From contig CACXBF010000013.1 in the NCBI GenBank assembly GCA_902765855.1, positions 1-64,000 of the forward strand: DNA of 64,000 nucleotides, written 5' to 3'. The DNA comes from an uncultured Ruminococcus sp. Lineage in GTDB: Bacteria > Bacillota > Clostridia > Oscillospirales > Acutalibacteraceae. Every line of letters starts with the position of its first letter. The first letter of the stretch is position 1. This document shows positions 1 to 64,000 of the stretch, piece by piece. The notes below the pieces were generated by a model. It did not search any database. It had not been told where the DNA came from and saw nothing but the letters and a program-made list of their open reading frames with translations. The position numbers were made by a program, and so were the translations under genes.

Positions 1-194
1 TATGTTTTTATAATGTTTCCATTATAATCATAAATTGTAATTGTTCTGTTCAACCCACCTCCAAAGTCTGATGTTGTGTCTTTAATTTTTCTATTGAAAC
101 TTGAGCAAGCAGCCATAGAAACAATTAAGACACTCACCGAAATTGTAATTACAATAATTTTTTTAAGTCTAGCTGATGAAAATTTATTTTTCAT
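1..194 (-). CDS. DUF5052-like lipoprotein, 3' end outside window
   Basis: The gene starts at 194 (ATG with AGAGGAA upstream) and runs off the left edge, so only the first 64 residues are visible. It has a basic N-terminus, a hydrophobic segment at about residues 12-28 and a lipobox MAAC, which indicates a membrane-anchored lipoprotein. After the lipid Cys comes a GGLNRTITIYDYNG stretch, which I associate with the DUF5052 family of mobile-element and Clostridia lipoproteins. The function is unknown. It is the last visible gene of a small minus-strand pair with the membrane protein 15 bases upstream. Confidence 0.7.
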   Translation of the reverse strand, partial: MKNKFSSARLKKIIVITISVSVLIVSMAACSSFNRKIKDTTSDFGGGLNRTITIYDYNGNIIKT

Positions 195-209
195 TTGTCA
201 TTCCTCTTG

Positions 210-593
210 TTATAATTTATTTATACTACCTATTTTTAGATTAACTAAATCAGGTTCAATTAATTTTTCTGTCAATTTTTCTATGATAATGCTGTCAGAA
301 AAATATAGTGTAATTATTATTTCTGTATCATCTTCAATATCACTAACAATATTGAAATTTATATCAAATATATCTTCATATGTTAAACCCGATGAATATG
401 GCAACAAAGTTTTTAATTCATAAAAAGTATGAATGTTTTTGCACGATTTAATTATTTTTATTGCTATCTTTTTATTCTTATAATAATTTTTATAAACTTC
501 CTTATTATACAAAAGTAATAAAACAACTAAAGATGGAAGTGCAATTATTACAAATATAATGAGCATTACCAGGTTAATATTAATATTATACAT
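210..593 (-). CDS. small membrane protein of unknown function
   Basis: The product is 127 residues. The start is set at the ATG at 593 because GGAGATATAAAA precedes it; a longer frame exists but has no ribosome site. One N-terminal membrane segment (about residues 8-28) is followed by a Lys/Tyr-rich stretch and a charged soluble part of about 85 residues. It lies 15 bases upstream of the DUF5052-like lipoprotein and is probably co-transcribed with it. I recognise no family. It is divergent from the membrane gene at 637. Confidence 0.55.
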   Translation of the reverse strand: MYNININLVMLIIFVIIALPSLVVLLLLYNKEVYKNYYKNKKIAIKIIKSCKNIHTFYELKTLLPYSSGLTYEDIFDINFNIVSDIEDDTEIIITLYFSDSIIIEKLTEKLIEPDLVNLKIGSINKL

Positions 594-636
594 TTTTATA
601 TCTCCTATAAAATTAATGAATAGAGGTGTTACTCTT

Positions 637-1215
637 ATGATAAAAGAAATAAAGATACATATTAAACACAAAGTTGAAAATAAATCCTTTTTATATAAAT
701 TAATACTTTCTTTATTTATTTGTGGTGTTATTTTTTCTATGATTGGTATTAAAAGTGGGGAATCTGATATTAATTTATATATGTTTTGTTTATTTGCATC
801 ATCATGCTCTTTTTCTTTTGGTTTTATATTAACTCCATTAAATGAAAAAAAGCGAGAACAAATTTTTTATAAAATATCAATCTATGCAATGATGTTAATA
901 ATAACAGCTATTTCATTAGTATTCTGGGTATATGTATATTTAGGAGGAAGAGGTAATGTGATATTGTATATATTTATGTTTTGGCTATTATTAGGCTCGA
1001 TTTTATTTTTAATTAATTTGATTGTAGATATATTTAAATTTATCAAATCCATAACTGACAAATTTTTTTCAAAGATATTTAATAATAAATTCTCTAATAC
1101 AGTTTTATGGATAAAAAATATAACATCTATTATAGCAACAATAACTACATTTTTAGCCACTATAATAAGTTTATTGGAACTATTGAGTAAATTTCCATAT
1201 CAATCTTTTAATTGA
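637..1215 (+). CDS. polytopic membrane protein of unknown function
   Basis: The product is 192 residues. The start at 637 is chosen for GAGGTG seven bases upstream. Hydrophobic segments at roughly 20-42, 50-70, 84-104, 110-132 and 165-188 suggest four to five membrane passes, with a Lys-rich loop around 135-160. No family is recognised. It is the only plus-strand gene in this part of the element. Its very AT-rich codon use matches its neighbours here rather than the chromosome to the right, in keeping with mobile-element origin. Confidence 0.5.
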   Translation: MIKEIKIHIKHKVENKSFLYKLILSLFICGVIFSMIGIKSGESDINLYMFCLFASSCSFSFGFILTPLNEKKREQIFYKISIYAMMLIITAISLVFWVYVYLGGRGNVILYIFMFWLLLGSILFLINLIVDIFKFIKSITDKFFSKIFNNKFSNTVLWIKNITSIIATITTFLATIISLLELLSKFPYQSFN

Positions 1216-1240
1216 ATAATATCTAAACTAAGTAAATAAT

Positions 1241-1420
1241 CTATGTGTACAAAAAATACTTAGTGATTCTTACAGGTGTTTCAACTGAGGGAAGAATATT
1301 ATCATTTTCCCAATTTGACACGCTTTGTTTTGAAACACAAAGTGTTCGTGCAAGCTGTACCTGTGTTATATTTCTTGCCTTTCTTAAATCTCGTACTCTG
1401 ATTTTAATTTCATTTTTCAT
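1241..1420 (-). CDS. short XRE-family helix-turn-helix regulator, probably C-terminally truncated
   Basis: This 59-residue product was read directly on the minus strand. It carries a typical XRE/Cro fold: RVRDLRKARNITQVQLA, then VSKQSVSNWEN as the recognition helix, then LPSVETPVRITKYF. Family members usually continue for a few more residues and often a dimerisation tail; here an early TAG follows, so it may be truncated, though the DNA-binding unit is complete. Its ATG overlaps the TGA of the Cys-rich gene upstream (ATGA), which indicates translational coupling. It likely regulates element genes. Confidence 0.65.
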   Translation of the reverse strand: MKNEIKIRVRDLRKARNITQVQLARTLCVSKQSVSNWENDNILPSVETPVRITKYFLYT

Positions 1421-1581
1421 TTGTTCTTCTCCTTTGTAAAAATAGTTCTTGCCATTTCATAAAGCCTTGTACATTGTTCCTTGTCTGTATTTCTAAAGCT
1501 GAATCCAACAAACTGACCTTTGCAATCACTAATGCAGCACTTACCATCAAGATTTGCTATACAGTTTTTATCACAGTACAT
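1417..1581 (-). CDS. Cys-rich 54-residue protein
   Basis: This short minus-strand gene starts at 1581 with AGGAGGAATCAG upstream and ends overlapping the XRE start. It has six Cys residues in 54, including C3, C7, C15, C16 and C20, which looks like a small metal-binding (Zn or Fe-S) fold, followed by a helical RLYEMARTIF tail. I recognise no named family. Coupling with a HTH regulator suggests a joint regulatory role in the element; this is inference. Confidence 0.55.
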   Translation of the reverse strand: MYCDKNCIANLDGKCCISDCKGQFVGFSFRNTDKEQCTRLYEMARTIFTKEKNK

Positions 1582-1603
1582 TCTGATTCCTCCTACCGTT
1601 ACA

Positions 1604-1789
1604 TTATAATTTTTTTATATTATTACTTAATATATCATTTAATAATTTTGGAAGTAAATCAATAACTATGAAGATATGTGGTAAAATTGATAAAGCATTA
1701 AACCAATATAAAAATTTAATTATCAAATATAGTTCATGATTTCCTTGTAATATTTGTTCCATCATTCGCTGAAAATCAGGACATATCAT
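1604..1789 (-). CDS. possible small membrane protein
   Basis: This 61-residue frame starts inside the last codons of the SpoVG-like gene (ATG at 1789) in another frame. It has a hydrophobic central segment (about residues 22-45). No clear Shine-Dalgarno is seen, so it would depend on coupling to the upstream gene. It may not be real. Confidence 0.3.
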   Translation of the reverse strand: MICPDFQRMMEQILQGNHELYLIIKFLYWFNALSILPHIFIVIDLLPKLLNDILSNNIKKL

Positions 1790-2057
1790 TATGCCATTTC
1801 CTTTCGCTCAGATATTTTCCAATGATTTCTCTCTCAATGTAAGCTCTTATGTTACGGTTGAGAGGAATAATGTATGGATTCGAGGAATTTCCTTGAGGGC
1901 AAGGAAACTCAACAAACATTCGCTTATTGTTTTTGAGAATCTGTATATCATTGATTTTCAAGCTTCCATCAATGACAATACGAGCTTTAGCTAATCTTCT
2001 TTGGGGTTTAGCATTTTGTACTTCTTCAGTTTCAATTACTATATCTGTAATTGTCAT
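1776..2057 (-). CDS. SpoVG-family protein
   Basis: The product is 93 residues, close to the family norm of about 90-100. The start at 2057 is chosen because GGAGGTACAGAAA precedes that ATG; an upstream in-frame ATG overlaps the ribosome site itself. The pattern ITDIVIE, AKARIVIDGSLKINDIQI and MFVEFPCPQG matches the SpoVG fold (a site-specific DNA/RNA-binding protein). SpoVG-like genes are common on clostridial conjugative and plasmid-like elements, where the role is not established. It follows a leader hairpin (2079-2112) similar in placement to those before rep and parA. Confidence 0.8.
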   Translation of the reverse strand: MTITDIVIETEEVQNAKPQRRLAKARIVIDGSLKINDIQILKNNKRMFVEFPCPQGNSSNPYIIPLNRNIRAYIEREIIGKYLSERKWHNDMS

Positions 2058-2078
2058 TTTCTGTACCTCCAATAATTG

Positions 2079-2112
2079 AAAAGCGGTCCTGATTTTTAAA
2101 ACTGCTTTAAAT
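2079..2112 (-). promoter_or_regulatory. leader hairpin before the SpoVG-like gene
   Basis: On the minus strand an imperfect hairpin (AAAGCAGT with ACCGCTTTT) precedes AATTATTGGAGG and the SpoVG start. The stem is weaker than the matching rep and parA leaders. Confidence 0.35.
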
Positions 2113-2115
2113 ATT

Positions 2116-2448
2116 TTATAATTGTTTCGATTTGTTACTCTTATTAAAATGAATTATAGTAAGTATAGTAAAAATAAGTATATTAATTATATAAAATAAA
2201 ACATTGGAACATAGGCTGATTATAGGATTTATTGGCATTATTTTACTCATATTTAATTTTAAAAATATATTATATAAATTAAATATAACAAATTCAAAAA
2301 GATAGTATATAATATAATATATATATACTATCTTTAAAAACAAGTACAACATATATCTTAATTTTGAACTTTTTCGATTTTCATAGTAGTCATGTACTAA
2401 TATAATCAAAACAATACCAAAGATAACCATTAGAAATTTAATCAACAT
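2116..2448 (-). CDS. small polytopic membrane protein
   Basis: The product is 110 residues and almost entirely hydrophobic, with three likely membrane segments (about residues 3-20, 34-58 and 80-101). It starts 13 bases after the stop of the DUF6017 replication-module gene, with only a weak AGGTAA upstream, so it is probably read by coupling. No family is recognised. It may be an accessory maintenance or conjugation protein of the element. Confidence 0.4.
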   Translation of the reverse strand: MLIKFLMVIFGIVLIILVHDYYENRKSSKLRYMLYLFLKIVYIYYIIYYLFEFVIFNLYNIFLKLNMSKIMPINPIISLCSNVLFYIINILIFTILTIIHFNKSNKSKQL

Positions 2449-2461
2449 GATTTATATTTAC

Positions 2462-3424
2462 CTAATCTTCATATCCATAATCGTCATTTTCCGTACCTCC
2501 ATAATCATAATTAACCTCGGCACTATAATATGCGTCAGAGGTCATTGGAGCGTTGTATAAGGCTGCCAGCAAGTATTTCTTGATATTTCTGATTGGATTG
2601 CGTGAACTTGCTACTTTGAAGCAATCTAAAACATACTCAACTGTTACCTCATCAAGTTTGTCAAATACACGCTGTACAAGCTTGATAGGCTTTGCTTGAT
2701 TGCATATCTGCACTGTACCAGTGGATGAATATACATCAAGCATAATGTCAACAATGCCATCAACAATATCGCCATAGTTACTGACAAGTCGTTTATATCC
2801 TATACGATTTTCTATTTCACACTTCATCTTATCAATCTCATCATCAGTAAGAGATTGATTGATAAGATAATTAGTACTTTGTTTTTTAGTAATTGATTCT
2901 TTAGTATTTAATTGTCCTTGATTTTCTGTCGGTAGAAATTCTACCTGTAGAATTTCAAGGGGTAGATTTTCTACCTCTTGTTTTTCTACTTCTTGTTTCA
3001 TAGAAGTAATTTCAGATGTTTCAAGGGGTGGATTTTCTACTTCTTGTTTTTTTATATGAGCTTTCTTTACCGGTGTACCTTCTCGTGAATGTGTATCTTT
3101 ATCTGAATACTCATAGAAGTCATACACATACTCAATGCGTCCACTTTTTGTTTCACTTGGCATGAGCTTTGTGACAGTTAAATATCCCCATTCTTTCAGC
3201 TCATTAAGGGCAGATTTAATAGCTGTTTCGTTTTCTTTGCAAATGCAAGTCAAGCCAGCAATGGAATAATCCCAGTCATCAGGAAGAGAAAATACTTTGC
3301 TGAGCAATCCAATAGCTTTTAATGATAAATTGCGGGATTGTAGATGATAATTACTCATTACAGTATAGTTTGCATTCTTATGTACTCTGCAAACTGATGA
3401 ATTTGATGTTCTTGATTTTGTCAT
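2462..3424 (-). CDS. DUF6017-type replication/helix-turn-helix protein of a plasmid-like element
   Basis: The product is 320 residues. The start at 3424 follows GGAGGTTGCGAAAA. The N-terminal ~110 residues form a winged-helix domain (NLSLKAIGLLSKVFSLPDDW, then ETAIKSALNELKEWGYL), as in RepA_N/DnaD-like initiators. Residues about 125-190 are a low-complexity linker with repeats of the type KQEVENxPLE. The C-terminus matches DUF6017 (ENRIGYKRLV, RNPIRNIKKYLLAALYN). Such proteins sit beside parA/parB on integrative elements of Firmicutes, and a replication-initiation role is inferred from that. A terminator-like hairpin in its leader may control its level. Confidence 0.7.
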   Translation of the reverse strand: MTKSRTSNSSVCRVHKNANYTVMSNYHLQSRNLSLKAIGLLSKVFSLPDDWDYSIAGLTCICKENETAIKSALNELKEWGYLTVTKLMPSETKSGRIEYVYDFYEYSDKDTHSREGTPVKKAHIKKQEVENPPLETSEITSMKQEVEKQEVENLPLEILQVEFLPTENQGQLNTKESITKKQSTNYLINQSLTDDEIDKMKCEIENRIGYKRLVSNYGDIVDGIVDIMLDVYSSTGTVQICNQAKPIKLVQRVFDKLDEVTVEYVLDCFKVASSRNPIRNIKKYLLAALYNAPMTSDAYYSAEVNYDYGGTENDDYGYED

Positions 3425-3447
3425 TTTTCGCAACCTCCATAATCGAA

Positions 3448-3484
3448 ATAATTAAAAATCCGTCCTGAATATCAGAACGGATTT
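3448..3484 (-). promoter_or_regulatory. hairpin plus U-tract in the rep leader
   Basis: The minus strand reads AAATCCGTTCTGA-TAT-TCAGGACGGATTTTT directly before the rep ribosome site. This is an intrinsic terminator in a leader position. It either stops read-through from the parAB side or attenuates rep. Confidence 0.6.
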
Positions 3485-3546
3485 GTGTTTATTTATTTGG
3501 TGACTTTTGATACAATAATATTATCAAAATAGAAAGGGTGATAAGC

Positions 3547-4248
3547 TTGAATATTTCAGAGCTATCAGATATTGAGTACAATTATATTTTTTCCTTGGAG
3601 AATATTCGAGATGTAATTGAATTGAATCAAAGACGAATTAAGTTGATACAGGACTTAGAATTTCTTAAAGAATCTAAGTATATAAACAAAATAATTAGAT
3701 TAAGTAATGATTTGGATACATTAGCTTTTAAATTATTAAACCGCAATAGCATACAAGATAGCGAAAAATTTAACGCTACCCGTCAAGCTATGATTATCTG
3801 TAATGCTAAAATTGCCGATTGTTTGAATAAAGAAGAAGGTAAAAATAAAACATACAAGAAATTCATAAGGAAAAATAAAGATATATCAAAGGATATAAAT
3901 TGTTTTGAAAATATAAACATAAAATTAGGTAATGTTAGTTATTTTGGAATAAAGTTAAATAATTGGATGATGATTTGGACTATAGTGTTTATTATTTTAC
4001 TTTTATCAGTTATATTGGTGGTAGAACTCATTATTCAAAATAACATTGGAATATTATTTTCATCGATAATTTTATCTGGTGCTTTTATTATTCTTCTAAT
4101 AAAACAAAATGAATTAAAGAGAGCAATAAAGTTTGACTATATACAACGTGTTCTTAGCCGAAATGAATATATAACCGCAAATATTCAGGAAAAATATGAT
4201 AAATCTTTTTATGATGGACTTCAAAGTATTATACAAAAAAAGCTATAA
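3547..4248 (+). CDS. membrane protein with N-terminal coiled-coil
   Basis: The product is about 233 residues. The start is set at TTG 3547, because AAAGGGTGAT lies four bases upstream; GTG at 3538 is the alternative but overlaps that ribosome site. Residues 1-125 are charged and helical. Two close hydrophobic segments follow (about 138-160 and 165-183), then a charged tail of about 50 residues. No family is recognised. It is convergent with, and overlaps the end of, the small membrane gene at 4229. It is possibly an effector or exclusion protein of the element (inference). Confidence 0.5.
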   Translation: MNISELSDIEYNYIFSLENIRDVIELNQRRIKLIQDLEFLKESKYINKIIRLSNDLDTLAFKLLNRNSIQDSEKFNATRQAMIICNAKIADCLNKEEGKNKTYKKFIRKNKDISKDINCFENINIKLGNVSYFGIKLNNWMMIWTIVFIILLLSVILVVELIIQNNIGILFSSIILSGAFIILLIKQNELKRAIKFDYIQRVLSRNEYITANIQEKYDKSFYDGLQSIIQKKL

Positions 4249-4543
4249 TGTTTAAAATTATGATTCCAATTAAAATCCAAAGCAATATATGAAGTCTTGC
4301 TTTTTTTATATTTCCAAAACGCATATTATCAACTTCATTCAATGTTCCTAAGAAACAAAATACTAAAGAAAAAAGTTCAAGAAGTGAAGAAGCACCTACA
4401 CTTAATGATGAAACAATAACAAGTATTCCTGTGATTAACATACATAAAGTTGTATTTAATATATTAAGATTAACAGCTGATTTTGATAATGCCAAGGTAA
4501 GTATAATTATTTGTAATATAAAAGAAATCCAGAAATATTCCAT
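4229..4543 (-). CDS. small polytopic membrane protein
   Basis: The product is 104 residues, mostly hydrophobic, with about three membrane segments. GAGGTAATAATT precedes the ATG at 4543, and the gene begins just after the parB stop, so it is the third gene of the parAB operon. Its 3' end overlaps the convergent gene at 3547-4248 by 20 bases. No family is recognised. Confidence 0.5.
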   Translation of the reverse strand: MEYFWISFILQIIILTLALSKSAVNLNILNTTLCMLITGILVIVSSLSVGASSLLELFSLVFCFLGTLNEVDNMRFGNIKKARLHILLWILIGIIILNIIAFFV

Positions 4544-4548
4544 AATTA

Positions 4549-5775
4549 TTACCTCATATATCTATCTCGTGCGTCTTGTGCCGAATACATATCAAACAAT
4601 CGGCTTAGTTGCATATCAAGTTTAATTCCAGCTTCATCACAGGCAAGAAGAATATAGCCCTCTATAATTTCGTTGAACATTCCAGAATCGCACATATCAT
4701 TTATTTCCTCTGGACTTCTTTTGAACATATCTGCTGTAATATCAATAGCTCTATGCTCATTTTGTACAGCAACTTCGTTTTTACATTCAAGCTGGGTTTC
4801 TATATCTGTTTCGTTAGAAACATTATCTTCATAATTATCTGTTATTTCAGTTTTAAAGTTTTTTTCAGAGACGCTTATTTCATTTGTTGTAGGAACTTCC
4901 GTCTTTTCAACTTCTATATCCTGAATAGTATCTTCATCAGAATTATCTACTTCGGATTCATCTGGATATATTTGTTCAATTTCGGAAGTAATTTGCTCGT
5001 TAGATTTATTAAACTTACCATTTACAATATCTTGAATATTTTCATTAAATTCATCGTCGCTTAAATCTAATTTTCGAATATACTTAACAGCTGATAAGTT
5101 CAGCAAACTTGATATATAAGATTTTTCAAAATTACCTATATATTTATATAGTGAGGATTGCTTTTCTATCGAAAGAAAAGCAAATTCAACGGCTGTTTCG
5201 ATACTTATAATTCCGTTATCAACAAAGTCTTGCATTTCTGGAATGAGATGTGTAAGTCTTATATAGCGATATATCTGCTTACGACTAAGACCTTTCTGCT
5301 CCGCTATTGCAGATACAGTCGATTTTTTACCAAGCTTTTTCATCAATGATAACTGTTCTGCGTATGCTTTTGCGTATACGCTTGGCTTATATTCATTGTT
5401 ACGGTCCGTATTGGTTGCAATAATGATGTATCTTGCAATATCATCATCAGCCTTTATGTTCCTTATATAGCAAGGAATATCATCTTTAGCGAGCTTTTTA
5501 CAAGCCCTGAAACGATGTCTACCCGACAAAATTTTATATTTTTCGCCGTCTTTAACGACTATAATAGGTTCTATAACACCAACATTTTCAATGCTGTCAG
5601 CTATCTGTTCTATTTTAGATTCGTTTATTGGAAATGGCTGATTGTCTATTTCCTCAAGCAAGGAAAGTGGAAGATTTACATATTGGTTATCGCTTTTTAT
5701 ACCAAGAACATCATTGTATGCGTCCGCAACACTTGGAAATCCCTGCTTTTGTATATTAAGCTTTTGTTTAGCCAT
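4549..5775 (-). CDS. parB: ParB-family partition protein
   Basis: The product is 408 residues. The N-terminal ParB/Sulfiredoxin nuclease-like domain holds a GRHRFRACK box (about residues 88-96) and the motif VGVIEPIIV. A helix-turn-helix follows at about 150-175 (VSAIAEQKGLSRKQIYRYIRL). Residues about 265-345 are an acidic, low-complexity linker, and the C-terminal ~65 residues resemble the tail seen in ParB proteins of integrative elements. ParB binds parS sites and works with ParA in segregation or stabilisation. Its start overlaps the parA stop by eight bases. I did not find a convincing parS. Confidence 0.88.
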   Translation of the reverse strand: MAKQKLNIQKQGFPSVADAYNDVLGIKSDNQYVNLPLSLLEEIDNQPFPINESKIEQIADSIENVGVIEPIIVVKDGEKYKILSGRHRFRACKKLAKDDIPCYIRNIKADDDIARYIIIATNTDRNNEYKPSVYAKAYAEQLSLMKKLGKKSTVSAIAEQKGLSRKQIYRYIRLTHLIPEMQDFVDNGIISIETAVEFAFLSIEKQSSLYKYIGNFEKSYISSLLNLSAVKYIRKLDLSDDEFNENIQDIVNGKFNKSNEQITSEIEQIYPDESEVDNSDEDTIQDIEVEKTEVPTTNEISVSEKNFKTEITDNYEDNVSNETDIETQLECKNEVAVQNEHRAIDITADMFKRSPEEINDMCDSGMFNEIIEGYILLACDEAGIKLDMQLSRLFDMYSAQDARDRYMR

Positions 5776-6568
5776 TGATGTTATCCTCCTTGCTTATAAT
5801 TTCATCGACTACTGCCATATATTGTTGACCTGTTACACTGCTTTTTCTTCCGACAAGGCTCTTGTGAGTGATTGATGCAACTTTGACTTCATCTCGATAT
5901 GAGATTGCAGTGTCAAATACAAAGTTACCATAGCTATCTTTTAGAGCTTCTACAATAGCCTTTGCGGAGTTTGTGCGATTGTTAAACATTGTAACCAACA
6001 TACCAAGTACAAATTTCTCAATATTAGTTGTCTGCTTTACACGCTGTAATGTTGCAAGTAACTGGTCTACACCTTCATATGCCCAGTAATCAGACTGCAC
6101 AGGTATAAGCACCTTATCACACGCTTTCAGTGCATTTGATACAAGCAAATCGAGTGTTGGAGGACAATCAATGATTATATAGTCATAATCTTTAAAGGCT
6201 TCATCGGCGAACAGTCTTGAGAACACACCGGTGCTGTCACTGTCTGTGCCTAAGATTGATATTATGCCTGCAAGCATAAAGTTTGATGGAATATAATCTA
6301 TATTTTCAACATCAGAATGTCTGATAGCTTCTGAAATAAGCTGCTTATTCTTTGAAACAGTCTGCCAAATAAGCTCTGAAATAGTTGGTTTCCCATCTTG
6401 AGTATAACCAAGCCAACGGCTGAGGTGACTTTGGTTATCCGTATCAATAAGCAGTACCTTTTTATTGTTCATAACAAGTCCAACACCTATATTGATGGCA
6501 GTTGTTGTTTTTGCTACTCCACCTTTTTGGTTTGCAATAGCAATGATAATTGGTTTCTTTGTTTTCAT
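5768..6568 (-). CDS. parA: ParA-family partition ATPase
   Basis: The product is 266 residues, the normal size for a plasmid-type ParA/Soj. The deviant Walker A KGGVAKTTT lies at residues 15-23, Walker A' at LLIDTDNQSHLS, and Walker B at DYIIIDCPP. There is no N-terminal DNA-binding extension, so autoregulation probably needs other factors. It forms an operon with parB (8-base overlap). The leader contains a hairpin with a T-tract and the sequence ATTATTGCGATTAAGGAG, which closely matches the rep leader. Confidence 0.92.
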   Translation of the reverse strand: MKTKKPIIIAIANQKGGVAKTTTAINIGVGLVMNNKKVLLIDTDNQSHLSRWLGYTQDGKPTISELIWQTVSKNKQLISEAIRHSDVENIDYIPSNFMLAGIISILGTDSDSTGVFSRLFADEAFKDYDYIIIDCPPTLDLLVSNALKACDKVLIPVQSDYWAYEGVDQLLATLQRVKQTTNIEKFVLGMLVTMFNNRTNSAKAIVEALKDSYGNFVFDTAISYRDEVKVASITHKSLVGRKSSVTGQQYMAVVDEIISKEDNING

Positions 6569-6603
6569 AGTCGCATTCTCCTTAATCGCAATAATTTTTT
6601 ATA

Positions 6604-6633
6604 TAATAAAAAGCCGATTACATTTGTAATCGA
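6604..6633 (-). promoter_or_regulatory. hairpin plus U-tract in the parA leader
   Basis: The minus strand reads AAGTCGATTAC-AAAT-GTAATCGGCTTTTT, upstream of the parA ribosome site. It has the same arrangement as the rep leader (hairpin, U-tract, conserved block, Shine-Dalgarno). Confidence 0.6.
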
Positions 6634-6725
6634 CTTAATATTTAATACTTATAACCTAAAAATAAATACTTTTTGTTCAACTTGTTTAATATAAATATTT
6701 ATAGAATAGAAATATTTTATAAATG

Positions 6726-6754
6726 TTGACAGTCAATCAAAAAATCTTTATAAT
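6726..6754 (+). promoter_or_regulatory. sigma-A promoter of the integrase
   Basis: TTGACA (6726-6731), 17-base spacer, TATAAT (6749-6754): a consensus promoter 33 bases before the integrase ATG. Confidence 0.8.
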
Positions 6755-6787
6755 CAATTTCGTTGCAACAGAAAGTAGGTTTTAAAT

Positions 6788-7798
6788 ATGGAACTAATAA
6801 TTTTAGACGAAAATTCATCATTCAGCGAGTGGGCAAAGAAATGGAAAACTCGCAAAATCGTAGGAATTTCAAAAGCTTATCAAACTGCTGTGAATAGCCA
6901 AGTGAATTATTTAACTAATTTCTTTGGAGATATTTCAATCAACAGAATTAAACCAATGCATATAGATGAACTCATTTCAAAGCTGGCAATCGAAAATCCT
7001 AAAACACATCGACCGTCTTCAAAGAAGTTACTTAAAGAAGTCAAAAATACAGCAGTTAATATATTTGAGTATGCTGCTGACAACTCTGATTATGACCGTA
7101 ATCCTGCATTGAAAGTCAAAATTCCTAAAAATGCACCTAAAAATACTCGTCGGGCATTAACTGATAATGAAATACATTGGATTGTTAATACACCTCATCG
7201 AGCAAGAATAGCTGCGATTATAATGACTTTTTGTGGTTTACGCTCAGGAGAGGTAATCCCTTTACAATGGACTGATATAGATTTTGAAAAATCTTCATTA
7301 TCTGTAATTAAATCAGTATCACGAGTATCTTCTAATAAATATAGTATCAAAAGTGGAACAAAGAACGGTAAATCACGAGTTATTCCGATACCAAAAGAAT
7401 TATTAGAAGAACTTAAACAATACAAAACCCAATCAATATCAAGATTTGTTTGTAGTGATATTGATGAAGATATGCACACACCATCATCGTGGAAAAGATT
7501 GTGGGAATCTTTCAATAATGTCTTGAGTCATCACTATGCAACATTACAACAATCACAGCAAAGTATTTATAATCCGAAAGGAATAAAAAAGAGAGTAGAT
7601 AAAATAACTCCTCATATGCTTCGGCATACATATGCCACTATGCTATATTGTTCTGGTGTAGATGTTTTATCTGCACAAAGATTATTAGGGCATTCAGATG
7701 TATCAACAACACTATCAATATATACACATCTTGAACAATCTAAAATGGATATTTCCATTAGTGCATTTTGCGAATATATATCTTCATATTTCAGTTAA
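6788..7798 (+). CDS. int: tyrosine recombinase / phage-type integrase
   Basis: The product is 336 residues. The N-terminal SAM-like arm and core-binding domain covers about 10-115, and the catalytic domain about 120-320. The active-site set is visible: R152 (GLRSGE), K192/K195 region, H276-x-x-R279 (HMLRHTYA), H302 (LGHSD) and the nucleophile Y312 (IYTH). It drives site-specific integration and excision. It stands next to a tRNA-Pro 3' half that begins 15 bases after its stop, the usual int-att arrangement, so this is the right end of the element. Confidence 0.93.
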   Translation: MELIILDENSSFSEWAKKWKTRKIVGISKAYQTAVNSQVNYLTNFFGDISINRIKPMHIDELISKLAIENPKTHRPSSKKLLKEVKNTAVNIFEYAADNSDYDRNPALKVKIPKNAPKNTRRALTDNEIHWIVNTPHRARIAAIIMTFCGLRSGEVIPLQWTDIDFEKSSLSVIKSVSRVSSNKYSIKSGTKNGKSRVIPIPKELLEELKQYKTQSISRFVCSDIDEDMHTPSSWKRLWESFNNVLSHHYATLQQSQQSIYNPKGIKKRVDKITPHMLRHTYATMLYCSGVDVLSAQRLLGHSDVSTTLSIYTHLEQSKMDISISAFCEYISSYFS

Positions 7799-7813
7799 TA
7801 TTATTCGTAAAAA

Positions 7814-7858
7814 TTTGGGACCAAGATGCCGCAGGTTCAAGTCCTGTCACCTCGACCA
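7814..7858 (+). other. attachment site: 3' half of tRNA-Pro(UGG)
   Basis: From TTTGGGA (anticodon loop with UGG) the sequence continues with the CCAAG stem, a short variable loop, a T-arm GCAGG-TTCAAGT-CCTGT and the acceptor end CACCTCG-A-CCA. No D-arm or 5' acceptor strand lies upstream; the integrase gene is there instead. This is an att site produced by integration inside a tRNA-Pro gene, at or near the anticodon loop. The other junction lies left of the window. Confidence 0.82.
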
Positions 7859-7861
7859 TAG

Positions 7862-7897
7862 TAAAAGCCCTTTGCCGATAGGTAAGGGGCTTATTTC
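7862..7897 (+). terminator. terminator after the tRNA-Pro half
   Basis: AAGCCCTTTGCC-GATA-GGTAAGGGGCTT followed by ATTTCTT: probably the original terminator of the tRNA-Pro gene, now separated from its 5' half. Confidence 0.55.
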
Positions 7898-7925
7898 TTG
7901 GAAAAATTTATTTTCCAAATCACCT

Positions 7926-7972
7926 CAAAAAATCCGCCTGACAGGCATAAATGTCAGGCGGATTTTTTTATT
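7926..7972 (+). terminator. intrinsic terminator
   Basis: ATCCGCCTGACA with TGTCAGGCGGAT (12 bp stem) followed by seven T. It lies just upstream of the gene at 7993. Confidence 0.8.
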
Positions 7973-7992
7973 TTAGAAAGGAAGAAAAAATT

Positions 7993-8469
7993 ATGCCAAA
8001 AACAAAACTACAAAGCCTTGTATTCACTCTTATGATGGTATTCTGTATGGTTTACCTTATGACAGTTTACACAATCTCTGATAAGTCCGGAGGGCTTTCT
8101 ATGCCTATATTTTGGACTGCCCTAAAGGAAATGTGGATTGAATATGTTATAGTGTTTTTGCTAATATTTTTTGTAATAACAAAGCTTGCACAAAAATTAG
8201 CTTTTAGGATAGTAAATCCCGCAACCGATAAAAAAATTTTAATTATTCTTGCTATTCAGTGTTTAACAGTGTGCCTTATTGTTCCAACTATTACGCTCAT
8301 TGCGGTTTTCATACATAACGGTTTTAGTACAGAATGGTTTATTCAATGGATAACACTTGCGGTAAAATGTTTTCAAATGGCACTTTTCCTGCAAATATTT
8401 TTTGTAGGACCTTTTGTAAGATTTTTATTTCGTACAATTTTTAAGAAACAACTTGTAAAATCAGAATAA
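7993..8469 (+). CDS. DUF2798-like membrane protein
   Basis: The product is 158 residues. The start at 7993 is chosen for the GAAAGGAAG upstream; a longer frame begins inside the preceding terminator and is unlikely. Four membrane segments (about residues 10-30, 47-68, 82-104 and 112-140) come in two similar halves, each with an MxxxM(T/A)xxx start, which fits the DUF2798 family. The function is unknown. It is convergent with the histidine kinase and shares a bidirectional terminator with it. Confidence 0.6.
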   Translation: MPKTKLQSLVFTLMMVFCMVYLMTVYTISDKSGGLSMPIFWTALKEMWIEYVIVFLLIFFVITKLAQKLAFRIVNPATDKKILIILAIQCLTVCLIVPTITLIAVFIHNGFSTEWFIQWITLAVKCFQMALFLQIFFVGPFVRFLFRTIFKKQLVKSE

Positions 8470-8470
8470 C

Positions 8471-8514
8471 AAAAAATATGCAATAGGACTATTAATATCC
8501 TATTGCATATTTTT
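8471..8514. terminator. bidirectional terminator
   Basis: AAAAATATGCAATAGGA...TCCTATTGCATATTTTT between convergent genes, with A- and T-tracts on each side. Confidence 0.8.
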
Positions 8515-9832
8515 ATGAGATTTTCATCATAATTTCGGAGTAAAATTCACTTTCAGAGTGAGCCATACCATTATATTTTTCCGCTGTGATAGAAACAGAT
8601 ATAAGTCCTATGCCGCTTCCGTTTTTCTTGTTTGAAAAATATCTATTACTTTGTTTATTCACTATTCCATTAAAGCTGTTAATAACCATAATGTATATTT
8701 CATTATTGTTTTCTATATCAATCGAAAGCTTGATGTAACGCTTTTCAGCTTGAATAGACATACAGCCATGAATTGCATTTTCAAGTAGATTTCCAATGAT
8801 GTTACAGAGGTCTGAATCTTCTATGTTTAATTTTTCCGGTATAAAAGTTTTCCAATTTATTTTAATATTATTTTGTTGAGCAATTTCGGCATAGTAACTT
8901 AGTATAGCATTAGCGGCAGAATGTTTACAGAATATATATTGCTTATTTAAGCTGTCGAGGCTTTTATTATAGCTGTTAAGATATTTCACAAGCTCAGCAG
9001 TTTTTCCTTCGTTAGCGAGCGTTATAGCTGTATTTGCCGTATGCTTAAAATCGTGCCTAAGTTTTTTAGTATTTTCCATATAGCTTTTCATAGCCTGATA
9101 TTGTTCCGCCTGTATTTCATAAATATGTAGCTTTTTTTCTATATTTATTTTGCTTACAACAGTTTTTGCAATAAAATAGAAAATAATCTGAAACATACAA
9201 AATAATATAAATATTACGGAAATAATAAATACACTAACTTTTGTTATTCTTCCTACACTCATAGTAGAGTAGTCAAGTGGAATCATAATTATATTGCTTG
9301 CAGTTATAATTATAGGAATAATGCTTACCAAACGCCATACAGAGTGTATATCAAAGTTTTCAATAAGCCATTGCATAGGTTTTCTTGCAAATATAAAGCA
9401 AAATATAACCATAATCAAAGATAAGCCCCATTGAGTTATAAGCCCATAGCAAGAATCATTATAGTAATGACCATAAGGATTTATTTTGCTTTCTACAAGA
9501 AAATTTATAAGTCCAGGAAATGACATAAAGGCAATAGATGTCAGAAAGATATATAGAAGTTTAATTTTTTCAACATCTACAAAAATAAAGTACATAATAA
9601 GCATAATAGCCATTAGTGGAACAAAAAATATATTTGGATTAAAATTTTCCTGTGTGTCATCAATAGTTCCAAGTATGAAAGAAATCAATATAAGGGCTAT
9701 TCCTAAAAAGGGTAAAAATTTTTTTGCGGAAATTTTTAAATACTTTGTAACAGGAATAATACATAAAGCTGCTCCAGGAATAATTATACCATATTCAGAA
9801 GCAGATAGTAAAAAATTTTGGATGTTTGTCAT
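8513..9832 (-). CDS. AgrC-like GHKL sensor histidine kinase
   Basis: The product is 439 residues. Six to seven membrane segments fill residues 1-225, a helical linker follows, then the H-box KLRHDFKHT with phospho-acceptor H260, the N-box NIIGNLLENAIHG (N352) and the G-box GSGIGL near 409. This is the HPK10/GHKL class that pairs with LytTR regulators and usually senses peptides. The start overlaps the stop of the regulator gene by four bases (ATGA). No agrB- or agrD-like gene is seen nearby, so the signal is unknown. The partner regulator is frameshifted, so signalling may be off in this isolate. Confidence 0.85.
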   Translation of the reverse strand: MTNIQNFLLSASEYGIIIPGAALCIIPVTKYLKISAKKFLPFLGIALILISFILGTIDDTQENFNPNIFFVPLMAIMLIMYFIFVDVEKIKLLYIFLTSIAFMSFPGLINFLVESKINPYGHYYNDSCYGLITQWGLSLIMVIFCFIFARKPMQWLIENFDIHSVWRLVSIIPIIITASNIIMIPLDYSTMSVGRITKVSVFIISVIFILFCMFQIIFYFIAKTVVSKINIEKKLHIYEIQAEQYQAMKSYMENTKKLRHDFKHTANTAITLANEGKTAELVKYLNSYNKSLDSLNKQYIFCKHSAANAILSYYAEIAQQNNIKINWKTFIPEKLNIEDSDLCNIIGNLLENAIHGCMSIQAEKRYIKLSIDIENNNEIYIMVINSFNGIVNKQSNRYFSNKKNGSGIGLISVSITAEKYNGMAHSESEFYSEIMMKIS

Positions 9833-10568
9833 ATTTGCCTCCGTTGTATATCTTCCATTTTTTTATTAAAGCGATATTCAATTAATTCCTGTTCAAGTGA
9901 AGACCTTTTTCTTATATTTATAGAAAATGTCTTATCATTTTTCATATAACAAAGATTATGTTCCATTTTAATAACATAGTCAAAATTTATAAGAACTCCT
10001 CTGTTGATAACACAGAAACGGTTATCCGAGAGTAGTTTTTCAGAAATTTCCCCAAAGGACATTCTGCATCTATACTCCGTATCATTTATACATATAAGTA
10101 TGTAATTAGAATCCGAAACAATATTTTGAATATCAGAATATAATACAGGTATAGTTTGTTTATGTGAAATAATATTTATATATTTATCATTTTGAGGAAG
10201 TACCTTTATAGCGTCACAAAGTATATTATAGAGTCTTGTTTTTTCAATAGGTTTTAAAATATAATCAAACGAACGGCAAGAAAAAGCGTCAGACATATAG
10301 TCTATACTTGAAGTAAGGAAAACAAGAATCGTATTCAGTGAGATTTTTCTCATTTCTTTAGCGGTTTTAATACCGCTAATGCCATCCATATATATATATC
10401 CATAAAGACAATTTCAGGCTTAAGCTCATTAAAGCTTGCAAGAAATTCCTCTCCCGATGAGAATTCAGTTATTGTAAAAAAATATTGATTTTCATTCGAC
10501 CAATCTAAAATATCTTTTTTAAGACGCTCTCTTTCAGAGTTTAAATCGTCTACAATAGCAATGTTCAT
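9829..10568 (-). pseudogene. LytTR-family response regulator, frameshifted in an (AT)6 tract
   Basis: Two frames together make one AgrA/LytTR regulator. Residues 1-59 come from 10568 downward (VDD acidic pocket, FMDIY with phospho-acceptor D57). The rest (MDGISGIKTAKEM, K-containing FDYILKPIEKTRLY, then a LytTR DNA-binding domain with FCVINRGVLINFDYV) is in another frame. The break falls in (AT)6 at 10388-10399; with (AT)5 the reading is MDIYMDGISG and the whole 245-residue protein is restored. It is either an inactivating mutation, a reversible slippage switch, or a sequencing error. It is operonic with the kinase (ATGA overlap). Confidence 0.85.
10388..10399. repeat. (AT)6 dinucleotide tract inside the response regulator
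   Basis: Twelve bases of alternating AT directly after the codon for the phospho-acceptor Asp; loss of one unit restores the frame. Confidence 0.9.
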
Positions 10569-10787
10569 AATTATCCCCTCAGTCTAATTATACAATAATT
10601 ATAAAAATTTTTCTATATAATTTTCATATGTACAAACATTCGTACCGAATTTTGTCGATTTGTCACATAAGCCTTGAAAAATATTCCATATAAAGCTAAA
10701 ATACTACTCAAAGAGGTGTTATTATACTAAATAAAGTAATTAAACACCAAATTAAAAAACGTCTATTTAAAGGAAGGAAAATGAAAA

Positions 10788-11411
10788 ATGAAAAAATTAG
10801 CAACTATTCTTTTACTCAGTATGATAGCAACAGTAGCATTTTGCGGCTGTGGTAATTCAAATAATAACAGCAATAGTTCTGCCTCATCAACAAGTGCAAC
10901 ATCCTCATCTGCATCAAGTAAAGAAAGTTCAAAAGAGGAATCTAAGAGCGAGTCTAAGGTTGAATCAAAGGCTGAGAGCAGCAAGGAAGAATCAAGCGTT
11001 GCTTCTAAGGCAGAATCTGTTGAGGCATCAGCTGAAGAGGGTACAGCAACTACAGATTTAGCTTTTGTAGGTGTAACATGGAAGTTTGCAGGAGTTATCG
11101 GTTCTGATGGAAATGTTCAGACTGCTAAGCAGTATTGTGAAGAACAAGGACTTGAATTGTCAGCTGTAGAATCAACATATGTTTTTAATGAAGATGGTAC
11201 AGCAGTAGGTTCAGTTGCAGGCGTAGATTACCCGTTTACATATACAGTAGATGGCAATAAAGTTACACTTACATCAACATCAACAGACCCAAGCACAGGT
11301 GAAGAAATTACATCAAGCAGTGTTATGATGTATGATGAAGAAGGTAATATTTTTACATTCACAGATGAAGCAACAGGCTTAACAAGTGTTTTCGAACAAG
11401 TACAAGCTTAA
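10788..11411 (+). CDS. Ser/Glu-rich lipoprotein
   Basis: The product is 207 residues. A signal peptide ends in a lipobox FCGC with the lipid Cys at 21. Residues about 23-82 are a Ser/Lys/Glu/Asn linker with many SKxES repeats, typical of cell-wall-spanning spacers in this group. The C-terminal ~120 residues form a small beta-rich domain (GVTWKFAG, YVFNEDGTAVGS, YTVDGNKVTLTS) resembling lipocalin-like or DUF5640-type domains; I am not sure of the family. The start follows GGAAGGAAAATGAAAA. It is monocistronic with a strong terminator. Confidence 0.7.
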   Translation: MKKLATILLLSMIATVAFCGCGNSNNNSNSSASSTSATSSSASSKESSKEESKSESKVESKAESSKEESSVASKAESVEASAEEGTATTDLAFVGVTWKFAGVIGSDGNVQTAKQYCEEQGLELSAVESTYVFNEDGTAVGSVAGVDYPFTYTVDGNKVTLTSTSTDPSTGEEITSSSVMMYDEEGNIFTFTDEATGLTSVFEQVQA

Positions 11412-11430
11412 TTAAAATATCATAATACCT

Positions 11431-11468
11431 AAAAATGCGGAGAGCGATAATCGCTCTCCGCATTTTTA
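11431..11468 (+). terminator. intrinsic terminator
   Basis: AAAAATGCGGAGAGCGA-TAA-TCGCTCTCCGCATTTTT. Confidence 0.9.
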
Positions 11469-11507
11469 TTTAAATAAATCATAAATTAAAAAACTTTCAT
11501 TTAACTA

Positions 11508-11536
11508 TTGACAAAATTAATTTCATGGTGTATAAC
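11508..11536 (+). promoter_or_regulatory. sigma-A promoter of the GntR/ABC operon
   Basis: TTGACA (11508-11513), 17-base spacer, TATAAC (11531-11536), followed at once by the operator. Confidence 0.85.
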
Positions 11537-11559
11537 TGTACTAATATAACTAATACACT
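11536..11559 (+). promoter_or_regulatory. YtrA-type GntR operator
   Basis: CTGTA-N13-TACACT. YtrA-type repressors bind AGTGTA-N13-TACACT; this differs at one or two bases. It overlaps the transcription start, so binding of the repressor encoded just downstream would block the promoter. Confidence 0.7.
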
Positions 11560-11583
11560 TAAATTACAAGGAGGGGGATAGAT

Positions 11584-11973
11584 ATGTATGAAAAATTGAT
11601 TGTGATAGATAAAATGAGTCATAAACCTATTTATGAGCAAATCATAGAGCAAATACAAAATCTTATTGTTACAGAAGTTTTAAAGTCTGATGAAATGATT
11701 CCATCTGTCAGAAATCTTTCGCGAGAATGTGGAGCAAATCCCAATACAGTTCAAAAAGCGTATAATGAACTTGAAAGAGTAGGAATTACTTATTCTGTGC
11801 CGGGGGTAGGAAGATATGTTTCAGGAAATGCAAAGGAGATAGTGCAAAAACTTATGTCAACATCAAATTCAGAATTAAAAATAATCGTAGAGAAGCTCAA
11901 GTTATCAGGAATGACTGTAGAGGAAATTATTGATAAAGTAAAATTATTTTATGGAGGGGAACAGAATGATTAA
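11584..11973 (+). CDS. GntR-family (YtrA subfamily) repressor
   Basis: The product is 129 residues, the short YtrA size. A winged-helix domain covers about 10-78 (KPIYEQIIEQIQNLI, IPSVRNLSRECGANPNTVQKAYNEL), followed by a short helical dimerisation tail, without a ligand domain. It is the first gene of an operon with an ABC ATPase and permease. The ATPase ATG overlaps its last codons. Members of this subfamily repress their own ABC operon, often in response to cell-envelope-active peptides. The ribosome site AAGGAGGGGG is very strong. Confidence 0.88.
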   Translation: MYEKLIVIDKMSHKPIYEQIIEQIQNLIVTEVLKSDEMIPSVRNLSRECGANPNTVQKAYNELERVGITYSVPGVGRYVSGNAKEIVQKLMSTSNSELKIIVEKLKLSGMTVEEIIDKVKLFYGGEQND

Positions 11974-12898
11974 GGCTGAAAATGTAACTAAAAAATTTGA
12001 TGATTTTATTGCACTGAAAAATATGAATTGTGAAATTCCCGAAGGCTGTATCTATGGACTTGTTGGTAGTAATGGTGCCGGTAAGAGTACATTTTTAAGA
12101 CTTATTACAGGAATATATAAACCCGATGAGGGAGCAATCACCATAGATGAAAAGCCGGTATGGGAAAATCAAGAGGCAAAAAACAATTTTGTATTTGTGC
12201 CTGATGAGCTTTATTTTACATCTCAGGCAACATTAAATAAAATGTCTAAGCTATATAATGCTTGTTACAAAAATTTTAGTTTTGAAAGATTTGAAATGCT
12301 TGTAGATAAATTCGGGCTTGACCCCAAAAAGAGAATTGCAAGCTTTAGTAAGGGTATGAAAAGACAAGCCGCAATAATCTGTGCCTTATCTTGTCAGACA
12401 AAGTATCTTTTCTTTGATGAAACCTTCGATGGCTTAGACCCTGTTATGAGAAATCTCGTAAAAAATCTTATTTTTGATGATATATGCGAGCGTCAGGCAA
12501 CGGCAGTTATAACAAGCCATAGTCTACGAGAACTTGAAGACACTTGCGACCAACTTACACTTTTACATAAAGGCGGAATTGTATTCGAAAGCGATGTTCA
12601 AAATCTCAAAACCTCTCTTTTCAAAATTCAGGCAGCATTTAATATGAATTACGACAAAAAGCTGTTTACAGATAATGGAATAAATGTTCTCGATTTTAAG
12701 AAAACAGGCGTTGTGTCTAATTCCATTATTCGTGGAGATAAAGATAAGGTAATCGAAATTCTTTCAGGCTTTAATCCGATTATCCTTGATGTACTTCCGC
12801 TCTCACTTGAAGAAGTATTTATCTTTGAGATGGGTGAGATGGGTTATAAATTTGAAGATATATTTGAAAAGGAGGAAGAGAAAGATGAAAAGAAATAA
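11966..12898 (+). CDS. ABC transporter ATP-binding protein (YtrB-like)
   Basis: The product is 310 residues. The start at 11966 follows GGAGGGG; a longer frame is discarded. Walker A GSNGAGKST is at 34-42, the signature is a degenerate FSKGMKRQ at 127-134 (seen in this subfamily), Walker B YLFFDE is at 147-152, and the H-loop is in ITSHSLRELED. A C-terminal ~90-residue regulatory part follows. It energises the membrane protein encoded next, whose ATG lies 14 bases before this stop. Confidence 0.88.
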   Translation: MIKAENVTKKFDDFIALKNMNCEIPEGCIYGLVGSNGAGKSTFLRLITGIYKPDEGAITIDEKPVWENQEAKNNFVFVPDELYFTSQATLNKMSKLYNACYKNFSFERFEMLVDKFGLDPKKRIASFSKGMKRQAAIICALSCQTKYLFFDETFDGLDPVMRNLVKNLIFDDICERQATAVITSHSLRELEDTCDQLTLLHKGGIVFESDVQNLKTSLFKIQAAFNMNYDKKLFTDNGINVLDFKKTGVVSNSIIRGDKDKVIEILSGFNPIILDVLPLSLEEVFIFEMGEMGYKFEDIFEKEEEKDEKK

Positions 12899-15146
12899 GT
12901 TTTTCAGTCCGGCACTTATGCTTGAGGGTATTAAGCAGACAAAGGTTGTAGGAATATGTTTTGCAATAGTTTCTATTTTATTGTCATGTTATTTTCCGTT
13001 TTTAAAAATTATGGAATCATCTGCTAATTATTGGAAATCAGATGTCATAATGGATTTAGGAAGTTTTGTATTACCGATATTTGTATTACAATATCTTATG
13101 CCTATAGTTGTGGTATTTGTGCTTTTCAATTTTATGAATAGCAGAAAAGCATCAGATTTTTATCATTCTATTCCTCTTAGCAAAACTTGTATTTATGTTA
13201 CATATACTATTGTTGCTCTTTTATGGAGTCTCGCAGTTATTCTTGTAAGTACATTTTTATCATATATTCTTTACTCGTTTGCTCCTGAAATCATAATAAA
13301 TTCAGAATTTATATGGACAACAATAATATCCTCATTTATTTTAGCTATGTTAATAACTTCAATAACTCTTGTTGCAAAGGGACTTTCAGGAACCTTGTTT
13401 ACTAATATTATCATAACTCTCATAATAATGTTCCTACCAAGAATTATAATTCTGTTATATACAAGCGCAGTAAATGCAGCAGTTAAGATTACAGATGTTT
13501 CTTTTATGTCTTTTGCAGATATTTATAATAATATTATTTTTGCTCCGTTCACTACAAATCAGTTTATGTATGGGTATATAAAACAAGAAACATTGCCTAT
13601 TTCAAATGCCTCAACCTTATGGTATAGTGCAATCTTAGCAATAATTTATTTTGTAATTGGCTTTTTCATCAATAAATTCAGAAAATCAGAATCAGCGGGT
13701 AAAAGTGCAGCATATAAGGGCGTTCAACCAGTTGTTAGAATACTTCTCGGTTCAATTCCACTTTTGCTTATCAGCACTAACCTTGCCTGTGGCTTAAATG
13801 TTAGTGTAGAATTTTGGTTTATAGGAATAGTAATTTCTTTGCTTGCATATTTCTTATATGAGCTTATAACAACAAAGAATGCTAAAAAGCTTCTTACTGC
13901 TATACCATTCTATCTTATTGCAATATTGGTTAACGCAATATTTGTTGTTGCCTGTGTAGGAGAGAAAAATTTTATACTCAATGATATTCCAGAACCCTCT
14001 GAGATTTCATCAGTAAGTATTTCAAATTATATTGATTATTCAAATGCTATAAATATTGATGATAACTATTATAAATATAAGGCTGAAGATGTTAAATTTA
14101 ATGATAAAGAACTTATAGACATATTACAATCATCATTGGTAGACACTGTTGAAAAAGTTAAAGAAAGTAATTTTGATGAGCTCACTAGAGATAATTATAT
14201 GCCATATGATGTAATAATTCATTGTTCATCAGGTAGAGATATAAAGAGAACAATTTATGTCAATATCAATAAATATAATGGTAGTAGTAAGCCATCGTTA
14301 GATTCATATCTTTATAAAAATCAAGAATATATGGATATACTATTTAGCTTGCCAACAGATAAAGAACTAAAATCAATAAAAATAGATAGCTCAAATATGG
14401 ACTTCTCGAAAGATGAATTAAACGAGCTTTGGAAAACCTATAAAGAAGAATTTAACTCGGCAAGTGATAAAAATAAAAGTATACTAAGTTATCGAGATAA
14501 TAGTGGTAATTATGATAATATATATGGTATAAACAATATTACAAACATAAAAGTAACTGGTTATGTTGGTATGAATAACTTTTCTCAGCACTATCTTGTA
14601 AATGCCAATATTACCCCAAAGACATATAGTAAACTAATCAATAAAACTATGTCTAAGCTTATCAAGGATAATATAATAGATACAGTAAAGAAAAATGAAA
14701 GTGATGCTGCATATTTCAGATTAGATTTTTCTGATTTAAAAAATACCAATAATAATTTCATTCTTGAATATTACAATGATAATATTGGTGATGATGACCT
14801 TATGATGAGCCCATCAGTAGATGGAACACTTAAAAGATATAATGTTAATTATAGTGATTCCGGAATTGATAAAAAGTATATTCCAGAATTACGCAAAATA
14901 TCAAATATAATTATCAATGCAATATCAGATAATGTAGATGTAGAGAAGGATAATCTTATTCAATGCTCATTATCTACAAATGTAAACTTTGAATATTCAT
15001 ATGATGATGATAGAATAAGCGGATATTCTTTAAATTCACAAAGCGAAACAGTATATGTAAATATTACAGATGAACAGTATGATGAGATAAACAATATATT
15101 AAGTAAATGTAGCAAACACACTAATTATGTTGATACTGAAAATTAA
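12885..15146 (+). CDS. ABC-2 type permease with large extracellular domain
   Basis: The product is 753 residues. The start at 12885 is chosen for GGAGGAAGAG upstream. About ten membrane segments lie in residues 20-395, with a loop carrying SAGKSAAYKG near 265-275. A long, Asn/Asp/Ser/Tyr-rich extracellular region follows from about 400 to the end (DUF6449-like in arrangement). This split (permease plus outer sensor/binding domain) is typical of GntR-linked ABC systems of Clostridia thought to export or sense envelope-active compounds. The substrate is unknown. Confidence 0.75.
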   Translation: MKRNKFFSPALMLEGIKQTKVVGICFAIVSILLSCYFPFLKIMESSANYWKSDVIMDLGSFVLPIFVLQYLMPIVVVFVLFNFMNSRKASDFYHSIPLSKTCIYVTYTIVALLWSLAVILVSTFLSYILYSFAPEIIINSEFIWTTIISSFILAMLITSITLVAKGLSGTLFTNIIITLIIMFLPRIIILLYTSAVNAAVKITDVSFMSFADIYNNIIFAPFTTNQFMYGYIKQETLPISNASTLWYSAILAIIYFVIGFFINKFRKSESAGKSAAYKGVQPVVRILLGSIPLLLISTNLACGLNVSVEFWFIGIVISLLAYFLYELITTKNAKKLLTAIPFYLIAILVNAIFVVACVGEKNFILNDIPEPSEISSVSISNYIDYSNAINIDDNYYKYKAEDVKFNDKELIDILQSSLVDTVEKVKESNFDELTRDNYMPYDVIIHCSSGRDIKRTIYVNINKYNGSSKPSLDSYLYKNQEYMDILFSLPTDKELKSIKIDSSNMDFSKDELNELWKTYKEEFNSASDKNKSILSYRDNSGNYDNIYGINNITNIKVTGYVGMNNFSQHYLVNANITPKTYSKLINKTMSKLIKDNIIDTVKKNESDAAYFRLDFSDLKNTNNNFILEYYNDNIGDDDLMMSPSVDGTLKRYNVNYSDSGIDKKYIPELRKISNIIINAISDNVDVEKDNLIQCSLSTNVNFEYSYDDDRISGYSLNSQSETVYVNITDEQYDEINNILSKCSKHTNYVDTEN

Positions 15147-15180
15147 TTTGCGTATTCCTACATTTTAACATTCCCATATA

Positions 15181-15230
15181 AAGCAGACGGCACAGTAAGA
15201 GAATCAATCTCAAGCTGTGCCGTCTTGCTT
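15181..15230 (+). terminator. hairpin after the ABC operon
   Basis: AAGCAGACGGCACAG with CTGTGCCGTCTTGCTT: a long stem but without a T-run, so a weak or Rho-independent-like terminator. Confidence 0.5.
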
Positions 15231-15263
15231 CAATATAAAATTACACTAATTGTGTTTAAATGC

Positions 15264-15420
15264 TTGACGTTTAATAAAAAATAATCTATAATTAAATATA
15301 TATTACACAATCAGTGTATATTATGCAATACAATAACCCCTTTAATCATATTTGCAGTAAATTAGTTACTAAAAGTGTGTAAGGCATAAGTAAGCGTTGC
15401 CGGTTAAAGGAGTAATTTAA
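15264..15420 (+). ncRNA. candidate small structured RNA with its own promoter
   Basis: TTGACG (15264-15269), 17 bases, TATAAT (15287-15292) form a near-perfect plus-strand promoter, but no plus-strand gene follows. The expected transcript (from about 15299) can close a long-range stem ACCCCTTTAA/TTAAAGGAGT with an inner hairpin GGCA...TGCC. Its 3' part would run antisense into the small minus-strand gene at 15436. I recognise no known RNA family. Confidence 0.35.
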
Positions 15421-15435
15421 AATTAAATAGATAAT

Positions 15436-15648
15436 TCAGTTAAAAAATTCCTCATTAAGACTTTCAGATACTATAACAGAGCGGTTGTATTTTTCAATTT
15501 GAGCTAGACGGAGTCGTAAATCTGCCGCAGAATGTATATAGTTATTATGCTCATAAAGCTGAGTTTGTACTTTAAATGGCAATGAAAGAAAGTATTTTCT
15601 TGTGCCTGAGCTTGACGATATTAGCTCATGTAAATTGTCATATCGCAA
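15436..15648 (-). CDS. small conserved-looking protein, 70 residues
   Basis: A TTG start at 15648 is preferred because GAGGTGG lies five bases upstream; the longer ATG at 15666 places that ribosome site inside the gene and has none of its own. The product is charged and helical (YDNLHELISSSSGTRKYF, DLRLRLAQIEKYN), with no membrane segment and no Cys. Many clostridial small proteins of sporulation or stress have this look, but I recognise no family. It is the only gene between the ABC operon and the ECF transporter. Confidence 0.5.
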   Translation of the reverse strand: MRYDNLHELISSSSGTRKYFLSLPFKVQTQLYEHNNYIHSAADLRLRLAQIEKYNRSVIVSESLNEEFFN

Positions 15649-15723
15649 AGAAACCACCTCAGACATATTATTTGCATAGTAGCTTCAACTATACAATATG
15701 TTGAAATGATTCAATTTGTGAAT

Positions 15724-16392
15724 TTATGTAAAAATTCGCTGTTCTGCTCTTTTAAGTTTGCTTCCGATAGGCTTATACATTACCATAAGAAATATAACAT
15801 TAGATACCGCATAAATCGCAGTATGGGGCAGAGAAGAAAGAAGAAAGGTAAGGTATAAATTTATGTCAAAGCTGTTGCTGTACCAAAGGACATTCCAAAG
15901 CTCAAGTATTATAGAATAAAGTAATCCTGCAAAGATGCCATATAGCGAAAGGAAAAATCTGTTTTTCAGTTTATTGCGGAGTATTCCGGCAAGGAAGCCT
16001 ATGATTCCCCAAGCAAGCATTTGAAAAGGTGTCCAAGGACCTTGACCAAAATAAAAATTTGAAATCAAGGCACTGAAAGAACCTGTCAAAAATCCTGCCG
16101 AACTGCCAAGATATATTGCAGTAAGTACAACAATAGCAGTAACAGGCTTGAAAGCCGGAATCGGTGCAAAAAGAAATCTTCCGATAACCGCAATAGCTGT
16201 CATAACAGAGACAATGATAAGTCGGCGGGTTTTACCTTTCTTTTCATATGTAAAATAGAAAAGTAGGCAAGAAAATATTGCAACTGCCATTGAAACAAAG
16301 GAATAAGATTTCTCACTAAAAATACACGCTCCAAGAATAACTGTTATCGGAACAAGCACAAGAGGGATTATATATTTTAAAGCATTTTTCAT
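15724..16392 (-). CDS. ECF transporter S component (substrate-specific)
   Basis: The product is 222 residues. The start at 16392 is fixed by GGAGGG five bases upstream and by a four-base ATGA overlap with the ATPase stop. Six membrane segments are visible, with AIAVIGRFLFAPIPAFKPVTAIVVLTAIYLG split over two segments and LISNFYFGQGPWTPFQMLAWG, the pattern of ECF S components near the YkoE/CbrT type. It would bind a vitamin or cofactor precursor; which one is not clear (corrinoid or thiamine-type are options). It is paired with a double ATPase. No EcfT gene is in the window. Confidence 0.8.
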   Translation of the reverse strand: MKNALKYIIPLVLVPITVILGACIFSEKSYSFVSMAVAIFSCLLFYFTYEKKGKTRRLIIVSVMTAIAVIGRFLFAPIPAFKPVTAIVVLTAIYLGSSAGFLTGSFSALISNFYFGQGPWTPFQMLAWGIIGFLAGILRNKLKNRFFLSLYGIFAGLLYSIILELWNVLWYSNSFDINLYLTFLLSSLPHTAIYAVSNVIFLMVMYKPIGSKLKRAEQRIFT

Positions 16393-18002
16393 TTTTCCCT
16401 CCATACAAGTGACGATATAGCTTCATCTACGGTGATTATATTTTTATCAAAGCTACGCATAATTTTATTAGCGGCGGTTGTATAAAAACTGTTTTGCGAG
16501 AAAAATTTGTGAGGTTCGCCCTCAGAAATGATTTCTCCTCCGAAAAGCATAGCACATCTATCAGCACAGCTTGCAGCAAATTCTATATCGTGGCTTACAA
16601 CTATTATAGAAATTCCGCTTGATTTTAATTTTAAGAAAATATTGGCTATTTTTTGCTTTAAAATTGAGTCAGCACCCTTTGTAGGTTCATCAAGCAAAAG
16701 AACTTTAGGTTTGCTTGCAAGAATCTTAATTAAGGCACAAAGCTGTTGCTCACCACCGCTTAAATCATAAGGATGCTTTTCTAGTAGATGTGTAATATCA
16801 AAGCCATAATCAGTAGGATTTGCACCGGTTTCAGCTAATTCCTCTCTGACAGTATCTTTTGCGAAAACAGCCTTTATGTCTTGTGGCAAAAGTGCAAGAT
16901 TGTTTTTGTATAATGATTTATCCTTATAGGAACTGAGTTTTTTCCCGAAAAGCTTTATATTGCCTGCTCTGTATTTCAAAAGTCCTGCGACGGTATTCAG
17001 AAAGGTAGTTTTGCCTGCACCGTTTCCGCCGAGGACAAAAAGTATTTCATTCTCAAAAAGTTCAAGCGACAAATTGTGCAAAATATCAGAGCTATCTTTG
17101 CTATATCGGAATGAAACATCTTTAAGCTTTAAAACTGCGTTTTCAGAATGATTTTTTTGCGGAACAGAAAACGGCTTTACATTTAAATTTTCTGATATAT
17201 ATTGTATAGCACCTTTTGTTGTCAAAGGACAAGTCTCATTTTGCTTTAAAAATGGGGTAGAAATTCTTACTGTTGACGGCATAGCCTTAAAAAGATAGGA
17301 ATTTGTTTTAGCAATTTTACAGATTTTTTCGGGCGAATCGTTATAGATTATCTTTCCGCTTTCGAGAACAAGAAGTCGGTCGCTTATCGGAAGAATATCT
17401 TCAAGAGTGTGTTCTGTGATTATAATGGTTATGGATAAGTCACGATTAAGCTTTTTTAGGGTATTGAAAAAGTTTTCTCTTGCAATAGGGTCAAGTTGTG
17501 CCGTTGGTTCGTCAAGAATCATAAGTTCGGGGTTCATTGCCGTTATAGAGGCAAGGTTTAAAAGCTGTTTTTGACCGCCGGAAAGCTCATGAATATTTTT
17601 ATAGAATAAATCTTCAATTCCGAAGTAGCAGGCAGTTTCAGCTATTTTTCGTTTTATTGTGGAATTTTCAAGACCAAGACTTTCAAGTCCGAAAGCAAGT
17701 TCGTGATAGACCTTATCAGTTATTATTTGGCTGTCAGGATTTTGCATTACAAAACCGATTTTGCAGACAGAATCTTTCTCATCAAGATTTTCAAGCAAAG
17801 TATTATTATAAAGTATTTCACCGCTAAGTTTACCTTTGGGTTGAAGTTCTTTTTTCAAAAGCCTAAGAAGTGTAGTTTTGCCGCAGCCGGTTTTTCCACA
17901 AAGGGTAACAAATTCGCCCTTTGAGATGTTAAAAGATATATTGTCAAGAATTTTTTTGTCAGAATAGGAAAATGAGAGATTTTGAACAGTTAATAGATTC
18001 AT
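16389..18002 (-). CDS. ECF transporter double ATPase (EcfA-EcfA' fusion)
   Basis: The product is 537 residues. The start at 18002 is chosen for AAGGGTG six bases upstream. There are two complete ABC domains: Walker A GKTGCGKTT, LSGGQKQ and LMILDEPT in the first half; GGNGAGKTT, LSGGEQQ and VLLLDEPT in the second. Fused ATPases of this kind (YkoD-like) drive ECF vitamin uptake together with an S component (next gene) and a T component, which is missing here and may be encoded elsewhere as a shared module. It is divergent from the FHA-FtsW gene, with both promoters in the 115-base gap. Confidence 0.88.
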   Translation of the reverse strand: MNLLTVQNLSFSYSDKKILDNISFNISKGEFVTLCGKTGCGKTTLLRLLKKELQPKGKLSGEILYNNTLLENLDEKDSVCKIGFVMQNPDSQIITDKVYHELAFGLESLGLENSTIKRKIAETACYFGIEDLFYKNIHELSGGQKQLLNLASITAMNPELMILDEPTAQLDPIARENFFNTLKKLNRDLSITIIITEHTLEDILPISDRLLVLESGKIIYNDSPEKICKIAKTNSYLFKAMPSTVRISTPFLKQNETCPLTTKGAIQYISENLNVKPFSVPQKNHSENAVLKLKDVSFRYSKDSSDILHNLSLELFENEILFVLGGNGAGKTTFLNTVAGLLKYRAGNIKLFGKKLSSYKDKSLYKNNLALLPQDIKAVFAKDTVREELAETGANPTDYGFDITHLLEKHPYDLSGGEQQLCALIKILASKPKVLLLDEPTKGADSILKQKIANIFLKLKSSGISIIVVSHDIEFAASCADRCAMLFGGEIISEGEPHKFFSQNSFYTTAANKIMRSFDKNIITVDEAISSLVWREK

Positions 18003-18058
18003 AAACATCACCCTTAGAAACCGGATATATCTTATTATTATAACCTCTTAATAAACTT

Positions 18059-18087
18059 TTGACAAGTAACTATTCGTGTGATAATAT
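18059..18087 (+). promoter_or_regulatory. sigma-A promoter of the FHA-FtsW gene
   Basis: TTGACA (18059-18064), 17 bases, TAATAT (18082-18087), then AAAGGAGGTTGAT before the ATG. Confidence 0.8.
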
Positions 18088-18117
18088 AGTCTTAACCCTC
18101 AAAGGAGGTTGATATTT

Positions 18118-19818
18118 ATGGATTATGTATCGTGGATTTTAAGGCTTATTATGCCACTTATTGCACTTGCAATAGTTATCCGTGCTTTTATTTCGCTAAG
18201 ATATAATCGCAGAAATGAGGGGGCTTTAATAGTTCTTGAGGACGAAGATTCTCAGAAGGTTTATCCGGTAAAATACTGGGAAACATCTATCGGACGAAGT
18301 CGTGGAAGCGATGTTCGTCTGACAAATCCGGCGGTTTCTCGTGACCATGCTGTATTATTAAGGCGTGAAGCCGGTTGGTTTGTTACGGATACAGGTTCTA
18401 AGGCGGGTGTTACTGTCAATGATAAGCCTATAACGGGTAGAACGGCTGTTTATATCGGAGATAGAATAAATATTGGTGGAACGGTTCTTGTCGTGAGAAG
18501 AGCAGATGACTATGGTGATGATTCTCAGGAAGAACGCCTGACAAAGAAATCTAAGCCACCTAAAAGAACAATAGCACCTTCTTTTTTGTTGTTCTTAGTT
18601 ACACTATTTACAATTATGTTTGCGGCAGAAATTTGCATAAATCTTGAAAATCTTGATGTTGCACCAATAGCTGCAGTTTATGTTGTATTTATGTGGGTGT
18701 TTTTTGCTGTAACAAGGATTTGCATAAAACGAGTGACATTTGAACTTGAATCCCTTGCATTATTCTTATCATCAATAGGAATATTGCTTGCGGCGTCACA
18801 TAATACCAAGACAGGCTGGGTACAGCTTGCGAGTGTGATTATTGGTGTTATTGGATTTTGCTTGTTACTGAAATTTATTGAAATTCCTGACAGGGTTATG
18901 AAATGGCGATTGATTATAACAATAGCCGCTGTTGTGGTTCTTGGTTTAAATCTTGCACTTGGAAAGGTTACGCATGGTGCGGCGAACTGGATTATAATAG
19001 GTCCTATTTCAGTTCAGCCATCAGAGTTTGTAAAAATAGCATATATATTCGTTGGTGCTTCAACCCTTGATAGTTTGCTAACCAAAAAGAACCTTACCGA
19101 ATTTATTATATTTACTGCAATATGTATAGGTGCTTTATTTATAATGAGTGACCTTGGAACGGCAGTTATATTCTTCGTAACATTCCTTGTAATAGCTTTT
19201 ATGCGTTCGGGAGATATTAAGACGGTAATTCTTGCAATATCTGCAGCTGTTTTTGGCGCTATGCTTGTATTGACGGCTCGTCCGTATATCGCAAACAGAT
19301 TTGCAATATGGGGAAATGTTTGGCTTGACCCTGACGATAAGGGATATCAACAGGTAAGAACGCTGATATATTCAGCGAGCGGCGGCCTTTTTGGAACCGG
19401 TGCCGGAACAGGCGGTCTGCAAAATATTTTTGCTTCGGAAAGTGACCTTGTTTTCGGGCTTGTATGCGAAGAAATGGGCTTTATAATAGCGTTGCTGATT
19501 GCTGTATCGCTCGCAGGACTTGTACTTTATGCGAGAGCGGTTACAACAAGAAGCCGTTCGTCATTTTATTCGATAGCTGCATGTTCAGCGGCGGCTCTGC
19601 TTGTATTTCAGGCATCATTGAACATATTCGGCTCAACAGATATACTTCCGCTTACAGGCGTTACACTGCCTTTTGTAAGTGCGGGCGGTTCAAGTATGAT
19701 GAGCTGTTGGTGTTTATTGGCTTTTATTAAGGCGGCTGATGAGAGAACCTATGCTGTGAAGCGAAAAAGTCTGAAAAAAGCGACTATGCCGAATGGCGAT
19801 GATGTCATAGAAATTTGA
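18118..19818 (+). CDS. FHA domain fused to FtsW/RodA/SpoVE-type SEDS protein
   Basis: The product is 566 residues. The start at 18118 is chosen for AAAGGAGGTTGAT upstream. One membrane segment (about 6-26) leads into a cytoplasmic FHA domain (about 37-125; GRSRGSD at 59-65 and SRDH at 74-77 form the phosphothreonine site). About ten membrane segments of a SEDS peptidoglycan glycosyltransferase follow (GAANWI, SVQPSEFVKIAYI, DLGTAVIFF, CEEMGFI). It polymerises lipid II, and the FHA domain suggests recruitment or control by Ser/Thr kinase phosphorylation. FHA-FtsW fusions exist in Clostridia. No cognate PBP or kinase gene is adjacent. Confidence 0.9.
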   Translation: MDYVSWILRLIMPLIALAIVIRAFISLRYNRRNEGALIVLEDEDSQKVYPVKYWETSIGRSRGSDVRLTNPAVSRDHAVLLRREAGWFVTDTGSKAGVTVNDKPITGRTAVYIGDRINIGGTVLVVRRADDYGDDSQEERLTKKSKPPKRTIAPSFLLFLVTLFTIMFAAEICINLENLDVAPIAAVYVVFMWVFFAVTRICIKRVTFELESLALFLSSIGILLAASHNTKTGWVQLASVIIGVIGFCLLLKFIEIPDRVMKWRLIITIAAVVVLGLNLALGKVTHGAANWIIIGPISVQPSEFVKIAYIFVGASTLDSLLTKKNLTEFIIFTAICIGALFIMSDLGTAVIFFVTFLVIAFMRSGDIKTVILAISAAVFGAMLVLTARPYIANRFAIWGNVWLDPDDKGYQQVRTLIYSASGGLFGTGAGTGGLQNIFASESDLVFGLVCEEMGFIIALLIAVSLAGLVLYARAVTTRSRSSFYSIAACSAAALLVFQASLNIFGSTDILPLTGVTLPFVSAGGSSMMSCWCLLAFIKAADERTYAVKRKSLKKATMPNGDDVIEI

Positions 19819-19821
19819 TGG

Positions 19822-19855
19822 AAATTAACCGTCCTTTGAGGCGGTTAATTTTTTT
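19822..19855 (+). terminator. intrinsic terminator
   Basis: AAATTAACCG-TCCTTTGAGG-CGGTTAATTTTTTT. Confidence 0.85.
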
Positions 19856-19947
19856 GAAAATTTTTTAAAATTTTGGGACATTTTGGGTTATGAAAAGATA
19901 TAACTTATGAAAGCAGCTTTCAAAGACTTGCCAAGGAAGTGAATGTA

Positions 19948-20430
19948 TTGAACGATGACGAATTTACAAGAATAGCTCTGAAATACTCGGACAGCATTTT
20001 TAGAATAGCATTTAATTATAGTCGCAATAGGTCTGATTCAGATGATATAGTGCAAAATGTATTACTGAAATACTATAAATGCAATAAGGAATTTGAAAGT
20101 GAGGAGCATATTCGTAACTGGCTTTTGAGAGTAGCTGTGAATGAAAGTAAGAAATTATTGGTTTCTCCTTTTAAGAAAAAAATTATTCCACTTGACGAGA
20201 TGGGAGAGGAACTGATATTTGAGCATAAGGAGGAGAGCGACTTATATTATGCGGTTATGGAGCTTCCTTCAAAATACAGAATAAGCGTATATATGTATTA
20301 TTACGAGGATTATTCGGTAGATGAAATTGCGGATATTCTTAAGGTGAATCCATCGACAATACGAACACGACTTATGAGAGCAAGAGAAAAGTTAAGGTCT
20401 AAGCTTCAGGGGGTATGGACTGATGAGTAA
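19948..20430 (+). CDS. ECF-type RNA polymerase sigma factor
   Basis: The product is 160 residues. TTG at 19948 is taken as the start because AAGGAAGTGA ends five bases upstream; the GTG at 19939 lies inside that ribosome site. Region 2 (FRIAFNYSRNRSDSDDIVQNVLLKYYK, split here as SDDIVQNVLLKYY) and region 4 (LPSKYRISVYMYYYEDYSVDEIAD, then NPSTIRTRLMRAREKL) are clear. It directs an alternative regulon, probably envelope stress. It overlaps the following anti-sigma-like gene by eight bases, the usual sigma/anti-sigma pairing. Confidence 0.9.
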   Translation: MNDDEFTRIALKYSDSIFRIAFNYSRNRSDSDDIVQNVLLKYYKCNKEFESEEHIRNWLLRVAVNESKKLLVSPFKKKIIPLDEMGEELIFEHKEESDLYYAVMELPSKYRISVYMYYYEDYSVDEIADILKVNPSTIRTRLMRAREKLRSKLQGVWTDE

Positions 20431-20968
20431 CAAAGAACTTTATAAAAACACATTTTCTAAAATTCATGCTTCAAACGAGAAAGTAACGGAGGTAATTAAA
20501 ATGAGTGAAACAAAGAAGAGAAGAAAGCTTGTATCAAAGAAACTTGTTGCAATAGCTGCTTGTGTGGCTTGTGTTGCATCAGCAGGTATCGTTGCAAATG
20601 CTGCAACAGACGGTGAACTTGGAAAGACTGTTATAGGATGGTTTATCAGTCCTGACGGCAAGCAGACAGCTATTGAGGGCGATGTAAGCTATGATGAGAA
20701 TGGTAATAAGACAACTACTGCAACGCTCGAAAATGGTAATAATCTTACAGTGAAAAAAGATTCTCAAACAGGCGATGAGTATTATGAATACAGTGTAGGT
20801 GATGAAGAATCTAAGAATAAGAAATTTATGATTTCTGTTGATGATAGTGGCAAGGCTACTGTTGAGTACGATGATAAGTATTCAGAAGAGGCTGTTTTCG
20901 GTGATAAGAATACAACAGGTGATGTTGATGAAACACCATCGAAAAATTCTTCTGATATTGTAAAGTAA
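20423..20968 (+). CDS. probable membrane anti-sigma factor
   Basis: The product is 181 residues. A short cytoplasmic part (about 1-38: LYKNTFSKIHASNEKVTEVI, a helix like the sigma-binding helix of clostridial anti-sigma factors) is followed by one membrane segment (about 40-60). An extracellular Asp/Lys/Thr-rich domain of about 120 residues completes it (GWFISPDGKQTAI, VSYDENGNKTTT). Position, overlap and topology support an anti-sigma role; no zinc motif (HxxxCxxC) is present, so it is not a ZAS-type factor. What it senses is unknown. Confidence 0.72.
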   Translation: MSNKELYKNTFSKIHASNEKVTEVIKMSETKKRRKLVSKKLVAIAACVACVASAGIVANAATDGELGKTVIGWFISPDGKQTAIEGDVSYDENGNKTTTATLENGNNLTVKKDSQTGDEYYEYSVGDEESKNKKFMISVDDSGKATVEYDDKYSEEAVFGDKNTTGDVDETPSKNSSDIVK

Positions 20969-21028
20969 ATTATAATAACACTCTCTAAAATTTAAACTTT
21001 ACTAAATTCTATTTAATCATACAAAAAA

Positions 21029-21066
21029 GGTATGCAATTATTTGATTATAAATTGCATACCTTTTT
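21029..21066. terminator. bidirectional terminator
   Basis: GGTATGCAAT-N13-ATTGCATACC flanked by A6 and T5, between convergent genes. Confidence 0.85.
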
Positions 21067-21070
21067 ATTT

Positions 21071-22693
21071 TTAATGTGTACCTATTCTATAATAAACGGT
21101 ATAAATTTCAAAACCGTTAGGAATTTGCATTTCTGTGAATTTATCTTTTGGTTTGGTGGTAAATTCGGTATCTAAGATTTTTTTAACCTTGTCGTTTATA
21201 GCAGGCATATTCAATTTATTTAGGATTACAATATTTACCTCATCAAGTTGTTTAATAAGATTTTGTGAGAACCAGTTATTTTCATCTTCAAAATTGTAGG
21301 AATCTTGAACAAATACCGGTCCTTTGGGAGAGTGTTTTGTTAATCCATAGAAAGTATATGATGTATTATTAAAGCCTAAGAACTGATAGGTATCTTCGTC
21401 ATAATAATCAAGCATAGCATCTACATATTTTGCTTGAGATTCTGATGAATAATACATATCTTGGCTGAATTTTGATAAGTTTAAGCTTATTTCAAAACTA
21501 TTGATGGTATTAGTAAAATAGATGAAATATATAAATACTGAAAATATTAACACTAATGTTGTTTTTAATTTTTTCCCGACAAATATTTCTGTAAGTGCTT
21601 TGCAACCTTCTATGATTAGCAATGTATAAATAGGTACTGCAAGAACAAAATGATGAGGAAAATAATGGCCTCCAAGACCGATTGAAAATGACGTTGCAAA
21701 TAATAATTATTATTGAACATATTTTCCATATTCGAAGGGAAAGTTTAAAATTCCTATTTGTAAATATTCTTATTATAATAATCAATATGGATACAAGGAT
21801 TATTAAAAAAAGTCCCAAATTAAAATCTATTATATTTGTAAGTATCTTATTGATATCAAGCATTCTTTGGAATGGAGAACCATAATATGAGATATGATTT
21901 CCAAACATATTTTTAATATATATACTAAAATATCCTGATAGTGTGCCGGTTGCAAAAAGAAGTGTTATGGAAAAAACTGCGCCTATGCACATAGGAATAA
22001 CTATTTTTGATATGAAATCTCTTATAGATTCTGTTAAAAGAAATCCTCCGGCAACTGCTATTATTGCAAAAGGTTCTTTTGTCATAACACCTCCCATAGC
22101 AAATATTGCAGCGAGGAGCGTCCATATAATCAAACTTTTTTTATTGACTTTTTCACCTTTTTTCCAGTTGATGTGCATAATTGCCCAAAAATACAGACAT
22201 ATAAAGGAAGCACCTAATATTTCAGGCTCAAAATATTCAGCACTTTTCATAGCGTAATTCATAATAAGAAAACCTGAAATCAGAACCATCATAGAATATA
22301 ATATAACCTGATGATTGCTAAAACCTTTGCTTTCTTTTTTCATATATTTTAATATACATATAAAAGGCATAAATCCTATAATTAAAAGAGAAAAGCACAT
22401 AAAAATATTTACAATTATTACGTTGTCAGTAAGAAGAAAAGATAGTGCGTGCAGAAGAAAAACACATATCGGCTTATTTTCATATAAACCGCTATATGGA
22501 GTTATGCCGTTTAACATTCCTCGTGCAACAGCACAGTACATTGGAGAATCCAAAGTATAACCAAGGTTTATTTCAGATATAAATAGATTTATAATATATA
22601 TAATAGATGTAAATACTGTTGCTAAAACATAAAATAACAAAAAATATTTTTTAAGATTATCTAAAGAAAAAGAATTATTTTTTTAAGATTCAT
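21071..22693 (-). pseudogene. membrane glycosyltransferase (ArnT/PMT-like), decayed tandem copy
   Basis: The original gene starts at 22693 (AGGAGAC upstream) and encodes a close paralogue of the protein at 22743-24374. It is broken at least twice. An A7 run (22678-22684) should be A8 to continue MNLKKNNSFSLDNLKKYF into LLFYVLATVF. A second shift near 21698-21715 separates CSIIII from TSF/GLGGHYFPHH. Shared segments include SPMYCAVARG, GLYENKP, GPVFVQDSYNFED and NDKVKKILDTEFTT. Both breaks lie in homopolymer or short-repeat runs. Most likely it is non-functional. Confidence 0.85.
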
Positions 22694-22742
22694 TGTCTGT
22701 CTCCTGAAATATAAATATTTAATTATGAAATAAATAGTATTT

Positions 22743-24374
22743 TTAATGCGTACCTATTCTATAATAAACGGTATAAACTTCAAAACCGTCACAAGGTTGC
22801 ATCTCTGTGAATTTATCCTTTGGTTCGGTGGTAAATTCGGTATCTAAGATTTTTTTAACCTTGTCGTTTATAGCAGGCATATCTAAATTTTTCATAAAAA
22901 TTATATTTACTTCATCTAATTGTTTTAATAGATTTTGAGAAAACCAACTATTTTCATCTTCAAAATTGTAGGAATCTTGAACAAATACCGGTCCCTTAGG
23001 AGAATGTTTTGTGAATGCATAGAAAGAATTTCTACCATTAAAACCTAAGTATTGATATGTATTCTCATGGTAATAATCAAGTAGTGCGTCTACATATTCT
23101 GCATCAAATGTTGCTTGGTAATAGAATGATGTATGATATGTCGCCAATGATTTACTGGATTTTAGAAGAGGCTTTTTAAATAAACTTACTTCATTAAGAA
23201 AAACAATAGTTACCATAATAATTGTAAATATAGAAATCTGAGCTTCTTTTCCGCGACATAATTCAGATAGAATTTCGCAACCTTTTATTATTAGCAACAT
23301 ATATATAGGTGTAGCAAAAACATAATGATGAGGGAAGTATTGACCTCCTAGTCCTACACAAAAAGATGTTAAAAAAATACAAATTACTAATGAACATAAC
23401 TGCCAGATGCAAGACTTAATATTTTTATCTTTTGATTTGTAGATTTTTAAAATTATGAGCAATGTAAATGAGAATATTATTAATAAAAGTATAGGATTGT
23501 GTATAGATAAATCAACAAACAAATTATGAATTTGCAAAGCTCTTTTAAATGGAGAACCAAGGCGAGATATATGTCCGTTAAACATATAATATATGTATAT
23601 ATTGATATAATCAGACATAATACCTGTAAAAAGTAGCATAAAAACTGCCATTACTGCACCTATACACAAGGGAATAACTATTCTGGAAATAAAATCTCTT
23701 ACGGATTCAACTAAAAGAAGACCTCCTGCAACAGCTATTACTGCGAATGGTTCCTTCATCATAACACCACACATTGCAAATATTGCAGCAAGTATAGTCC
23801 ATATGATTAGGCTTTTTTTATTGGCTTTTTCACCTTTTTTCCAGTTGATGTGCATAATTGCCCAAAAATACAGGCATATAAAAGAAGCACCTAATATTTC
23901 AGGCTGAAAAAATTCTCCTCGGTCCATTGAATATGACATAAGAAATAATCCACAAATCAATGATATTCCTGAATATATGACTATCTGTGAACGGCTAAAT
24001 GGCTTGTTGCTTTTAATAAGATATTTAGTAGTACATACAAATGGGAGAAAGCCTATTATAAGTAGACACAAAAATGTAATGCAATTAAAAATTATTACAT
24101 CGTCAGTTAAAAGAAAAGATAGAGCATATAGCAAAAATACACCGATAGGTTTATTCTCATATAAACCACTATAAGGACTTATGCCATTTAATATTCCTCG
24201 AGCAACTGCACAATACATAGGTGAATCCGGAGTATAATTGTGGTTTATTTCATTTATAGATAAATTGCAAATCATTATTCCGGTTATAAATAATACTATA
24301 GCAATATAGACAAATAAAAAACATTTTTTAATTTTATCCGATTTAAAAAGTGAAGATGAACTTTTTAGGTTCAT
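22743..24374 (-). CDS. membrane glycosyltransferase, ArnT/PMT-like
   Basis: The product is 543 residues. The start at 24374 follows GGAGGAATTATA; a longer frame is discarded. About eleven membrane segments and the N-terminal loop TPDSPMYCAVARGILNG, GLYENKPIGVFLLYA fit the GT-C superfamily (Asp/Glu in the first loop acts in catalysis; DSP is a candidate). Such enzymes move a sugar from a polyprenyl carrier to a surface polymer or lipid outside the membrane. The C-terminal ~110 residues are soluble. It lies 19 bases after the RlmD-like gene and is followed by its decayed duplicate. Confidence 0.7.
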   Translation of the reverse strand: MNLKSSSSLFKSDKIKKCFLFVYIAIVLFITGIMICNLSINEINHNYTPDSPMYCAVARGILNGISPYSGLYENKPIGVFLLYALSFLLTDDVIIFNCITFLCLLIIGFLPFVCTTKYLIKSNKPFSRSQIVIYSGISLICGLFLMSYSMDRGEFFQPEILGASFICLYFWAIMHINWKKGEKANKKSLIIWTILAAIFAMCGVMMKEPFAVIAVAGGLLLVESVRDFISRIVIPLCIGAVMAVFMLLFTGIMSDYINIYIYYMFNGHISRLGSPFKRALQIHNLFVDLSIHNPILLLIIFSFTLLIILKIYKSKDKNIKSCIWQLCSLVICIFLTSFCVGLGGQYFPHHYVFATPIYMLLIIKGCEILSELCRGKEAQISIFTIIMVTIVFLNEVSLFKKPLLKSSKSLATYHTSFYYQATFDAEYVDALLDYYHENTYQYLGFNGRNSFYAFTKHSPKGPVFVQDSYNFEDENSWFSQNLLKQLDEVNIIFMKNLDMPAINDKVKKILDTEFTTEPKDKFTEMQPCDGFEVYTVYYRIGTH

Positions 24375-24393
24375 TATAATTCCTCCCGATAAA

Positions 24394-25566
24394 TTATTTT
24401 TTTGAAATAAGTACAACAGTTTCTATGTGACTTGTATGTGGAAACATATCAACCGGTTGAATCTTTTTAACCTTATAGGTGCTATTTTGAGTTAGATAAT
24501 ATAAATCTCTTGCCATAGTTTCTGGATTACAGGAAATATATACTACTGTTTTTGGTGACATTTTAATAAGTGAGGAGAGAAATTTTTTATCACTGCCAGC
24601 TCTTGGAGGGTCCATAAAAACTACATCAGGTTTTTCGTCATCTTCTGCAGCTGCTTCCATAAACTCTCCTGCATCGCCTTGATAAAATCTGATATTTTTA
24701 AGGTTATTTGCTCGTGCATTTTGTATAGCGTCTTTGACGGCATCTTTATTAAGCTCTACTCCTATTACTGAGCCTGCGCCATTTTTAGCAGCGACAATGC
24801 CAATTGTACCAATGCCACAATAGGTATCAAGTACAGTTTCATTGCCTTTTAGTTTGGCAAATTCTATTGCCTTGCCATAAAGTACTTCAGTTTGTACGGG
24901 ATTTATTTGATAAAAGCTTTTTGGTGAGATTCGAAATTTACAGCCACACAAAATATCTTCAATATATCCTTTGCCATAAAGAATTTTTTGCACATCGCCG
25001 AGCACGAGATTTGTTCTATATGGATTGATATTCTGAACAATAGTTTTTATTTCGGGAAATTCTTTAGTTATAGCTTTGACAAAATTGTTTTTTGAGGGGA
25101 AAACCGGTGTCCCTGTGACAAGAACAAGCATAACTTCATTTGTCGCAAAGCCTCGTTTGATAAGAATATGCCTTAAAAAGCCTTTTTGTACATCTTCATC
25201 ATAGGTTGTGAGCTTAAAGGATTTAAGCATTTTACGAACAGTAACGATTATTTTATCGGCTATGGCATCCTCAATCATACATTCATCAATACCAACTATG
25301 CGATGAGTACCTGATTGATAAACACCTGAAATTATTCTGCCGTTTCGGTCGGTTCTGAATGCAGCTTGAACCTTATTGCGATAATGAAAAGGATTTTCCA
25401 TTCCTATTATTGGTTGAATTTTGCAAAATTGCGAAAGGAGTTTTGAAATTTTTTTCTGTTTTAGGGCAAGTTGTTCCTGATATGTGAGATTTTGAAGTTG
25501 ACAACCACCGCATTTTTTATAAACAGGGCAACTTCCTCTTTTTATATTTTCTTTTGTGTTACTCAT
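24394..25566 (-). CDS. rlmD: 23S rRNA (uracil-C5)-methyltransferase, RlmD/RlmCD type
   Basis: The product is 390 residues. An iron-sulfur cluster set is visible: C13, C19, C22 and C96. The SAM domain has LDTYCGIGTIGI and VIGVELNKDAV, the conserved FMDPPRAG, and the catalytic Cys in YISCNPETMARDL. It methylates C5 of specific uridines in 23S rRNA (or tRNA; RlmD, RlmC and TrmA are hard to separate here). Unlike many family members it starts straight at the Cys cluster, with no N-terminal TRAM domain. It heads an apparent operon with the glycosyltransferase genes, which looks fortuitous. Confidence 0.88.
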   Translation of the reverse strand: MSNTKENIKRGSCPVYKKCGGCQLQNLTYQEQLALKQKKISKLLSQFCKIQPIIGMENPFHYRNKVQAAFRTDRNGRIISGVYQSGTHRIVGIDECMIEDAIADKIIVTVRKMLKSFKLTTYDEDVQKGFLRHILIKRGFATNEVMLVLVTGTPVFPSKNNFVKAITKEFPEIKTIVQNINPYRTNLVLGDVQKILYGKGYIEDILCGCKFRISPKSFYQINPVQTEVLYGKAIEFAKLKGNETVLDTYCGIGTIGIVAAKNGAGSVIGVELNKDAVKDAIQNARANNLKNIRFYQGDAGEFMEAAAEDDEKPDVVFMDPPRAGSDKKFLSSLIKMSPKTVVYISCNPETMARDLYYLTQNSTYKVKKIQPVDMFPHTSHIETVVLISKK

Positions 25567-25619
25567 AATAATTCCTCTTGTAACTTAATAAAATTTCTTA
25601 TTGCTTTGGTTATATAAAA

Positions 25620-25661
25620 TAAAAAGCCGAAATCCTTTGTTTCCGTAGGATTTTCGGCTTT
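25620..25661 (-). terminator. terminator of tRNA-Arg
   Basis: The minus strand reads AAGCCGAAAATCC, a 12-base loop, GGATTTCGGCTTTTT. The loop side carries CTACGGAAAC, the exact complement of the first ten bases of the tRNA. Confidence 0.85.
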
Positions 25662-25738
25662 TGGCGTTCCCGAGGTGATTCGAACACCCGACCTATCGCT
25701 TAGGAGGCGATTGCTCTATCCAGCTGAGCTACGGAAAC
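25662..25738 (-). tRNA. tRNA-Arg(CCU)
   Basis: 77 bases including encoded CCA. Acceptor GTTTCCG pairs with CGGGAAC, the anticodon stem is ATCGC/GCGAT with loop CTCCTAA (anticodon CCT), and the T-loop is TTCGAAT. It decodes AGG. Confidence 0.95.
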
Positions 25739-25810
25739 AACTGTACCAATAATTTTATCACTATGCTATCATTTTGTCAATATTTTGCATAAAATAAAAT
25801 TTTAAGATAC

Positions 25811-25849
25811 AAAAATCACCGATTGAAGTTTAATAGTTCAATCGGTGAT
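25811..25849 (-). terminator. terminator after ilvE
   Basis: ATCACCGATTGAA-N9-TTCAATCGGTGAT followed by TTTTTG on the minus strand. Confidence 0.85.
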
Positions 25850-25861
25850 AGATATGTTTAA

Positions 25862-26893
25862 TTATTTAATTTTGATTTCTCTTATCCAGCCTTCCGGAGC
25901 TTCAATTTTGCCCTGCTGGATACCTGTAAGTGTTTCATAGAGCTTCTTGGTAATAGGTCCCATTTCTTCCATACCGCTTGGTAAGCAAATTTCTTTGCCG
26001 TGGTCAACAATCTTACCGATAGGAGAAATGACTGCTGCTGTACCACAGAGTCCTGCTTCTGCGAAGTCTTTAACTTCTGCAAACTCAACCTCTCTATGTT
26101 CAACCTTGAGTCCGAGATAATGCTCAGCAACATACATAATTGAGCGTCTTGTGATTGAAGGAAGTATGCTGTCTGACTTTGGCGTAACAACTGTATTATC
26201 CTTTGTTATGAAGATAAAGTTAGCGCCGCCTGTTTCTTCAACCTTTGTATGAGTTGCTGGGTCGAGGTACATATTTTCGTCAAAGCCTTCTGCATGAGCT
26301 GTAACGATTGCATGGAGGCTCATTGCGTAGTTAAGACCAGCCTTGATATGACCTGTTCCGTGTGGAGCGGCTCTATCAAAATCACTGACCTTAATTGTAA
26401 CCGGCTTTGCACCTTCCTTAAAGTATGGACCAACAGGTGTTGCGAAAACTCTGAACTGATATTCAGTTGCAGGCTTAACACCAATAACAGGATTTGTGCC
26501 GAACATATATGGTCTTAAATAAAGTGTTGCACCTGAACCATATGGTGGAACATATTCGTTATTTGCTGCTACGACTTCATCAATAGCTTCAAGGAATCTT
26601 TCATTAGGAAGAGCAGGCATTTCGAGTCTTTTTGCTGAAGCTATCATTCTCTCTGCGTTGAGGTCAGGACGGAATGTAACAATTCTGCCGTCTACTGTTG
26701 TATATGCCTTTAAGCCTTCAAAAGCTGTCTGTGCATATTGAAGAACACCGGCACATTCGCTGAGAACAATATTAGGGTCTTCTATAAGACCGCCTTTATC
26801 CCATTCGCCATTTTTAAAATTAGTAACATATCTTTTTTCTGTTTGGATATAACCGAAGCCGATATTAGCCCAATCAATATCTTTCTTTGCCAT
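25862..26893 (-). CDS. ilvE: branched-chain amino acid aminotransferase
   Basis: The product is 343 residues, standard for the class IV (fold type IV) enzyme. The PLP lysine is K184 (HIKAGLNYA). Other family blocks are LRPYMFGTNP, the EETGGANFIF loop and GLCGTAAVISP. It transfers amino groups between 2-oxoglutarate/glutamate and Leu, Ile or Val in the cytoplasm. It is monocistronic, with its own terminator and a ribosome site AAGGTGATATTAA before the ATG. Confidence 0.95.
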   Translation of the reverse strand: MAKKDIDWANIGFGYIQTEKRYVTNFKNGEWDKGGLIEDPNIVLSECAGVLQYAQTAFEGLKAYTTVDGRIVTFRPDLNAERMIASAKRLEMPALPNERFLEAIDEVVAANNEYVPPYGSGATLYLRPYMFGTNPVIGVKPATEYQFRVFATPVGPYFKEGAKPVTIKVSDFDRAAPHGTGHIKAGLNYAMSLHAIVTAHAEGFDENMYLDPATHTKVEETGGANFIFITKDNTVVTPKSDSILPSITRRSIMYVAEHYLGLKVEHREVEFAEVKDFAEAGLCGTAAVISPIGKIVDHGKEICLPSGMEEMGPITKKLYETLTGIQQGKIEAPEGWIREIKIK

Positions 26894-27353
26894 TTAATAT
26901 CACCTTGTTTTAATCTTAATTTTAACAAATCTCTTTGTCTTTTGGAAATTTACCAGATATTATTATATCACTGATAGCTTAATAATACAACTTTTTCTTG
27001 AAAAATTTTATAAGAAAAGCTAAAAAATATTATTTTTGGGTGTAAATAGGAGTAAATATGAAGTTTTTTTATTGGAATTATTCATAAAAGAAAAAATAAA
27101 AGAATAATATTAAATAGAGCTTTAAATGTTAATGAATTGATATTCTTAAAAAATTTAATATATATAAAGATATGAAAATTATTTATATAAATTATATTCA
27201 TAAAATTAAATATTTTTACTTTTTGTATACACAATAGTGCGTTTAATTGCAAATATTTGTAGAAAATGCGAATGGATTTTTCTACCCTGATATTGTATAA
27301 TCTAACCATTACAATATTACACTTTCATTAGAAAGTTTTTAGGAGGATTTATT
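26894..27353. other. intergenic AT-rich spacer
   Basis: 460 bases between divergent genes. It holds the presumed promoters of ilvE and of the gene at 27354 (a TATAAT at 27296-27301 without a good -35). A 75-codon minus-strand frame here has no ribosome site and looks random. Nothing else is seen. Confidence 0.5.
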
Positions 27354-27797
27354 ATGAATCAACAATCAGCAGGCAAAATGTTAAAGGTTACAGGTATTCT
27401 TTCAATTATCTTTGGAGCAATTTCAATCGTAGCTTCATTGATGCTTCTCTTTGGCTCTGTTTTATTGGCAACGGCTACAAGTGCTATTGCAGATAGTGCA
27501 ACTACTTCGGCTGTTGGCGGAATTCTTGCTATTGCAGTTATTATAGCTATCATAGCAAGTGTTGCAGAGTTTGTTGCTGGTATTCTTGGTGTAGTTAATG
27601 CTAATAAGCCGGAAAAGGCAAATATATGCTTTATCTTTGGTATCATAAATGTTGTTATCGGCATTATAAGCATCATTCTTAACATCTCATCAGGCGAATT
27701 CAATATCTTATCTATTGTTTCTGCTCTTGCACTTCCTGTTCTTTATACTATTGGAGCATATTTCTTAAAGAACAGTGCAAATAACAATGTAATGTAA
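27354..27797 (+). CDS. small four-pass membrane protein
   Basis: The product is 147 residues with four hydrophobic segments (about 8-40, 50-80, 88-110 and 116-140) rich in Ile, Ala, Ser and Gly, and an Asn-rich tail. It starts after AGGAGGATTTATT. It resembles DUF4064/DUF308-like small membrane proteins common in gut Firmicutes, but the family is not certain and no function is known. It is monocistronic with a strong bidirectional terminator. Confidence 0.6.
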   Translation: MNQQSAGKMLKVTGILSIIFGAISIVASLMLLFGSVLLATATSAIADSATTSAVGGILAIAVIIAIIASVAEFVAGILGVVNANKPEKANICFIFGIINVVIGIISIILNISSGEFNILSIVSALALPVLYTIGAYFLKNSANNNVM

Positions 27798-27816
27798 TTT
27801 AAACATATACATAGTT

Positions 27817-27855
27817 AAAAACCTCCCACATTACTACGATGTGGGAGGTTTTTTT
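27817..27855. terminator. bidirectional terminator
   Basis: AAAACCTCCCACA-N12-TGTGGGAGGTTTTTTT between convergent genes. Confidence 0.88.
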
Positions 27856-28468
27856 ATTGATGTATTTTAGTTTTTTTGAGAAGGATTACCGCTATTAGAT
27901 AAAGACTTGTTAAAAGTAATGTAAAATTGTATTTGGATTGAAGTAATAATAAAAATCCAAGTACTGTACAGGGGAATAATATTATAAGAGAGGATATGAG
28001 CATTATTCGTTCGGTGGCTTTTTCGGATAGCTTTGATGAAAGGATTAAGTACAGTGCCTGACCGCCATCGAGAGTATCTACAGGCAGAAGATTATATGCA
28101 AGCAGAAGTATATTTGCTCCCGCAAGAATTATCAAAAAATTATATTTAAAAATAATATAAAGTACAAAACATACTGAACCCCAAATTATATTCATCATAA
28201 CTCCGCCAAGAGTGATTAAAAGTTCTTGATAGAGTGGACGATTAAATTTTTTGTGGTCAATTATGGCAACATCAAAAAGACTGATCTTGATTTCTTTTGG
28301 AAATGAATTAAAACGCCACATAAAAAATAAATGACCTAATTCATGCATAAGGGCAGAAAAACAACCAAGCATTACAGTTTGTGAGCTATCGAGAAGTATT
28401 ATTGCTGTCATTACACAGCATAGTGGAATACTTACTATTATAGAAAGATTTCCAAGTTTAATTTTCAT
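27854..28468 (-). CDS. M50-family site-2 (SpoIVFB-like) metalloprotease
   Basis: The product is 204 residues with about six membrane segments. The zinc motif HELGH is at 42-46, and the third ligand lies in LPVDTLDGG (D134), the two hallmark motifs of intramembrane M50 proteases. Size and simple layout (no PDZ, no CBS domain) fit the SpoIVFB group, which cleaves pro-sigma-K in the mother cell during sporulation. It starts two bases after the small membrane protein upstream, mirroring the spoIVFA-spoIVFB order. Target and stage here are inferred. Confidence 0.82.
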   Translation of the reverse strand: MKIKLGNLSIIVSIPLCCVMTAIILLDSSQTVMLGCFSALMHELGHLFFMWRFNSFPKEIKISLFDVAIIDHKKFNRPLYQELLITLGGVMMNIIWGSVCFVLYIIFKYNFLIILAGANILLLAYNLLPVDTLDGGQALYLILSSKLSEKATERIMLISSLIILFPCTVLGFLLLLQSKYNFTLLLTSLYLIAVILLKKTKIHQ

Positions 28469-28470
28469 AA

Positions 28471-28773
28471 CTACTTACTACTTTCGGATGAATTATTGCT
28501 TGTTCCGAAGATAGAGAGATTATTATTTTCACCACTCATATAGATAGAATCATAGTAATTTTTTTCATACCAGTTGATTATTCCATTGCAGAAATCACCG
28601 CCTATAAGCTTTATTACAAGCATAAATAGCAAAGCAGTGCCACAGATTATTAGTTGAATTATAATCAGTAGTTGTTTGCCAATTACGATTTTCTTTTCTT
28701 GAATAGGTTCTTCTTCTATGGGAAGTTCTTCGTATTCATCATATAATTCTTGCTTATCGGAATATTCTGTCAT
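28471..28773 (-). CDS. single-pass membrane protein paired with the M50 protease
   Basis: The product is 100 residues. The start at 28773 is chosen for GAGGTGATGAA upstream; the longer frame lies over the preceding terminator. An acidic cytoplasmic part (EEYDELPIEEEP-like, residues 1-28) is followed by one membrane segment (about 35-56) and an extracytoplasmic tail with GGDFCNGIINWYEKNYYDS and a Ser/Asn-rich end. The position is that of SpoIVFA, the regulator of SpoIVFB, but the usual LytM/M23-like domain is absent. It may be a reduced SpoIVFA analogue (inference). Confidence 0.6.
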   Translation of the reverse strand: MTEYSDKQELYDEYEELPIEEEPIQEKKIVIGKQLLIIIQLIICGTALLFMLVIKLIGGDFCNGIINWYEKNYYDSIYMSGENNNLSIFGTSNNSSESSK

Positions 28774-28834
28774 TTCATCACCTCGTCCATTTATATATAA
28801 ATATGCTATTGAAGTGATAAAAATGAGAAAAATA

Positions 28835-28868
28835 AAAAAACTCACAGCATTTAGCGGTGAGTTTTTAG
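28835..28868 (-). terminator. terminator after the YbjN-like gene
   Basis: The minus strand reads AAACTCACCGCTAAATGCTGTGAGTTTTTTT. Confidence 0.75.
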
Positions 28869-28885
28869 AGTGGTATGTAGTAGTT

Positions 28886-29353
28886 TTAATCATTGTCCGG
28901 AATGTCGTCAAACGCTTCTTGTGCGTCCTTTATGCCAAACATAACCTCAATAATTGCATCGCCAAATTTATTAAACATATATGCCGGAATCATTATGCTA
29001 TCTTCAATGACTTCTCTCGATGGTATGCAATTTTTGCAGTTTGTGGCGGTTTTATAACGAACCTCGCCATCTGAATAATCAATTTCAAAATTTCCGAAAA
29101 TTAAGCCGTAGTTAATCATTGCAAGAAGTTTTGCCATTTGGTTTTTATTAGGTTCGTCGCAGTTAAGGTTGATAAGTCCATATACCATATATTTATCTTC
29201 ACGAATATCTATAATAATTTTACATTCTTGCAGACGATTGTTAAGATTGACGCCGCAACGAATTACATTATTTTCTTTATCGAGCGTATAATGCCATTCG
29301 TCATCTCTAAGATACATTTCAATAGCAGATTTAATTTCATTTAAAGAAGACAT
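28886..29353 (-). CDS. YbjN-family protein
   Basis: The product is 155 residues. The start at 29353 is chosen for GAGGTGAATTTAACT upstream; the GTG further up lies inside the ribosome site. The fold pattern (an N-terminal helix, a strand run WHYTLDKENNVIRCGV, NKNQMAKLLAMINYGL and a Cys-containing C-terminal half) fits the YbjN/T3SS-chaperone-like superfamily of soluble proteins. Its role is not established and may be chaperone-like. It is followed by a clear terminator, so it is separate from the protease pair. Confidence 0.7.
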   Translation of the reverse strand: MSSLNEIKSAIEMYLRDDEWHYTLDKENNVIRCGVNLNNRLQECKIIIDIREDKYMVYGLINLNCDEPNKNQMAKLLAMINYGLIFGNFEIDYSDGEVRYKTATNCKNCIPSREVIEDSIMIPAYMFNKFGDAIIEVMFGIKDAQEAFDDIPDND

Positions 29354-29448
29354 AGTTAAATTCACCTCTGTAATATAATATTAAAATTTCATAAAATGTT
29401 ACCTTGTATTTTATCATTAAGTATTATAAAAGTCAAGAAACGGACAAA

Positions 29449-29476
29449 AGGGCAAGCTATTAGCTTACCCTTAATT
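29449..29476 (-). terminator. weak hairpin
   Basis: GGGTAAGCT-AAT-AGCTTGCCC with one mismatch and a short T-tract on the minus strand, below the 29503 gene. Confidence 0.45.
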
Positions 29477-29502
29477 ATACGGTTTATTGAATTTAAATTT
29501 TG

Positions 29503-29742
29503 TCAATAATAGAGGTAATCATCGTTTTTATCAGGATTTTCTGTTTGACCACAATAAGGATTGTTTATGATATTGTAACCAAGACCGCCGAATGTTCCAC
29601 CTGTGCTTTGGAAAGTTCCTGGTAAAATTAGCTGGTGATTTTTAGGGTAATCGTTATCGAGAGGGTCAAACGGTACTCCCGGTAGTTGTTCGATTTTCTT
29701 CTTCTTTTTTTCAATTTCGATTGATTTCTTTCTTTCGCTCAT
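29503..29742 (-). CDS. 79-residue hypothetical protein
   Basis: It begins after CGGAGGAAAATT, a very strong ribosome site. The N-terminal ~20 residues are almost all Lys, Glu, Ile and Ser (helical, highly charged), followed by a Pro/Gly/Asn-rich part (PGVPFDPLDNDYP, GTFQSTGGTFGGLGYN) that is probably unstructured. It has no membrane segment. I do not recognise it; small secreted-looking or spore-coat-like composition is possible but unproven. Confidence 0.5.
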   Translation of the reverse strand: MSERKKSIEIEKKKKKIEQLPGVPFDPLDNDYPKNHQLILPGTFQSTGGTFGGLGYNIINNPYCGQTENPDKNDDYLYY

Positions 29743-29878
29743 AATTTTCCTCCGATATTCCGAAAGGGATTAGCGGTTTTGCTCCGCATAATATATAATC
29801 CCCAGAAGATATGGGAGTTATTCATAGATAAAATTAAGAACAAAATGTAAAGTTTATCTGAAATTATGACAAGTATGC

Positions 29879-29907
29879 TTGACATATTGAGACTTCGGTG
29901 ATAAAAT
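29879..29907 (+). promoter_or_regulatory. orphan sigma-A-like promoter facing the hrb 3' end
   Basis: TTGACA (29879-29884), 17 bases, TAAAAT (29902-29907) on the plus strand, with no plus-strand gene downstream. Transcription would enter the terminator at 29928 and the convergent hrb gene. Confidence 0.45.
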
Positions 29908-29927
29908 ACGCATATAGTAAGAAAATG

Positions 29928-29956
29928 CCGTCTGCATATATTGCAAACGGCGGAAT
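29928..29956 (-). terminator. terminator after hrb
   Basis: The minus strand reads GCCGTTTGC-AATATAT-GCAGACGGCATTTTC. Confidence 0.7.
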
Positions 29957-29959
29957 TAC

Positions 29960-30625
29960 TTATTCTTCGGTAACTTCATTATCCTTTTTGACAAAAACAT
30001 CTTTTGGAGCACCACAAATAGGGCAAGTCCAATCATTTGGAAGTTCTTCAAAAGGAATTAGTGGGTCATCATACTCATACTTGCATATTTTGCAGGTGTA
30101 AATATCTCCGGCCGGTTCTTTATCAGGAACATAGGTTGGTGCGTACTTTGGAGATTTTCCTTTTATAACATCATGATAAAATTTATATGTCATAGGTGTT
30201 CCGGTGATTTTTTCACTGCCTGCGGTAAGTTCGCCGATGAAGATAGTATGTGTGGTTGTTTCAATAGAATCACGAACCTTGCATAAAAACCAACAGCATA
30301 TATCTTCCTGAATGACAGGAACACCTTCACGCAAAATTTTATGACGGACATTCTGCAGTTTATCGCTTTCGCGACCAGAGGTGAAGCCTAAAGCACCGAT
30401 TATTGCACCTGATGTATTTTCTGAGAGAACAGAAACAGTAAATTCGCCCTGTTTTTTGATACACTCATTGGTGTAATTTGCGTGGTTTATGCTTACGGCA
30501 ACCATCATCGGAGATGATGTAATCTGAAAAACAGTATTTACAATACAAGCAGTCGGATATTTTTCTCCTTTAACTCCGACTGCATATAGTCCGTATGAAA
30601 GTGATTGGAGTATTCTATTATTCAT
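29960..30625 (-). CDS. hrb: flavin reductase-rubredoxin fusion (high-molecular-weight rubredoxin)
   Basis: The product is 221 residues. The start at 30625 is chosen for AAGGAGTTGAGC upstream. Residues 1-165 form an FMN-binding flavin-reductase domain ([31 protein letters not shown]-like block), and the C-terminal ~55 residues a rubredoxin with [11 protein letters not shown] and CPICGAP as the iron site. Hrb-type proteins pass electrons from NADH to flavodiiron proteins in anaerobes and so remove O2 or NO. No flavodiiron partner is nearby. It belongs with the PerR-rubrerythrin locus in function. Confidence 0.88.
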
Positions 30626-30763
30626 AAAAATGCTCAACTCCTTAGTAATAAAGGTGATAAAATTTTATATATTACATATTTTACCACAAAATCTTCTTTA
30701 TTACAAGAAGTTTTGTATATTATTACAGACAAAATTCATCATAATATTTGTATTTTCCAAAAT

Positions 30764-31210
30764 CTATTGAAAGAGTTTGATTATACAAAGAATTATGCCA
30801 TATATTACAGACGCAACTGTGCCATAAACTATTACAGGACCTGCAATTATAAACATTTTCGCACCTAAGCCAAGAACATAACCCTCGCTTTTAAATTCTA
30901 TTGCCGGCGAAACGACAGCGTTAGAAAAGCCTGTAATAGGAACTATACTACCTGCGCCTGCAAATTTTGCAAGGTCGTCATATACTCCTATGGCAGTGAA
31001 AAATGCACCAAGGAAAATCAATGTTGAACTTGTTGCGGCTCTGGAATCAATTTCTTGCAAGCCAAAACTTCGATACATTAAAAATATACTGTGTCCTATG
31101 GTGCATATAGCACCGCCAACAAGAAAAGCACAGATGCAATCCTTGAGCAACGAGCTATTTTTGGAAGCTTTATCGGTCATACTTGAATATTCGGTTTTAG
31201 TAACCCTCAT
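30764..31210 (-). CDS. spoVAC: stage V sporulation protein AC
   Basis: The product is 148 residues, the normal SpoVAC length. The signature run GAGSIVPITGFSNAVVSPA, then EFKSEGYVLGLGAKMF and AGPVIVYG, is diagnostic. SpoVAC is a spore inner-membrane channel subunit for dipicolinic acid movement during sporulation and germination. It normally lies with spoVAD and spoVAE(b); here neither follows (hrb is next) and neither precedes. The strong ribosome site AAGGAGTATCTTTCT supports the start. This is direct evidence that the organism belongs to a spore-forming lineage. Confidence 0.92.
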   Translation of the reverse strand: MRVTKTEYSSMTDKASKNSSLLKDCICAFLVGGAICTIGHSIFLMYRSFGLQEIDSRAATSSTLIFLGAFFTAIGVYDDLAKFAGAGSIVPITGFSNAVVSPAIEFKSEGYVLGLGAKMFIIAGPVIVYGTVASVIYGIILCIIKLFQ

Positions 31211-31390
31211 AGAAAGATACTCCTTTCAAAAAGAATGTTGGCATTATTCAACAAATAGCCTTTATAGCCTATATTTTCCCCGAAAAAGCTCTTTATATTC
31301 GCAAAAAAATGTAGTATAATAAAATGTGCGCTTTGAGAGGTGTATTTCAAATTATTAAAAAGCATGAGTTTGATAATAATTGTTAGTTCA

Positions 31391-31567
31391 TAATAAATTT
31401 GAAAAAGTATCAAATTCAATATTTATTTTTCAAGCCCCCTGCGAGGGTTTTGAGAAGGATAAAGCATTTCGCTCTCTGCGGAGAGTGACCAAAGGCTCGG
31501 CCGTGGGCGGCTATCTTTGGAAATTGCGAGCCTTTGAAAAGGCTTGAGCGAGACTTTTAATTGAATA
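31391..31567 (+). repeat. interspersed intergenic repeat, copy A
   Basis: It begins with TTTGAAAAAGTATCAAATTC, then ATTTATTTTTCA, then a block around TTTCGCTCTCTGCGGAGAG, and ends GAAAAGGCTTGAGCGAG...ACTTTTAA. It shares long stretches with copies at 37060, 48685, 53724 and 55640. It ends within 20 bases of the cysteine desulfurase start. It fills most of the 31211-31585 gap. Confidence 0.85.
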
Positions 31568-31585
31568 TATTTGGTGGTATTTTAA

Positions 31586-32725
31586 TTGAGTAAAATTGTT
31601 TATCTTGATAATAGTGCAACAACAGTTGTCTGTGAGGAGGCCGCTAAAAAAGCCTATTATATGATGACTGAAAAATACGGAAATCCTTCGTCGCTTCATA
31701 CCCTTGGTTTTGAAGCTGCTAAGGAGCTTGAAGCGGCACGAGATATTATAGCAGATTCTCTCAGTGCTTCGCCGACAGAGATTTTCTTTACTTCTGGTGG
31801 AACAGAGAGTAATAATACAGCAGTTTTTGGGGCGGTTAATGCACTAAAACGCAGAGGAAATAAAATCGTTACAACGGCAATAGAACACTCTTCGGTTATA
31901 GAAGCTGCAGAAAAGCTTAAAAAGGACGGTTATGAGGTTATATTCCTCGAACCCGATGAATCTGGTGTTATTCCAAAAGAAAAGTTTGTTAATGCTATAG
32001 ACTCTGATACAATTTTGGTTAGCGTTATGGCGGTAAATAACGAAACAGGTATTATTCAGCCTATAAAATTAATCAGCAATATAATAAGTAAGAGCGGTTC
32101 GCCTGCTTTACTTCACTGTGATGCTGTTCAGGCTTTTGGAAAAGTTAATTTGAAGCCTCAAAAGCTTGGCGTTGATTTGATGTCTATAAGCTCACATAAG
32201 ATACATGGTCCGAAAGGTGTAGGCGCTTTATACATCAGAAAGGGTGCAAGAATTGTACCGCTACATTATGGTGGAGAACAAGAAAGGAAAATTCGTCCCG
32301 GTACGGAATCACTTCCTATGATTTGCGCTTTTGCGGAGGCCATAAAGGCTTTGCCAAACATTGACGACCAGCACGAAAAGATTTTAGATCTTTGGAATTA
32401 TTGCAAAGAAAAGGTTTCGGAAATTCCGAATGTATATATAAATTCTCCGAACGGAGTTTTGCCGTATATATTAAATATATCAGTAGTTGGGGTTCGCTCA
32501 GAAACAATGCTACACTATCTCGCAGAGAGCGGAATATATGTTTCGAGCGGTTCAGCTTGTGCTAAGGGCAAAAAAAGTCATGTTCTGACGGCAATGGGAT
32601 TATCCCCTGAAAGGATAGATTCCGCTATAAGAATTAGCTTTTCGAGATTTAATACAAAAGATGATATTGATATATTTGCGGAAAGACTTGCTGAAGGAAT
32701 GAAAAATCTCGCAAAATCAAAATGA
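31586..32725 (+). CDS. cysteine desulfurase (NifS/IscS-like)
   Basis: The product is 379 residues. It uses a TTG start (no earlier or nearby ATG fits) with GGTGG upstream. The PLP lysine is K205 (SSHKIHGPKG), and the active-site Cys is C325 in SSGSACAKGKKS, with the short loop of group I enzymes. It takes sulfur from Cys and passes persulfide to partners. It is directly coupled to thiI, so its dedicated role is most likely tRNA 4-thiouridine formation, as for the desulfurase-ThiI pairs of other Firmicutes, rather than general Fe-S assembly. Confidence 0.92.
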   Translation: MSKIVYLDNSATTVVCEEAAKKAYYMMTEKYGNPSSLHTLGFEAAKELEAARDIIADSLSASPTEIFFTSGGTESNNTAVFGAVNALKRRGNKIVTTAIEHSSVIEAAEKLKKDGYEVIFLEPDESGVIPKEKFVNAIDSDTILVSVMAVNNETGIIQPIKLISNIISKSGSPALLHCDAVQAFGKVNLKPQKLGVDLMSISSHKIHGPKGVGALYIRKGARIVPLHYGGEQERKIRPGTESLPMICAFAEAIKALPNIDDQHEKILDLWNYCKEKVSEIPNVYINSPNGVLPYILNISVVGVRSETMLHYLAESGIYVSSGSACAKGKKSHVLTAMGLSPERIDSAIRISFSRFNTKDDIDIFAERLAEGMKNLAKSK

Positions 32726-32739
32726 GTAAGGAGTATTTT

Positions 32740-33912
32740 ATGAAAGAAACAATACTTATTAAAGTTGGAGAAATAGCTTTGAAGGGTCTTAACAGAAGAA
32801 GTTTTGAAGATGTTCTCATAAAAAATATTAAACGCAGAGTTAATTGCATAACTCCTTGCGAAGTTAAAATTGCACAATCTACAATAGCGGTAACACCATA
32901 TAAAGATGATGTCGATTTTGATGAGATTGAGGAATGTATATCTAAAATCTTTGGTATAGCAACATATTCAAGAGCTTGTATCGCAGAGAAAAATATGGAA
33001 TCTATTCTTAGCTGCGCTAAGGAATATCTTGCGGAAACACTTAATGAGATAAATTCCTTTAAGGTTGAATCTAAGCGTTCTGATAAGAAATTCCCTTTGA
33101 CATCGCCTGAAATAAGCCGAGAGGTTGGCGGTTTTCTTGCAGAGGAATTTCCACATCTGATGGTTGATGTACATAATCCTGATTTGGTTGTAACAGTAGA
33201 AGTTCGTGATTACGCGGCGTTTATTCGTGGAGCAGCTAAAAAGGGTGCCGGCGGAATACCCGTAGGAACAGGCGGAAACGCTGTTATACTTATTTCGGGC
33301 GGCATAGATTCTCCTGTTGCGGCATGGACTATGGCTAAGAGAGGTCTTTCACTTACGGCTGTTCACTTTGCAAGTCCTCCATATACAAGTGAAAGAGCAG
33401 AAGATAAGGTCGTAAGACTACTCAAAAAGGTAGCAGAGTATAGCGGCCGTATGCAGATGTATACGGTTCCATTTACTAAGATTCAGGAACAGATTAAGGA
33501 TAATTGCCCTGAGGAACTTTTTACTATAATAATGCGTAGATTTATGATGCAAATTTCTGAAAGGATTGCAAGAGAGAAAAATTGCGGTGCTTTGATTACA
33601 GGCGAAAGTCTTGGTCAGGTGGCAAGTCAGACTCTTGGTGCAATAGGCTGTACTGATGAAGTTTGCAGACTTCCTGTTTTCAGACCGCTTATAGGTATGG
33701 ATAAGGAGGAAATTATTGAAATTTCGAGGAAGATTGATACTTTCGATATTTCAATAGAGCCATTTGAAGATTGCTGTACGGTATTTACACCAAAGCATCC
33801 AAGAACTAAGCCTGTACTTAAATATGTTGTAGATGCGCAAAATAAGCTTCCTGTTGATGAATTGATTGATGAGGCGGTTAAAAATGTAAGGGTTACAGAG
33901 ATTTCTTTCTGA
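32740..33912 (+). CDS. thiI: tRNA 4-thiouridine sulfurtransferase
   Basis: The product is 390 residues. The start at 32740 is chosen for AAGGAG seven bases upstream; an ATG at 32722 overlaps the desulfurase stop but lacks its own site. It has an N-terminal ferredoxin-like and THUMP part (about 1-165) and a PP-loop ATPase SGGIDSPVAAW (186-196). It lacks the C-terminal rhodanese domain of the E. coli enzyme, as in other Gram-positives, so sulfur must come directly from the neighbouring desulfurase. It makes s4U8 in tRNA. Confidence 0.93.
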   Translation: MKETILIKVGEIALKGLNRRSFEDVLIKNIKRRVNCITPCEVKIAQSTIAVTPYKDDVDFDEIEECISKIFGIATYSRACIAEKNMESILSCAKEYLAETLNEINSFKVESKRSDKKFPLTSPEISREVGGFLAEEFPHLMVDVHNPDLVVTVEVRDYAAFIRGAAKKGAGGIPVGTGGNAVILISGGIDSPVAAWTMAKRGLSLTAVHFASPPYTSERAEDKVVRLLKKVAEYSGRMQMYTVPFTKIQEQIKDNCPEELFTIIMRRFMMQISERIAREKNCGALITGESLGQVASQTLGAIGCTDEVCRLPVFRPLIGMDKEEIIEISRKIDTFDISIEPFEDCCTVFTPKHPRTKPVLKYVVDAQNKLPVDELIDEAVKNVRVTEISF

Positions 33913-33949
33913 TAGTTGAGATTTGTTGCGACTGAAAGGAGTTTTAATA

Positions 33950-36283
33950 ATGAATGCTGAAATTTATCTTTTAAGGGGCGGAAGCGCTTCATCGGCTTGT
34001 GGAAAAGAAAGCTTTAACAGACAGATGAAGGCTCTTGCTGAACATAATGTTTGCGTTCTGTATAAGACTGTTGTTGATAATAATGAAAACAGCTTAAAAG
34101 AAGCTTTGAAGCTTTCTTTTGGAGATGATGAAGGCATTGATGTTATAGTTATTGCTGATGCTATTGAAGAAAGTTCAAGGCAAAATGCAGAAGATTTCTT
34201 CTCTATATTTGAGGTTAAAAATAAAGATATTAGAGAAATTTCTGCGGAAGTGGATATGTCTATACTTAAAACAGGGATTGATAATTCCGAGATTGAAATA
34301 AGCAGTCATTCAGAGGAGAATGAATCTAAAGCTGAGAAAAAAACTGTAAATGTATATTCTGCAAGAGTAGGCGGCAAAAAAAATGGAATTAAGATTGTTA
34401 TTCTTCCGAAAGCTGAATCTGCGGGAGTTGAGTTTTCAGATTTACTTTATGCTGCAATATATAGTTCTTGCATAAAGAATAATCAAAAGAGAGCATGGTG
34501 GAAAAACTTTATTCCGATAAAGGGAGATAAGCCGCTTGAAGTTGTAAGAAAATCTATTCTTATGCTTGCTATTGCAACTTTTATTGTTTCGGGCACATTG
34601 CTCTTTAATGAGCTTGTTATTAAACCTATGGTAGCAGATAACACTAAAAATGGAGTTAAAAGTCTTTTGACCGAGGCTACCGGCGGCGGTGACAGTGATG
34701 ACGATGATTATAATACTGTCGCACCAAAGCGAAAGAAAATCGTTATAGGCGAGAGTGAGGTTTTGCCTGATTTTGAAAAGCTTCTTAATGAAAATAAAGA
34801 TACTGTTGGTTGGATTAAAGTCCCTAATACTCAAATTGATTATGTTGTTTGCCAATCGCAAGACCCTGAACAGCCTGAATATTATTTAAAGCGTGATTTC
34901 TACGGAAATTACAGCGATTATGGAACGATTTTCCTTGATTACAGAAGTCCGCTTGACGCAAAGAACCTTATTCTACACGGACATCATATGAATGACGGAA
35001 GAATGTTTGCAAATTTGCTTTACTACCAAGATCTTAATTTCTATAAGGAAAATCCTGCTTTTACATTTAATACTATATATGAAAAAGCAAAGTGGAAAAT
35101 TATCTCTATATATAAGACTAATACACTTGAAAGTCAGGGCGAATTTTTCAATTATCTGAGAGGAACTTTTGAAACTGAATCTGATTTTATGAATTATATA
35201 TATCAGGTTCGCGCAAGGTCTATTATAGATTGTCCTGTTGATGTTAATGAAGATGATACACTTGTTACACTTTCAACCTGCGCATATGACTTTGATTCGT
35301 TTAGATTTGTCGTTGTTGCAAGGCGTGTTCGCGAGGGGGAAACAGCAAAGGTAGATACATCGACAGCTAAGATGGCGTCGAATCCTGTTTATCCTGATTG
35401 TTGGTATGAAGCATATGGTGGTAAGAAGCCTGTTTTGACAAGTTTTGAAGAGGCTCTTGCTGCAAAGCAGATTACTTGGTATAATAATTCTCATAAGAAA
35501 AAATGGAGTGCATCAGAAGCTCAAAAGGAAGCTACCAAGAAAGCAAAAGAAAAAGAGAAGAAAGAGGAAGAAGCTTCAAAGGCAGCTGAAAAGGCAGATA
35601 AGCTTAAAAAAGCAAAGGCTGAACTGGAAAATGCAAGTTCTTATCTTGATGTAGCAAAAGAAAACTATAAGGGCGCTAATGAGGTATACTCTGATATAAA
35701 ATCATTGGCGAATTCTGCAAAAAATGCATCGACTGAGGCATATAGCAATGCAAGTAAGGGAATTCCAAAGGCTAAATCTGAAAGCACTATAAATAGTCTT
35801 ATTAAAGATATGAAAAACGCAAAATCTAAAAATGACCAGGTTATAGCCTCAAATATGGATAAATGGAAGGAAGCTATTGAAAAGCAGTGCAATGATGCGA
35901 TAGAATATATAAATGCTGCTTTGAAATATTCCACAGATAAGACGATAAAAACTGAGGCGGCGACCTTAAAGAAAAATGCGGAGGATTATAAGAGTAAAAT
36001 CCAAAGTATTATGGACGACTTGGAAAAGCTTATTTCAAGTGCAAAAGATAGGAACAATAAGCTTGATAATATGATTGATAAGGGTAATGCGGCTATTAAA
36101 AAGCTTAAAGCTCAGGAAAGCAGTAAGCCTCAACCAAGTCCAAAGCCAGAATCAAGCCAAGAATCAGAACCAAGCAGCAGTAAGCCAGAATCAAGCAGTA
36201 AACCAGAATCAAGTGTAGAACCTGAACCTGAACCAGAATCAAGTACGGAAGAAACGACACAACCGGAAGAGCAGACCGCATAA
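33950..36283 (+). CDS. class B sortase with N-terminal MoaB/CinA-like domain and C-terminal coiled coil
   Basis: The product is 777 residues; the start at 33950 follows GAAAGGAGTTTTAATA. Residues 1-175 are cytoplasmic and resemble a degenerate MoCF (MoaB/CinA) fold: AEIYLLRGG, KTVVDNNENSLKEAL, IDVIVIADAIEESS, IKIVILPKAESAG. A membrane segment follows (202-222). The class B sortase domain covers about 265-462, with H345 (LHGHHMNDG), C444 (TLSTC) and R452 (FRFVVVARR). A Lys/Glu/Ala coiled coil (about 510-690) and a Pro/Ser/Glu tail finish it. The sortase should anchor proteins to peptidoglycan; the extra domains are unusual. It is coupled to a second MoCF-like membrane protein 36 bases downstream. 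Confidence 0.8.
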   Translation: MNAEIYLLRGGSASSACGKESFNRQMKALAEHNVCVLYKTVVDNNENSLKEALKLSFGDDEGIDVIVIADAIEESSRQNAEDFFSIFEVKNKDIREISAEVDMSILKTGIDNSEIEISSHSEENESKAEKKTVNVYSARVGGKKNGIKIVILPKAESAGVEFSDLLYAAIYSSCIKNNQKRAWWKNFIPIKGDKPLEVVRKSILMLAIATFIVSGTLLFNELVIKPMVADNTKNGVKSLLTEATGGGDSDDDDYNTVAPKRKKIVIGESEVLPDFEKLLNENKDTVGWIKVPNTQIDYVVCQSQDPEQPEYYLKRDFYGNYSDYGTIFLDYRSPLDAKNLILHGHHMNDGRMFANLLYYQDLNFYKENPAFTFNTIYEKAKWKIISIYKTNTLESQGEFFNYLRGTFETESDFMNYIYQVRARSIIDCPVDVNEDDTLVTLSTCAYDFDSFRFVVVARRVREGETAKVDTSTAKMASNPVYPDCWYEAYGGKKPVLTSFEEALAAKQITWYNNSHKKKWSASEAQKEATKKAKEKEKKEEEASKAAEKADKLKKAKAELENASSYLDVAKENYKGANEVYSDIKSLANSAKNASTEAYSNASKGIPKAKSESTINSLIKDMKNAKSKNDQVIASNMDKWKEAIEKQCNDAIEYINAALKYSTDKTIKTEAATLKKNAEDYKSKIQSIMDDLEKLISSAKDRNNKLDNMIDKGNAAIKKLKAQESSKPQPSPKPESSQESEPSSSKPESSSKPESSVEPEPEPESSTEETTQPEEQTA

Positions 36284-36319
36284 GAGGCGGCATAATATAA
36301 AGTAACGGAGAGATTTATT

Positions 36320-36964
36320 ATGGATTACGAACTTATATATTACACCGCAGGAAGAACTGCTGAGGTGGAGCGTGTTCTTGATAAGAACCTTTCTCAAATG
36401 GGACTTTCACATTCGGCGGGAGAGGCGGCAACTACTACATCTGAACTTGCTAACGCACTTGCAAAAAGCCTAAAGAAAAGCCAGCTTATATTTGTTATTG
36501 GTGGACTTAACAATGGCTATGACAGTACGGATAAGGTTCTTTCTAAGATTCTTGTGACTAATGATTCTAATGTATTTTCTAAGCGTGTTGACGGAGAGAA
36601 AAACAGCGGATATATTATCAGGGCGATAGGTCAGACTATTGTTATTTTGCCTGATGAGCCTGATGAGGTTTCTAACATTTTAAAAAATGGAATTATATCA
36701 GATTTGGCAATAACATATTCTTTAAAGGCACCTAAAGAAGAAGCAGACAATGTAGAGGATATTATGCAAAATCTTGATGAAAGCCTTTCAGGGGTACGAA
36801 GAACTCGTCTGATTTCGGCTCCGCCTAAGCCTAAGCTTTATAAACGCAGTCGCAGAGCAAAGGTTATTATAGGAATATTGATTGCATTGGGAGCGATTCT
36901 TGCTATATCAGCCGCAGTTATTGCAGTTATTTACTATTTTATTCCATATTCAACAAATGCTTAA
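36320..36964 (+). CDS. membrane protein with degenerate MoaB/CinA-like domain
   Basis: The product is 214 residues. The cytoplasmic part (1-175) has IYYTAGRTAEVERVLDKNL, QLIFVIGGLNNGYDSTDKVL and GQTIVILPDEPDEVSNIL, which follow the order of MoCF-fold blocks (GGLGPTxxD, then LPGxPxEM), but the catalytic GPT and Asp residues are replaced. One membrane segment (about 182-205) leaves only a few residues outside. It follows the sortase gene in the same operon (CGGAGAG ribosome site). A joint sensory or scaffold role with the sortase is inferred. Confidence 0.6.
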   Translation: MDYELIYYTAGRTAEVERVLDKNLSQMGLSHSAGEAATTTSELANALAKSLKKSQLIFVIGGLNNGYDSTDKVLSKILVTNDSNVFSKRVDGEKNSGYIIRAIGQTIVILPDEPDEVSNILKNGIISDLAITYSLKAPKEEADNVEDIMQNLDESLSGVRRTRLISAPPKPKLYKRSRRAKVIIGILIALGAILAISAAVIAVIYYFIPYSTNA

Positions 36965-36979
36965 CATATTAAAAAGCGT

Positions 36980-37021
36980 AGAAAAGAGGTAAAGTCTATT
37001 GCAGGCTTTACCTCTTTTCTT
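36980..37021 (+). terminator. terminator of the sortase operon
   Basis: AGAAAAGAGGTAAAG-N11-CTTTACCTCTTTTCT. Confidence 0.85.
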
Positions 37022-37059
37022 ATAGGAAATGGATCTATTAGAAAGAAAATATCTTATTA

Positions 37060-37392
37060 TAACAGTTAATAATCCCCTGAAAAATATCAAATTCAAGGTT
37101 TTAGCTAAGATTTGATTTTTAGGGGTTCTTGAGATGGTTCCCTACGAAAAAATTCCGGCGGAAGGTTTTTCTGCCCTCCTGCACTTTGAGGAGTATAAAG
37201 AGTTTCGCTCTCTGCGGAGAGCAACCAAAAATTCCGCTTTAAGTGACTACCTTTGAAAACTGCAAATCTAAAATAGTTTGATTGATAAATAACTTAGACG
37301 CGAATAGCAGTTAAGAATTTATCAAAAAAGTTAGAACGCACCTTGGGAGAGGTGGCTCAACGCAAAAGGCTCAAACAAAATTTTTAATTTCT
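37060..37392 (+). repeat. interspersed intergenic repeat, copy B
   Basis: It contains GAAAAATATCAAATTCAAGG, TACGAAAAAATTCCG, CCTCCTGCACTTTGAGGAGT, TTTCGCTCTCTGCGGAGAGC and a second module TTAGACGCGAATA...AAAAAAGTTAGAACGC that is also in copy C. It fills the 440-base gap between the sortase operon terminator and the convergent amidase gene. Confidence 0.85.
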
Positions 37393-37404
37393 ATTAAACT
37401 TACA

Positions 37405-38145
37405 TTATATTAGTGTTACAAAATTGCTATTTACATAGCCTTGAAGTCCGTTATAGGTTATGAGATACCATGAACCCTCTGTACCTAAAATTGTAAGAAT
37501 TGCACCACGAGGTGCTTGACCTATAACTTGAGCACTGGTTGATGGTTGATTTCTTATGTTGAGAGCGGTATTTTGTGTTGTAACTCTGCCTTGACTGGGA
37601 GCAGTTGGTTCTTCTTCAAGCACACCGAGAAAATCAGTTACAGATGCGGATAAATTTTCGGCTATGGCGGAAATGTTATCACGAATCCATTGTGCCTCTT
37701 CCGGATTATCATGATAACCTACTTCGATAAGAATAGCCGGTGCTCTCGTTCGGACAATTTCTGCAAGCGATGTTGTAGGAATGGTTTTTACAAGCTCAGG
37801 ATATGGATAAACCAACTTATAGTTATTTGCAAAAATTGTTGCGGCTCGAGTTCCTTGACTACTTGCGGCTGAATAATATATGTCGGCTCCTTTGACATTA
37901 CCTGCATTTGATGGAGGAGCGGCATTTGAATGTATAGCAAGATGAAGATTGTAATTTCCTGCATTAGATTGTGCAATAGCCTGAGAAAGAGTTTGTTCGG
38001 GACTATTTCTGCCGACCTCGATTCCACTTGAGGTTAGAATAGGAACCATTTCATCGGCAATTAAATTCATATAATATTCTTCGTTTCCGCCATTTACATA
38101 GGGATTGTATTCTTGAAGCGACGGACTTAGAAAAACACTTGGCAT
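37405..38145 (-). CDS. N-acetylmuramoyl-L-alanine amidase with SH3b domain
   Basis: The product is 246 residues. The Amidase_3 domain covers about 1-172: NEEYYMNLIADEM (metal-site Glu), LHLAIHSNAAP (His) and APAILIEVGYHDNPEEA (catalytic Glu). The usual first zinc ligand (PGHGG) is replaced by an SPSLQEYNP stretch, as in a recognisable clostridial/phage-like subgroup. The C-terminal ~60 residues form a bacterial SH3 domain (ALNIRNQPSTSAQVIGQ, GYVNSNFVTL) for cell-wall binding. There is no signal peptide, so release may be by mother-cell lysis, as for CwlC-like spore enzymes. It is convergent with repeat copy B. Confidence 0.8.
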   Translation of the reverse strand: MPSVFLSPSLQEYNPYVNGGNEEYYMNLIADEMVPILTSSGIEVGRNSPEQTLSQAIAQSNAGNYNLHLAIHSNAAPPSNAGNVKGADIYYSAASSQGTRAATIFANNYKLVYPYPELVKTIPTTSLAEIVRTRAPAILIEVGYHDNPEEAQWIRDNISAIAENLSASVTDFLGVLEEEPTAPSQGRVTTQNTALNIRNQPSTSAQVIGQAPRGAILTILGTEGSWYLITYNGLQGYVNSNFVTLI

Positions 38146-38201
38146 AAAATCTCTCCTTTAATCTTATAAACTATAATATGAATATTAGCCTGAAATGTTT
38201 A

Positions 38202-39074
38202 TTATTCTATTTTTGAGAGAATTTCAGCAGCACTTTTATTATGTGGGCGTATGAAACGATGCAATTCGTGCAAATCGTCTTCACTTTTTATATGGTTAAG
38301 TTTTTCTGAACAGTCAAAACTTGCGCGGAAACCTAATTCTTTGATGATGTCCGGAGAACTTTTAGAAATTGCACCATATGGATAGATAAAAGCCGTTGGG
38401 GTTATGTTTAATTCGGCTTTCATTCTCTCATTAAATTTTTTCAAATCTTCTGAAAGATTTTTTCGATATTCTTCATCGGATTCACCGATTTTTTGGCTTG
38501 CACCAACTCTGCCTATTGATGCGTGCATATTATATGTATGGTTTTGGATTTCTACTAAGCCTGAATCTGACATTTCACGAAGTGTATTCCAATCAGCTTG
38601 TGCATATGCTGGATTTTTATCTCCGTTTTTGCTATATTCATAAATACACTTTCCGATAGGTGAAAGAATCATTTTTGCGTTATATTTCTTTAATAGTGGA
38701 AAAGCATAGGTATAGTTATTAAGGCAACCATCATCGAAAGTTATCATAATTAGCTTTTCAGGAAGAGCTTTGCCATTATCAAAATATTCGAGCAAGTCGG
38801 CAACAACTATTGTTTCATAACCTTTTTCTTTTAGATATTTAAGGTCGGATTCAAATTAATTGGGAGATATTACATATTTGTTTTGTGCGGAGTTATCTTT
38901 TCTTATGCCGTGATACATAAGTATGGGTAATTTGATTTCTTTAGCAGATGATGTAGATGCTACAAGACTTGTTGGTTTTGAACCAGCAAAAATACATATA
39001 GTTATTGCACTTATAATGCAAATTGCAATAGCAAAAGGCAAAATTAAATGCTTTAGTTTTAATGATATAAACAT
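38202..39074 (-). pseudogene. polysaccharide deacetylase interrupted by one ochre codon
   Basis: One continuous frame of 290 codons has a single TAA at 38856-38858. Before it: a signal anchor (about residues 9-30) and LPILMYHGIRK. After it: FESDLKYLKEKGYETI, ITFDDGCLNNY (metal Asp pair) and NHTYNMH (metal His pair), all NodB-domain motifs. The context ISPN-stop-FESDL suggests CAA (Gln) to TAA. A functional enzyme would remove acetyl groups from peptidoglycan or a spore or capsule polymer. Downstream restart at an internal Met would lack the membrane anchor. Confidence 0.85.
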
Positions 39075-39177
39075 AGGATATACGCTCCTTGGCTATGTTG
39101 TTAAATTTATATTCAAAGGAAAAAGTTATTATGATTTTTTGACAAAATAAAAAATTATAAAAAATTACGAAAAAGAC

Positions 39178-39206
39178 TTTACAAATTGAAGCTTATATGT
39201 TATATT
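39178..39206 (+). promoter_or_regulatory. sigma-A promoter of perR-rubrerythrin
   Basis: TTTACA (39178-39183), 17 bases, TATATT (39201-39206). Confidence 0.7.
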
Positions 39207-39221
39207 ATAAAAGAAATCAGT

Positions 39222-39234
39222 AATGATTATCATT
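39222..39234 (+). promoter_or_regulatory. Fur/PerR box
   Basis: AATGATTATCATT is a perfect palindrome matching the core of the Fur-family box. It lies just after the predicted transcription start and before the regulator gene, which implies autorepression. Confidence 0.8.
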
Positions 39235-39250
39235 TTTCAGAGGTCTGGTT

Positions 39251-39655
39251 ATGAATCGTACAAATTACAGTGCCAAGCGTGAGGCTATATATAGTGCAAT
39301 ATGCTCGACAAAAACTCACCCTGACGCAGAATGGATTTACAATAAAGTTAAAATTGATTTTCCAAATATTAGTCTTGGAACAGTTTATCGTAATCTGGTT
39401 ATGCTAAGGAATGAGGGGAAAATTATTTCTCTCGGGGTAGTTAAGGGCTGCGAACGCTTTGACGGAAATGTTCGTGAACATTCGCATTTTATATGTACTG
39501 AATGTGGAAGAATAATTGATGTTAGCAGAAACTTTGCTTTGCATATAAGCAATCTTGATGAACTTGTTCAGAAAGAGCTTGGCGTAAAAGTAGAAAGTCA
39601 CGACCTTGCTTTTTACGGAAAATGTGATTTGTGCAGAGAGGGTCAAGAAAAATAG
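39251..39655 (+). CDS. perR: Fur-family regulator, PerR-like
   Basis: The product is 134 residues. A winged helix covers about 1-75 (HPDAEWIYNKVK, ISLGTVYRNLVML), followed by a metal-binding dimerisation domain. The structural zinc site is C82-x2-C85 with C125-x2-C128, and HSHFIC gives sensor ligands. The gene pairs with a rubrerythrin 60 bases downstream and carries a Fur-family box in its own promoter, so peroxide sensing (PerR) is more likely than iron control (Fur); this is inference from context. Confidence 0.85.
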   Translation: MNRTNYSAKREAIYSAICSTKTHPDAEWIYNKVKIDFPNISLGTVYRNLVMLRNEGKIISLGVVKGCERFDGNVREHSHFICTECGRIIDVSRNFALHISNLDELVQKELGVKVESHDLAFYGKCDLCREGQEK

Positions 39656-39715
39656 CGTTCATTATCCAGAAGGATATGATATAAAAACAAATTATATAAT
39701 TGGAGGTAATTTTAA

Positions 39716-40261
39716 ATGAAAAAGTTTGTATGTCAGGTATGCGGTTATGTTTATACAGGTGATGAGGCTCCAGAGCAATGCCCAGTATGTAAGGCACCTA
39801 AGGAAAAATTTAAGGAAGTTAAGGGCGAGGCTTCTTATGCAACGGTTCACGAGGTTGGCTGTGCTAAGGGAGTAGACAAGGTTATTTATGATGACCTCGT
39901 TGCTAATTTTAACGGCGAATGTTCAGAGGTAGGTATGTATCTTGCAATGTCAAGAGTTGCTGACAGAGAGGGTTATCCTGAAATCGCAGAAGCTTTCAAG
40001 AGATATGCTTTTGAAGAAGCAGAACATGCAGCAAAGTTTGCAGAGCTTCTTGGTGAAGTTGTAACAGACAGCACAAAGAAAAACCTTGAGATGCGTGTAG
40101 ACGCTGAGGCCGGTGCTTGTGCAGGTAAATTTGAGCTTGCTAAACTTGCTAAGGCTCAGAACCTTGACGCTATCCACGATACAGTTCATGAGATGGCTAA
40201 AGACGAGGCAAGACACGGTGCAGGTTTCGCAGGACTTCTCAAGAGATATTTCGGCGAATAA
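39716..40261 (+). CDS. reverse rubrerythrin
   Basis: The product is 181 residues. The rubredoxin domain is N-terminal (C6-x2-C9, C22-x2-C25), followed by a ferritin-like diiron domain with Glu and His motifs ([21 protein letters not shown]). This order is the reverse of classical rubrerythrin and matches the oxygen-induced RevRbr of Clostridium. It reduces hydrogen peroxide (and O2 with a reductase chain) using electrons from NADH via rubredoxin-type carriers. It is controlled by the adjacent PerR. Its codon use is GC-richer than its neighbours, suggesting high expression. Confidence 0.93.
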
Positions 40262-40275
40262 TTTAATATTAAACT

Positions 40276-40312
40276 AAAATGGGTTGGCACATATTGTGCT
40301 AACCCATTTTTT
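40276..40312 (+). terminator. terminator after rubrerythrin
   Basis: AAAATGGGTTGGCACA-TATT-GTGCTAACCCATTTTTT. Confidence 0.88.
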
Positions 40313-40384
40313 ATGACTTTAAAACATTAAAAATTTACACTCTTGTTATAGTTACTTAAAATTTGTAACATTGTTAAAAATTTA

Positions 40385-40413
40385 TTGACTTGTTTTTATA
40401 AAGATGTTATTAT
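40385..40413 (+). promoter_or_regulatory. sigma-A promoter of the lipoprotein pair
   Basis: TTGACT (40385-40390), 17 bases, TATTAT (40408-40413); the leader to the ATG is about 95 bases long. Confidence 0.65.
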
Positions 40414-40515
40414 AAAAGTATAATAGTTGAAACGGGGAATTTCCGATGGCTTAATTTATATCCCGAAAATCCTAATATTCCATTGTTGAAAGAAAAAATA
40501 TAAGGAGGAATTTAT

Positions 40516-40944
40516 ATGAGTAAAAGGGTAATGGCAATTTTGTTGATGTCTGCACTGGCATTTTCACTTGCTTGTGGCTGTAAAAATAATGGTACTAAAA
40601 GCACAAGCAGTACGGCTTCTAAAACGGAGAGTTCTATAAGCTCAAGTACAGAAAGTAGTAAGCAAAGTGAATCAAAAACAGAAAGCAGTAAGCAGAGCGA
40701 ATCGAGTATTGATAAAGATTATGAAGAAATGATGAGCTATGTAAATAAACTTTCTCCTGAGCTTACATATGAGCAGGTACTTGAAATTTTGGGAGAGCCT
40801 GATGAAAGATATGGTTCTGGAATAAATAGAGATTGTTATAATTTCGGTAAATATACTTTAAGAATAATAGACTTTAATGCTGGTGCTGAAATATATAATA
40901 GTGAAACTAAAAAAGCTACTACAATATATTATAGTGGACTATAA
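40516..40944 (+). CDS. BamE/SmpA-like lipoprotein, copy 1
   Basis: The product is 142 residues. A lipoprotein signal with lipobox LACGC is followed by a Ser/Lys/Glu spacer (about 25-68). The C-terminal ~75-residue domain has SPELTYEQVLEILGEPDERY and YNFGKYTLRII, similar to the SmpA/OmlA (BamE-like) fold found in many secreted small proteins of Firmicutes. The role is unknown, with protein-protein contact likely. It is nearly identical to the next gene (tandem duplication). Confidence 0.72.
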   Translation: MSKRVMAILLMSALAFSLACGCKNNGTKSTSSTASKTESSISSSTESSKQSESKTESSKQSESSIDKDYEEMMSYVNKLSPELTYEQVLEILGEPDERYGSGINRDCYNFGKYTLRIIDFNAGAEIYNSETKKATTIYYSGL

Positions 40945-40973
40945 ATTTAAATAACTGGAGAGGGGACATTTAT

Positions 40974-41390
40974 ATGAGTAAAAGGGTAATGGCAATCTTG
41001 TTAATGTCTGCACTGACATTAGCAATTGCTTGCGGCTGTAAAAATAATGATACTGAAAGCACAAGCAGTACGGCTTCTAAAGTAGAAAGTTCTGTAAGCT
41101 CAAGCACAGAAAGTAGTAAGCAAAATGACTCAAAAACAGAGAATAGTAAGCAGAGCGAATCAAGCACTGATAAAGATTATGAAGAAATGATGAGCTATGT
41201 AAATAAACTTTCTCCTGAGCTTACAGAAGAGCAAGTATATGAAATCTTGGGAGAGCCTGATGAAAGATATGGTTCTGGAATAAATAGAGATTGTTATAAT
41301 TTTGGCAAATATACTTTAAGAATAATAAACTTTAATGCCGGTGCTGAAATATATAATAGTGAAACTAAAGAAATTACTACAATATATTAA
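40974..41390 (+). CDS. BamE/SmpA-like lipoprotein, copy 2
   Basis: The product is 138 residues and parallels copy 1 along its full length, with a few changes (LTEEQVYEILGEP for LTYEQVLEILGEP; the spacer has ESKQ/NDSK swaps; four fewer C-terminal residues). The lipobox is again ACGC. GGAGAGGGGACATTTAT precedes the ATG, 29 bases after copy 1. The high similarity at DNA level, including the 5' ends, shows a recent duplication. Confidence 0.72.
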   Translation: MSKRVMAILLMSALTLAIACGCKNNDTESTSSTASKVESSVSSSTESSKQNDSKTENSKQSESSTDKDYEEMMSYVNKLSPELTEEQVYEILGEPDERYGSGINRDCYNFGKYTLRIINFNAGAEIYNSETKEITTIY

Positions 41391-41477
41391 ATAAATGAAC
41401 GAAAATATATAATATAACAATCTGAATAAATTTAAAACTATAAATTATGTGAAAACTGCCAAAAACAAAAAAAGCTA

Positions 41478-41506
41478 TTGACTTTTTAAGACTACTGGTA
41501 TATACT
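41478..41506 (+). promoter_or_regulatory. sigma-A promoter of glnN
   Basis: TTGACT (41478-41483), 17 bases, TATACT (41501-41506). Confidence 0.8.
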
Positions 41507-41517
41507 AACACTTGTAA

Positions 41518-41566
41518 ACAGCAATGGCGCTGTAGAACGACAAAAGGTTCTACGGCGTCATTTTTT
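41518..41566 (+). promoter_or_regulatory. glnN leader attenuator with ANTAR-like hexaloop hairpin
   Basis: A hairpin ACAGC-AATGGC-GCTGT (41518-41533) has a six-base loop with A1 and G4, as recognised by ANTAR antiterminators. It overlaps the 5' arm of an intrinsic terminator, TGGCGCTGTAGAAC/GTTCTACGGCGTCA (41525-41560), followed by T6. The two structures exclude each other, so stabilising the hexaloop hairpin would allow glnN transcription. Confidence 0.65.
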
Positions 41567-41603
41567 ATTTAGACAAAAACTTATAAAGGATAGGTGTTGA
41601 GTA

Positions 41604-43691
41604 ATGTCAAGTGTACCTGAGATGTTTGGAAGTCTTGTTTTCAACGACTCTACTATGAAAGAAAGATTGCCTAAAGATATTTATAAGGCATTCAAAAAGA
41701 CTATTGATGAGGGAAAACCTCTTGATTTGACTATCGCAAATGCAGTTGCTAATGCTATGAAGGATTGGGCAGTAGAAAAGGGTGCAACCCATTACACACA
41801 CTGGTTCCAGCCTATGACTGGCATTACTGCTGAAAAGCATGATAGCTTTATCTCTCCTGTTGGCGATAAGGTTATTATGGAATTCTCTGGCAAGGAACTT
41901 ATCAAGGGCGAGCCTGACGCATCAAGCTTCCCATCAGGCGGTATCCGTGCTACTTTTGAAGCAAGAGGATATACAGCTTGGGACCCTACTTCATATGCGT
42001 TTATTAAGGACGGTTCACTTTGCATTCCAACAGCTTTTTGCTCATACACAGGTGAGGTTCTTGATAAGAAAACTCCGCTTCTCCGTTCTATGGAGGCTAT
42101 CAATACACAGGCTCTTAGAATTCTTAAACTTTTCGGCAACACAGAGGCTAAGAGAGTTATTACAACAGTTGGTCCTGAGCAGGAATACTTCCTCATTGAT
42201 AAGGAAATGTATAAAAAGCGTAAAGACCTTATCTACTGTGGAAGAACACTTTTCGGTGCAAGACCTCCTAAAGGTCAGGAACTCGAGGACCATTACTTCG
42301 GCGTAATTAAGCCAAGAGTTTCTGCTTATATGAAGGAGCTTGATGAAGAGCTTTGGAAGCTTGGCATTCTTGCTAAAACAAAGCATAACGAAGTTGCTCC
42401 TGCACAGCACGAGCTTGCTCCTATTTTTACTACATCAAATGTTGCAACTGACCACAATCAGCTTACAATGGAGATGATGAAGAAGGTTGCTGACCGTCAT
42501 GGTCTTGTTTGCTTGCTCCACGAGAAGCCATTCGCAGGCGTAAACGGAAGTGGTAAGCACAATAACTGGTCAATGTCCACAGACCTCGGAGAGAACCTTC
42601 TTGAGCCAGGCAAGAAGCCAAGTGAAAATAAGCAGTTCCTTCTCTTCCTTGCAGCTGTTATCAAGGGTGTTGATGAATATCAGGACCTCCTCAGAATTTC
42701 TGTTGCAAGTGCAGGCAATGACCACCGTCTTGGTGCTAACGAGGCTCCTCCTGCTATTATTTCTATCTTCCTCGGTGATGAACTCAAGGATATTCTTGAT
42801 GCTATCGAGGTTGGTGAGGAATATCACGCACAGGGCAGAGCAATTATGGATACTAAGGTTTCTGTTCTTCCTAACTTCTATAAGGATACAACAGATCGTA
42901 ACAGAACTTCACCATTCGCATTTACAGGCAATAAGTTTGAATTCAGAATGGCTGGTTCAGCTGAAAACATCGGCTGCCCTAACGAAATGCTCAACACAAT
43001 CGTAGCAGAAGAACTTGAGCAGTTCGCAGATGTTCTCGAAAAGGCAGACGATTTTGATAAGGCTGTTATCGACCTTGTCAGAAAGACATATCAAGAGCAT
43101 AAGAGAATCGTATTCAATGGCAACAACTACTCTGAAGAGTGGGTTGAAGAGGCAGAAAGAAGAGGTCTTTATAACCTCAGATCTATGCCGGAGGCTATGC
43201 CTCATTATGTTGCTGAGAAGAACCTCAAGCTCTTTAAGAAACACGGAATCTTTACTGAGGCAGAGGTTCGTGCAAGATATGAGATTCAGCTCGAAAACTA
43301 CTCTAAGATTATCAACATTGAAGCTCTTACAACACTTGATATGGCTAAGAAGGACATCGTTCCTGCTGTTGTTAAGTATTTGAAGCTTCTTGCTGATTCT
43401 GCAAGTGCAATGAAGTCTATTGACAGCGATATTTGCACTTGTGCAGAAACAGAGCTTCTTAAAAAGCTTTCTGCACTTCTCACAGACTTTACTAAGAAGA
43501 TTGATGTTCTTGATAAGGCTGTTGTTGGTGCTAAGGATTACACAGATGTTCAGGAGCTTGCTAACTACTATAGAAATTCTGTATTTGCGGCAATGCAGGA
43601 GCTTAGAGCAGTAGCTGACGAGATGGAATCAAATATGTCTGCTGAATACTGGCCATATCCATCATACGGAAAGTTGCTTTTCAGCGTCTGA
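41604..43691 (+). CDS. glnN: glutamine synthetase type III
   Basis: The product is 695 residues, the GSIII size (GSI is about 450). It shows [17 protein letters not shown] at the N-terminus, [46 protein letters not shown] and the [10 protein letters not shown] active-site loop. It joins ammonium and glutamate in an ATP-dependent reaction and is the main nitrogen-assimilation step. The leader contains an attenuator, and the Amt-PII gene follows. Codon use is biased to frequent codons, indicating high expression. Confidence 0.96.
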
Positions 43692-43737
43692 TTTAGAGCT
43701 ACATATAAAAGGGGTAACTCTATATAAATGAGATGAT

Positions 43738-43770
43738 AAAATGCGGAGTTTTTGCTACCGCATTTTATTA
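43738..43770 (+). terminator. terminator between glnN and amt
   Basis: AAAATGCGG-N11-CCGCATTTTATTAT. A preceding hairpin TAGAGCTAC/GTAACTCTA (43694-43722) may also be part of a control structure. Confidence 0.65.
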
Positions 43771-43829
43771 TACAATATTTTGGAATTTTTAATATTTAAG
43801 AATTCTAAAAATGAGAGGGGAAATAGATT

Positions 43830-45575
43830 ATGGGCGAATATTCTGCTGTAAATACCATATGGGTATTAGTGGGTGCGGCACTTGTTTTTTTCATGCAGGC
43901 AGGCTTCGCAATGGTCGAAACAGGTTTTACGAGGGCAAAAAACGCCGGTAACATCATTATGAAAAACTTGATGGACTTCTGTATCGGCACACCACTTTAT
44001 TGGCTGGTTGGTTTCGGAATAATGTTTGGAACATCTTCGGCATTTTTCGGAAACATTGACCTCTTTGCGGTAGGAGGTTACAGCGGTGCATATGACAGCA
44101 TACTTCCTGACGGAGTTCCGTTATATGCATATATGATTTTCCAGACAGTTTTCTGTGCAACATCAGCAACAATCGTTTCCGGTGCTATGGCAGAAAGAAC
44201 TAAATTCAGTGCTTATTGCGTATATTCAGCAATCATCAGCTTGATTATTTATCCGATTTCAGGTCACTGGATTTGGGGCGGCGGTTGGCTTGCACAGCTT
44301 GGTTTTCACGATTTTGCAGGTTCTACAACAGTTCATATGGTTGGCGGTGTTGCAGCACTTGTTGGTGCAATCTTCCTTGGACCTCGTATTGGTAAGTATG
44401 GCAAAGACGGCAAGCCAAGAGCAATTCCAGGTCATAGCTTGACACTTGGTGCTTTGGGTGTATTCATTCTTTGGTTCTGCTGGTTCGGATTTAACGGTGC
44501 TTCAACTGTTTCTATGACAGGTGATGACACAATCGCAAATGCAGGTTTGGTTTTCTATACAACTAATCTTTGCACAGCAGTTTCTACAATTACAGTTATG
44601 TTTATTACTTGGGTTAAATATAAGAAGCCTGATGTCTCTATGACATTGAACGGTTCTCTTGCAGGACTTGTTGCTATTACTGCCGGTTGTGATACAGTTG
44701 AACCTTGGGCTGCTGCTGTTATCGGTGTAATTGCAGGTTTCGTAGTAGTATTTGGTATTGAATTTATTGATAAGGTTTGCAAGGTTGATGACCCTGTTGG
44801 TGCAGTTGGTGTTCACGGCATGTGCGGCTTTGTCGGAACAATCTGCGTAGGTATTTTCTCTAATGGCTACAGCACAAAGGGAAAGGGTCTTGTATATGGT
44901 GAATTCGAATGTTTAGGCATTCAGTCACTTGGTGCGGTTGTAGTTGCACTTTATGTAGCAGTTGCTATGACAATCGTATTCTTCGTAATTAAGCACACAA
45001 TGGGACTTCGTGCCTCAAGAGAAGAGGAAATTAAGGGTCTTGACATTACAGAGCATGGCTTGGTAAGCTCTTATGCAGACTTTATGCCGAATGTATCTTC
45101 TGTTGCTCTTGATGATACAGATGCCGACGCTGGCGAAGTTCCTGTTAGCGAGGCTGTTCCTGTACAGGTTGCATTTACTCCTAAGGAAAAGAACACAGTC
45201 ACAGCTTCTGATGTTAAGCTTTCTAAGATTGACATTGTTCTCAAGCAATCTAAGTTTGAAGACCTCAAGAATGCACTTAATGAAATCGGTGTAACAGGTA
45301 TGACAGTAACTCAGGTTCTCGGCTGTGGTGTACAGAAGGGTAAGACTGAATACTATCGTGGTGTTGAGGTTGAGATGAACCTTCTTCCTAAGGTTCAGGT
45401 TGAAATTGTTGTTTGCAAGGTTCCGGTTAAGGCTGTTATTGATGCGGCAGTAAAGGCACTTTATACTGGACATATTGGCGATGGTAAGATTTTCGTATAT
45501 GATGTTGAAGATGTTGTCAAGGTAAGAACCGGTGAAACAGGTTGCGACGCACTTCAAGGCGAAGACGATATCTGA
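43830..45575 (+). CDS. amt: ammonium transporter fused to a PII signalling domain
   Basis: The product is 581 residues. Eleven membrane segments form the Amt channel (about 1-395), with the twin pore histidines H169 (TTVHMVGG) and H329 (GVHGMCG). A linker of about 65 residues, rich in Asp, Val and Pro, leads to a complete PII/GlnK domain (about 463-575: [51 protein letters not shown]). The position of the uridylylated Tyr51 of E. coli PII is Val here, so control is probably by ligand binding alone. The PII domain likely plugs the pore when nitrogen is plentiful. Confidence 0.94.
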
Positions 45576-45620
45576 TTATCGTATTTAGGGTACTTACATA
45601 TACTTTTTTGAATAAATTTG

Positions 45621-45668
45621 CGGTAAGCTTGCTCTTGGGTTACTACTCAAGGGCAAGCTTCATTTTTG
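45621..45668 (+). terminator. terminator after amt
   Basis: AAGCTTGCTCTTG-N10-CAAGGGCAAGCTT followed by CATTTTTG. Confidence 0.8.
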
Positions 45669-45701
45669 CAGAATATTTTGTAAAATATTTTGAAAAAAGC
45701 C

Positions 45702-45730
45702 TTGACTTTTTATTGATGGTTTGGTATAAT
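45702..45730 (+). promoter_or_regulatory. promoter of tRNA-Leu copy 1
   Basis: TTGACT (45702-45707), 17 bases, TATAAT (45725-45730). Confidence 0.8.
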
Positions 45731-45770
45731 ATCATTCGTTGACAAGAGATGTCAGAAAAACTTGATATTT

Positions 45771-45855
45771 GCGAGTGTGCTGGAATTGGCAGACAGGCAC
45801 GTTTGAGGGGCGTGTGTTTTACGACGTACGGGTTCAAGTCCCGTCACTCGCACCA
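45771..45855 (+). tRNA. tRNA-Leu(GAG), copy 1
   Basis: 85 bases with encoded CCA and a long variable arm (class II). Acceptor GCGAGTG/CACTCGC, anticodon loop TTGAGGG (anticodon GAG), T-loop TTCAAGT. Identical to the copy at 50661. Confidence 0.95.
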
Positions 45856-45898
45856 AAAAATAGACCAAGTATTTATTCAATACTTGGTCTATTTTTTG
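45856..45898. terminator. terminator of tRNA-Leu copy 1
   Basis: AAATAGACCAAGTATT-TATTC-AATACTTGGTCTATTTTTT; it also overlaps the stop of the convergent restriction gene. Confidence 0.9.
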
Positions 45899-46545
45899 AG
45901 AAAGTATTTTAAAGCAAATATGGCAATAAATAAATTATTTTCAAAAAAATCGAGCATATCACCTACATCATTAGTGTTACGCCACATATAATAATTTTTT
46001 GTATAATCTTGAAACCAGTATGCAATTTCTCTATTTCTTCGTGGATCACGAGTAATATCACCTACTATTACAAGCCAAAAAGGAAGTATTTCTTCTGAAA
46101 GACCACCAGTTTCTCTAATTACTTTCATTAATCCTGGAGTAAAATACTTGCAGCTACGTTCATGAGCATTTCCTCTACCAGCTTGCATATTTGTTGTTTC
46201 AACCCAACCGTCTTGTCTTTTTATTTCACCAAAAAGAATTTTACCATTAGTGAGATTGCGAACAGCAAAGTCCATACTAATACCCCATTTGTATTTCACC
46301 TTACCATTAGCATTTTTTGCTGTAACATCAATGTCATAGATTTTGCTTCTTGTTTCAGGAGAAAGCGGATATGTAGAATAAATATCTCCAAATTCATTAG
46401 GATGCCTATCAACAAGAAATTGATTCGGATATGCTCCATTTAACGCAGATTGAAGGGATGTCTGGAACAATTCTTCGATTTTCAATGCTTTTGCACCACT
46501 TATAGTTTGCCAATTTGCACGTTTTCTTAATTCTTGTGTTGACAT
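45889..46545 (-). CDS. MunI-like type II restriction endonuclease
   Basis: The product is 218 residues (MunI is about 200). The block ILFGEIKRQDGWVE, AGRGNAHERSCK and FTPGL, then ILPFW and GDITRDPRR, matches my recollection of R.MunI closely. The PD-(D/E)xK residues are D92, E107 and K109, with the same 15 and 2 spacing as MunI D83, E98 and K100. The proline before the first Asp is Met here. Predicted target CAATTG, cut to leave AATT overhangs. It follows the controller gene on the same strand and is divergent from the methylase. Confidence 0.88.
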   Translation of the reverse strand: MSTQELRKRANWQTISGAKALKIEELFQTSLQSALNGAYPNQFLVDRHPNEFGDIYSTYPLSPETRSKIYDIDVTAKNANGKVKYKWGISMDFAVRNLTNGKILFGEIKRQDGWVETTNMQAGRGNAHERSCKYFTPGLMKVIRETGGLSEEILPFWLVIVGDITRDPRRNREIAYWFQDYTKNYYMWRNTNDVGDMLDFFENNLFIAIFALKYFLKK

Positions 46546-46560
46546 ATTTATTCTCCTTTT

Positions 46561-46770
46561 TTACAAACCTCTGAACAATTCCTCTAATGAAATATTAAAT
46601 CCATTTGCAATTTTTTTGATATTTTCAAGAGAAATATTTCGTTTACCACTTTCAACAGAGGCATAGTACGTTCTATCCATATTAATTAGTAATGCAAATT
46701 TTTCTTGACTAATGTCTTTGTTCTTGCGAAGTTCTTTAATGCGTTCTCCAAATTGTTTCTTTAACATCAT
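46561..46770 (-). CDS. XRE-family controller protein of the restriction system
   Basis: The product is 69 residues, the size of C proteins. The helix-turn-helix is FGERIKELRKNKDISQEKFA followed by RTYYASVESGKRN. It starts after AGGAGGATAGC and ends 15 bases before the restriction gene start, so C and R are one transcript. C proteins activate their own C-R operon and delay R synthesis until methylation is complete. A candidate C/R promoter (TTGAAC...TATAAA) and the methylase promoter share the 130-base gap. Confidence 0.85.
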   Translation of the reverse strand: MMLKKQFGERIKELRKNKDISQEKFALLINMDRTYYASVESGKRNISLENIKKIANGFNISLEELFRGL

Positions 46771-46842
46771 GCTATCCTCCTTTTTAAATCATTTTATAGT
46801 ATATGATGCAAATAGTTCAACGGTTTATGAGTCACACTTTTG

Positions 46843-46871
46843 TTGACGTTTTGATTTCTATATGATATAAT
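46843..46871 (+). promoter_or_regulatory. promoter of the methyltransferase gene
   Basis: TTGACG (46843-46848), 17 bases, TATAAT (46866-46871). GAGTCACACTTTTGTTGAC upstream is a possible controller site but unproven. Confidence 0.7.
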
Positions 46872-46900
46872 AATAAAAAATGTGAGAGGTATATTAGAAA

Positions 46901-47596
46901 ATGAATGAAACATCAGTTACTGGATATTCAAAATATAATCCTGAAGCTCAAAAAAGAAAAAAAATAAACCCTTTGAAGGAACTATATCCTGAACTTCCAT
47001 GTGAAAAATATGATATAATATATGCTGATCCACCTTGGGACTATGGTGGAAAAATGCAATATGATAAAACGAGCATTAAGAGTGAAAATATTGGTTTTCA
47101 ACATGATGTGTTTATTAGTGCCGCTAATTTTAAGTATCCAACCCTAAAACTTAAAGAATTGAAAGAATTAGATGTTGCCTCCATTTCTGCTGACGATTGT
47201 ATTCTGTTTATGTGGACAACTGGACCACAAATGGCAAATTCTATTGAACTTGGTGAATCGTGGGGGTTTAAATATAAAACTGTAGCTTTTGTATGGGATA
47301 AACAAGTACATAATCCTGGTAGATATACACTTTCACAAACAGAGTTTGTTTTAGCATTTAAGAAAGGACGTTTTCCAACACCTCGTGGTGCAAGAAATGT
47401 TCGACAATTGGTTTCTATACATCGCAGTGTTCATAGTGAGAAACCAGAAGTAATTATTTCTGGTATTACAAAAATGTTTCCTGAACAAAAAAAGATTGAA
47501 CTTTTTGCACGCAAAAATTATTCTGGTTGGGATAACTGGGGATTAGAAATTCCAAATAGCAAAATTAAAATTATTTCAAAAGGAGATCTAATTTAA
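46901..47596 (+). CDS. MT-A70-type adenine-N6 DNA methyltransferase of the MunI-like system
   Basis: The product is 231 residues. The catalytic motif DPPW is at 43-46. Further MT-A70 features are DDCILFMWTTGPQM, GFKYKTVAFVWDK and the C-terminal KIELFARKNYSGWDNWG. It should methylate the inner A of CAATTG and protect the host. M.MunI is of the same class. The gene itself contains CAATTG at 47405-47410, so the locus must be methylated once R is made. It is divergent from C-R, as in many C-regulated systems. Confidence 0.88.
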   Translation: MNETSVTGYSKYNPEAQKRKKINPLKELYPELPCEKYDIIYADPPWDYGGKMQYDKTSIKSENIGFQHDVFISAANFKYPTLKLKELKELDVASISADDCILFMWTTGPQMANSIELGESWGFKYKTVAFVWDKQVHNPGRYTLSQTEFVLAFKKGRFPTPRGARNVRQLVSIHRSVHSEKPEVIISGITKMFPEQKKIELFARKNYSGWDNWGLEIPNSKIKIISKGDLI

Positions 47597-47743
47597 TATT
47601 CAAAATTAAATCAAAAGTTTTATAAAACTTTATGTAATATAAAATCGAAAAATATAATTGAACAAAACCTTTATCATTAAGTTACTTTTATAGCCGAATT
47701 ATTATAGTGATTTTTATATATAATTATTGAAGTATACACAGAC

Positions 47744-47775
47744 GCCCTTACAGCAATTAAACTGTAAGGGCTTTT
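47744..47775. terminator. bidirectional terminator
   Basis: GCCCTTACAG-N8-CTGTAAGGGCTTTT between the convergent methylase and aldo/keto reductase genes. Confidence 0.8.
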
Positions 47776-47784
47776 GTATATAAC

Positions 47785-48630
47785 TTAGAATTTATGATTG
47801 TGTAATGCCTTGACAAATTGCGGGTCAAAGTGATTTACGATTTCGCTATGTCCTATATCCATAGATGCGATTTTGTCCATATCTTCTTGTGAAAGTGTGA
47901 AATCGAATATATCGAAATTTTGCTTTATTCTATCTTTGTGTACCGACTTAGGAATGACTACAACACCTCGCTGAATATTCCAACGCAAAGCAACCTGCGC
48001 GGCTGTTTTATTGTATTTTTTGCCAATCTCTGTGAGAATTGAATTGCTGAAAAAATTGTTTAAGCCTTCATTGAAAGGTGCCCAAGCTTCTGGAATTACA
48101 TCATATTCTTTCATTGTTTCGAGGTTAAGCTTTTGTTGGAAGAATGGGTGCATTTCTACTTGGTTAATCATTGGCTTTATCTCGAATGTTTCGCAAAGGT
48201 CTGCCAAAACATGAGGATAGCAGTTAGCCATACCGATTGCCTTTAGTTTGCTATCTTTGTATAGCTTCTCTAAGCCTTTCCAAGCGTTGATATAATCGCC
48301 CATAGGCTGATGAAGTAACATAAGGTCAATATAATCTACACCAAGACGCTCAAGAGATAATTCCGTAGCTTTGATAGCTTTATCATAAGAAAAATCTTGA
48401 ATCCATAGTTTTGTGGTGATGAAGATTTCTTCTCTTGCGATGCCGCTTTCCTTTATAGCATCTCCGACAGCTTTTTCATTCATATAAGCCTGAGCTGTAT
48501 CAATCAATCTGTAACCAGCTTTGAGTGCTGTTAATACAGCTTGTTTTGCGTTATCATAATTTGGAATTTGAAATACTCCAAAACCAAGCATTGGAATTTT
48601 TATACCGTTATATAATTTTGTGTATTCCAT
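47785..48630 (-). CDS. aldo/keto reductase 1
   Basis: The product is 281 residues, typical for the AKR5/DkgA-like group. The catalytic tetrad is in DTAQAYMNEKAVG (Asp, Tyr), TTKLWI (Lys) and MLLHQPMGD (His); the NADPH site is in VVIPKSVHKDRIKQN. It reduces aldehydes or ketones with NADPH; the substrate is not predictable. The start follows GAAAGGAAAATCACT. It is related to the reductase at 49015 but separated from it by repeat copy C. Confidence 0.88.
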   Translation of the reverse strand: MEYTKLYNGIKIPMLGFGVFQIPNYDNAKQAVLTALKAGYRLIDTAQAYMNEKAVGDAIKESGIAREEIFITTKLWIQDFSYDKAIKATELSLERLGVDYIDLMLLHQPMGDYINAWKGLEKLYKDSKLKAIGMANCYPHVLADLCETFEIKPMINQVEMHPFFQQKLNLETMKEYDVIPEAWAPFNEGLNNFFSNSILTEIGKKYNKTAAQVALRWNIQRGVVVIPKSVHKDRIKQNFDIFDFTLSQEDMDKIASMDIGHSEIVNHFDPQFVKALHNHKF

Positions 48631-48684
48631 AGTGATTTTCCTTTCTTTAGTTAATATAAGTTTGATAATAGTTTTTAGTCTGTA

Positions 48685-49005
48685 ATAGTTTTGAAAAGAC
48701 TTGAGAACAAAGATGCTCCGTCAGGGAACCCCCTGCGAGGGTTTCCTACGAAAAACATTCCGTTGGAATGTTTTTCTACCCTCCTGCGCTTTGAGGAGTA
48801 TAAAGTGTTTCGCTCTCTGCGGAGAGCGACCAAAGGCTCTGCCGTAGGTGATTACTTTTGGAAACTGCAAGCTTTTGAAAAAGCTTGAGCAAAACTTTTA
48901 AGCTGAAAAATTAGACGCGAATAATAAGTGTTAATTTAATAAAAAAGTCGAACGCGTCTTGACAGCGGAGGCACTTCGCCTCGAGCGAAACTTTTAAGTT
49001 ATATT
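48685..49005 (+). repeat. interspersed intergenic repeat, copy C (longest)
   Basis: It holds a hairpin AAACATTCCGTTGGAATGTTT, CCTCCTGCGCTTTGAGGAGT, TTTCGCTCTCTGCGGAGAGCG, GAAAAAGCTTGAGC, and the second module TTAGACGCGAATA...AAAAAAGTCGAACGCGTC. It fills the gap between the two aldo/keto reductase genes. Confidence 0.88.
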
Positions 49006-49014
49006 TAATAAATG

Positions 49015-49881
49015 TTAATCATTAGCGTGAACATCAAAGGCATTGATTAAAAATTCTGCAACACCGGGTGCATCTGGGTTATGACAGCCTTTTCCGGTAT
49101 CAAGGTTACGCATTTTATTCATTTCATTATCTGTTAATGCAAAATCAAAAATATCCATATTACTCTTGATTCGCTCAGTATTAGTTGATTTTGGGAATAT
49201 AATTGCTCCCTCTTGATACTCAAATCTCAAAATGACTTGTCCAGCATTTTTATTATGTGTTTCTGCAATTTCCTTGATGACAGGGTCGTTCAGCATATTT
49301 TTATTTCCTTGACCGAGTGGACCCCAAGCCTCAAGCTTAACATCAGATTTTGCCATAATTTCTCGGATTTCTTTTTGCTGATAGTATGGATTAAATTCAA
49401 CCTGATTGACAGAGGGGAGAGTATCAAATTGTGGTATAAATTGATTCCAGATTTTTGGAGTCATATTACTTACACCAATAGAGCGGATTTTTCCTTCACC
49501 TTTTGCTTCTTCCATTGCTTTCCAAGCACCTGGTACATCACCATAAGGCTGATGAATGAGGTATAAGTCTATATAATCAAGTCCGAGCTTACGCAAAGAA
49601 GCTTCAATTCCTTTTTTTGCAGGTTCATAACCATAATCCTGCAACCATAGTTTACTTGTTAAAAAGATTTCTTCCCTTGGAATACCGCTCTCTTGGATTG
49701 CTTTTCCGACTTCTTGCTCATTAAAATATGCAACAGCGGTATCAATATGACGAATACCGAGTTCAAGAGCTGTTCTGACAGCTTTATAGGTACTGCCATC
49801 TGCTGGAATTTGAAATGTACCGAATCCATAAACAGGAATTTCTACACCATCGTTTAATTTTACAGTTTTAATTTGTAACAT
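49015..49881 (-). CDS. aldo/keto reductase 2
   Basis: The product is 288 residues. Catalytic residues are in HIDTAVAYFNEQEVG (Asp, Tyr), LTSKLWLQDYG (Lys) and YLIHQPYGD (His). The coenzyme loop is IIFPKSTNTERIKSN, typical of the 2,5-diketo-D-gluconate reductase-like family. It begins seven bases after the TetR stop, so the regulator and enzyme are one operon and the TetR ligand is likely a reactive carbonyl or related compound (inference). Confidence 0.9.
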   Translation of the reverse strand: MLQIKTVKLNDGVEIPVYGFGTFQIPADGSTYKAVRTALELGIRHIDTAVAYFNEQEVGKAIQESGIPREEIFLTSKLWLQDYGYEPAKKGIEASLRKLGLDYIDLYLIHQPYGDVPGAWKAMEEAKGEGKIRSIGVSNMTPKIWNQFIPQFDTLPSVNQVEFNPYYQQKEIREIMAKSDVKLEAWGPLGQGNKNMLNDPVIKEIAETHNKNAGQVILRFEYQEGAIIFPKSTNTERIKSNMDIFDFALTDNEMNKMRNLDTGKGCHNPDAPGVAEFLINAFDVHAND

Positions 49882-49888
49882 AATGTTA

Positions 49889-50497
49889 TCAATCCTTTCT
49901 GACTAAATATGGGTTTATAATAGAACTTAAAAATGTATCGCAAAATTCTTTTGTGCGTGCTTCAAAACTATACGCACCGCCTGACATATCCCAACAAAGC
50001 ATTTCACCATAAAGTATATCTATTAGTGTATGAGCGAGTATGGAAACTGGGGTATCCGCTTTTAGCTCTCCTCTTTTGACACCGCTTTCAATAATTCCTT
50101 TTATGGAGCCAATATCTGTATAAAGTTTATTTTTGTCATCCTGATTTTCTACAAGGTCTGGGTCTACGGTATTGCGAACCCATTCCTGACAAAGCTTAAG
50201 ACTGCTTTTTTCTATATATCCGGAAAAATTTATCATAAAGAATACGAGTCGCTCCATAAATGTACCATTATGATTTTGTGCTTTTTCAAAAATTTCTTGA
50301 AACATTTCACGACTAAGTGCGAAAACTACATCTTCTTTACGCTTAAAGTAGGTATAAAATGTACCGTTTGAAACCCCGCAAGCTTTTGTAATTTCAGCAA
50401 TGGAAGTGTTGATAAGTCCTTTTTCACATATAATTTTTTTTGCCGCATCTAATAATTTTTTTCTTGTTTCAAGTGCGGCAAGTTGTCTATTGGTCAT
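49889..50497 (-). CDS. TetR-family regulator
   Basis: The product is 202 residues. The N-terminal helix-turn-helix (TRKKLLDAAKKIICEKGL, IAEITKACGVSNGTFYTYFKRKEDV split over two helices) is clear, followed by an all-helical ligand domain with no recognisable specificity. It starts after AAAGGAGTCGAAAAC. A likely operator is the ATATTCACTGAATAT inverted repeat at about 50536-50550, just upstream of the gene. It is the first gene of an operon with aldo/keto reductase 2. Confidence 0.88.
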   Translation of the reverse strand: MTNRQLAALETRKKLLDAAKKIICEKGLINTSIAEITKACGVSNGTFYTYFKRKEDVVFALSREMFQEIFEKAQNHNGTFMERLVFFMINFSGYIEKSSLKLCQEWVRNTVDPDLVENQDDKNKLYTDIGSIKGIIESGVKRGELKADTPVSILAHTLIDILYGEMLCWDMSGGAYSFEARTKEFCDTFLSSIINPYLVRKD

Positions 50498-50535
50498 GTT
50501 TTCGACTCCTTTTATTCGATGAACTCATTATATCA

Positions 50536-50550
50536 TATTCACTGAATATA
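50536..50550 (-). promoter_or_regulatory. inverted repeat, candidate TetR operator
   Basis: ATATTCA-C-TGAATAT, 15 bases and perfect around one central base, within the promoter region of the tetR gene. Confidence 0.55.
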
Positions 50551-50601
50551 AGTCAATGACTTTGAGTTAATAAAAAATTTGCGTGATTTTTTAAAAAATT
50601 C

Positions 50602-50630
50602 TTGACAATTTAAATACTTCTTGATATAAT
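50602..50630 (+). promoter_or_regulatory. promoter of tRNA-Leu copy 2
   Basis: TTGACA (50602-50607), 17 bases, TATAAT (50625-50630). Confidence 0.85.
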
Positions 50631-50660
50631 ATTACTCGTTGATAAGACATCCTAATATTT

Positions 50661-50745
50661 GCGAGTGTGCTGGAATTGGCAGACAGGCACGTTTGAGGGG
50701 CGTGTGTTTTACGACGTACGGGTTCAAGTCCCGTCACTCGCACCA
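50661..50745 (+). tRNA. tRNA-Leu(GAG), copy 2
   Basis: Identical in all 85 bases to the gene at 45771, together with a few bases upstream (TATTT). It has its own promoter and terminator, so it is not a mere att fragment. Confidence 0.95.
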
Positions 50746-50748
50746 AAT

Positions 50749-50796
50749 AAACACGATAGTTTTGATACGAGAGTATCTGAAACTATCGTGTTTTTA
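50749..50796 (+). terminator. terminator of tRNA-Leu copy 2
   Basis: AAACACGATAGTTT-N17-AAACTATCGTGTTTTT. Confidence 0.88.
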
Positions 50797-50892
50797 CTAC
50801 ATGGTAGAAAAAATCGCAAATTTGCGGTATATAATTTAATTAAATTAAGAACAACAAATCGAAATTTCATAAACAGGAACGAGGCTAATATC

Positions 50893-52218
50893 ATGTTTTC
50901 CAACAAGGATTTGCGGAACTTAATCGTTCCGCTGTTTATTGAACAGTTTCTTTTAATGTTTGTTGGTATTGCAGACACTTTTGTGGTTAGTTTTTCCAGT
51001 GAAGCAGATGTTTCTGGGGTTTCGCTAGTGACATCCTTCAACACTGTACTAATTTTCCTGTTTACAGCACTTTCCTCTGGTGGTGCGGTTATCATCAGCC
51101 AATATATTGGAAGTAAGAGAGAAAATATGGCATCCCGTTCAGCGGGGCAGCTTCTGATGATTTCCATGGTCATTTCTGTGGCTATGACTATCCCGATTTT
51201 GTTATTTCGTATGCCACTTTTGAATCTTTTGTTCGGTAAGATTGAGCCAGATGTTATGACAGCTTGTGAAACATATCTGTTTATCACAACATTGTCACTT
51301 CCGTGTCTTGCTATTTATGACGCAGGCACAGCATTGTGCCGCAGCATCGGAAAAACTAATGTAACTATGTACATATCTATTGTTGCTAATATTATCAATG
51401 TTATTGGCAACTGCATATGTGTATTTTGGTTTAGGCTTGGTGTAGCAGGTGTAGCGTATCCTTCGCTACTATCTCGTGTTCTGTCTGCCGTAGCGGTGAC
51501 AGCGTTTTGTTTCCACAAGCAAAATGCAGTACGGTACAAGTTGGCGGATATATTCTGTTGGGATGGTGCATTGCTGAAGAAAATCATGGGGATTGCTTTG
51601 CCAAATGGTATAGAAAATGGAGTACATCAACTCGTAAAGGTGGCACTATCCAGTATGGTAGCACTGTTTGGCACATATCAGATTGCAGCTAATGGCGTGG
51701 CACAAAGCATTTGGTCGCTTGCAGCAATTATGGGCTTGGCTATGGCACCAGTTTATACAACTGTTATTGGACAGTGTATGGGTGCAAGAGATATTGACGC
51801 TGCTAATTTCTATTTCAAAAAGCTCAATAAAATTACACTGGTTTTGTCTATTATATGGAACGCATTGATTTTTGCTATTACACCACTTATTGTACAATAC
51901 TCAGCTATTTCACCAGAGGCAAAAAATCTTGTAATCTGGTTGGTACTCATCAACAACATATTTAATGCCTTGGCTTATCCATTTGCTGGTTCACTTGGCA
52001 ATGGACTTCGTGCTGCTGGTGATGTGAAATTTACGATGATTGTATCTATTTCTTTAACTGTTGCTGCACGATTGCTATTCTCGGCATTATTTGGGTTGTT
52101 GTTTGGTTGGGGTGTTATCGGTGTGGCTATTGGTATGAGTATTGACCTTGTGTTCAGAGGTGCAATTTTTATCCGCAGACTAAAATCACAGAAATGGACA
52201 CAATTTCAGGTGATTTGA
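50893..52218 (+). CDS. MATE-family multidrug/toxin exporter
   Basis: The product is 441 residues. The ATG at 50893 (GAGG upstream) is used; the longer frame runs through the tRNA and is not coding. Twelve membrane segments in two homologous halves are visible (IEQFLLMFVGIADTFVVS in the first, ALPNGIENGVHQLVKVAL in the second), with the MATE-type loops GAVIISQYIGS and APVYTTVIGQCMGA. It exports cationic compounds by Na+ or H+ antiport. It lies directly after tRNA-Leu copy 2 and is slightly richer in G and C than the adjacent genes. Confidence 0.88.
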   Translation: MFSNKDLRNLIVPLFIEQFLLMFVGIADTFVVSFSSEADVSGVSLVTSFNTVLIFLFTALSSGGAVIISQYIGSKRENMASRSAGQLLMISMVISVAMTIPILLFRMPLLNLLFGKIEPDVMTACETYLFITTLSLPCLAIYDAGTALCRSIGKTNVTMYISIVANIINVIGNCICVFWFRLGVAGVAYPSLLSRVLSAVAVTAFCFHKQNAVRYKLADIFCWDGALLKKIMGIALPNGIENGVHQLVKVALSSMVALFGTYQIAANGVAQSIWSLAAIMGLAMAPVYTTVIGQCMGARDIDAANFYFKKLNKITLVLSIIWNALIFAITPLIVQYSAISPEAKNLVIWLVLINNIFNALAYPFAGSLGNGLRAAGDVKFTMIVSISLTVAARLLFSALFGLLFGWGVIGVAIGMSIDLVFRGAIFIRRLKSQKWTQFQVI

Positions 52219-52351
52219 TTGCCAAACATTATTAAAAGTATAATTTCAATGAAACTGGTAATGTAAATTGTGTTCGTATCCAGAATTGAAAAGTTAATTG
52301 CATAAGCAATGAGCTTTTTCGTCAATAAATTTTTATTTGGAGAAAATAAAT

Positions 52352-53089
52352 ATGAATCAATCCGAAAGACAACTATATTTGATAGACGCACTTCTCGGTG
52401 AACAGCCTATGGGCAGAGGTGCTTTTATACCTCAAGGAGAAACTGAGCGTTGGAATTTTCTTCGTTCACTTTTTAATATTCGTATGCCTAAGAGAGCAAG
52501 TGAGGAATTTCTTGAGATTCAGGACGAATTTTTGCAGGAAGAAATCCGCAGAAAGGGTATAACTGATATTTCTGAGCTTGAACCTATAATTGAAGATATT
52601 TACTTATGGAAAGGCGACATAACAACCCTTAAATGTGGTGCAATCGTAAATGCTGCTAATTCCGAGATGCTTGGTTGTTTTAATCCTAACCATTTGTGTA
52701 TTGATAACAATAATATTATGAAAGCTCAAGGTCATAGCGAACCAATAGGGAAGGCAAAGATTACATCGGCTTATAATCTTCCAAGTAAGTATATTATTCA
52801 CACTGTTGGACCTATGATTTTTAATAAGGTTATGAAGAAGGATTGTGACGCACTCGAAAGCTGTTATCGTTCTTGCCTATCGCTTGCTGACGAATATGAT
52901 GTAGACAGCATTGCGTTTTGCTGTATTTCTACGGGTGAATTTAAATTCCCAAATAATATTGCCGCAGAGCTTGCAGTGCGAAGCGTAAAAAGATATAAAG
53001 AAGAAAGAGGCAGTAAAATTAAGGTTATTTTTAATGTATTCAAAGAAAATGATAACCAAATTTATAAAAAATTACTTGAAGATAAATAA
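52352..53089 (+). CDS. macrodomain protein (protein-ADP-ribose hydrolase family) with catalytic-loop deletion
   Basis: The product is 245 residues; the start at 52352 follows TTTGGAGAAAATAAAT. It has a helical N-terminal part (1-85) and a macrodomain (LWKGDITTLKCGAIVNAAN, AKITSAYNLPSKYIIHTVGP, FCCISTGEFKFPN). In relatives the Zn/catalytic loop reads roughly CxPxHxCIDN followed by about 14 residues with the AIHxxAG motif. Here CFNPNHLCIDN runs straight into NNIMKAQGH, so this stretch is missing in frame. ADP-ribose may still bind, but hydrolase activity is doubtful. The nitroreductase follows 15 bases later. Confidence 0.82.
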   Translation: MNQSERQLYLIDALLGEQPMGRGAFIPQGETERWNFLRSLFNIRMPKRASEEFLEIQDEFLQEEIRRKGITDISELEPIIEDIYLWKGDITTLKCGAIVNAANSEMLGCFNPNHLCIDNNNIMKAQGHSEPIGKAKITSAYNLPSKYIIHTVGPMIFNKVMKKDCDALESCYRSCLSLADEYDVDSIAFCCISTGEFKFPNNIAAELAVRSVKRYKEERGSKIKVIFNVFKENDNQIYKKLLEDK

Positions 53090-53104
53090 ATGGAGGTTAA
53101 AGCT

Positions 53105-53632
53105 ATGAATGAAACTATAAAAAATATGATTGAAAGAAGAAGTATAAGAAAATATACTTCTGAGCCAGTTCCACAAGAGATTATTGATGAAATAGTTGAG
53201 GCTGGAACATATGCCGCAACAGGCAGAAATGCTCAATCACCAATTATTATTGAGGTTACTAACAAAGAACTGAGAGATAAGCTTTCTGCTCTTAATGCAA
53301 AGATTATGGGCAAAGAGGAAGGATTTGACCCATTTTATGGTGCAAATACGGTTTTGATTGTTCTTGCTGATAAATCAAAACCAACTTATCTTTATGATGG
53401 TTCTCTTGTTATGGGAAATCTTATGCTTGCTGCTCATTCTCTTGGAATTGGCAGCTGTTGGATTCATAGAGCAAAAGAAGAATTTGAAATGCCAGAGGGT
53501 AAGGAAATTCTTAAACAGCTTGGCATAGAGGGCGATTATGAGGGCATAGGACATTGTATCTTAGGCTATACTGAAGGCGATATGCCAAAGCCACATAAAC
53601 GCAAGGATTCTTATGTTTATAAAATAAAGTAA
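53105..53632 (+). CDS. nitroreductase-family flavoprotein
   Basis: The product is 175 residues. The start at 53105 follows GGAGGTTAAAGCT. FMN-binding features are RRSIRKYT at the N-terminus, AATGRNAQSPIII, MLAAHSLGIGSCWI and LGYTEGDMPKP. It is a small, dimer-forming NAD(P)H-dependent reductase of nitro or quinone-like compounds; the physiological substrate is unknown. It shares a transcript with the macrodomain gene. Confidence 0.9.
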   Translation: MNETIKNMIERRSIRKYTSEPVPQEIIDEIVEAGTYAATGRNAQSPIIIEVTNKELRDKLSALNAKIMGKEEGFDPFYGANTVLIVLADKSKPTYLYDGSLVMGNLMLAAHSLGIGSCWIHRAKEEFEMPEGKEILKQLGIEGDYEGIGHCILGYTEGDMPKPHKRKDSYVYKIK

Positions 53633-53667
53633 GTTTAGAGTAAAGATTAAAACAGAATATTTCAGAG

Positions 53668-53704
53668 AAGGCAGTCATGAAATATAAAATGACTGCCTTT
53701 TTAT
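53668..53704 (+). terminator. terminator after the nitroreductase
   Basis: AAGGCAGTCAT-N10-ATGACTGCCTTTTTAT. Confidence 0.88.
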
Positions 53705-53723
53705 ATTAATATTAGTTTAAATA

Positions 53724-53845
53724 ATAATTATTTTATAATAATTTTGAAAAACTATCAAGTTCAAAGCTTTAGTTAATATTTATTTTTCAGGGCATTCCTT
53801 GCGATTTAGAAAGTATAAAGCATTTTAAAGCTAAATTTTTTAATT
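53724..53845 (+). repeat. interspersed intergenic repeat, copy D (degenerate)
   Basis: It keeps the 5' part TTTTGAAAAACTATCAAG, TTCAAAGCTTTAG, ATTTATTTTTCAGGG, a short remnant AAGTATAAAGCATTTTAAAGC and the TTTTTAATTTC end; the central hairpin block is lost. Confidence 0.7.
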
Positions 53846-53846
53846 T

Positions 53847-55169
53847 CTATCGAATATTAAGTGGTATTTGTGCAGGACCGCTTATAACTTCACCGTCTTT
53901 AGAAAATTTTGAGCCGTGGCAAGGACAATCCCATGTTCCTTCTGCTTTATTTTCTTTTAGTCGACACCCTAAATGTGTACATTTGCGTTCTTTTTTTGTG
54001 AAAACTCCAAAGCCTAAGCCAACAACAGACTGCCCTATATCAACAAATAAAGACTTTGTGCTTGTTAAATGGAATCTTTGTGGGGTGAAAAGTTTTTCAA
54101 AATCGTTTGCTTTGTCAAAAATCATATCTGCAATAATTTCAGATGCCAGCATCGAACTTGTCATTCCCCATTTATTAAATCCGCTGATAACAAACAGATT
54201 CGGCGAATGTATGCTATATCTTCCTATAAAAGGTATGCCATCGTGTGTCATACAATCCTGTGCAGACCAGCTATGACAAACTTTTCCACTGGGATAGTCA
54301 TAGCCTGTTTCTCTTTTAAATTCTTCTGAATTTTGCAAAACTTTTTTTCCGGTACGGTGAGATTGACCTGAAACTACAACTGCATCTCCAAAGCTTCTGA
54401 ATGAATTTCCTCCATCAATTCCATAATACATACCTCTAAGCTTAGGAACATTCTTAACTTCTTCAACATGAGCTTGTTCTCTGTGTTGACGCATAAAATA
54501 CATTCCGGGATAATTTATAATCGGATAATTTGTTGCCATAACAATATAATTCGCACGAACCTTACCGTTTTTACAAATCGCATAATTAGGCTCTATCTGT
54601 AAAACCCTGCTGTTTTCATATATTCTTAGTTTATCGGATATATACTTTGCAAACATCATCGGATTAAACTGTGCCTGAAAATCAAGTTTAAGAGCTGCTT
54701 TAATCTTAAATGGCAAGTCTGTATCATAAACCATCGAGGTATTAACTCCAATCTTTCGAAGAACTTCTGATTCGTTCTCAAGGGAGCGTTCATCATTGAT
54801 AGCATAAAGATAGCTTGGAGCAATCTCCATAGCACACTCGATATTTTCTTTTTCTATAAGCTGTTTAAACTTCTCAACAGCAGAAAGATTAGCCATTGCA
54901 TAGCGTTTTGCGGCAGATTCGTTAATCTTATCATATAAGCGTGAGTAAATTAGACTATGCTGTGCAGTAATTTTCGCAGTAGTATGCCCTGAGACGCCCG
55001 ACATTATCCTATTTGCCTCCAAGACAACAACATTCATTCCACGATTTTGAAGTTCATATGCGGTCAGCAAACCCGCAAGCCCCGCTCCAATCACGACAGC
55101 ATCAGCAATTATATTTCTTAAAAGTTGTGGTCTTTGCTGTATTTTCACTGTTCCCCAAGAAGTATCCAT
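53847..55169 (-). CDS. FAD-dependent oxidoreductase with C-terminal Rieske domain
   Basis: The product is 440 residues. The start at 55169 is chosen for GAGGTGAATTTT upstream. The N-terminal DAO-type FAD domain has ADAVVIGAGLAGLLTAYEL and SGHTTAKITAQH. The C-terminal ~75 residues carry a Rieske [2Fe-2S] site, CTHLGC and CPCHGS. The family (YhfW-like) is widespread in Firmicutes; its substrate is unsettled. There is no signal peptide, so it is cytoplasmic. Confidence 0.88.
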   Translation of the reverse strand: MDTSWGTVKIQQRPQLLRNIIADAVVIGAGLAGLLTAYELQNRGMNVVVLEANRIMSGVSGHTTAKITAQHSLIYSRLYDKINESAAKRYAMANLSAVEKFKQLIEKENIECAMEIAPSYLYAINDERSLENESEVLRKIGVNTSMVYDTDLPFKIKAALKLDFQAQFNPMMFAKYISDKLRIYENSRVLQIEPNYAICKNGKVRANYIVMATNYPIINYPGMYFMRQHREQAHVEEVKNVPKLRGMYYGIDGGNSFRSFGDAVVVSGQSHRTGKKVLQNSEEFKRETGYDYPSGKVCHSWSAQDCMTHDGIPFIGRYSIHSPNLFVISGFNKWGMTSSMLASEIIADMIFDKANDFEKLFTPQRFHLTSTKSLFVDIGQSVVGLGFGVFTKKERKCTHLGCRLKENKAEGTWDCPCHGSKFSKDGEVISGPAQIPLNIR

Positions 55170-55248
55170 AAAATTCACCTCATAGCTTATTTTATGGATA
55201 TTATTGCCGCAATAATAGTTTTATATACAATTCTATAAGGATACAAAG

Positions 55249-55282
55249 AAAAAAGCCTAACGCAATGCGTTAGGCTTTTTTC
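55249..55282 (-). terminator. terminator of the tRNA-Ser pair
   Basis: AAAAAAGCCTAACGC-AAT-GCGTTAGGCTTTTTT; on the minus strand it follows tRNA-Ser(GCU). Confidence 0.92.
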
Positions 55283-55372
55283 TGGCGGAGGACAAGGGAT
55301 TTGAACCCTCGCGCCGGTTTCCCGACCTACTCCCTTAGCAGGGGAGCCCCTTCACCACTTGGGTAATCCTCC
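55283..55372 (-). tRNA. tRNA-Ser(GCU)
   Basis: 90 bases, class II, encoded CCA. Acceptor GGAGGAT/GTCCTCC, anticodon stem-loop CTCCC-CTGCTAA-GGGAG, long variable arm, T-loop TTCAAAT. Confidence 0.94.
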
Positions 55373-55405
55373 AATGGTAAATAAAACGAATAAAATAATA
55401 AAAAT

Positions 55406-55494
55406 TGGCGGAGAGGAAGGGATTCGAACCCTTGGTCCCTTTCGGGATCACTAGTTTTCAAGACTAGCTCCTTAAACCACTCGGACACCTCTCC
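55406..55494 (-). tRNA. tRNA-Ser(UGA)
   Basis: 89 bases, class II, encoded CCA. Acceptor GGAGAGG/CCTCTCC, anticodon stem-loop CTAGT-CTTGAAA-ACTAG, variable arm GATCCCGAAAGGGACC, T-loop TTCGAAT. It is upstream of tRNA-Ser(GCU) on the same transcript. Confidence 0.95.
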
Positions 55495-55639
55495 ATTTAT
55501 CTTCGCCACTGTTGTGACTGCGAGAATTATAATACCACATAAGCTTTCAAATGTCAAGCTTTTTAAAAAAGTTTTTTCGATTATTTTCTAAAATTAGTAT
55601 AAATTTTGATAAAAACTTAAATAATGTTAGTTATATATT

Positions 55640-55885
55640 TAATTTATAATAATTTTGAAAAATTATTAAGTTCAAAATTTTAGGCAGAATTTATTTTTCA
55701 GGGAATCCCTTGCGTGGGGTTTCTGATGGCGGTCTTTGCTCAATATCGGCGAAAGCAGTTTATTGCTACGATTAAGAAATTACCAATGAACTACCGATTA
55801 GGGCGGACTCTGTCCACCCTTTTTGGAGAAAGAGATGTTAAGGGCTTTTGAAAAAGCTTGAGCAAAACTTTTAATTATCTTAGGA
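55640..55885 (+). repeat. interspersed intergenic repeat, copy E (variant core)
   Basis: It has the shared 5' part (TTTTGAAAAATTATTAAG, ATTTATTTTTCAGGGAATCC) and the shared 3' end GGCTTTTGAAAAAGCTTGAG CAAAACTTTTAA, but the centre (GGCGGTCTTTGC...GGGCGGACTCTGTCC) is unlike copies A-C. It fills most of the 480-base gap 55495-55975. Confidence 0.78.
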
Positions 55886-55975
55886 AAGTTTATTAGCTAA
55901 GCGTAGGGACTAATTGTGTTCGCCCGTATGGATATAAATAACAAAAGGAGCGAAAATAATTCGCTCCTAAAAACA

Positions 55976-56956
55976 TCATTTTTGTTTTTTATCTTTTTTT
56001 ATTGGTGCTTTAACATCATAAGGCAATTCGGGCAAATCTTCTGTTGTAGTCCATTCGCAATCTAAGATATATCTTGCCATTTTAAAGTTTGTTTTGAGAT
56101 TGCTGTACATACCCTTAAATGAGAAAATTAAAATATGCTGTCTTATAATTGAATAGATATTAACAAGCTTAAATTTTGTAGTTATTCGCTTAATTTCCTT
56201 TTCAAAAGAAGCATACTCGCCATTTCTTCTCAAAAAATTGCTGATAATCATAACTGAATAAAGCAAGTCGTTTATCTTTTTAACATTCATTGTGCTAAGA
56301 ATACTACCTTGACGCTTAACATAAAAATAAAGACATTCTCCGACAACAGCAAGCTTATTTGAGTAGAAAACTGTTTTCGGACTTGTAGCAACATCTTCAA
56401 AGTACATAGTAGGATATGTAATCTTGTGTTCAGTAAAAATTGTGCGTTTATATAGCTTATTCCACGCATAGCTATGAAGTCCGTGGTCGCTGATAATTCT
56501 TGCCACAGCCTCATTATGTTCCATAACACAATCTTTAACAATAAACATCTGATTTTTTTTCATACCGTTCTTATCAATATAATAAGTAAAACCGCAGTAT
56601 GACATATCAGCATTATTTTCCTCACAAGCATTATAAAGCTTTTCAAGATAAGTTGGAGCAATAAAATCATCGCTATCAATAAAAGCTATATATTTGCCTA
56701 CTGAATGTTCTATTCCAGTATTTCTTGCCGCACTAAGGCCGCCATTCTCACGAGTAACTATTTTAAATCTTGAGTCATTCGCAACAAATTCCATAGCAAT
56801 TTTAATGCTTCCGTCAGGCGATGAATCATCAACAATAATAGCCTCAAAATCAGAAAAGGTTTGAGCCTTAATAGAGTCAAGGCATCTTCTTATATAAGGC
56901 TCTACATTATAGACAGGAATTATTATACTGATTTCGGGATTTTTAGTTTCCTGCAT
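55976..56956 (-). CDS. family 2 glycosyltransferase 1
   Basis: The product is 326 residues. The GT-A fold begins at ISIIIPVYNVEPYIRRCLDS; the donor-binding Asp pair is in IVDDSSPDGS, and the metal DxD is in YIAFIDSDD. It moves a sugar from a nucleotide donor to a lipid-linked or polymer acceptor on the cytoplasmic side of the membrane. The C-terminal ~110 residues are helical. It is the last gene of a three-gene run (flippase-like, GT, GT). GGAGGTATTATA precedes the ATG. Confidence 0.9.
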   Translation of the reverse strand: MQETKNPEISIIIPVYNVEPYIRRCLDSIKAQTFSDFEAIIVDDSSPDGSIKIAMEFVANDSRFKIVTRENGGLSAARNTGIEHSVGKYIAFIDSDDFIAPTYLEKLYNACEENNADMSYCGFTYYIDKNGMKKNQMFIVKDCVMEHNEAVARIISDHGLHSYAWNKLYKRTIFTEHKITYPTMYFEDVATSPKTVFYSNKLAVVGECLYFYVKRQGSILSTMNVKKINDLLYSVMIISNFLRRNGEYASFEKEIKRITTKFKLVNIYSIIRQHILIFSFKGMYSNLKTNFKMARYILDCEWTTTEDLPELPYDVKAPIKKDKKQK

Positions 56957-56991
56957 TATAATACCTCCTGCCTGATTTATATAAAATTTAT

Positions 56992-57888
56992 TTACGGCTT
57001 ATACTTTTTGACTTGTTTTCTGCCATCAATAATTCTCTTTATACAGCCCTTTTTCTTTGAACTATGGCTTGCCTGAATATTCAAAATAGGTACAGACCAG
57101 TAGACGTGTTCGGCGTGAACCTTAAAGCAATCCTTATATTTATCATAAAGATTGTTTTCCTCAAGGAATTTACGCAGAAATTCTACTGTATAGATATAGT
57201 CATTAATTCTCTTATCACTCATAGATGATTCAAGGAAAGTTTTAGTTCTTCTTGAATAGTAATAAGCTTTCTTATCTACAACAACAAGTTTATTTATTTT
57301 GCTGAAAGCCTTTGTGCAAAAAAGAATATCTTCATAATACATATCCCTAAATTGGATATTATTCTTTTTAAGCAAATCCGCTCTCCAAAGCTTATTCCAA
57401 ATAAAGAAACGAATTTCGTTATCCTTGAGTAAATACCCTAAAGCCTCATCTCTACTGTATTCTCCTGCTTTAAGGCTTTTAATAGGCTTATTTTTAGCGT
57501 TTTGTTCATAATGAATATTAAATCCACACATAGCAATATCTGCATCACTACGCTTAATAGCTAAATAAAGCACTGCAAGAAAGCTATAAGAAACATAATC
57601 ATCAGAATCTATAAAAGCAATATATTCTCCAGTGGCTTGTTCCATAGCAAAGTTACGGGTTTTAGACGCACCTAAATTTTCTCTTGAGAAAAGCTTAAAT
57701 CTTTCATCTCTTTTAGCAAATTCCTTTGCAATACTTGCACTACCATCAGTAGAGCCGTCATCAACCATAATAACCTCAAAATCCTTAAAGGTTTGCTTTT
57801 CAACAGACCCAAGGCAACGACTGAGATATTTTTCAACATTATATATAGGTATAATGATACTTATTTCTGGCTTATTTATATTACCCAT
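56992..57888 (-). CDS. family 2 glycosyltransferase 2
   Basis: The product is 298 residues, related to the downstream GT along most of its length (ISIIIPIYNVEKYLSRCLGS, MVDDGSTDGS, YIAFIDSDD). The C-terminal parts differ, suggesting different acceptors. It starts three bases after the flippase-like gene ends (GTGGTGA ribosome site). Together they would build a short surface glycan or glycolipid. Confidence 0.9.
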   Translation of the reverse strand: MGNINKPEISIIIPIYNVEKYLSRCLGSVEKQTFKDFEVIMVDDGSTDGSASIAKEFAKRDERFKLFSRENLGASKTRNFAMEQATGEYIAFIDSDDYVSYSFLAVLYLAIKRSDADIAMCGFNIHYEQNAKNKPIKSLKAGEYSRDEALGYLLKDNEIRFFIWNKLWRADLLKKNNIQFRDMYYEDILFCTKAFSKINKLVVVDKKAYYYSRRTKTFLESSMSDKRINDYIYTVEFLRKFLEENNLYDKYKDCFKVHAEHVYWSVPILNIQASHSSKKKGCIKRIIDGRKQVKKYKP

Positions 57889-57891
57889 AAA

Positions 57892-59007
57892 TCATTCACC
57901 ACTTTTTTTTCCTATCTCAAGTTCTTCTTCAACTTCTTCAATTTCTTCCTGCATCTCAGCGACAAGCTCTGTTGCTTTCTTTTTGCCCATACCAGAGAAT
58001 GGAGCTGAAATGAATATTGTTCCATAATAAGTAATAGTTCTCCAGATAAGAATAGCTGATTTCATAGTAGTTTCATCAAATATGCCACTAAAGAATCCGG
58101 CGAAGCTAAGTTCCGCTGCACCTGATGCGCCAGGAAGAGGAACAAGACTTGAAACCATATTTACAAATGACTGAGCACTAATAATATCAAAAACTCCGAC
58201 ATTGATAGTATTATCTGGACTTAATGCACGGTAAACACAATATGGAACAATATATATAGCTGTCATTTGTATTATTGTAAGAATATAATTTACAGCAAGA
58301 AATCCTTTATGTTTAGAAAGTTCCTTGTTACTATTGTGAAAGTATATAAGTTGTTGTTCAACCTTGTTGAGAGTTTTTTCAGGATTTTTAATAAATCTAA
58401 GTTTGTTTCCTACCTTGCAGAACCACTTGATAAGTCTAAATGTGATTTTATGTGAAAATGATACCAGTATAAGGACAAATATCATAGCAGCTTGCACAAT
58501 AAAGCCTATTGCAGACATAACCCAAAGGAATGGACTTAAACGTTCTGCAAAGAAGTTAAATTTTAGAAGTATTACGGCTATCGTATACCCTGTCAAAGTG
58601 AACTGCCATACAAGAAACTTCTGAACAAGTGCAGAGGTTGCTTTTCCTGCGTCAACGCCATAATGCGATAAAATCATAATCTGCATAGGCTGACCTCCGG
58701 TAGAACTTGGTGTAACTGCACAGAAAAATTGTCCGGCTAACGCAGCCTTTATGCTATGAGTTATTTTAACACCGTTAGTTGAAAGGGTTAAAAATCTATG
58801 TAAAATTATTGCATCGATTACAATATTAAGTAAATGTGTGCCTATAGCAAGCATAAGCCAAAAAATATTTATTTGTTGTGAAGAATTTATAAGTTCTACC
58901 AAACCGCCCTTAGAAAAGCAGAAATATAAAACCATAAATCCGCATAAGCCAAAAACTATAATATTAAAAATAGTTTTACCAGATATTTTCTTCTTTTTTG
59001 TATTCAA
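57892..59007 (-). CDS. flippase-like membrane protein (LPG_synthase_TM/UPF0104 family)
   Basis: The product is 371 residues. TTG at 59007 is preferred because GGAGGTTG lies five bases upstream; the ATG at 59022 is part of that region. About eight membrane segments and the signatures TPSSTGGQPMQ and SLVPLPGASGAAEL mark the family related to the membrane half of MprF and AglD. Members move lipids or lipid-linked sugars across the membrane. The C-terminus is a highly acidic helix (EEIEEVEEELE). It heads an operon with the two GT2 genes, so a glycolipid is a reasonable cargo. Confidence 0.85.
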   Translation of the reverse strand: MNTKKKKISGKTIFNIIVFGLCGFMVLYFCFSKGGLVELINSSQQINIFWLMLAIGTHLLNIVIDAIILHRFLTLSTNGVKITHSIKAALAGQFFCAVTPSSTGGQPMQIMILSHYGVDAGKATSALVQKFLVWQFTLTGYTIAVILLKFNFFAERLSPFLWVMSAIGFIVQAAMIFVLILVSFSHKITFRLIKWFCKVGNKLRFIKNPEKTLNKVEQQLIYFHNSNKELSKHKGFLAVNYILTIIQMTAIYIVPYCVYRALSPDNTINVGVFDIISAQSFVNMVSSLVPLPGASGAAELSFAGFFSGIFDETTMKSAILIWRTITYYGTIFISAPFSGMGKKKATELVAEMQEEIEEVEEELEIGKKSGE

Positions 59008-59127
59008 TTTTTCAACCTCCATATTAGTTTTAATTATATTAAAACTGCCCTTGACAGAAATAGAAATATCATTTTAAAACTTCTTGTAAGATAATACAGA
59101 AGTAACTAAAACTTAAATTGAATCTCC

Positions 59128-59174
59128 CTAAAGGTAAAAGGCGACTGATTAAAATAATAATCAATCATTCGCCT
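59128..59174 (-). terminator. hairpin downstream of the capD-like gene
   Basis: The minus strand reads GGCGAATGATT...AATCAGTCGCCTTTTACC. It is a second hairpin behind the one at 59250. Confidence 0.5.
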
Positions 59175-59249
59175 ATAAAATATATAATAATCACACAATA
59201 CATAAAAGTCAAGTTACAATAAATTTATAATATATAAGTGGCAAAAATC

Positions 59250-59301
59250 CATTAAAATACGCAGTATTTAATGAAGGTGTTTTCACTAAATACTGCGCAT
59301 A
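59250..59301 (-). terminator. terminator of the capD-like gene
   Basis: The minus strand reads GCGCAGTATTTA-N16-TAAATACTGCGTATTTT. Confidence 0.75.
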
Positions 59302-59310
59302 AAAATATTT

Positions 59311-61179
59311 TTAATTTTTCTTATGGTTGAATGTTGGAACAATTTCAGAGATTAGCTTGTCTATGCCATTTTTATCATTTTTGAGTGCGGCTTTTTTTAG
59401 CTCAACAAGTTTTTCATTGAATTTTTCAACATCAAGTTCTATTGGTTTGCCAATGAAGATTTTTTTATTGGCAGTTTTTTTCATACCTTCTTCATTGAGA
59501 AGAATTTCTTCATATAGTTTTTCACCCGGTCGCAGACCAGTAAATTCAATCGGAATATCCTCATATGGCTTAAAGCCGGAAAGACGAATTAGATTTTCTG
59601 CAAGAGTTAAAATTTTAACAGGTTCGCCCATATCAAGTATGAAAATTTCTCCGCCCTTGGCAAGTCCTCCTGCGGTTAAGACGAGGGAGACAGCTTCAGG
59701 AATGGTCATAAAGAAGCGAATAATATCAGGATGAGTAACTGTAACAGGACCACCCTCTTGAATTTGTTCCTTGAAAAGTGGAATAACAGAACCATTAGAG
59801 CCAAGAACATTACCAAAACGAACAGCAACAAATTTAGTTTCGCTTTTTTTATCCATAGTCTGAACAATCATTTCACAGATACGCTTTGTTGCACCCATAA
59901 TATTTGTAGGATTTACGGCTTTGTCTGTTGAAATCTGAACGAATTTTTTGACATGGTATTTATCAGCGAGCAATACAAGATTTAATGTGCCGAAAACATT
60001 ATTTTTGACTGCCTCCTCAGGAGTTGTTTCCATAAGAGGAACATGCTTATGTGCTGCGGCATGAAAGATAACATCAATTTTATTTTGGCTAAAAAGGTAA
60101 TCGAGCTTGCGTTTATCACGAACAGAAGCAATTTGTGTATCAAGATTTAGTTTTTTGTGATATTGACGGATAAGCTCTTGCTGAATTTCATAAGCATTAT
60201 TCTCGTAAATATCAAGTATTATGAGCTTTTTAGGAGAAAGTTTTGCTATCTGACGGCAAAGCTCAGAACCTATTGAGCCGCCACCGCCTGTTACAAGAAC
60301 AGTTTGTCCGGTAATATAAGCGCCATATTTTTCGGTATCAAAGACAACAGGTTCTCTGCCAAGTAAGTCTTCTACTTCTACTTGGCGGATTTTTGATGTG
60401 ACTGACGCACCATCTTTGATAAGTCCATATACATTTGGAATAATCTTGACTTCAAGGTGAGTCTTTGCACAAATATCAAGTATGCGTTTCTTATCTGCAA
60501 GATTTATCTGTGATATTGTGAAAAGAATAACTTCGATATCTTCACGTTCGCATATTTCCGGAATATCGTAGGTTGAACCTTCGATTTTAACGCCGCCGAT
60601 TCTGCGACCGATTTTTTCGGGGTCGTCATCAACTAAGCATATTGGAACATATTCATTCTCAGGTGATTTAGCAAGCTCGCTGAGAACAGTTGCAGCACCT
60701 TCGCCGCCGCCAACAATCATAAGTCTTCGCCGATTTTTATTACTGGTATTTTTTCGCTCGATGATTTTATTAAGTCGATAAACCAATCTGAATATAAATG
60801 TAAGAAAGGTTGAAAGGAGCGACATTATAATATAAATTCTCGCACCATAATTTAATCGGTTTTCGTCTGTGCCAATTATCATTGTAAATGACATAAAGAC
60901 AAGGTTGGCTGTTAAAGATGCTATGGCTGCATAGAAGAAGTCTTCTATATCGGCATATCTCCACATTTTGTCATAAAGCTTGAAACATAGGAATACGGCA
61001 GTGAATATAACATTTATAAAGAGAAGACCCCACATGAACGGTTCTTCCCAGCCCTTTAGAACAAAGCTGCTTTTGTTGACTACGAATGATATATAGTAAG
61101 AAACATTCCAAAGACAGAAGTCACATAGAAATAGTAAAAGCTTTCTATGCGTTTTGAGCTTTTTATATAGTTTATTCAT
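59311..61179 (-). CDS. CapD/FlaA1-type nucleotide-sugar 4,6-dehydratase with membrane domain
   Basis: The product is 622 residues. Four membrane segments (about 15-115) are followed by a CoA-binding-like domain (LMIVGGGEGAATVLSEL) and an extended SDR domain with the NAD site VTGGGGSIGSELCRQI and the catalytic stretch STDKAVNPTNIMGATKR, which has Met where classical SDRs have Tyr. This is the WbpM/PglF/CapD class that makes UDP-4-keto-6-deoxy sugars from UDP-GlcNAc for capsule or glycoprotein. It is the first step feeding the neighbouring GT genes. Confidence 0.92.
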   Translation of the reverse strand: MNKLYKKLKTHRKLLLFLCDFCLWNVSYYISFVVNKSSFVLKGWEEPFMWGLLFINVIFTAVFLCFKLYDKMWRYADIEDFFYAAIASLTANLVFMSFTMIIGTDENRLNYGARIYIIMSLLSTFLTFIFRLVYRLNKIIERKNTSNKNRRRLMIVGGGEGAATVLSELAKSPENEYVPICLVDDDPEKIGRRIGGVKIEGSTYDIPEICEREDIEVILFTISQINLADKKRILDICAKTHLEVKIIPNVYGLIKDGASVTSKIRQVEVEDLLGREPVVFDTEKYGAYITGQTVLVTGGGGSIGSELCRQIAKLSPKKLIILDIYENNAYEIQQELIRQYHKKLNLDTQIASVRDKRKLDYLFSQNKIDVIFHAAAHKHVPLMETTPEEAVKNNVFGTLNLVLLADKYHVKKFVQISTDKAVNPTNIMGATKRICEMIVQTMDKKSETKFVAVRFGNVLGSNGSVIPLFKEQIQEGGPVTVTHPDIIRFFMTIPEAVSLVLTAGGLAKGGEIFILDMGEPVKILTLAENLIRLSGFKPYEDIPIEFTGLRPGEKLYEEILLNEEGMKKTANKKIFIGKPIELDVEKFNEKLVELKKAALKNDKNGIDKLISEIVPTFNHKKN

Positions 61180-61644
61180 TTTTTATCCTTACTGCGAAAG
61201 AATGGGTATCTTTCAACTAATTTGGTTTTAATTTATCTAAAAAGTGTAAACTTAAAATTTTACGCTACTTAATAGAAGTATATAACGAATCTGAGCAAAA
61301 TTCAATACTTTTACAATAATTACACACCAAATTGGATTTTTAATATACTTTATAGAATTAAAACGCTTGTAGGCTATTATATAATCTTATAAGCAATAGA
61401 CTGCATAGCAATTTGTATAAGATAAAATATAGAGGGATAAATATAACTTGCACTTCATGCTTTACTGATAAATTTAATTTGAGCAATTTTCAAAAATTAT
61501 TTTGATTTATTGAAAGTTTTGTCTGTTTACTTTTTATGTCGGATATTGTATAATAACATATTAGAATTTTATTAAGTTACATATATATTGTGCCACTGTG
61601 TCTTGATTTATTACCTTGGCCTGGAAGGGGAATGAAGCAAAATA
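61180..61644. other. intergenic region with the activase promoter
   Basis: 465 AT-rich bases between divergent genes. A promoter TTTACT (61526-61531), 17 bases, TATAAT (61549-61554) reads toward the activase. The 90-base leader ends in CCTTGGCCTGGAAGGGG, where CCTT can pair with AAGG over the ribosome site. Nothing else is seen. Confidence 0.6.
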
Positions 61645-64000
61645 ATGATGAAAATAGGATTGGATATAGGTTCTACAACAATTAAATGTGCTGTTCTTGA
61701 CGATAATAATAAGCTGATATATAAAAGCTATGAGCGACATTATTCTCAGATAACTGAAAAAATTGCAGAAATTCTTGAGAATATCCGCAGAAATGTTAAG
61801 GGTGCTGAGAATGCTTATTTCGCAATGTCCGGTTCAGCAGGAATGGGCGTTGCTGAAAGCTGTGGAATAGATTTCGTTCAAGAAGTTTATGCAACTCGTG
61901 TTGCGGCAAATACATTTATAGAGAATACTGATGTTATTATTGAGCTTGGTGGCGAGGACGCAAAGATTCTTTTTCTTTCAGGTGGCATGGAAGTCAGAAT
62001 GAATGGTTCTTGTGCCGGTGGCACAGGCGCTTTTATCGACCAGATGGCAATGTTACTCAATGTTCCTATGGACGAACTTAATGAGCTTGCAAAAGAATGT
62101 GAAAAAACTTATACCATAGCATCAAGATGTGGCGTTTTCGCAAAGAGTGATATTCAGCCATTACTTAATCAGGGTGCTAAAAAGAGTGATATTGCAAAGA
62201 GTATCTTTGTGGCGGTTGTTAATCAGACTATTGCAGGTCTTGCACAGGGCAGAGAAATTGCAGGAAAGATTGTATATCTTGGAGGTCCGTTGACATTTTT
62301 GCCTGAGCTTAGAAAGAGCTTTGATGAAACCCTGAAAACAACAGGTATCTGCCCGGAAGATTCGCTCTATTATGTTGCTATGGGGGCGGCTTTGTGTGCA
62401 GATGAAAGAATAAACTTTGATGAGATTATCGAAAAGGTAAAGCATTACAGAGGAAGCGGAAACTTTGCTTTTAATAAACCTTTATTTGAAAATGAAAGGG
62501 AACTTGAAGAATTTAGGGCAAGACACGCAAAAGCAACTGTTGCAACGGGTGAACTTAAAGGATATACCGGCAAGGCATATATAGGAATAGATGCTGGTTC
62601 TACTACACTTAAAGCAACAGTTATTTCTGAAGATAAAAAAATTCTTTTCTCGCAATATCAATCTAACAGCGGTAATCCTGTTCCTATTGTTAAAGAAATT
62701 CTTGAAAAGATTTATGACATTAATCCAGACATAAATATAGTTTCTTCTGCTGTAACCGGATATGGTGAAGAAATTATCAAAAATGCTTTCGGAATAGATA
62801 TAGGCGTTGTTGAAACAATAGCCCATCTGACAGCCGCAAAGAATTTTATGCCTGATGTTGAGTTTATTATTGACATCGGTGGTCAGGATATTAAATGTTT
62901 TAAAATTCATAATGGCGCAATCGACAATATCTTCTTGAATGAGGCTTGTTCATCGGGTTGCGGTTCGTTTTTGCAGACCTTTGCAAATGCTCTCGGGTAT
63001 TCCGTTGAGGAATTTTCTAAGCTTGGACTACTTGCAAAACAGCCTGTTGACCTCGGTTCTCGCTGTACTGTTTTTATGAATTCATCAGTTAAACAAGCAC
63101 AGAAAGACGGTGCAACAATAGAGGATATTTCTGCCGGTTTGTCAATCAGTGTTGTTAAGAATGCACTTTATAAGGTTATAAGAACTTCATCGGCGAGCGA
63201 GCTTGGAAAGAAAATTGTCGTTCAAGGCGGAACATTTCTCAATGATGCGGTTCTTAGAGTATTCGAGAAAGAAACAGGCAGAGAAGTTATCCGTCCTTGT
63301 ATTTCCGGTCTTATGGGTGCTTATGGTGCGGCTCTCTATGCTATGAATAAATGCAAGGGTGAAGGAAAAAGCACTATTATAAAGCGTGAGGCTTTGAATG
63401 GCTTTTTCCATAAGATTGTTACCACAAATTGCGGACTTTGTAACAATAACTGTCGTCTTACTGTTAATACTTTCAGCGATGGTAAGAGATATATTGCAGG
63501 AAACCGCTGCGAGCGACCTATAACTAAGAAATCTCCTGATAATAGCTTTAATATCTATGAATATAAGAGAAATCTTCTTGATAGCTATAAGCCCGTAAAG
63601 GGTTCAAGGGGAAAAATTGGTATCCCTATGGGACTCAATATGTTTGAACTTCTTCCTTTCTGGCATACTTTCTTTACAAAGCTTGGCTTTGAGGTGGTTC
63701 GTTCTCCATATTCAACAAGAAAACTTTATTTGAGCGGTCAGCATACTATTCCGAGTGATACTGTTTGCTTCCCTGCAAAGCTTATGCATGGTCATGTTCA
63801 GTGGTTAATTGATAATGGAATAAAGACAATATTCTATCCTTGTATGTCATATAACTTTGATGAGCATATGGGCGACAACCACTATAATTGTCCTGTTGTT
63901 GCGTATTATCCTGAAGTTATTCATGCAAATGTACGAGATATAGAAAAGGTAACCTTCTTCTATGAATATTTAGGAATACATAGAAGAAAGGAATTTCCTT
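61645..64000 (+). CDS. 2-hydroxyacyl-CoA dehydratase activase, large fused form, 3' end outside window
   Basis: An open frame from the ATGATG at 61645 continues past the right edge, giving at least 785 residues. It has two BcrA/BadF-type ATPase domains in tandem: IGLDIGSTTIKCAV with GSCAGGTGAFIDQM, and IGIDAGSTTLKATV with EACSSGCGSFLQTF. A Cys motif CGLCNNNCRLTV follows, then the start of a DUF2229-like part (GIPMGLNMFELLPFW). Such proteins (YjiL/HgdC-related, usually over 1,300 residues) transfer an electron with ATP hydrolysis via a [4Fe-4S] cluster; the precise partner is unknown. Long antisense frames inside it are not genes. Confidence 0.93.
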   Translation, partial: MMKIGLDIGSTTIKCAVLDDNNKLIYKSYERHYSQITEKIAEILENIRRNVKGAENAYFAMSGSAGMGVAESCGIDFVQEVYATRVAANTFIENTDVIIELGGEDAKILFLSGGMEVRMNGSCAGGTGAFIDQMAMLLNVPMDELNELAKECEKTYTIASRCGVFAKSDIQPLLNQGAKKSDIAKSIFVAVVNQTIAGLAQGREIAGKIVYLGGPLTFLPELRKSFDETLKTTGICPEDSLYYVAMGAALCADERINFDEIIEKVKHYRGSGNFAFNKPLFENERELEEFRARHAKATVATGELKGYTGKAYIGIDAGSTTLKATVISEDKKILFSQYQSNSGNPVPIVKEILEKIYDINPDINIVSSAVTGYGEEIIKNAFGIDIGVVETIAHLTAAKNFMPDVEFIIDIGGQDIKCFKIHNGAIDNIFLNEACSSGCGSFLQTFANALGYSVEEFSKLGLLAKQPVDLGSRCTVFMNSSVKQAQKDGATIEDISAGLSISVVKNALYKVIRTSSASELGKKIVVQGGTFLNDAVLRVFEKETGREVIRPCISGLMGAYGAALYAMNKCKGEGKSTIIKREALNGFFHKIVTTNCGLCNNNCRLTVNTFSDGKRYIAGNRCERPITKKSPDNSFNIYEYKRNLLDSYKPVKGSRGKIGIPMGLNMFELLPFWHTFFTKLGFEVVRSPYSTRKLYLSGQHTIPSDTVCFPAKLMHGHVQWLIDNGIKTIFYPCMSYNFDEHMGDNHYNCPVVAYYPEVIHANVRDIEKVTFFYEYLGIHRRKEFP

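Follow-up and report, generated by a model that had tools for sequence, protein, structure and literature searches.

Sortases are usually seen as enzymes that work alone outside the membrane, and we know of no class B sortase (TIGR03064, PF04203) whose inner end has been described as anything but short. SpoIID (PF08486) has a wall-cutting role in sporulation. CinA combines a COG1058/MoCF domain with KH and NMN deamidase domains. According to the available excerpt of PMC4246079, the COG1058 domains are dimeric in the crystal structure of Thermus thermophilus CinA, and this domain binds ADP-ribose, ATP and AMP. Here, we analyzed a 64,000-nucleotide stretch of DNA from an uncultured Ruminococcus sp. 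of the Acutalibacteraceae (contig CACXBF010000013.1; hereafter, the window), which encodes a class B sortase with a CinA-type inner domain, followed by a membrane-bound partner with a similar domain (Table 1). Our literature searches for a sortase, CinA-type domain and partner architecture found no description of it.

The sortase and its partner

The two genes sit in an iscS-thiI-(cinA)-sortase-partner cluster, the order of which is conserved in relatives. A promoter and terminator scan revealed no clear operon boundary, with 5 terminators against 4.3 expected. The single cinA copy of the window's genome lies on another contig.

Table 1. Features of the sortase-partner cluster in the window (residue boundaries marked ~ are approximate)
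Feature	Position	Strand	Basis or remark
iscS (cysteine desulfurase), first recognized gene of the conserved cluster	31586..32725	+	Pfam Aminotran_5, NCBIfam IscS/NifS-type models; same neighbor in relatives
thiI (tRNA uracil 4-sulfurtransferase)	32722..33912	+	TIGR00342, 386 bits (cutoff 264.5); 4-base overlap with iscS
Class B sortase carrying a CinA-type cytoplasmic domain	33950..36283	+	777 aa; start codon ATG at 33950, last base of stop at 36283
N-terminal degenerate COG1058/MoCF domain (N-type), residues ~1-180	33950..34489	+	Profile-profile match to CinA MoCF; motifs lost
Juxtamembrane stretch, P-x-x-G-D and R-K, residues ~181-201	34490..34552	+	Conservation, dN/dS
Sortase membrane segment, residues ~202-220	34553..34609	+	Hydropathy
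Sortase domain with H345, C444 and R452, residues ~271-493	34760..35428	+	Pfam, alignment
Lys/Glu/Ala-rich stretch, probably helical, residues ~520-722	35507..36115	+	Read from translation
Pro/Ser/Glu-rich tail, residues ~723-777	36116..36280	+	Read from translation
Partner: degenerate COG1058/MoCF domain (P-type) and C-terminal membrane segment	36320..36964	+	214 aa; ATG at 36320, stop ends at 36964
MoCF-type domain of partner, residues ~1-135	36320..36724	+	dN/dS, conservation
Partner membrane segment, residues ~186-204	36875..36931	+	Hydropathy
Possible terminator (stem of 9 pairs, loop of 11 bases, TTTT tail)	36986..37018	+	By eye; a scan permitting loops of 3-8 did not list it

The 777-residue protein matched the Pfam Sortase domain with an E value of 1.9e-11 (44.2 bits, above the cutoff of 26.6) and scored 152.9 bits against TIGR03064, just below the equivalog cutoff of 153.75. 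The codons of H345 (34982-34984), C444 (35279-35281) and R452 (35303-35305) specify residues whose alignment columns hold H, C and R in 113 of the 143 sortase ORFs compared. The Pfam score and these columns bear out the preliminary description, made from the DNA letters, which had read the protein as a complete class B sortase. Hydropathy analysis located a single hydrophobic segment, positively charged on its N side, from which an inside N-terminus is predicted; together with the translation, this agrees with the proposed layout of cytoplasmic domain, membrane segment, sortase and Pro/Ser/Glu tail. Where a long coiled coil had also been described, the Lys/Glu/Ala-rich stretch does look helical by eye; the coiled coil is putative. 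The second gene likewise proved to encode a similar cytoplasmic domain and a C-terminal membrane segment, as judged by profile comparison and hydropathy. The window protein has in common with class B sortases the sortase domain, the His/Cys/Arg residues and the N-terminal membrane segment, but adds to these a CinA-type inner domain of ~180 residues, a long outer tail and a paralogous partner.

Substitution rates point to constraint on the parts of the pair that were compared. The dN/dS values of the sortase are 0.18 for residues 1-160, 0.079 for residues 161-201 and 0.015 for residues 271-500, and P189, D193, R200 and K201 of the juxtamembrane stretch are invariant across 45 sequences. Compared with Pseudoruminococcus massiliensis, the nearest named relative of the window, the MoCF domain of the partner has a dN/dS of 0.034, near the ThiI value of 0.026; among 43 partner sequences, G61, G62 and D112 are conserved in at least 90% and P111 is invariant. 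A survey for sorting signals in the genome found one srtB_target match over the cutoff and three C-terminal PKTxD signals, for which six other sortase matches compete. The PKTxD pattern is hardly enriched by itself, occurring in 15 places versus 9 for the reversed control.

Descent of the two cytoplasmic domains

When aligned with their relatives and compared with an alignment of CinA MoCF domains, the sortase N-domains gave a profile-profile probability of 98.3 (E 2.3e-14) and the partners one of 98.6 (E 6.3e-16). The controls stayed far lower: no more than 1.5 for five other alignments and, over 60 CinA alignments with shuffled columns, maxima of 0.7 for the sortase N-domains and 2.4 for the partners. 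The resemblance is above chance and, judged by these profiles, both domains are descendants of the COG1058/MoCF domain of CinA. As single sequences, the partner scored 87 and the window sortase N-domain only 33, so the case for homology of the latter rests on the alignment.

In a profile search against MoCF_biosynth (PF00994), which the preliminary description had proposed, the partner scored 15.7 bits (E 0.012), under the cutoff of 26.6, and the window sortase had no match. Pfam searches with 45 single sortase N-domains returned no MoCF match among the families listed, 25 out of 29. Of 43 partners, 12 matched PF00994, with a best E value of 3.5e-4. In a sequence search of the PDB, the best that the profile of the sortase N-domains achieved against CinA 6mr3 was E 0.13. 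The matches that carry names are of the CinA type, comprising the NCBIfam CinA and NMN deamidase-related models and PDB 6mr3 CinA at E 1.3e-4. Hence, of the degenerate MoaB/CinA-like character first ascribed to the domains, the MoCF homology stood, with CinA the closest; a MoaB/MogA identity, the family of which (PF00994) includes the partner's weak match, was set aside, as judged on the named matches alone.

Compared with CinA, the window proteins lack the KH and NMN deamidase domains as well as the COG1058 motifs, according to Pfam and motif searches. Not one of the 88 N-type or 98 P-type proteins contains any of the motifs GTE(L/I/M), GGLGPT, GTAPG and PGPP, some genomes being counted twice. 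The same is true of the GPT signature, [TS]GG[LIV]GPT (0/88 and 0/98, again with some genomes counted twice), the absence of which had been noted from the two window proteins. GG[LI] is present in 61 of the 98 P-type proteins but in only 12 of the 88 N-type proteins.

Relatives of the pair in the family

We sampled 150 genomes of the family and inspected regions from 125. The window partner found a match in 27 of the 150, and both domain kinds scored above 80 bits in 56 of 78 named loci. These counts exclude occurrence in this strain only, the outcome that had been set beforehand as speaking against the system, and the neighborhood survey upheld a conserved pair that includes a class B sortase. 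The N-domain is kept in 72 of the 78 loci (56 + 16), and a partner was recognized in 64 of the 125 inspected genomes; Ruminococcus bromii YE282 also has the pair.

CinA itself is linked to sortases in the same family. Of the 125 inspected genomes, 37 have CinA sequence fused to a sortase domain, 36 have it as a separate ORF near a sortase, and 73 have it fused or within 3 kb; another count, of 27 of the 125, showed no link of the sortase to thiI/iscS or to CinA. One fusion lies in a single-contig genome (G007, locus L102). All 24 CinA-sortase fusions compared keep the deamidase motif AES.T.G and 18 of the 24 have GGLGPT, MoCF motifs being missing in some. In the sortase tree, the N-type sortases come close to a single lineage (2 changes) and the CinA fusions need up to 16 changes, event counts that are rough since the tree is weak, with 76 of 178 inner branches open. 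These relatives, with whole CinA-sortase fusions, likely show the origin of the window's arrangement.

Many relatives encode larger partners, in which a degenerate MoCF domain and a membrane segment are followed by a sortase domain without His and Cys and then by a C-terminal SpoIID domain. SpoIID is thus joined there to degenerate sortase and MoCF-type domains and is absent from the window partner. Pseudo-sortase ORFs were found in 30 of the 125 inspected genomes. SpoIID scored above the cutoff in all 13 scanned pseudo-sortase partners without CinA (including L097, L114 and L309) and was below it or absent in all five scanned CinA-pseudo-sortase fusions (L179, L177, L180, L303 and L310). All 14 SpoIID sequences read by eye retain a Glu ahead of Met/Ile.

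Other loci depart from the window's arrangement. Two sortases that retain His and Cys are present in each of L139, L144, L159, L162, L164 and L174; in L072, L075 and L246, the sortase next to the P-type partner lacks an MoCF domain; and the partners of L077, L082 and L083 are in clusters without a sortase. Among 85 uncut P-type partners, 28 have no membrane segment, so that their site of action must be the cytoplasm. For 24 of these 28, the same cluster includes an N-type sortase or CinA (by coordinates, CinA adjoins the partner in L078 and L083), and partners with a membrane segment have an MoCF companion about as often (49/57). Companionship therefore does not single out pairing.

A proposed pairing and its alternatives

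The best explanation, which we hold tentatively, is that the sortase and its partner are two halves of a complex held at the inner face of the membrane by catalytically dead COG1058 (MoCF) domains. By analogy with CinA, the two cytoplasmic domains would pair as its COG1058 domains do, which would bring the active sortase next to the partner. Where the partner is larger, the active sortase would come to lie beside a pseudo-sortase/SpoIID subunit outside the membrane; this subunit might position the peptidoglycan or open it for the sortase, which would attach surface proteins bearing PKTxD-like signals. As part of the same tentative explanation, the window partner would be a stripped version of the larger one, with only the pairing part left in its lineage. 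Pairing is supported by the CinA homology, the lost motifs, the adjoining membrane segments, the side-by-side genes, the wide spread in the family and the purifying selection, together with the CinA-sortase fusions and pseudo-sortase/SpoIID partners of relatives, the dimer of COG1058 domains in the CinA crystal and the MoCF companions of the partners that lack a membrane segment (24/28). Counted against it are the MoCF-less sortases, the sortase-less partners, the live second sortases, the five CinA-pseudo-sortase fusions with SpoIID below the cutoff or absent, and the unlinked genomes (27/125). A correlation of distances between N-domain and partner seemed promising at first, but this support was lost after duplicates were removed and IscS was used as a control: the value of 0.229 is not specific, compared with 0.325 for N-domain and IscS.

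Ranked second, and unlikely in our judgment, is a sensor, akin to the sensory or nucleotide-binding pair inferred in the preliminary description: at least one of the dead domains would still bind ADP-ribose, AMP, NMN or another nucleotide, and the sortase would be gated by pyridine-nucleotide state. The ligands of the CinA COG1058 domain (excerpt of PMC4246079), the AES.T.G motif of the 24 fusions, and the partner's G61-G62 and P111-D112, kept in at least 90%, with GG[LI] in 61 of 98 P-type proteins, are in keeping with such a sensor. However, no N-type or P-type protein retains GPT, GTAPG or PGPP, GG[LI] is kept in only 12 of 88 N-type proteins, and G61-G62 would be a ligand site by analogy. 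A broader proposal, to which we give slightly less credence, is an envelope machine run from an NAD-cycle module in the cytoplasm. This module, either CinA or dead domains derived from it, would join the active class B sortase to the pseudo-sortase/SpoIID subunit and signal through the membrane how a pyridine-nucleotide metabolite stands, with the window showing a reduced form.

It is improbable that adjacent cinA and sortase genes were fused by chance and that the window N-domain is a functionless leftover in decay. Separate neighboring genes do exist (36/125), the tree, itself weak, requires up to 16 changes to account for the fusions, and GGLGPT is in only 18 of 24 of them, but the MoCF domain of the window partner is unfused and evolves at a dN/dS of 0.034, with 0.18 for the sortase N-domain, and the N-type sortases, nearly one lineage with 2 changes, keep the domain in 72 of 78 loci. 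More doubtful again is a partner that serves CinA or NAD recycling, its position beside the sortase being secondary: P-type partners adjoin CinA without a sortase in L077, L082 and, by coordinates, L083, yet in the window and many relatives CinA is elsewhere in the genome and the partner stays with the sortase. Finally, the conserved P-x-x-G-D and R-K before the sortase membrane segment could suit N-domain and partner acting not on one another but in secretion or membrane targeting, perhaps alongside the Sec machinery. We regard this as very improbable; sortases without an MoCF domain have the same stretch.

A large gut lineage thus keeps sortases with an enzyme-derived inner domain and a paralogous partner, to which many relatives add an inactive sortase-SpoIID protein. 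Such an arrangement suggests that proteins are anchored to the wall by a complex of several parts, one of them cytoplasmic, and poses the question of what explains the fusion of an NAD-recycling enzyme to a sortase. The scaffoldins Sca2 and Sca5 of R. bromii carry sortase signals, according to the available excerpt of PMC5814915; given the pair in R. bromii YE282, the system may bear on the anchoring of the amylosome.

The sortase gene pair and its spread

The genes for the class B sortase and its membrane-bound partner lie behind iscS and thiI and share their strand, with thiI and iscS overlapping by 4 bases, 37 bases between thiI and the sortase start, and 36 bases between sortase and partner. 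According to the preliminary description, the first protein contains a class B sortase with residues H345, C444 and R452, and family models, codons and alignment bear this out; the protein misses the TIGR03064 cutoff by less than 1 bit. In alignment A3 (sortase N-domains of the window and named loci), a P-x-x-G-D ... R-K stretch stands directly before the sortase membrane segment.

Coordinates of features in the window and in two loci of relatives
Feature	Positions	Strand	Remark
Sortase gene	33950-36283	+	start ATG 33950; 777 residues
Juxtamembrane stretch	34490-34552		
Partner gene	36320-36964	+	start ATG 36320; 214 residues
Amidase with SH3 domain, polysaccharide deacetylase	37405-38795	opposite	just downstream
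Small lipoprotein-like genes	40516-40944, 40974-41390		adjacent, near-alike
tRNA-Leu genes	45771-45855, 50661-50745		identical gag anticodon; ~5 kb between
PF00144 gene	L077:8256-10133		
PF00144 gene	L083:9106-10932		

The amidase and deacetylase neighbours are also present in Pseudoruminococcus massiliensis. The two lipoprotein-like genes apparently reflect a recent tandem duplication.

The pair is not confined to the window strain. A plain protein search matched the partner in 27 of 150 genomes of the host family, Acutalibacteraceae, the window genome counted in. Named genomes were scanned with a sortase alignment, and the best 80 of 416 confirmed stretches make up 78 loci, several of which end at contig edges. 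The degenerate MoCF domains of sortase (N-type) and partner (P-type) both exceeded 80 bits in 56 of these 78 loci, the N-type alone in 16, the P-type alone in 5 and neither in 1. Ruminococcus bromii YE282 is among them, and the closest to the window among the best 80 is P. massiliensis Marseille-P3876 (98% over the query). Judged by length, some named and sampled loci are identical contigs (e.g., L248/L065, L247/L071, L243/L075 and L249/L072), so some genomes are counted twice where both sets are pooled, as in the counts of CinA motifs and of partner membrane segments given below. A separate second sortase gene of ∼500 to 555 aa lies between N-type sortase and partner in L214, L216, L223, L225, L231, L239 and L241.

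Kinship of the cytoplasmic domains with CinA

In single-sequence searches, the partner matched Pfam MoCF_biosynth weakly (E 0.012) and the sortase N-domain gave no match to this model. Profile–profile comparison of aligned homologs with 42 CinA MoCF domains of Acutalibacteraceae gave a probability of 98.3 for the sortase N-domains (E 2.3e-14, 150 columns) and 98.6 for the partners (E 6.3e-16, 120 columns). Alignments of the CinA KH and C-terminal domains, the sortase domain, ThiI and IscS reached at most 1.5 with both sets, and 60 column-shuffled CinA alignments reached at most 0.7 (sortase N-domains) and 2.4 (partners). Restricted to the window and named loci, the two alignments (A3 and A4) still scored 96.8 and 97.9; taken singly, the window partner scored 87 and the window sortase N-domain 33. 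Two of 200 random ORFs scored above 21, both being CinA proteins themselves, and all 134 IscS and ThiI ORFs scored 4.7 or less. Against PDB sequences, the partner profile found CinA 6mr3 with E 1.3e-4 and the N-domain profile found it only with E 0.13. At the level of sequence, the MoCF resemblance proposed for both domains holds, and once homologs are aligned both are clearly relatives of the CinA MoCF domain.

In one pairwise comparison, window versus P. massiliensis, dN/dS was 0.034 for the partner MoCF domain and 0.215 over the linker and membrane portion of this protein. Along the sortase, it was 0.182 in residues 1 to 160, 0.079 in the juxtamembrane stretch, 0.015 in the sortase domain and 0.155 in the outer tail; the neighbors ThiI and IscS gave 0.026 and 0.07. 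These values indicate that both MoCF-type domains are maintained by selection, with the stronger constraint on that of the partner.

CinA fusions and extended partners in relatives

Regions of 125 of the 150 sampled genomes were inspected. In 84 of the 125, thiI or iscS is no more than 3 kb away from a sortase; CinA is fused to a sortase or within 3 kb of one in 73, and neither link was seen in 27. The partner was recognized in 64 (61 by HMM, 45 by profile comparison above 50). Fusions joining a CinA C-domain to a sortase domain were present in 37 genomes, with the MoCF domain included in 27 of these; nine of the 37 came to light only through targeted retrieval of long CinA frames, so the proportion carries a bias, which contig ends oppose. 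Whole CinA (MoCF, KH and C-domain) forms the N-terminal part of the sortase in L097 (973 aa) and L098 (1024 aa), and a whole CinA gene lies between thiI and sortase or partner in L077, L082 and L086. Fusion L102 lies in a single-contig genome (G007), which speaks against assembly error. Of the 135 genomes with a CinA C-domain, 134 gave a single match and G039 gave two, both fragments, so that a fused CinA is the sole copy detected by this search in its genome. Among 24 full fusions of CinA to active-class sortases (one truncated at a contig end and three belonging to other families), AES.T.G is kept in 24, GTE(L/I/M) in 20 and GGLGPT in 18. In 22 regions from other families of the order, picked for high or long sortase matches, there were full fusions (L317, L323 and L324), C-domain fusions (L319 and L325), partial or weak CinA matches (L315 and L316) and cinA and sortase as unfused genes downstream of thiI (L333 and L336).

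In the window genome, CinA is on a different contig from the pair. The window genome and others retain full CinA, unlike six genomes with N-type sortases (G020, G024, G030, G074, G091 and G106), whose CinA frame of 187 to 212 residues leaves no room for a MoCF domain. In L077 and L083, a PF00144 (beta-lactamase-like) gene of ∼600 residues follows a CinA–partner pair without a sortase.

The window partner is a short form without outer parts, and in 28 of 85 uncut P-type partners the membrane segment is missing as well. Downstream of many sortases, a longer protein runs from a degenerate MoCF domain through a membrane segment into a sortase domain with His and Cys replaced (pseudo-sortase). One or more sortase-like ORFs lacking both residues occur in 30 of the 125 genomes, and pseudo-sortases arise in several places (8 changes) on an order-level tree that is itself weak. 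The second sortase is not always dead, since L139, L144, L159, L162, L164 and L174 have two sortases with His and Cys. The layout is reversed in L177, L179 and L180, where iscS and thiI flank an active-looking sortase and it is the pseudo-sortase that is joined to CinA. A loose form of the juxtamembrane pattern was matched by 14 of 16 N-type sortases, 15 of 19 active ones fused to CinA and 35 of 78 further active sortases, but by just 1 of 13 P-type pseudo-sortases.

All 13 scanned pseudo-sortase proteins without CinA, including L097, L114 and L309, exceed the Pfam cutoff for SpoIID, a domain of wall-cutting type. Of five CinA–pseudo-sortase fusions scanned with Pfam, two fell below the cutoff (L177 and L310) and three gave no SpoIID match (L179, L180 and L303). 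Five of the long partners scanned have no recognized sortase domain; among these, SpoIID is above cutoff in L135, L154 and L331, just below it in L129 and not found by Pfam in L162. By eye, a Glu preceding Met or Ile, which we take to be the catalytic Glu, is retained in 14 of 14 SpoIID stretches.

In literature searches covering few subscription journals, titles and abstract openings of the matches listed yielded no sortase–CinA fusion, and no papers were found on a sortase–molybdopterin-binding fusion, a pseudosortase, a class B sortase in Ruminococcus or one fused to a cytoplasmic domain. Nothing was found for sortase with SpoIID in Ruminococcaceae; judged by title, hits for sortase with SpoIID without that restriction concerned other subjects, and those combining at least two of sortase, CinA and MoCF names concerned other subjects or CinA alone. 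Such absence is not proof that the architecture is undescribed.

Candidate substrates and possible interaction of the pair

Among candidate substrates, a single SrtB-type sorting signal passes the cutoff in the window genome; its 774-residue frame closes with SPKTSDS followed by a membrane segment and lysines. Two more proteins (L340 and L344) have a C-terminal PKTxD signal with a membrane segment and a basic tail behind it, but both adjoin other sortases of this genome (C2 and C11).

According to one study, CinA COG1058 domains dimerize and move as a pair in a proposed enzyme cycle (PMC4246079). Two membrane proteins from one cluster, each with an inner CinA-type domain, would most simply pair through that domain. 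Of 28 partners lacking a membrane segment, 24 share their cluster with an N-type sortase or CinA; of the other four, L078 and L083 have CinA adjacent by coordinates, L080 has a sortase cut by the contig end and L090 is an exception. Against pairing, a companion of this kind is almost as common among partners with a membrane segment (49 of 57), and in some loci (L072, L075 and L246) the sortase next to the partner has no MoCF domain. The distance correlation between N-domain and partner was 0.229, a value reached in 4 of 500 permutations, but the control with IscS gave 0.325, showing that this test is not specific. A sensor role for the cytoplasmic domains, acting through a putative ligand, ranks second: the partner retains G61-G62 and P111-D112, which by analogy could form a candidate ligand site. 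Our preferred reading, put at slightly less than an even chance, is that sortase and partner may pair through their cytoplasmic CinA-type domains.
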